The notes under the pieces are model-generated. The model was not told where the DNA came from. It did not search any database and was given only the letters and a program-made list of their open reading frames with translations. Positions 1 through 15,549 of a stretch of 15,549 bases of DNA are shown here, one piece after another (position 1 is the first letter of the stretch; each line of letters opens with the position of its first letter). The stretch comes from Thermoplasmata archaeon (GTDB lineage: Archaea; Thermoplasmatota; Thermoplasmata; Halarchaeoplasmatales; Halarchaeoplasmataceae): assembly GCA_019594195.1 (NCBI GenBank), contig JAFDTP010000041.1, positions 1 to 15,549 of the forward strand, given 5' to 3'. The translations under genes and the position numbers were made by a program.

Positions 1-1
1 A

Positions 2-928
2 CCGTTCTTCGAAGTCGAGATCATTGATCATGATGATCCGGTTATAGAAGGACAAACGCTCGAAGTGGATTATACTGTTACCAACACCGGAGAGATAGAA
101 GATACTCAGGACATCGAGTTCACTGTTGAAGATGAAGATGGTGACATAGTACGTAGTGTAACCGATAATGATGTTACCATCGATCCCGGAGAAACATATG
201 ATGAAACCTTTACCTGGACAACTGATGGAGAAGATGCGGGAGAATATGAGGCTATAGTAACAAGTGAAGATGATGAAGATTCAGTAACAGTTACAGTGAT
301 CGAACCCCCTGCTCAACTCTATCCAGTCGAAGAACTAACCACCGATAATCTCGAAGGTGATATAGAATATCTACAACACGATCCCGAGAGTACTGATGCC
401 TATGAGAACTGGTACGAGGCTGTCGATACAGATGATGATACAGAACTTGAGGTAGGAATGGATGATCCTGATTCCGAATTAGAAGGTATACAGACCATCG
501 GAGTACTTCTGAGAAGGACAGATATAGGTACCCGTACGGATCCGGACGTTACTATCGAGCTTTATCAGGATGGTACACTCATAGATACATTAGCTGAAGA
601 CTTAGAAATAAACGATCCTGAAGGCGAAGTTCACTATTTCGACTTCGATACAGAAGACTTGATCGATCCATCTGGACAAGGAATCACGTTGGAGTTCGTA
701 GGAGAGCATACAGGTGGTCAGCCTGGAGTGGCGCGAAACACCATCGAATACGGAGCGATAGAGTGGGAAGTGAACACTGTAGGAACAAATAGTATCGATG
801 AAAGGACTTTGGAAACATCTGAAGAGGAACTCTCTATCGAAAGAAATGTATCATTCACCAGTGACGTTCTAAACAGATCCATCTTTTTAGAATCAACAGG
901 AGGTGCAGGCGATGTGCATCTTTGTTGA
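2..928 (+). CDS. CARDB-domain surface protein, 5'-truncated
   Basis: The frame is open from the left edge (reading PFFEVEIIDHDDPVIEGQTL), so the N-terminus lies outside the window and the GTG at 65 is not the real start. About 308 codons remain. Visible residues 1-103 read as a CARDB-like beta-sandwich: an xxVTNTG segment, then a DPGETYDETFTW segment, then a V/T-rich last strand. Residues about 111-258 form a second beta-rich domain starting at NLEGDIEYLQHDP and ending IEYGAIEWEVNT. I associate this pattern (LxGDIxxIxxDPDxxD...W... ending VxWxV) with phage-like and archaeal surface proteins; that is memory, not a search. A 50-residue acidic tail follows and there is no C-terminal membrane anchor. 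The protein is very acidic, fitting an exported protein in saline surroundings, but no signal peptide can be seen. The gene overlaps the next by 17 bp, so the two are co-transcribed. Confidence 0.75.
   Translation, partial: PFFEVEIIDHDDPVIEGQTLEVDYTVTNTGEIEDTQDIEFTVEDEDGDIVRSVTDNDVTIDPGETYDETFTWTTDGEDAGEYEAIVTSEDDEDSVTVTVIEPPAQLYPVEELTTDNLEGDIEYLQHDPESTDAYENWYEAVDTDDDTELEVGMDDPDSELEGIQTIGVLLRRTDIGTRTDPDVTIELYQDGTLIDTLAEDLEINDPEGEVHYFDFDTEDLIDPSGQGITLEFVGEHTGGQPGVARNTIEYGAIEWEVNTVGTNSIDERTLETSEEELSIERNVSFTSDVLNRSIFLESTGGAGDVHLC
899..905 (+). promoter_or_regulatory. Ribosome binding site GGAGGTG
   Basis: GGAGGTG lies inside the end of the upstream gene, 6 nt before the ATG at 912. This selects ATG 912 over the in-frame GTG at 903, which overlaps the motif. 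Confidence 0.7.
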
Positions 929-1820
929 TGAATGGCGCTGCAAGTTCGCAGGAAATGAGATAACTCTAGATATCTGTAAAACTTGTATCAAGGCTCGTGA
1001 TATTTCCTATAAAACAAAACAGGACAAGGCCCTTCAAAAGCAGAAAAAAAGATTGTCGGAAGTCTCTGTTGATGATAAGACCGAAACATATAGATCAGAT
1101 GATGACTCATCAGTACCTTCAGAAAGCGTTTCAGATAAAACTGAGGAAGACCAAGGTTTTTTAGATAAACTAGAATCCTCCGCCAAATCTATCGAAAATA
1201 AACAGGATATCGAAGAAACAGGCTCTAAACCTAAAGATACAAAAGGTGATAGCTCTTCAGAATTATTAGAACCTTTGTCTATTATAGACATGGAAAATTT
1301 TCAAGGTGACGTTGAAACATTGAGGAACGACCCACATAAAGACACCGATGATTGGTTACGATCTTTAGAGGACAAGAAAAGGTCATTTTTGAGGATGGAT
1401 TTTCCCAAGCCACCGGCAAAACTGGAACTGGGAAAGGAACAGAAAATACTCGTAAAGGCCAGAAGGACCAAAAAGGAATTCTTCTTCCCTCCACTACCTG
1501 AATTGAATATGATAATAATCGATGATGAGCGTGTTATCGCCGAAAGCGGGCGGATGGAAATTGAAGAACCTGACGGAGAAGTGATAACATTTTCATGGTA
1601 TCCTGATAAATTATCAGATATATACGGCTCCGATATCAATCTTATAATCGAGACTTTCGCTTCAGGGGATGATGGAGATCTGATGAATCATGTCGAGATA
1701 GGGGGGATAAGATGGCGTGCCGATCTTTCAGACGAACGATCAATTCCCGATAAAAGAGGAAATGATGATAGTTCGATGAAAGACAAGTCTTTCTCGGCCC
1801 TGATGGAAGAGGCCTGGTGA
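912..1820 (+). CDS. Zinc-finger-like N-terminus with C-terminal domain related to the upstream surface protein
   Basis: The product has 302 residues. The N-terminus carries four cysteines (C2, C10, C22, C25, the last pair as CKTC) spaced like a small zinc-binding knuckle. Residues about 35-122 are a charged Ser/Asp/Lys-rich linker, probably disordered. Residues about 125-285 match the C-terminal domain of the preceding gene: NFQGDVETLRNDP against NLEGDIEYLQHDP, an EEPDGEVITFSW segment against NDPEGEVHYFDF, and VEIGGIRWRADL against IEYGAIEWEVNT. There is no signal peptide or membrane segment, so it is probably cytoplasmic while its sister is probably exported. Start ATG 912 is fixed by the upstream GGAGGTG. 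The Lys content of the linker differs from the almost Lys-free neighbour. Function is unknown; a shared ligand or assembly with the sister protein is conjecture. Confidence 0.75.
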   Translation: MCIFVDEWRCKFAGNEITLDICKTCIKARDISYKTKQDKALQKQKKRLSEVSVDDKTETYRSDDDSSVPSESVSDKTEEDQGFLDKLESSAKSIENKQDIEETGSKPKDTKGDSSSELLEPLSIIDMENFQGDVETLRNDPHKDTDDWLRSLEDKKRSFLRMDFPKPPAKLELGKEQKILVKARRTKKEFFFPPLPELNMIIIDDERVIAESGRMEIEEPDGEVITFSWYPDKLSDIYGSDINLIIETFASGDDGDLMNHVEIGGIRWRADLSDERSIPDKRGNDDSSMKDKSFSALMEEAW

Positions 1821-1843
1821 CCGAACTGAGTCATCACCTAATA

Positions 1844-1870
1844 TATCCTTTTTTAGCGATCTTTTCTCTA
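1844..1870 (+). terminator. T-rich 3' end after the CARDB/zinc-finger pair
   Basis: A run of six T at 1849-1854 and a further T-rich stretch at 1860-1867 lie 28-47 bp past the stop, in the 81-bp gap between convergent genes. Archaeal termination typically occurs at U-rich tracts. No strong hairpin is seen. Confidence 0.35.
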
Positions 1871-1901
1871 AACCCACCGTCAACTTTTATCTTCATATTT
1901 A

Positions 1902-2468
1902 CTATCCTGGGTTATCTATACTATCCAAATATTGAGGAGGTATCTCTTTTGCGAGATAGACATCACCTCTATCATAAAAATCAATATCGTTCTTCCAGGC
2001 CGCTAGGGAATCCACTTCCAGTATCAGCGGATCGGGATGGTGTCTTTTTCCCACCTCTAAAGCTTCCTTTTTAGAGATAGAGAGATGAACATATTGTCTT
2101 CCCATGGGTTTCAGTCCATCTTCAAGGATAGATGGTAATGAATCTGGTGAAGTACCGTGATAAAGCTTCACTGGTGGTTTTTCATCTTTGTCTATTTTTA
2201 CACATATCGAATGACCGTAGAGTGCTCTAATCTTTCCATTTTTTATCTCGAATCTTCTCTTATCACTGTTATCTATAAGATATTCGATATCTTCTATTGA
2301 AGACCAAAGATGTTCAGTGTCTTCTAACGCCTCTAAAACTGCATCGATATCTGCAAAACCCTCTCTATCTAGATCAAGACCGGCTTTTTCCGGCTCATGA
2401 CGAAGTATATACGATAGATATTTACTCAGTTTCGCGTATTTTTGAGGAAGACCAGACATGGTGATCAT
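1902..2468 (-). CDS. kptA: RNA 2'-phosphotransferase Tpt1/KptA
   Basis: The family moves an internal RNA 2'-phosphate to NAD+, leaving 2'-OH RNA, ADP-ribose 1'',2''-cyclic phosphate and nicotinamide. The 188-residue product has the family hallmarks: N-terminal winged-helix region with KLSKYLSYILRHEP (Arg23-His24), then RRFE (about 70-74), IRALYGHS (Arg81, His86), the NAD-site LYHGT (102-106), GRQYVHLS (Arg124) and a C-terminal RGDVYLA. These cover the Arg-His-Arg-Arg set required for catalysis, so it should be active. Two starts are possible, ATG 2468 or ATG 2459 (MSGLPQ); neither has a clear ribosome binding site. The gene follows the unknown protein at 2480-2875 by 11 bp. Archaeal tRNA splicing by RtcB leaves no 2'-phosphate, so the natural substrate is unclear; the family can also ADP-ribosylate 5'-phosphate ends, which would be an alternative role. 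Confidence 0.93.
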   Translation of the reverse strand: MITMSGLPQKYAKLSKYLSYILRHEPEKAGLDLDREGFADIDAVLEALEDTEHLWSSIEDIEYLIDNSDKRRFEIKNGKIRALYGHSICVKIDKDEKPPVKLYHGTSPDSLPSILEDGLKPMGRQYVHLSISKKEALEVGKRHHPDPLILEVDSLAAWKNDIDFYDRGDVYLAKEIPPQYLDSIDNPG

Positions 2469-2479
2469 TTATCTGAACT

Positions 2480-2875
2480 TCATTCCTTCCATATATACTT
2501 ATGATCATAATCGTTTTTTTCGATAGTGATAACATCTGTATTATCGTGGATATGATCTAAAAATGCTCTACTCATCTCCCAGAGATCTTTTTCTGTAAGT
2601 TCTTCATTTTTTTTAAGGATCTCTCTGATAACATTTTCGTTTGGGTCATCTAAAAATTTAAGATAAATGGACATCTTCAAGTCTCTTTTAGGGACCTCTT
2701 TTTCCTTCTGAAGATATTTCATACAAAGAGATGCTAACTGCTTAGCGCTCTTTTCTTCATAGACCTCGTGTTCACCTTCGATGTTTTCTAGAGCGTCCGT
2801 TATCGAAGGGCTTAGACCCTCCATGAAGTTAGAAGTATTATCAGGTCCATCCTTTTCATGATCTATCCTTTTCAT
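2480..2875 (-). CDS. Unknown acidic helical protein upstream of kptA
   Basis: I do not recognise this 131-residue protein. It is soluble in appearance, with no membrane segment or signal. Residues about 1-20 are polar and probably disordered. Residues about 40-110 look helical, with a segment AKQLASLCMKYLQKEKEV followed by FLDDPNENVIREILKKNEELTEKDLWEMSRAFLDHI. The ATG at 2875 is preceded by GAGGGT at a spacing of 7 nt, which supports this start, and a TATA-like element lies about 65 bp upstream. It is the first gene of a two-gene transcript with kptA. A link to RNA end metabolism is inferred from position only. Confidence 0.65.
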   Translation of the reverse strand: MKRIDHEKDGPDNTSNFMEGLSPSITDALENIEGEHEVYEEKSAKQLASLCMKYLQKEKEVPKRDLKMSIYLKFLDDPNENVIREILKKNEELTEKDLWEMSRAFLDHIHDNTDVITIEKNDYDHKYIWKE

Positions 2876-2934
2876 CTATATTACCCTCTTACCTAGACGT
2901 TGTCACCCATCTGACAGTATATGTAAAAAGATAT

Positions 2935-2948
2935 TATTATATATTATG
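2935..2948 (-). promoter_or_regulatory. TATA-like element for the kptA operon
   Basis: On the minus strand the AT-only run ATAATATATAATAA lies upstream of ATG 2875, in the 115-bp gap behind the exonuclease gene. It would give a 5' leader of about 35-40 nt carrying the GAGGGT ribosome binding site. Confidence 0.45.
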
Positions 2949-2990
2949 GTGCAACCCTTAATACTAATTAACATGTACCTCGATGGAGTA

Positions 2991-4325
2991 TCATCTTCTG
3001 TAAACTTTTTTGATATCGCCTAGATCATAGACCATAGGGGCCTCTTCGATCCTGTCGTATATGTATTTCATCTCCATGACGTCCTCTTTGCCGTAAAGTT
3101 TTAACTTTTCCCAATCCAGCTCTTTTTTACTATCTTCCATGTATTCTGAATACATCTTGCCTACTTCACCACCGTCAAGACCCAACAGATCTGGTTCGTA
3201 ACCGATTCTCATGGCAACATTTTCGAGCTTAGAACTTCTGCATGGCAGAGCTGCGTGATCATCGACCCACTTCATGAAATCGATCTTGTCGGTATCATCC
3301 CATGCTGATTTTTTTTCGGGAGAGTGCTCATCGATAAAATTTTCGAGGTGATAAAAATCGAACTTTTCACCGTACCATGCCAAAAGGACCGTATCTTTCC
3401 CTCCTATCTCTTCTATATGGTCGACGAACCTTCTAATTATCCTTCCTCTCCGAGCAGGTTCTTTTTCTAAAAAATACTCATACACTCCCCTATCATCATC
3501 GAAAATACCTATGTGCCATATGATAGAAGGATTCAAAGAGTCGGTTTCGATATCTATAAAGATCCTATGTTTTGCTCTGAGGTCATCTTTTTGGATCCTG
3601 TAGACTTTTTGATCCTCCATCGCCTTAGCCGAGCTTATCCATTTCGTACTCCTATAAGCTCCGATACCGTCGCAACTCAGAAGATCAGAAGGCTCACAGG
3701 CACACAGGTCATCCCTTGAAGATATACCTCTTCGTTCCAGTAGAGTGGAAAATTTCCTTCCCAACCCCGGAACAGCGGAGATCCCGACTTTACTCACGTC
3801 TAGAGTTTCTATATGAGGCATGTCTCCTGTCAGAACACAGGGCACCTTCACATCACCCATATTTTCAGACGTGCCTAAACCATATATCGTTTGACCCTTG
3901 CAGGTCGGCTTCTTTCCAGCCTCGATACTGGTTGAGAACAATCTAAGATCGATACATTTTTCCTCTAGATCATCTATTATTGATGTGTTGGTCAACTGGT
4001 AATCAAAGGTTATCGGGTCCATATCTTCTTCTATCAAGTCAGTCATGACGATCGTTTTTTTGTCACCGTTCAGATCGATGTCGGAAAGACATTGTTCTTT
4101 AGTCAGTACGATCAGGTCTTCGTTCCCGACAGTTTTCTCGAAAAGACCGTCTAAAATATCTAGGTCGATAAATTCACAGGTGATATCGTCCTTGACCTTT
4201 TTTCTCTGAAAATCTATCATGTTACTCGTGATAGTCAGATCGGGGTCAAAATAAGAAATAATATCCCTGACGTCTTTTCCTGAATATCCTCTCACGCTCT
4301 CGCCTGGGAGGTGAAGTATCTTCAT
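2991..4325 (-). CDS. DEDDy 3'-5' exonuclease, YprB/MrfB type, with HhH region
   Basis: The protein has 444 residues from ATG 4325 (MKILHLPGES). A start at 4379 would add 18 residues but would collide with the divergent helicase start and run through its promoter. Residues about 1-175 are an alpha/beta region I do not recognise. Residues about 185-227 contain two helix-hairpin-helix motifs (AVPGLGRKF and SCDGIGAYRS), typical of non-specific DNA binding. Residues about 253-425 are an RNase H-fold exonuclease: FIDIETD supplies Asp258 and Glu260, EKFDFYHLENF supplies Asp323, and YGKEDV supplies Tyr411 and Asp415, making a complete DEDDy set. This matches the YprB-like RNase_H_2 family, whose Bacillus subtilis member MrfB works with helicase MrfA in excision of mitomycin C lesions. 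The divergent neighbour is an MrfA-like helicase, which strengthens the assignment. The B. subtilis protein has a TPR region, which I do not see here. Confidence 0.8.
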   Translation of the reverse strand: MKILHLPGESVRGYSGKDVRDIISYFDPDLTITSNMIDFQRKKVKDDITCEFIDLDILDGLFEKTVGNEDLIVLTKEQCLSDIDLNGDKKTIVMTDLIEEDMDPITFDYQLTNTSIIDDLEEKCIDLRLFSTSIEAGKKPTCKGQTIYGLGTSENMGDVKVPCVLTGDMPHIETLDVSKVGISAVPGLGRKFSTLLERRGISSRDDLCACEPSDLLSCDGIGAYRSTKWISSAKAMEDQKVYRIQKDDLRAKHRIFIDIETDSLNPSIIWHIGIFDDDRGVYEYFLEKEPARRGRIIRRFVDHIEEIGGKDTVLLAWYGEKFDFYHLENFIDEHSPEKKSAWDDTDKIDFMKWVDDHAALPCRSSKLENVAMRIGYEPDLLGLDGGEVGKMYSEYMEDSKKELDWEKLKLYGKEDVMEMKYIYDRIEEAPMVYDLGDIKKVYRR

Positions 4326-4347
4326 CATAATCAGGATGCATCCGCAC

Positions 4348-4357
4348 CATAAAAGCC
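4348..4357. promoter_or_regulatory. Shared bidirectional TATA-like element
   Basis: The AT-rich core ATAAAAG (4349-4355) lies in the 60-bp gap between divergent starts 4325 (minus) and 4386 (plus). Its centre is about 27 bp from the minus-strand ATG, right for a leaderless transcript, and about 34 bp from the plus-strand ATG, giving a leader of a few nucleotides. No separate TATA is obvious for either gene. Confidence 0.45.
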
Positions 4358-4385
4358 TTATCACTCTGTCGGATACCAAATAGTG

Positions 4386-6713
4386 ATGGATGAGGAGTAT
4401 ATCAAATCCGCCTACAGTGATTACGCAGATCAGATCGCCTTTTCTACGACTATACCTAGAAAAAGTGCGGAATACAAAGAGAGTGAATCATTGAATGACT
4501 TCATCAAGGATAGCTTAAAAGAGAACGATTTATCACTGTATTCTCATCAAGCTCAAGCTATAGATCATTTTCTCCATGGAGAAGATGTATGTTTGACCAC
4601 CGGTACGGCCTCTGGTAAAACCCTCGCATATGCACTGTCCCTTGCACACCTTATCAGCGAAAACAGTTCTTCTAAAGCACTTTTGATCTTTCCGACCAAA
4701 GCTCTTACTAGAGATCAAAAAGAAGAATTAGAAGGTATATTTTCTCTACTGGATTTAGAAGTTGACCTACGTATCTATGATGGCGACGTTTCAACCGATA
4801 GTAAAAGAGAAGCTAGAGATCAAGCTGATGTCATACTCACTAACTTCACTGGCTTGAATCTTTATCTAGGTCATCACGAAAAATGGGCTGATTTTTTTGA
4901 AGACTTGAAAGCTGTCGTGGTGGACGAGGCTCACCATTATAGAGGTCTCCTAGGGATACACGTCGCATGGATAATAAGAAGACTGAGAAGATTGGTCGAA
5001 TACTACAATCAGGATCCTAGATTTATACTATGCAGCGCTACTCTGGGAAATCCTGAAGAGCACTCAAAAAATCTAACGGGAAAGGGATTCAAGATAATAA
5101 GACATGATGGGAGCGAGAGAGGGACGAGGTCTCTGATGTTTTGGAATCCTCCAGATATACATGATAAGATGGAGGTGAAAAAAAGCACACACCGCGAGAG
5201 CAGTGAACTCATGGCCTTTTTAGTTGAGAAGGGTTTTCAGACGCTTATGTTCGCTCCTTCGAGAAAGATGACTGAATTGGATGCACTTTGGACTGAGGAG
5301 ATATTGGAAGAAGAATTTGATGATAAAAGATCTGAAATCGAAGCTTATCATGCTGGCCATTCCAAAAAACAGAGGAGAAGAACCGAAGCTGAATTCCGCA
5401 GGGGTGATATAGACGGTGTGGTCTCCACCACGGCTTTAGAACTCGGGATAAATATCGGAGATATAGATGTTACTGTACTCTCAGGATATCCGGGATCCAG
5501 GATCAGTTTCTGGCAGCAGATCGGAAGAGCCGGAAGAGAAAAAGAAGACGTGATGTCCTTTTTCGTACCGTTCAATTCTGCATTAGATCAATTCATCGTT
5601 GACGAGCCGGATCATCTTTTAGGAGAACCCGTTGAGAACGCTGTTATCGATCTTTCTAATAATCATGTTTTTTCGCGACATCTGCTTTCTGCCGCTCATG
5701 AATCACCGCTAACTCTAAGGGATCGTGAGTTTTTCGGTGAAAGACTGAAAAACGGAGCACGGATGTGGAAGATGGAGGGTTCCTTGACCGGAGGATTAGA
5801 TAACGGGATCAGATATGTGAGAAACGATTTTCCTCAACAAGATATAGATCTTTATAGTGTCAGTTCCGATACATTCCAGGTACAGATAAGGAAGGAAGGC
5901 GAGGTAGAGAGTCTTCCAGATGTAGATAAAACAAGAGCATACAGAGAATTCCATCCCGGTGCGATATATCTTCACAAGGGTGAATACTTCCAAACGGTAG
6001 AGTTCAACGAAGGAGTAAATCCAAAAATAATACTAGAACCGATCGATACCGATTACTACACTGACACTTTAAGGGACACGAACATATCCGATTTGAAGGT
6101 CGAGGACCAAAGGATAGCGGGTGGATATGAGGTTAATAGAGGTATGGGAAAGGTCACTATAGATCATTTCGCATTCAAAAAGAAGAAACTCGAGGACGAT
6201 AAAGTGATCTCAACCGATCCTTTGGATTTAGATCCGGTAGAGATAGAAACTCAGGTCACCTGGTTGGAGATCCCGGATGAAATAGAAGATTCGTTGAGAG
6301 AAGCCGCCCGGAAAAAAACGGGTGAGCCGGGATGGTTGAAAGATCAAAAGATGAACTACCAGGGTGGTCTACATGCTGCTGAGCATTCTTTGATACACAT
6401 GCTCCCGGTGCTTATGCTGATAGACGAGAAAGACGTGGGAGGTATCTCTACTGACTTCCATCCCGAGGTAGGTAAACCGGCCATCTTCATATATGACGCG
6501 GTGGACGGTGGCGTGGGTTTCTCACACGATGCTTACACACTTTTTGAAGAACTAGCATCAAGATCTATCAAAAGGTTGAAGAGATGTTCTTGTAATAGTG
6601 TTAAGGGATGCCCTTCCTGCACGTTCTCTCCAGACTGTGGTAATGACAATTCACCTCTGAACAGGTTGTTAGCGATAGAGCTTTTAAAAAGATTGAAACA
6701 CGATCAGAGTTAG
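4386..6713 (+). CDS. DEAH-type superfamily 2 helicase, YprA/MrfA type
   Basis: This ATP-dependent 3'-5' DNA translocase has 775 residues from ATG 4386; GTG 4383 is an equivalent alternative start. The RecA-like domain 1 holds a Q-like LYSHQAQAI, Walker A TGTASGKT (72-79), PTKALTRDQ, Walker B DEAH (180-183) and SAT (217-219). Domain 2 holds MFAPSRKMTE, STTALELGINIGDID and QIGRAGR (378-384). The C-terminal third has the DUF1998-type cluster CSCNSVKGCPSCTFSPDC (Cys 734, 736, 742, 745, 751), the metal-binding site diagnostic of MrfA/YprA helicases. Length matches the family. In Bacillus subtilis MrfA cooperates with the exonuclease MrfB in a UvrABC-independent pathway that repairs mitomycin C adducts. 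Here the MrfB-like gene is divergent, so both partners are present. Hel308 and Lhr were considered, but neither has this Cys cluster and MrfB neighbour. Confidence 0.88.
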   Translation: MDEEYIKSAYSDYADQIAFSTTIPRKSAEYKESESLNDFIKDSLKENDLSLYSHQAQAIDHFLHGEDVCLTTGTASGKTLAYALSLAHLISENSSSKALLIFPTKALTRDQKEELEGIFSLLDLEVDLRIYDGDVSTDSKREARDQADVILTNFTGLNLYLGHHEKWADFFEDLKAVVVDEAHHYRGLLGIHVAWIIRRLRRLVEYYNQDPRFILCSATLGNPEEHSKNLTGKGFKIIRHDGSERGTRSLMFWNPPDIHDKMEVKKSTHRESSELMAFLVEKGFQTLMFAPSRKMTELDALWTEEILEEEFDDKRSEIEAYHAGHSKKQRRRTEAEFRRGDIDGVVSTTALELGINIGDIDVTVLSGYPGSRISFWQQIGRAGREKEDVMSFFVPFNSALDQFIVDEPDHLLGEPVENAVIDLSNNHVFSRHLLSAAHESPLTLRDREFFGERLKNGARMWKMEGSLTGGLDNGIRYVRNDFPQQDIDLYSVSSDTFQVQIRKEGEVESLPDVDKTRAYREFHPGAIYLHKGEYFQTVEFNEGVNPKIILEPIDTDYYTDTLRDTNISDLKVEDQRIAGGYEVNRGMGKVTIDHFAFKKKKLEDDKVISTDPLDLDPVEIETQVTWLEIPDEIEDSLREAARKKTGEPGWLKDQKMNYQGGLHAAEHSLIHMLPVLMLIDEKDVGGISTDFHPEVGKPAIFIYDAVDGGVGFSHDAYTLFEELASRSIKRLKRCSCNSVKGCPSCTFSPDCGNDNSPLNRLLAIELLKRLKHDQS

Positions 6714-6745
6714 CTGAAACAAGAACCGATCTTTTAATGGTAGAC

Positions 6746-7378
6746 CTAAAGTCCGTCTATAACATCTGGTTCTCGATGGAATGTATAGCTCGCCTCGATA
6801 TCCCGGGTCACGGGGATCGATCTGTAGATGATATCGGCCTGTACTTCGCCTTCGATGGTGACGGTAAAATCATCCTCTATCAATGTCTCTTCAAGCGTGT
6901 CGCTGATCTCTTCATAGTAAACCGTCAGTGTCTGTTCGTCTATCTTCGTTTCACCGGCCGAAACGATACCTAATGGTACTTCGCCGTCTCCGATGTATTC
7001 ACCTTCGATATAGATGTCATACTCCGCGTTGATAGGTGGTGTATCGAAGTTAGAAGGATTTCTAAAACTCATGATGATCGGGATCTCTATAGATCCCAGA
7101 CCAGGGTTTGGAGGACCAGAACCTTTGACATCGAATTCTAGATTTGTTGCGGCAGTATAATCTGTATAGAGTTCGTACACTACAAAGCTTGATATCAAGA
7201 TCAGGATAACGATGATAGCGATGAATGGAGTTTTTCTATAGAACGGCTCTTCGAAACTTTCATCTGACCGAGCTTTTCCTGAAGTATACTCTGTATCCTT
7301 CTTTTGATTTGAAATCCGATCACTTCGATTATTTTCATCTATCTGCTTTTGACTTTTTTGCCGATCGACCAACAACAA
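6746..7378 (-). CDS. Membrane-anchored LEA2-like protein
   Basis: The product has 210 residues. The only plausible start in the open frame is TTG 7378 (or the adjacent TTG 7375), since an in-frame stop lies 24 bp upstream and no ATG occurs between. Residues 1-49 are charged and probably cytoplasmic. Residues 51-70 (PFIAIIVILILISSFVVYEL) form one transmembrane helix, so the rest probably faces outward. Residues about 78-205 are a beta-sandwich of LEA type 2 (LEA14-like) appearance: IPIIMSFRNPSNFDTPPINAE is the typical N-P-N strand, followed by GEYIGDGEVP and a long DFTVTIEGEVQADI strand. Archaeal LEA2 proteins are linked to stress and desiccation by analogy only. The gene lies 49 bp downstream of tRNA-Val on the same strand and converges with the helicase gene across a 32-bp gap. 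Confidence 0.75.
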   Translation of the reverse strand: MLLVDRQKSQKQIDENNRSDRISNQKKDTEYTSGKARSDESFEEPFYRKTPFIAIIVILILISSFVVYELYTDYTAATNLEFDVKGSGPPNPGLGSIEIPIIMSFRNPSNFDTPPINAEYDIYIEGEYIGDGEVPLGIVSAGETKIDEQTLTVYYEEISDTLEETLIEDDFTVTIEGEVQADIIYRSIPVTRDIEASYTFHREPDVIDGL

Positions 7379-7410
7379 TTTATCACGCGGAAATGATCCT
7401 GATTAGCGAG

Positions 7411-7427
7411 TAAAAATTGAATAAAAA
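7411..7427 (-). terminator. T-tract terminator of tRNA-Val
   Basis: On the minus strand, immediately after the discriminator base, the sequence reads TTTTTATTCAATTTTTA: two runs of five T, as expected at the 3' end of an archaeal tRNA transcript. Confidence 0.6.
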
Positions 7428-7501
7428 TGGGCTCAGCCGGGTTCGAACCGGCGACCTCCGCCATGTCAAGGCGACGTCATAACCAGCTAGACTATGAGCC
7501 C
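7428..7501 (-). tRNA. tRNA-Val (anticodon GAC)
   Basis: The 74-nt minus-strand sequence folds as a complete cloverleaf. Acceptor GGGCTCA pairs with TGAGCCC, followed by discriminator A. The D-stem is GTC/GAC around a loop containing TGGTT. The anticodon stem is TCGCC/GGCGG with loop TTGACAT, giving anticodon GAC, which reads GUC (and GUU) valine codons. The T-stem is GCCGG/CCGGC with loop TTCGAAC. CCA is not encoded. The tRNA is intact and intron-free, but its 5' end is embedded in a tandem repeat: its first 16 nt plus 8 nt of leader occur twice more upstream, and the strongest TATA box now lies about 210 bp away. Confidence 0.95.
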
Positions 7502-7528
7502 GTTGGCGAATATGTCTAGATGGGGACC

Positions 7529-7572
7529 ATGAGTCAAGCTTTGCTTGGTGAGCAAGAGGAATTTATTCCTCG
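7529..7572. other. Two inverted repeats in each 89-bp unit
   Basis: Within the first unit, CAAGC-TTT-GCTTG (5-bp stem, 3-nt loop) at about 7535-7547 is followed by GAGGAA-TTTA-TTCCTC (6-bp stem, 4-nt loop) at about 7556-7571. The second unit repeats both 89 bp further on. They are short but perfect and could fold in RNA from either strand. Whether this is a functional RNA, recombination-site architecture or chance is not decidable by eye. Confidence 0.5.
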
Positions 7573-7574
7573 TG

Positions 7575-7590
7575 GCTAGACTATGAGCCC
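7575..7590 (-). pseudogene. tRNA-Val 5' fragment, copy 2
   Basis: The minus strand reads GGGCTCATAGTCTAGC, identical to nt 1-16 of the intact tRNA (acceptor 5' strand and start of the D-arm), then diverges into CACGAGG. There is no remaining tRNA body, so it cannot fold as a tRNA. Confidence 0.85.
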
Positions 7591-7663
7591 GTTGGCGAAT
7601 ATGTCTAGATGGGGACCATGAGTCAAGCTTTGCTTGGTGAGCAAGAGGAATTTATTCCTCGTG

Positions 7664-7679
7664 GCTAGACTATGAGCCC
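7664..7679 (-). pseudogene. tRNA-Val 5' fragment, outermost copy
   Basis: A third identical 16-nt tRNA 5' fragment, with the same 8-nt flank. Beyond it the sequence leaves the repeat and reaches a strong TATA box. Because the promoter spacing is normal from here, this is probably the original position of the tRNA 5' end. Confidence 0.8.
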
Positions 7680-7688
7680 GTTGGCGAC

Positions 7689-7703
7689 CAGTAATGATTA
7701 CTG
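7689..7703. promoter_or_regulatory. Palindrome at the probable transcription start of the tRNA array
   Basis: CAGTAAT-G-ATTACTG has perfect 7-bp arms around one central base. It sits between the TATA box at 7711-7720 and the end of the repeat array at 7687, about where minus-strand transcription should start. It could be an operator or an element boundary. Confidence 0.35.
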
Positions 7704-7710
7704 CTATCAA

Positions 7711-7720
7711 TTATATATCT
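7711..7720 (-). promoter_or_regulatory. TATA box upstream of the tRNA-Val array
   Basis: The minus strand reads AGATATATAA. Transcription starting about 26 bp downstream, near 7689, would give a leader of about 10 nt before the outermost tRNA fragment (5' base at 7679), a normal archaeal tRNA arrangement. The intact tRNA starts 178 bp further downstream. Confidence 0.6.
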
Positions 7721-7766
7721 CTTTTCCTTTTTACCGATCTCCTCATCTACTGCAGGCAAAAGATTG

Positions 7767-7773
7767 TTATACT
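7767..7773 (+). promoter_or_regulatory. TATA box of elp3
   Basis: TTATACT is centred 26 bp before ATG 7796, the spacing expected for a leaderless transcript. It falls inside the longer open frame that begins at 7694, arguing against starts upstream of 7796. Confidence 0.5.
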
Positions 7774-7795
7774 CTCGACTCGAAAACTATCATCG

Positions 7796-9337
7796 ATGAG
7801 TTACTTTAAAGATATCATCAGCGGTATAATCGAGGGAGAGATAAGCACTCCCGATGAGCTTCAAAAGGCCAAGATGAGGCTCTGTAAAAAACATGGGAGG
7901 GACGAACTTCCTAAGAACTCAGAGATCCTAGAAGTTGTGGATGGGATGGACGACGTGGATAGAGAAGACGTCGTGCACGTGCTTCAAAGGAAACCCTCTC
8001 GTAAAAAGTCAGGTGTATCGGTGATAGCTGTTATGACTTCACCTGAAGAGTGCCCTCACGGCCGCTGTAGGATGTGTCCTGGAGGTCCAAAAAGCGAAGA
8101 TCCCAGCCCTCAATCATATACTGGTGAAGAGCCCGCTGCATTAAGGGGAGCAAGGAACGGATTCGACCCATACGAACAGGTCAAAGACAGGCTTGAACAG
8201 TACCGAGCTATAGGTCATAAAACCGACAAGATCGATATGATAATAATGGGAGGAACTTTTCCTGACCGGGATTGGAGCTATCAGAAGGATTTTGTCAAAG
8301 GATGTTTTGAAGCCCTGAATGGTCGTAGGTCTCAAAGCCTAAAGCATGCTCAAAAAATCAATGAAAGTGCAGGCAGAAGATGCATCGGTATGACAATAGA
8401 GACTAGACCGGATCACTGCGGTCCTTCAGAACTCGATAAGATGCTAGACCTAGGCGCGACAAAAGTTGAGATAGGCGTTCAGTCTATCAGAGACGAAGTT
8501 CTAGAGGATATCAAAAGAGGCCATACAGTTAGGGATTCGATCGAAGCAACGAGAGCAGCTAAAGACAAAGGGTTCAAAGTTTGTTACCACATCATGCCTG
8601 GTCTTCCCGGTATGAGTGAGCAGGATGACCTGGATGACTTCATCAGATTGTTCGATGATCCTCGATTCAAACCGGACATGCTGAAGATCTATCCTGCACT
8701 GGTGATCAAAAGTACAGAGATCTACCAGGATTGGAAAGCTGGGGAGTATGAACCCTTGTCTACGGAAAGAGCCTCGGAACTTATAGCCGAGATGAAAGCA
8801 AGGGTCCCAAGATACGTTAGGATACAGAGGGTTCAGAGAGACATCCCATCTCAGATAGTAGAAGCTGGAGTCAAAAAGACCAATCTGAGACAATATGCCC
8901 GTGAAGAACTCAAGAAAAAAGACTCTGATTGTGAATGTATAAGATGCAGGGAAGCCGGACATTCTGAAGAAGTGATCGACATGGAATCGATCGGCTTGGA
9001 CCATTTGACTTATAAAGCATCTGAAGGAAAAGAACACTTCATCTCTTTGAGCGATGAAAAAGATATAATGTTGGGTTATGGAAGGTTGAGGATACCTGAT
9101 GATCATCTTCCAGTGATCAGAGAACTGAAGGTGGTCGGAGAGATGACCCCTGTACACGAAAAGGGAGACGGATATCAACATTCAGGTTACGGTTCTGAGA
9201 TACTACAGGAGTGCGAGACGATAGCTAGAGACCATGCGAGTAAATTGAGGATTATCAGTGGCGTAGGCGCGAGAAACTATTATAGAAAATTCGGATATAG
9301 TTTAGAAAGGCCGTACATGATAAAAGATTTTGAGTGA
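7796..9337 (+). CDS. elp3: Elp3, tRNA U34 carboxymethyltransferase (radical SAM/acetyltransferase)
   Basis: Elp3 forms the cm5U34 modification at the wobble position of tRNA from acetyl-CoA and SAM. Archaea have it without the other Elongator subunits. From ATG 7796 the product has 513 residues. The radical SAM domain carries CPHGRCRMCPGG, with cluster ligands Cys86, Cys91 and Cys94, then MGGTFPDRDW, MTIETRPDHC, KVEIGVQSI and YHIMPGLPGM, all strongly Elp3-like. A Cys-containing linker CECIRCREAGH (about residues 380-390) matches the family's zinc site. The C-terminal GNAT domain shows the acetyl-CoA motif QHSGYGSEIL and the terminal NYYRKFGY with the conserved tyrosine pair (495/496). Length is slightly below the usual 530-550. 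The open frame extends to 7694, but that part is hydrophobic, unlike Elp3, and contains the promoter. Upstream lies the tRNA-Val array; no functional link is implied. Confidence 0.96.
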   Translation: MSYFKDIISGIIEGEISTPDELQKAKMRLCKKHGRDELPKNSEILEVVDGMDDVDREDVVHVLQRKPSRKKSGVSVIAVMTSPEECPHGRCRMCPGGPKSEDPSPQSYTGEEPAALRGARNGFDPYEQVKDRLEQYRAIGHKTDKIDMIIMGGTFPDRDWSYQKDFVKGCFEALNGRRSQSLKHAQKINESAGRRCIGMTIETRPDHCGPSELDKMLDLGATKVEIGVQSIRDEVLEDIKRGHTVRDSIEATRAAKDKGFKVCYHIMPGLPGMSEQDDLDDFIRLFDDPRFKPDMLKIYPALVIKSTEIYQDWKAGEYEPLSTERASELIAEMKARVPRYVRIQRVQRDIPSQIVEAGVKKTNLRQYAREELKKKDSDCECIRCREAGHSEEVIDMESIGLDHLTYKASEGKEHFISLSDEKDIMLGYGRLRIPDDHLPVIRELKVVGEMTPVHEKGDGYQHSGYGSEILQECETIARDHASKLRIISGVGARNYYRKFGYSLERPYMIKDFE

Positions 9338-9353
9338 AATATAGTAAGATAAA

Positions 9354-9362
9354 TTTTAAATA
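9354..9362 (+). promoter_or_regulatory. TATA box of first Gln/Pro-rich membrane gene
   Basis: TTTTAAATA lies 39 bp before ATG 9393, with GGTGA at 9384-9388 as ribosome binding site. The same TTTTAAATA and GGTGA recur at the same spacing before the second paralog. Confidence 0.55.
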
Positions 9363-9392
9363 CGATAGGTAAATATATTATCTGGTGAAAAA

Positions 9393-9887
9393 ATGGATGA
9401 AGGAGGACAGATAGGAGAAGATTCACCCGGAGAGAGCAGCGAACAAGAACCTTGGTCCCAGCAGCAATCACAAGAGGGATCACAAGGACAACAACCTCAG
9501 GGTAGACAACAATACCAACAACAGCCACCGCCTCGACATCCCGCACCTAGGTCACAGCCATTCAGCTCTGAACAATTGAGTGAAACACTAGGTATGGCAC
9601 TCGTTTTAGGCATCATACTTCTGTTCGTAGGAGGTATCTTGGTCTCTACAGCGGGTTTCTTAGATGCAGAGGATCCAGACAATTACAACACGAAAGAAAA
9701 CATAAACGCAGTAGCTAATTTATTGAGCTCTATTGGTCTGCTAGCGATCGGAGGCGTAGCTTCTTGGGCTTTCTACCAAGCTGATGATCTAACAGAAAAA
9801 CAGAAACTGTTCCTTATGCTATTGATCGTTGGAGCCATAATCGGCTTTACAATAGTCCTAACTAACGGACCTATGGGCTTGTTTTGA
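9393..9887 (+). CDS. Three-TM protein with Gln/Pro-rich N-terminus, paralog 1
   Basis: The product has 164 residues. Residues 1-60 are low-complexity, opening MDEGGQIGEDSPGE and becoming rich in Q, P, S and G (for example QQYQQQPPPRHPAPRSQP). Three hydrophobic helices follow at about 67-90, 108-128 and 136-160. There are no catalytic motifs, and I do not recognise a family. It is paralogous to the gene at 10042-10581: same N-terminal pattern, same helix layout, and similar promoter and ribosome binding site. ATG 9393 is supported by GGTGA 4 nt upstream. A Gln/Pro-rich cytosolic tail on a small membrane bundle could be a protein-interaction platform, but this is conjecture. Confidence 0.8.
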   Translation: MDEGGQIGEDSPGESSEQEPWSQQQSQEGSQGQQPQGRQQYQQQPPPRHPAPRSQPFSSEQLSETLGMALVLGIILLFVGGILVSTAGFLDAEDPDNYNTKENINAVANLLSSIGLLAIGGVASWAFYQADDLTEKQKLFLMLLIVGAIIGFTIVLTNGPMGLF

Positions 9888-9898
9888 GGCTAGTCAAC

Positions 9899-9953
9899 AT
9901 CGGTTTTAACCCGATCAGGAAAACACTTTTCATTTTATTTTTTAATATTTTTC
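9899..9953 (+). terminator. Hairpin plus T-tracts after paralog 1
   Basis: ATCGG-TTTTAAC-CCGAT (5-bp stem) at 9899-9915 begins 12 bp after the stop. A long T-rich stretch follows at 9927-9953 with runs of four to six T. It separates the two paralogs into independent transcripts. Confidence 0.6.
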
Positions 9954-10001
9954 GATCTCACCCTCCAACAATATTAAAAATCATCATATATAGAAGAAAA
10001 A

Positions 10002-10010
10002 TTTTAAATA
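10002..10010 (+). promoter_or_regulatory. TATA box of second Gln/Pro-rich membrane gene
   Basis: TTTTAAATA lies 40 bp before TTG 10042, and GGTGA at 10032-10036 is the ribosome binding site. The layout matches the promoter at 9354 almost exactly, consistent with a duplicated gene plus promoter. Confidence 0.55.
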
Positions 10011-10041
10011 TAATAGATTGATTTATTGATTGGTGATAAAT

Positions 10042-10581
10042 TTGAATGAAGAAGGACCAATAGATGAAGGCGGTCCAAGAGAAGACACTGGACAGGGAGA
10101 TTGGTCAGAACAGCAACCACCACAACAGCAGCCTCCACAGCAACAGCAACCACAACGTCAAGTACAACGTCCTCCACGACGTGGTTTTTTGGAGGGCTTG
10201 ACAAGCAATGATGGCCTAGCAAAGGTTATAACAATCGGGTTCGTCCTACTGCTGGTCGGGATGTTGATCATCCATGCTGCACCGTTCGCAACAAATTATG
10301 ACGGTGACGATATATACGGTGACGAGGACGATGATGAAGATACAGGTCTAACCCCTAGAGAGCAACAGGATGATGAGGCGTTCGAGAACGCTATGGAGTA
10401 TACTGGACAGATCATCAGAGATATCGGTATATTCTTAGTAGGTCTGTTCCTGGTACTAGGCGGTATATACAGGGATGATCTAGATAATAAATACAGGATG
10501 GTCATGGTTTCGGTCGCTATACTGTTCATACTTGTGGCCTGGTTCGGTTTCCTCACAGCGATCCCGGTCGCTCCAGTCTAG
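10042..10581 (+). CDS. Three-TM protein with Gln/Pro-rich N-terminus, paralog 2
   Basis: The product has 179 residues from TTG 10042. This start is chosen because it aligns with ATG 9393 of the first paralog (LNEEGPIDEGG against MDEGGQIGEDS) and has GGTGA at the same distance; earlier TTG/GTG codons at 10030 and 10033 overlap the ribosome binding site. Residues 1-50 are acidic then Gln/Pro-rich (QQPPQQQPPQQQQPQRQVQRPPRR). Helices lie at about 61-82, 126-145 and 152-174. Unlike paralog 1 it has an extra acidic loop between helices 1 and 2 (DGDDIYGDEDDDEDTG). No family is recognised. It converges with the zinc-ribbon gene across a 26-bp gap. Confidence 0.78.
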   Translation: MNEEGPIDEGGPREDTGQGDWSEQQPPQQQPPQQQQPQRQVQRPPRRGFLEGLTSNDGLAKVITIGFVLLLVGMLIIHAAPFATNYDGDDIYGDEDDDEDTGLTPREQQDDEAFENAMEYTGQIIRDIGIFLVGLFLVLGGIYRDDLDNKYRMVMVSVAILFILVAWFGFLTAIPVAPV

Positions 10582-10607
10582 AACAGATCAAAACTAGACC
10601 TCAGGAG

Positions 10608-11075
10608 TCATACCCTGCAAAAAACCCCTTCCTCTTTTTCATATATCTCCTTTGACCTCTTAAGTTTTTTTTCTAGGTCCTCTATACCCTCTTTATCTAA
10701 TAATTCATAGACTTTTTGAACGTCATCGATCTCGAACGAGCCTAACTCTCCGCCGAGGACTCTACATATTATATCCAACTTTTCCCTTTCATCATCAGCT
10801 ACGTCGGCTTCGATAGAAGCCTTGACATGTGGATCGTTCTCTTCTTCGTTTTCATCCTCAGGTAACTCCCCGCCCTCCATCTTTGCGTTCAATCTACCGA
10901 CCGCCCAGCTGGCTTCTTCGCGTGAATCCGTTTTGAAATGCAGTTTCATCTTACTTATGGTGATCCTTTTTCCGCATTGATGACACTCAGTAGTCTCGTT
11001 CTTCAAGAGAACGGTTTTGGGGCTTTTGCAGTCTGAGCAAACGATTATACCGTACTTACATTCTTTATCCTTCAT
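10608..11075 (-). CDS. Zinc-ribbon protein resembling haloarchaeal DUF5817 proteins
   Basis: The product has 155 residues. An N-terminal zinc ribbon uses CSDC (Cys13, Cys16) and CHQC (Cys31, Cys34). It is followed by KMKLHFKTDSREEASWAVGRL, a pattern I recall from haloarchaeal DUF5817 proteins (GCSDCxxxWxVEG...TTQCPRCGKRH...). An acidic linker (about 70-90, EDENEEENDPH) leads to a helical region about 95-150. The ribbon suggests nucleic-acid binding; the function of the family is not established. It is translationally coupled to the arginine decarboxylase: its ATG overlaps the decarboxylase stop by 4 bp (ATGA on the minus strand). The family assignment is from memory of the motif spacing. Confidence 0.7.
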   Translation of the reverse strand: MKDKECKYGIIVCSDCKSPKTVLLKNETTECHQCGKRITISKMKLHFKTDSREEASWAVGRLNAKMEGGELPEDENEEENDPHVKASIEADVADDEREKLDIICRVLGGELGSFEIDDVQKVYELLDKEGIEDLEKKLKRSKEIYEKEEGVFCRV

Positions 11076-11548
11076 GGTAAAAACACCAAACCCGCTATCA
11101 CACAGCCGGATTCATCTTCTCCAACGACCATCTTTTCGCAGCGTGAGCCGACCTCGACGAGGTCTACGTCTCTAGAATCACCCATATCATTTAACCTGTT
11201 CTCCAATTCATTTTCAAATTCACCAAGGTCGATACTTTCGGAACTACTAGACATCTCCATCACATATCCACCTTTCTTGTCTTTTCTAAATCCCCATGCC
11301 ACACCAGCAGCTATTTCCTCATCTTCACCTGTCGATTCGCTCAAAACCGCCGGTACAAGTTCGCCTACTTCAGCATGGATTTCATCCTTCTTTTCGATAC
11401 CTTCAGGCAGTACGGAGGATACCTTTATCAAGTTCAATTCACCTATAGAGGCGTCTATCATGGCTTTATCGACTGCATTCAAAGAAGAGATAGAACTTCT
11501 CCCCTTACCGGTAACGACTGTGAATCTTTTGGGTTTTTTGAACATCAT
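11072..11548 (-). CDS. pdaD: Pyruvoyl-dependent arginine decarboxylase
   Basis: The enzyme converts arginine to agmatine and CO2, the first step in archaeal polyamine synthesis and the supply of agmatine for tRNA-Ile2 agmatidine. The 158-residue proenzyme should self-cleave between the serines of LIKVSSVLP (Ser44-Ser45 from ATG 11548), making the pyruvoyl group at the new N-terminus of the alpha chain. Other family features are FTVVTGKGRSSISSLNAVDKAM, ELVPAVLSE and AAGVAWGF, and the size matches the family. ATG 11548 is chosen because a TATA-like AAGATTAAAG lies about 26 bp upstream; TTG 11551 and ATG 11545 are adjacent alternatives. It heads a two-gene operon with the zinc-ribbon protein. 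Confidence 0.92.
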   Translation of the reverse strand: MMFKKPKRFTVVTGKGRSSISSLNAVDKAMIDASIGELNLIKVSSVLPEGIEKKDEIHAEVGELVPAVLSESTGEDEEIAAGVAWGFRKDKKGGYVMEMSSSSESIDLGEFENELENRLNDMGDSRDVDLVEVGSRCEKMVVGEDESGCVIAGLVFLP

Positions 11549-11569
11549 CAATTCAGCATTCTAGAGAAC

Positions 11570-11580
11570 ACTTTAATCTT
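11570..11580 (-). promoter_or_regulatory. TATA-like element of arginine decarboxylase operon
   Basis: The minus strand reads AAGATTAAAG, centred about 26 bp before ATG 11548, suggesting a leaderless transcript. Confidence 0.45.
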
Positions 11581-11601
11581 TTCGCTCTTCGATTCAAAAA
11601 A

Positions 11602-11610
11602 AGCTTATAT
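11602..11610 (+). promoter_or_regulatory. TATA box of the 67-residue membrane protein gene
   Basis: AGCTTATAT is centred about 26 bp before ATG 11632, again the leaderless spacing. It is divergent from the arginine decarboxylase promoter 30 bp away. Confidence 0.5.
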
Positions 11611-11631
11611 CCCTAGTAGATAGGAATATCC

Positions 11632-11835
11632 ATGGTATCGGTGCCCATATTGGTCTTCATCGGAGTACTCTTGATCATACTAGCAGCTTGGTTGGTTTGG
11701 CAGCTTATCAAGCTGTTTTTAGTCCTAGTACTCATAGCGATACTGCTCGCAGCTCTATGGGAGTACCTTCCATTCGATTTTCTATTCCCACCAATTGAGG
11801 AACTGTCATATAATTTGATATGGGCTGTGATCTAA
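11632..11835 (+). CDS. Small two-TM membrane protein
   Basis: The product has 67 residues, almost all membrane: helix 1 at about 4-24 (VPILVFIGVLLIILAAWLVW) and helix 2 at about 26-44 (IKLFLVLVLIAILLAALWE). A short tail PFDFLFPPIEELSYNLIW follows. No family is recognised. It has its own leaderless-type promoter and stands alone between two minus-strand operons, with its end 21 bp from the end of the carbonic anhydrase gene. The clean promoter spacing and the biased hydrophobic composition make it a likely real gene. Function is unknown. Confidence 0.65.
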   Translation: MVSVPILVFIGVLLIILAAWLVWQLIKLFLVLVLIAILLAALWEYLPFDFLFPPIEELSYNLIWAVI

Positions 11836-11856
11836 AATAAGAGGACGATAGCAAGA

Positions 11857-12357
11857 TCAATACTTTTCATATCTTCCTGACTTGTGCGCATCGCGGAGAT
11901 CGTGATAATGCTCGGCATTCTCTTTTGTCTTTTCTATAAGACTCTCATCGTCTTCTCTTACTATATCTGCGGGTACACCGACAGCCATACAGTGATCCGG
12001 GATCTCTTTACCGGGTGGAACTAGAGCGTTAGCCCCTATTATACATCCCTTTCCGACTTTAGCACCACTCAATACAGACGCGTTCATGCCTATGATCGTC
12101 TCGTCTCCGATTTCACATCCATGGATGACAGCTCCATGGCCGATGGTCACGTCCTTTCCGATCTTAGCCTCATTTTCGTAATCTACGTGGACCATCACGA
12201 GATCTTGGATATTGGAACCTTCGCCTACCTCGATATAGTTTTGATCTCCTCTTAAGACCGCCTGAGGCCAGATACTCACACCCTCTTTGAGCTCAACATC
12301 ACCGATGATAGTGGCATCTTCAGCCACGAAACACGAATCGTCGACTTTAGGAGACAT
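11857..12357 (-). CDS. Gamma-carbonic anhydrase family protein (hexapeptide repeat)
   Basis: The 166-residue product is a left-handed beta-helix built of hexapeptide repeats (IGDVELKEGVSIW, IGKDVTIGHGAVI, CEIGDETIIGMNA, GAKVGKGCIIGAN) followed by a C-terminal helix. The three zinc histidines of Cam-type enzymes align with His57 (MVHV), His74 and His79 (IGHGAVIHG). Arg36 and Asp38 in VLRGDQN and Gln51 in NIQD also match. The trimeric family interconverts CO2 and bicarbonate, but many short members (YrdA, CaiE, PaaY type) show no measurable activity. The acidic loop with the Cam proton-shuttle glutamate is absent, so the assignment stays at family level. It lies 19 bp downstream of the PRC-barrel gene on the same strand. 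Confidence 0.88.
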   Translation of the reverse strand: MSPKVDDSCFVAEDATIIGDVELKEGVSIWPQAVLRGDQNYIEVGEGSNIQDLVMVHVDYENEAKIGKDVTIGHGAVIHGCEIGDETIIGMNASVLSGAKVGKGCIIGANALVPPGKEIPDHCMAVGVPADIVREDDESLIEKTKENAEHYHDLRDAHKSGRYEKY

Positions 12358-12376
12358 CTATTTCCTCCCTTAAGAT

Positions 12377-12634
12377 CTATTCAGACTCACCGGACATGGA
12401 TATCCTTTCGGGGAAGTGACTCAATATGATGATATCTCCGACAGCGGAAACCCATCTAAATGGTACGAGCGTACTCTTAGACTCTTCTACGAGCAGTGGA
12501 TTCGTTTCTCCAACAAATATGCCGTCGACTTCACCCTCTTCTATATCCATGACCACATTATCTACGGTCCCAAGGAACATTCCTTTCTTCGTGTAGACCT
12601 GTAACCCTATCAATTCAGATGACTCTTCTAGCAT
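12377..12634 (-). CDS. PRC-barrel domain protein
   Basis: The product has 85 residues from ATG 12634 (MLEESSELIGLQVYTKKGMFLG). It is a single PRC-barrel: ELIGLQVYTKKGMFLGTVDNVVMDIEEGEVDGIFV, then a TLVPFRWVSAVGDIIIL strand ending the barrel. The domain occurs in RimM and photosynthetic reaction centre subunit H; stand-alone archaeal copies are common and have been linked to cell division (CdpB proteins in haloarchaea) and to RNA processing. Nothing here separates these roles. A start at 12685 would add 17 residues but would cover the TATA-like element centred near 12664, which suits a leaderless start at 12634. It is followed by the gamma-carbonic anhydrase gene. Confidence 0.85.
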   Translation of the reverse strand: MLEESSELIGLQVYTKKGMFLGTVDNVVMDIEEGEVDGIFVGETNPLLVEESKSTLVPFRWVSAVGDIIILSHFPERISMSGESE

Positions 12635-12658
12635 GTTAATCAATACGAGTATTGAATT

Positions 12659-12669
12659 AAGTAATTTAA
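12659..12669 (-). promoter_or_regulatory. TATA-like element of PRC-barrel/carbonic anhydrase operon
   Basis: The minus strand reads GATTTAAATTAC, centred roughly 28-30 bp before ATG 12634. Confidence 0.4.
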
Positions 12670-12708
12670 ATCTTTTTATCTTCAACTGAGTTGTAGGAAA
12701 GCAGCGAT

Positions 12709-12717
12709 AGATTTATA
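12709..12717 (+). promoter_or_regulatory. TATA box of the mrp operon
   Basis: AGATTTATA at 12709-12717 would start transcription near 12740, giving a leader of about 30 nt before ATG 12770 that contains GAGGT. The alternative is a 9-nt leader before TTG 12749. Confidence 0.45.
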
Positions 12718-12769
12718 GCTTGCATCATCGATAAGTCAACGGAAAGATTTGTCAGACAGAGGTCAGACG

Positions 12770-13339
12770 ATGGCTGATGGGATGTCCGAAGAGGAGCCTT
12801 TGAATCGACATTATGCACTTTTAGATGTACTTTTACTTTTATTCTGGCTCCTACTTACGGGAGAACTGATCAAGATTTTTAGAGGGGGCGATCTGTCACT
12901 GTATACCTTGGGATCGGGTATAGTAGGTGCCAGTGTAGTGACTTTGACGGTCCATAGATTTGTCATACGTGGTGAGGAAAGAAAAAAGACCCGATTGGCC
13001 GAATATTTGAACTCATTGAAGAACATTTTAGCTCTTTTCGTGGACGTCACGTTAAAGCTAATAATCGCTAACGGCATACTCATCTATCAATCTTTGACGA
13101 TGAAAGTAGAACCTAGGGTCGTCAGGACTAAGGTCAGTCTGACTTCAGAGAGTGAAGTCACTCTTATCTCCCTATTGATCACTTTAACCCCGGGAACACT
13201 TGTGATCGATGTCGAAGAGAAGGAGGATTCTTACTTCCTTTACGTCCATTACTCTTATCTAAAAGCTGAAAACTTGAGTGAGAACATCAAAGAATCTATA
13301 CTCAATTGGGATAGGATGATCAGGGGTGTTTTTCGATGA
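12770..13339 (+). CDS. mrpE: MrpE/MbhA-type antiporter subunit
   Basis: The product has 189 residues from ATG 12770, which has GAGGT 6 nt upstream; TTG 12749 would add 7 residues and cannot be excluded. Two hydrophobic segments near the N-terminus (LLDVLLLLFWLLLTGEL and a glycine-rich helix, YTLGSGIVGASVVTLTV) and one around LALFVDVTLKLIIANGILI are followed by the family signature: LISLLITLTPGTLVIDVEEKEDSYFLYVHY. This corresponds to the MrpE pattern in which a conserved TPGT turn precedes a cytosolic beta region. MrpE is a small subunit of the Mrp cation/proton antiporter membrane complex; the same subunit is called MbhA in membrane-bound hydrogenase. It opens an operon whose genes all overlap or nearly so, and its stop overlaps mrpF by ATGA. 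Confidence 0.9.
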   Translation: MADGMSEEEPLNRHYALLDVLLLLFWLLLTGELIKIFRGGDLSLYTLGSGIVGASVVTLTVHRFVIRGEERKKTRLAEYLNSLKNILALFVDVTLKLIIANGILIYQSLTMKVEPRVVRTKVSLTSESEVTLISLLITLTPGTLVIDVEEKEDSYFLYVHYSYLKAENLSENIKESILNWDRMIRGVFR

Positions 13340-13596
13340 GTCTGTATACCGCTGTCTCGATAATCCTAGTCTTCATCGCTCTTCTAGCCTCTTATCGTTT
13401 ATTCGTGGGCCCCTCGGTGTATGACAGATTGGTTTCTCTGAACGTTGTAGGCGTGATAATCACTATCATTTTGATATTGATAAGTGTTGAAACTGACCTT
13501 GGACTTTATCTTGACATCGCACTTTCCTTCGTCATGCTAGATTTCGTAGGTACTATCGCTTTGGTAAAATACCTCGAAGGAGGGGAATTCGTATGA
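13336..13596 (+). CDS. mrpF: MrpF/MbhB-type antiporter subunit
   Basis: This 86-residue, three-helix protein has the family core SYRLFVGPSVYDRLVSLNVVG and LDIALSFVMLDFVGTIALVKYL. The aspartate in DIALSF is the conserved MrpF acidic residue in the membrane. Length is typical (80-95). It starts at ATG 13336, overlapping the mrpE stop by 4 bp, and its own stop overlaps mrpG by 4 bp. Confidence 0.92.
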   Translation: MSLYTAVSIILVFIALLASYRLFVGPSVYDRLVSLNVVGVIITIILILISVETDLGLYLDIALSFVMLDFVGTIALVKYLEGGEFV

Positions 13597-13946
13597 TCGT
13601 TAACGTGATATCTCTCCTCCTGATCTCTCTCGGATGCGTGATGATGTTCACCGCCGCTTTGGGACTACTGAGATTTTCTGATATCTATATGAGACTTCAC
13701 GCTAGCGGAAAAGCGGGTACAGGGGGAACGATCGCTATACTCGCTGGGATACTTATCCGGATAGGGCTAACCCAGATATCAGGAAAGATAATCCTTGTGA
13801 TGGTCTTCATCCTGTTCACTGGACCTATCATATCACATTCGATCGGTAGAGCGGCCCATGTTCATTCCGGAGCGACCGATAACGTACCTTTCCACGACGT
13901 CAACCCTGATGAAGATGATGAAAGAGGTGATGAAGATGATAATTGA
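13593..13946 (+). CDS. mrpG: MrpG/MbhC-type antiporter subunit
   Basis: This 117-residue protein has three membrane helices and the diagnostic motif GLLRFSDIYMRLHASGKAGTGG (residues about 24-45), close to the MrpG consensus RFPDxxxRLHAxTKAxTLG. A later segment FTGPIISHSIGRAAH also fits. The C-terminal 25 residues are a strongly acidic cytosolic tail (DVNPDEDDERGDEDDN), longer than I expect for the family. ATG 13593 overlaps mrpF by 4 bp. Confidence 0.92.
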   Translation: MIVNVISLLLISLGCVMMFTAALGLLRFSDIYMRLHASGKAGTGGTIAILAGILIRIGLTQISGKIILVMVFILFTGPIISHSIGRAAHVHSGATDNVPFHDVNPDEDDERGDEDDN

Positions 13947-14184
13947 TCTTTTCCTAGTTCTTTTCCTTATTTCGAGTCTGATAGTGGTTATAGAAAGGGA
14001 CCTGATAAGAGCACTGATCTTTCTAGCATTAGCGTCGGTCTTTCTTATCCTTCTACTTTACCTTTATAGGGCGCCAGATGTCGCTTTAGCCTTTTCGATC
14101 GTGAGTACTGGAGCCACCACGGTATTATTCCTTGCGATAATCAAAAAATTAGAGAGGTTTGGATATGAGAGAAAACGTGCCTAA
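13936..14184 (+). CDS. MbhD-like subunit (DUF4040; first part of the MrpA C-terminus)
   Basis: This 82-residue protein has three hydrophobic helices: LFLVLFLISSLIVVIE, LIRALIFLALASVFLILLLYLY and the segment after APDVALAFSIVSTGATTVLFL. The APDVALAFSIVSTGATTVLFLAII stretch is the conserved signature of the MbhD/DUF4040 family, homologous to part of the C-terminal region of bacterial MrpA. Start ATG 13936 is chosen because GAGGTG at 13924-13929 is too close to ATG 13930; it overlaps mrpG by 11 bp. In bacteria this segment is fused to the NuoL-like MrpA; here it is a separate gene, as in archaeal Mrp and Mbh operons. Confidence 0.88.
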   Translation: MIIDLFLVLFLISSLIVVIERDLIRALIFLALASVFLILLLYLYRAPDVALAFSIVSTGATTVLFLAIIKKLERFGYERKRA

Positions 14185-14470
14185 AAGGATATTGACCGCA
14201 TTATTAGTGGTCGTCATATGCCTATTACTGATCCAAGGTATGGATCTTCACTACGAGGATAAATCCGAGACCCCTCTCACCGATTTCTATGTCGAGAATT
14301 ACGAAGAAACGGGAGCGATCAATCTTGTCGAAGCCATCTTGTTCGACTACAGGGGATACGATACTTTCGGTGAGCTCCTAGTTCTTTATATCGCGATCAC
14401 CGGCGTTATAATCCTCGGAAAAGAGATAATCATGCCTAAAGAGGGGGAAAATGGAGGTGATGACTCATAA
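14165..14470 (+). CDS. MbhE-like subunit (second part of the MrpA C-terminus)
   Basis: This 101-residue protein starts at ATG 14165, with AGAGG 7-8 nt upstream; TTG 14159 is less likely. One N-terminal helix (ILTALLVVVICLLLIQGM) precedes an external loop. The signature GAINLVEAILFDYRGYDTFGELLVLYIAITGVIIL matches the end of bacterial MrpA and the MbhE family (NxVxxILxDFRGxDTLGE). It overlaps the MbhD-like gene by 20 bp. The end of the gene carries GGAGGTGA, which is the ribosome binding site for mrpB, and its TAA stop overlaps the apparent AUA start of mrpB. Confidence 0.88.
   Translation: MRENVPKRILTALLVVVICLLLIQGMDLHYEDKSETPLTDFYVENYEETGAINLVEAILFDYRGYDTFGELLVLYIAITGVIILGKEIIMPKEGENGGDDS
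14453..14460 (+). promoter_or_regulatory. Strong ribosome binding site of mrpB
   Basis: GGAGGTGA ends 6 nt before ATA 14467. It is the best Shine-Dalgarno match seen in this operon, and no ATG, GTG or TTG lies in the mrpB frame within 50 bp downstream, so it points to a non-standard start codon. Confidence 0.7.
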
Positions 14471-14865
14471 AATCGATCGTTATCAGGACTTTTGGTAGGG
14501 CTTTAGCTCCTTTCATATTGATGTACGGCATTTATCTTCTACTATTTGGTCCGGTATCACCTGGAGGGGGTTTCCAGGGAGGCGTTGTTTTAGCTTCCGG
14601 CGTTATCCTGGTTCTGATCACTCATGGTAGGCAAAAGGTGAAAAGATTGACAGAACACGTAGAATCTTTTGATACAATCGGGACCTTCATAATATTGCTT
14701 TTCGGTATAGCTGGTATAGTGATAGGTGGGAACTTTTTCATGAATCTTACCCCCTACCACATGACATCACTAGTATTTTTGGACATAATCGTCGCGATCA
14801 AGGTCTTCGCGGGTGTGGTCGTCCTCTCAGTATTTTTCTTCGAACAGGGGGTGGAATCATGTTGA
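14467..14865 (+). CDS. mrpB: MrpB/MbhF-type antiporter subunit, apparent AUA start
   Basis: The mrpB frame is open from a TGA at 14461. Reading from ATA 14467 gives (M)KSIVIRTFGRALAPFILMYGIYLLLFG followed by PVSPGGGFQGGVVLASG. The PGGGFQGG motif and the K-S-x-x-x-R-T opening are typical of MrpB/MnhB. The 132-residue length is normal for the family and the protein has four helices. The first conventional start, TTG 14518, would delete the first 17 residues including half of helix 1 and has no ribosome binding site. GGAGGTGA is placed exactly for the ATA. If ATA were ATG, the junction would be ATGA, the overlap used by mrpE/F and mrpF/G. The gene overlaps mrpC by 7 bp. The product identity is firm; the start is inference. 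Confidence 0.85.
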   Translation: MKSIVIRTFGRALAPFILMYGIYLLLFGPVSPGGGFQGGVVLASGVILVLITHGRQKVKRLTEHVESFDTIGTFIILLFGIAGIVIGGNFFMNLTPYHMTSLVFLDIIVAIKVFAGVVVLSVFFFEQGVESC

Positions 14866-15191
14866 ACGGTATCCATGTCGGTCTGATCACTTTATTCTTA
14901 GGTATCTACGGATTGACAAACAACAGGAACGCGATCAAGATGCTCATGTCGTTGAACGTCGCTAACACTGGTGTGATATTATTCTTCGTATCTATAGGTT
15001 ATGTTCCTGGTGGGACAGTACCTATCGTTGGATACGAAGGAGAGGTGGTCGATCCGCTTCCGCATACTTTCATGCTGACAGGGATAGTTGTGAATTTGGC
15101 CACTTTAGCGCTCGGCCTCGCTCTGGTCCTTTATCTGTACAGAGAATTCGAAACGTTAGATGTTAAAGAGATGTTGGAGGAATACAAGTGA
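14859..15191 (+). CDS. mrpC: MrpC/MbhG-type antiporter subunit (NuoK-like)
   Basis: This 110-residue, three-helix protein is homologous to NuoK of complex I. The pattern LITLFLGIYGLTNNRNAIKMLMSLNVANTGVILFFV and DPLPHTFMLTGIVVNLATLALGLALVLYLYREF includes the hallmark DPLPxAxxLTxIVIxxA motif. Start ATG 14859 overlaps mrpB by 7 bp. The stop overlaps the mrpD start (GTGA). Confidence 0.94.
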   Translation: MLNGIHVGLITLFLGIYGLTNNRNAIKMLMSLNVANTGVILFFVSIGYVPGGTVPIVGYEGEVVDPLPHTFMLTGIVVNLATLALGLALVLYLYREFETLDVKEMLEEYK

Positions 15192-15549
15192 TCAGACACG
15201 TACCTATCATAATAATAATATCACCTCTTACAGCCGCCATCCTGCTTGAGTTGATAAACAAACTCGGGCCTTCACAGAAATTGAAAGACTCGCTGACTCT
15301 TGTCGGACTTTCTCTTCCCGTTATACTTCTATTTTTATTCACTCCCAGGACCATAGCTGACCCTATCTATTATGAACTCGGCGGATGGGAGGTCCCTTAC
15401 GGAATAACTCTGGTCATGGATAATCTTTCTGTCATGATGTCTGGGATAGTCGGCATCGTCTCGCTCACCACCTTCGTATATTCACTCGAATCGAAACAGA
15501 TGCTTCCCAAAGGAGATAGATATTACTTCCTCTTCCTGTTCATGACGAC
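15188..15549 (+). CDS. mrpD: MrpD/MbhH-type proton-pumping subunit, 3'-truncated
   Basis: The frame starts at GTG 15188, overlapping the mrpC stop by 4 bp, and runs off the window end after about 120 codons. The visible part reads (M)IRHVPIIIIISPLTAAILLEL, then YYELGGWEVPYGITLVMDNLSVMMSGIVGIVSL and a final YYFLFLFMT segment. The GGWxxPYGIxLxxDxLS motif is characteristic of MrpD/NuoM/NuoL-like antiporter subunits, and the position after mrpC identifies it as MrpD. The ion-channel lysines and glutamates lie beyond the window. Confidence 0.92.
   Translation, partial: MIRHVPIIIIISPLTAAILLELINKLGPSQKLKDSLTLVGLSLPVILLFLFTPRTIADPIYYELGGWEVPYGITLVMDNLSVMMSGIVGIVSLTTFVYSLESKQMLPKGDRYYFLFLFMT

Follow-up and report, generated by a model that had tools for sequence, protein, structure and literature searches.

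The tandem array upstream of the tRNA-Val(GAC) gene in the 15,549-nt stretch of archaeal DNA analysed here (the window) is read by us, with slightly better than even confidence, as a tRNA-linked double-hairpin element that is present twice in tandem within what is presumably the leader of that gene. The element would have originated by insertion or fold-back copying and been amplified by later recombination. It is possibly an undescribed kind of tRNA-linked hairpin element. In the archaeal group concerned, apparently one of salt lakes, a good share of the tRNA genes is adjoined by hairpin repeats built from the genes' own ends.

The array was delimited by Tandem Repeats Finder as a perfect repeat at 7486-7687 (period 89, 2.3 copies, 100% matches, no indels). 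A repeat search of the window found two identical 89-nt units and a 24-nt repeat present three times, at 7486, 7575 and 7664, with 100% identity and spacings of 89 and 89. The 24-mer, read on the minus strand, consists of the 8 leader nt TCGCCAAC and then GGGCTCATAGTCTAGC (tRNA nt 1-16). These searches confirmed the initial annotation, which had described three copies of nt 1-16 of tRNA-Val(GAC) plus 8 bp of leader at an 89-bp period, separated by two identical 65-bp inserts. Two exact 89-bp copies and a third 24-bp copy cannot have arisen by chance. The 65-bp insert is not uniform. On the tRNA strand its first 53 nt comprise a double hairpin, with the potential hairpins GAGGAA..TTCCTC and CAAGC..GCTTG, and end in GACTCATGGTCCCC, which is partly complementary to the tRNA 5' end. 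The remaining 12 nt, together with the 8-nt leader, make up a 20-nt linker whose end is TCGCCAAC. The order of a unit on the tRNA strand is thus X (GGGCTCATAGTCTAGC, tRNA nt 1-16), hairpin 1, hairpin 2, X' and linker. X' is an imperfect complement of X, in that GACTCATGGTCCC is able to pair imperfectly with GGGCTCATAGTC; whether this complementarity is cognate was judged by permutation over 24 units. The insert alone folded only mildly better than shuffled sequence (z -1.74). The array is flanked by the intact tRNA on one side and a TATA-like box on the other, and it is this box that suggests a promoter and transcription of the array. The features are as follows.

7428..7501, minus strand: intact tRNA-Val(GAC) gene (7501..7428 as read; ARAGORN; Rfam RF00005, 64.9 bits)
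7502..7521, minus strand: proximal linker, including the 8-nt leader TCGCCAAC that adjoins the tRNA (from the sequence; 14/20 identical to the related genome G004)
7522..7574, minus strand: proximal unit, double hairpin (H) and X', the latter at 7522-7535 (GACTCATGGTCCCC, partial complement of tRNA nt 1-12); 50/53 identical to G004
7529-7573, minus strand: match of covariance model R1 in the proximal unit, 51.9 bits; the window is itself one of the 14 rows of R1
7575..7590, minus strand: X, proximal extra copy of tRNA nt 1-16 (repeat search, Tandem Repeats Finder)
7591..7610, minus strand: distal linker, identical copy of 7502-7521
7611..7663, minus strand: distal unit, double hairpin (H) and X' (7611-7624), identical copy of the proximal unit; R1 match at 7618-7662, 51.9 bits
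7664..7679, minus strand: X, distal copy of tRNA nt 1-16, closest to the TATA-like box (repeat search; locus comparison)
7680..7687, minus strand: copy of the 8-nt leader (TCGCCAAC) upstream of the distal X (repeat search)
7711..7719, minus strand: TATA-like box GATATATAA, 40 nt before the first X, presumed promoter; similar boxes at loci L049 and L002
7796..9337, plus strand: Elp3-like gene (radical SAM/GNAT), synteny anchor outside the element (Pfam; related-locus search)

Elsewhere in the window, a 15-bp repeat (3.2 copies, 78% matches) at 10109-10156 falls within the ORF at 10030-10581, in its N-terminal region, which is rich in glutamine and proline. The window also carries a Tpt1/KptA-like RNA 2'-phosphotransferase gene (1905-2468) in addition to the Elp3-like gene.

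Simpler readings of the array were rejected. Plain tandem duplication of the tRNA locus accounts for the second unit and not for the first. A split or spliced tRNA, or an archaeal tRNA intron (BHB) with the first X as an exon, disagrees with the complete downstream tRNA and with the divergence of some upstream X copies. A known RNA family was set aside because nothing but the tRNA reached the Rfam gathering score in the array region.

Double hairpins were collected with a regular expression and a folding-energy filter from the flanks of 177 tRNA genes, which yielded 23. Twenty of these were aligned with the window and L049 by MAFFT; because MAFFT shifted hairpin 1 arms of unequal length, only 12 of the 20 were kept with the window and L049 (14 rows). 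The structure pairs 91.4% of the cells of this alignment, a figure favoured by the filter used in selection. The covariation score was 0.374, compared with a shuffle mean of 0.133 (sd 0.023), and was reached by none of 500 shuffles; the measures least prone to relatedness were weaker (7 pairs versus 4.8, 18/500; 14 further types versus 11.0, 23/500), and all of these scores refer to a set chosen by regular expression, energy filter and hand. The family pattern, GGAA..TTCC in hairpin 1, CTC, hairpin 2 and often TTCGT, recurs across tRNAs and genomes. The double hairpin measures about 45 bp, and the family is detected by a single covariance model, R1.

In the window, R1 matched only the two units, at 51.9 bits each. 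When 150 candidates were scored per genome, R1 gave 44 matches in six of six genomes of the order to which G004 belongs and none in three of three genomes outside it. For five of the order genomes a tRNA list was available, and 27 of their 36 matches lay within 600 bp of a tRNA, where about one was expected from a zone of about 2.4% of the genome; the 8 matches of G018 were left uncounted, and clustered matches are not independent. A dispersed REP/MITE-like hairpin repeat was accordingly rejected, since matches cluster at tRNAs, though the other 9 of the 36 have no listed tRNA within 600 bp. One of these nine, at G010:C173 (L302), is accompanied by a tRNA-Ala-like 3' strand near the contig start, and one, at G009:C128, is at a contig end. 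Also among the nine are two double-hairpin copies at L319 (G010:C6:644-687 and 1373-1416), which sit in a non-tRNA inverted repeat, CCACCAGTC..GACTGGTGG. At L038 (G001:C76:9455-9545) there are two tandem double hairpins, and no tRNA was found in the 3-kb locus.

Relatives of the window were reached through the neighbouring Elp3-like gene, which gave 36 loci. The best four by identity (L001, L002, L003 and L007) are 63-73% identical and belong to Thermoplasmata/Thermoplasmatota records, whose isolate names suggest Great Salt Lake and soda-lake sediments. Comparison of the tRNA-Val(GAC) locus, as proposed in the initial annotation, gave a mixed picture: in G004, the genome of L007, the tRNA adjoins the start of an Elp3-like reading frame (by reading) and is preceded by exactly one unit; L002 and L003 carry tRNA-Val(GAC) beside Elp3 and lack the array; and L001 has no tRNA at the Elp3 locus. 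Part of what the initial annotation named as refuting its reading thus applies, the 65 bp being flanking sequence of long standing in one relative, G004. Between the window and G004, identity was 73/74 for the tRNA, 66/69 for the unit core, 50/53 for the H-X' part and 14/20 for the linker. The upstream 60 nt were 41/64 identical, above the best of 300 shuffles, and the trailer, at 36/71, was at shuffle level. The three differences in the core all lie outside the stems (by reading). Given that the unit core is conserved nearly to the level of the tRNA while the trailer is at shuffle level, the insert is old, and constrained or otherwise protected. What distinguishes the window from G004 is the second, identical unit. 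The order of G004 may be the hypersaline Ca. Haloplasmatales (PWKY01; PMC11287216).

The distance from the TATA-like box to the first X is 40 nt in the window and 42 nt at L049, the one-unit locus of G004, and in the empty locus L002 the box stands 43 nt from the tRNA. A tRNA-Val(CAC) pair behaves alike, with 49 nt from box to first copy in the filled L065 and 49 nt from box to tRNA in the empty L054. Since box distances are similar in filled and empty pairs, the first copy may occupy the former position of the tRNA 5' end, the intact tRNA having been displaced downstream; the argument is suggestive only, because other empty loci have longer spacings (L061, 64 nt; L056, 77 nt; L003, 84 nt) and the distance is not fixed. 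The earlier proposal that an element entered at the tRNA 5' end with a direct repeat and was then amplified fits these spacings, as well as the one unit of G004 versus the two of the window.

The order of G004 is represented by 16 genomes, in several of which tRNA-Val loci have units. Four of them were tested for copies of tRNA ends, with 30/36 (G004), 29/30 (G009), 30/36 (G013) and 30/37 (G010) tRNA matches taken; G006, from outside the 16, served as a control (30/44 taken). In the 5' test, an exact copy of the tRNA's own nt 1-10 was sought within 350 nt upstream, and loci with less than 150 nt of flank were dropped. Such a cognate copy was found at 26/111 tRNA loci (G004 5/27, G009 10/26, G013 5/29, G010 6/29) versus 11/3163 non-cognate comparisons. 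In the 3' test, a 10-mer from the tRNA's own 3' end was sought within 350 nt downstream and was found at 20/107 loci (G004 2/29, G009 7/27, G013 5/26, G010 6/25) versus 25/3058 non-cognate comparisons. The control G006 had no cognate end copies, either upstream (0/30) or downstream (0/30). None of the 26 upstream and 20 downstream copies lay solely inside a listed neighbouring tRNA gene. In these four genomes, a tRNA gene is accompanied by copies of its own ends far more often than by copies of another tRNA's ends. Against the reading as a general feature, the majority of the tRNAs covered show no cognate copy by this criterion. In G009, G010 and G013, a number of tRNA matches fall within a few hundred bp of contig starts, as if flanking repeats had broken the assemblies.

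Local alignment with permutation gave the same result for direct copies, the upstream and downstream signals each being reached by 0/5000 permutations. Inverted 3' copies downstream were likewise reached by 0/5000; inverted 5' copies, reached by 52/5000, were the weakest signal of this broad test. For G006, the four tests were reached by 821 to 1396 of 5000. Among 24 upstream units of at most 135 nt, X' paired with its own X better than with the X of others (0/20000 permutations), with related units of several genomes counted apart and with three units (L106, L110 and L159) below the non-cognate mean for their X. A cruder ranking by raw energy, X against unit bodies, gave a median rank fraction of 0.33 and is only suggestive.

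Unit number varies: two in the window (as assembled), one in G004 and three at tRNA-Ala(GGC) of G013. At tRNA-Ala loci there are up to three units, with differing hairpins and linkers in differing orders. Two Ala loci of G018 (L274 and L285) have an identical last unit, which points to exchange of units by recombination among Ala loci. Hairpin loops occur in a filled form (L275 and L286, 69 nt; L268, 70 nt) and an empty form (L274, L285 and L291, 22 nt), the difference being a 44-bp double hairpin and a repeated GAT; the units compared come from different genomes and isoacceptors and are not strict orthologs. The hairpin with the 22-nt loop occurs twice in L291. Ala copies with hairpins in the T-loop lie upstream of intact genes at L115, L273, L279 and L290 (by reading). 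A fresh-looking case is L306 (G018), where a tRNA-like 3' end and its trailer are perfectly duplicated over 29 bp in direct orientation, with a 15-nt inverted T-arm copy, also perfect, enclosed between the two. Neither ARAGORN nor Rfam at its gathering score called a tRNA at L306; we read it as a tRNA because it shares an identical 24-nt stretch at the 3' end with L163, one of the G013 tRNA matches.

The direct and inverted cognate copies suggest an insertion event in which the tRNA end was copied, with recombination between the X repeats coming later. The element would have entered the tRNA gene just after nt 16, by insertion or by fold-back (template-switch) copying. Entry would have duplicated the leader and tRNA nt 1-16, so that an intact tRNA was re-formed downstream, with X' left behind as an inverted copy of the tRNA end. 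Unequal recombination or slippage between X repeats would later have produced the second, identical unit. In the precursor tRNA, the units would fold as hairpins; by pairing with the extra X, X' would stop this copy from rivalling the true 5' end in pairing with the 3' strand of the acceptor stem, and RNase P would then remove the whole leader. Against this sequestration, the minimum-free-energy fold of the whole leader of the window pairs the first X with the tRNA 3' end and not with its X'. No enzyme able to move the element was identified.

An alternative that we consider unlikely, though deserving of weight, is that the units are modules of a selected leader RNA, namely a processing signal, a folding insulator or the precursor of a tRNA 5' fragment. 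The conservation of the unit core between the window and G004 argues for this reading, as do the covarying stems, with the selection bias and the weaker strict measures given above. However, covariation of palindromes can also arise by hairpin-templated correction. The presence of units is moreover patchy: the syntenic loci L002 and L003 have no array, and the exact nt 1-10 test gave no upstream cognate copy at 85/111 tRNA loci. In Haloferax, Val-tRF, a 26-nt 5' fragment of tRNA-Val(GAC), is described as binding ribosomes in the part of PMC3544259 available, and this H. volcanii fragment cautions that 5' fragments of tRNA-Val can be functional. Here, X has 16 nt and not 26, and since many isoacceptors are affected, a Val-specific role is no explanation.

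It is also possible, and in our view rather improbable, that the arrays are purely mutational products of repeated template switching and slippage at tRNA hairpins, with neither an element nor a function behind them. This would suit X and X' being cognate at both tRNA ends, and L306, whose perfect direct and inverted copies are what fold-back copying would leave. Hairpins are also not plentiful at a distance from tRNAs. Over 367 kb of G013 there were 1.19 per kb within 600 bp of ARAGORN tRNAs (a small sample, 10 in 8.4 kb) and 0.41 per kb beyond (148); after mononucleotide shuffling, the whole 367 kb gave 120. What such a process leaves unexplained is the same double-hairpin family, found by one covariance model, at different tRNAs and in different genomes, and the outside genome G006, which has tRNA genes yet none of these copies.

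The attachment-site part of the initial annotation was not supported. Under that reading the 24-bp repeat is the att core of a tyrosine-recombinase element and the 65 bp its relic or a minimal integrated element, which we regard as very improbable. As at archaeal att sites, the direct repeat overlaps a tRNA end and an intact tRNA is restored (PMC8371274 and PMC9897764, as far as their available parts go); for pTN3-like archaeal integrases the target is the 5' half of tRNA genes (PMC8371274, available part), and partial tRNA copies commonly come from integration (PMC9897764, available part). In contrast to such sites, neither an integrase nor kb-scale cargo was seen: the Pfam scan of 10 window proteins gave no integrase, the upstream units, 57-266 bp among the examples listed, are too small to encode one, and the Thermococcaceae cases span about 9-23 kb in the accessible portion of PMC9897764. 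An att model would not predict the complement of the tRNA 5' end that the insert contains. Nor is the array a one-off scar of this kind, since the arrangement, with its tRNA-end complements, recurs at different tRNA genes, several isoacceptors among them, and at both tRNA ends. The array had no match in phage or plasmid collections, and a 47-bp exact pattern from it had none in viral contigs.

That the second unit is a mis-assembled duplicate is scarcely credible. The 100% identity of the units would suit it, as would the position of several tRNA matches at contig ends in related genomes, but multi-unit arrays with non-identical units occur elsewhere (L147, L291 and L284), and the single unit is corroborated by G004, so that copy number is the only thing an artefact could affect.

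Returning to the tRNA-linked double-hairpin element, we found no description of cognate tRNA-end hairpin arrays in the open-licence literature searched. A close comparison is with the double-hairpin elements (DHEs) of fungal mitochondria, which, in the available parts of PMC4618339 and PMC10085805, are two adjacent stem-loops, potentially mobile and in some cases within or beside RNA genes. The array resembles them in its two adjacent stem-loops and in a structure conserved despite sequence change (0/500; stricter measures 18/500 and 23/500, with selection bias), and the filled and empty loops described above may bear on DHE-like mobility, with three loci of each form that are not strict orthologs. 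Unlike the mitochondrial DHEs, it resides on an archaeal chromosome, is concentrated at tRNA genes, is flanked by direct and inverted copies of the end of the tRNA it adjoins and forms tandem arrays in a presumed pre-tRNA leader. Because its residence is archaeal and not mitochondrial, the array may be said to work like a DHE, a comparison made by description and not by sequence, and not to be one.

Among archaeal repeats, the SMR-A of Haloquadratum walsbyi are short, transposase-free and insert within palindromes of other elements; according to the available part of PMC3119063, they are about 110 bp long, have terminal inverted repeats, make no target duplication and target PATE/IS605 palindromes. 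By reading, double hairpins are placed in the hairpin loops of Ala units and within T-loop copies, which may be a comparable position. They differ from SMR-A in being about 45 bp long, in lying at tRNA genes and in being flanked by direct duplications of 24 bp (window) and 29 bp (L306). Hairpin families in sponge mtDNA occupy spacers, including those upstream of tRNA genes, and a placozoan one lies inside a tRNA gene; copying of cognate tRNA ends is not mentioned in the available parts of these sources (PMC2800124, PMC7813641). DHEs, sponge and placozoan hairpins, SMRs and att duplications each share part of the arrangement, and none is described with cognate direct and inverted copies of tRNA ends in the portions of the sources available.

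More widely, R1 was run with stricter filters over 116 genomes drawn from the phylum and gave matches in G004 and in three genomes outside the order. At L336 a double hairpin immediately precedes a tRNA recognised by Rfam; at L324 and L328 double hairpins precede sequences that we read as tRNAs and that no tool calls. At L326 (G030:C42:11331-11378) a double hairpin lies in the putative D-loop of one tRNA copy, with an uninterrupted copy alongside, and again no tool calls a tRNA. L333 and L335 have HgcG-like H/ACA RNA matches of 59 and 69 bits, below the gathering score of 77, and at L335 hairpin modules follow the HgcG-like match. In G049 and G040, hairpin runs reach right up to the starts of tRNAs or tRNA-like sequences (L328, L329, L332 and L336), among which Rfam calls only the tRNA in L336. 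G049 also has long hairpin inserts in the anticodon region of tRNA-like sequences. L330 and L331, both of G049, have R1 matches in spacer DNA with no tRNA seen, which counts against strict tRNA linkage.

We put forward a wider reading tentatively, at somewhat less than even confidence: a new class of tRNA-linked repeats that take their ends from the target. Such a repeat would carry a direct and an inverted copy of the adjacent tRNA end, re-make the tRNA that it interrupts, be transcribed as tRNA-mimicking hairpins in the leader or trailer of the precursor tRNA, and spread or be exchanged among tRNA genes through the copied ends. With related double hairpins also present in three further genomes of the Thermoplasmatota, where they adjoin tRNA, tRNA-like and HgcG-like RNA genes and lie in a putative tRNA D-loop, it would be a more general parasite or module of stable-RNA genes. 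The frequent position of tRNA genes at contig ends in these assemblies may be due to the array family, which is also a source of partial tRNA-like sequences. tRNA genes are classic landing sites of mobile DNA, which as a rule arrives there with an integrase and a matching core sequence. The repeats described here are tiny non-coding hairpins, present at many tRNA genes and each carrying copies of the end of the gene it adjoins. If they are a self-templating element, this would be a new way of invading an essential gene without breaking it; if they are a selected RNA, they would add an unknown layer to the maturation of archaeal pre-tRNA.
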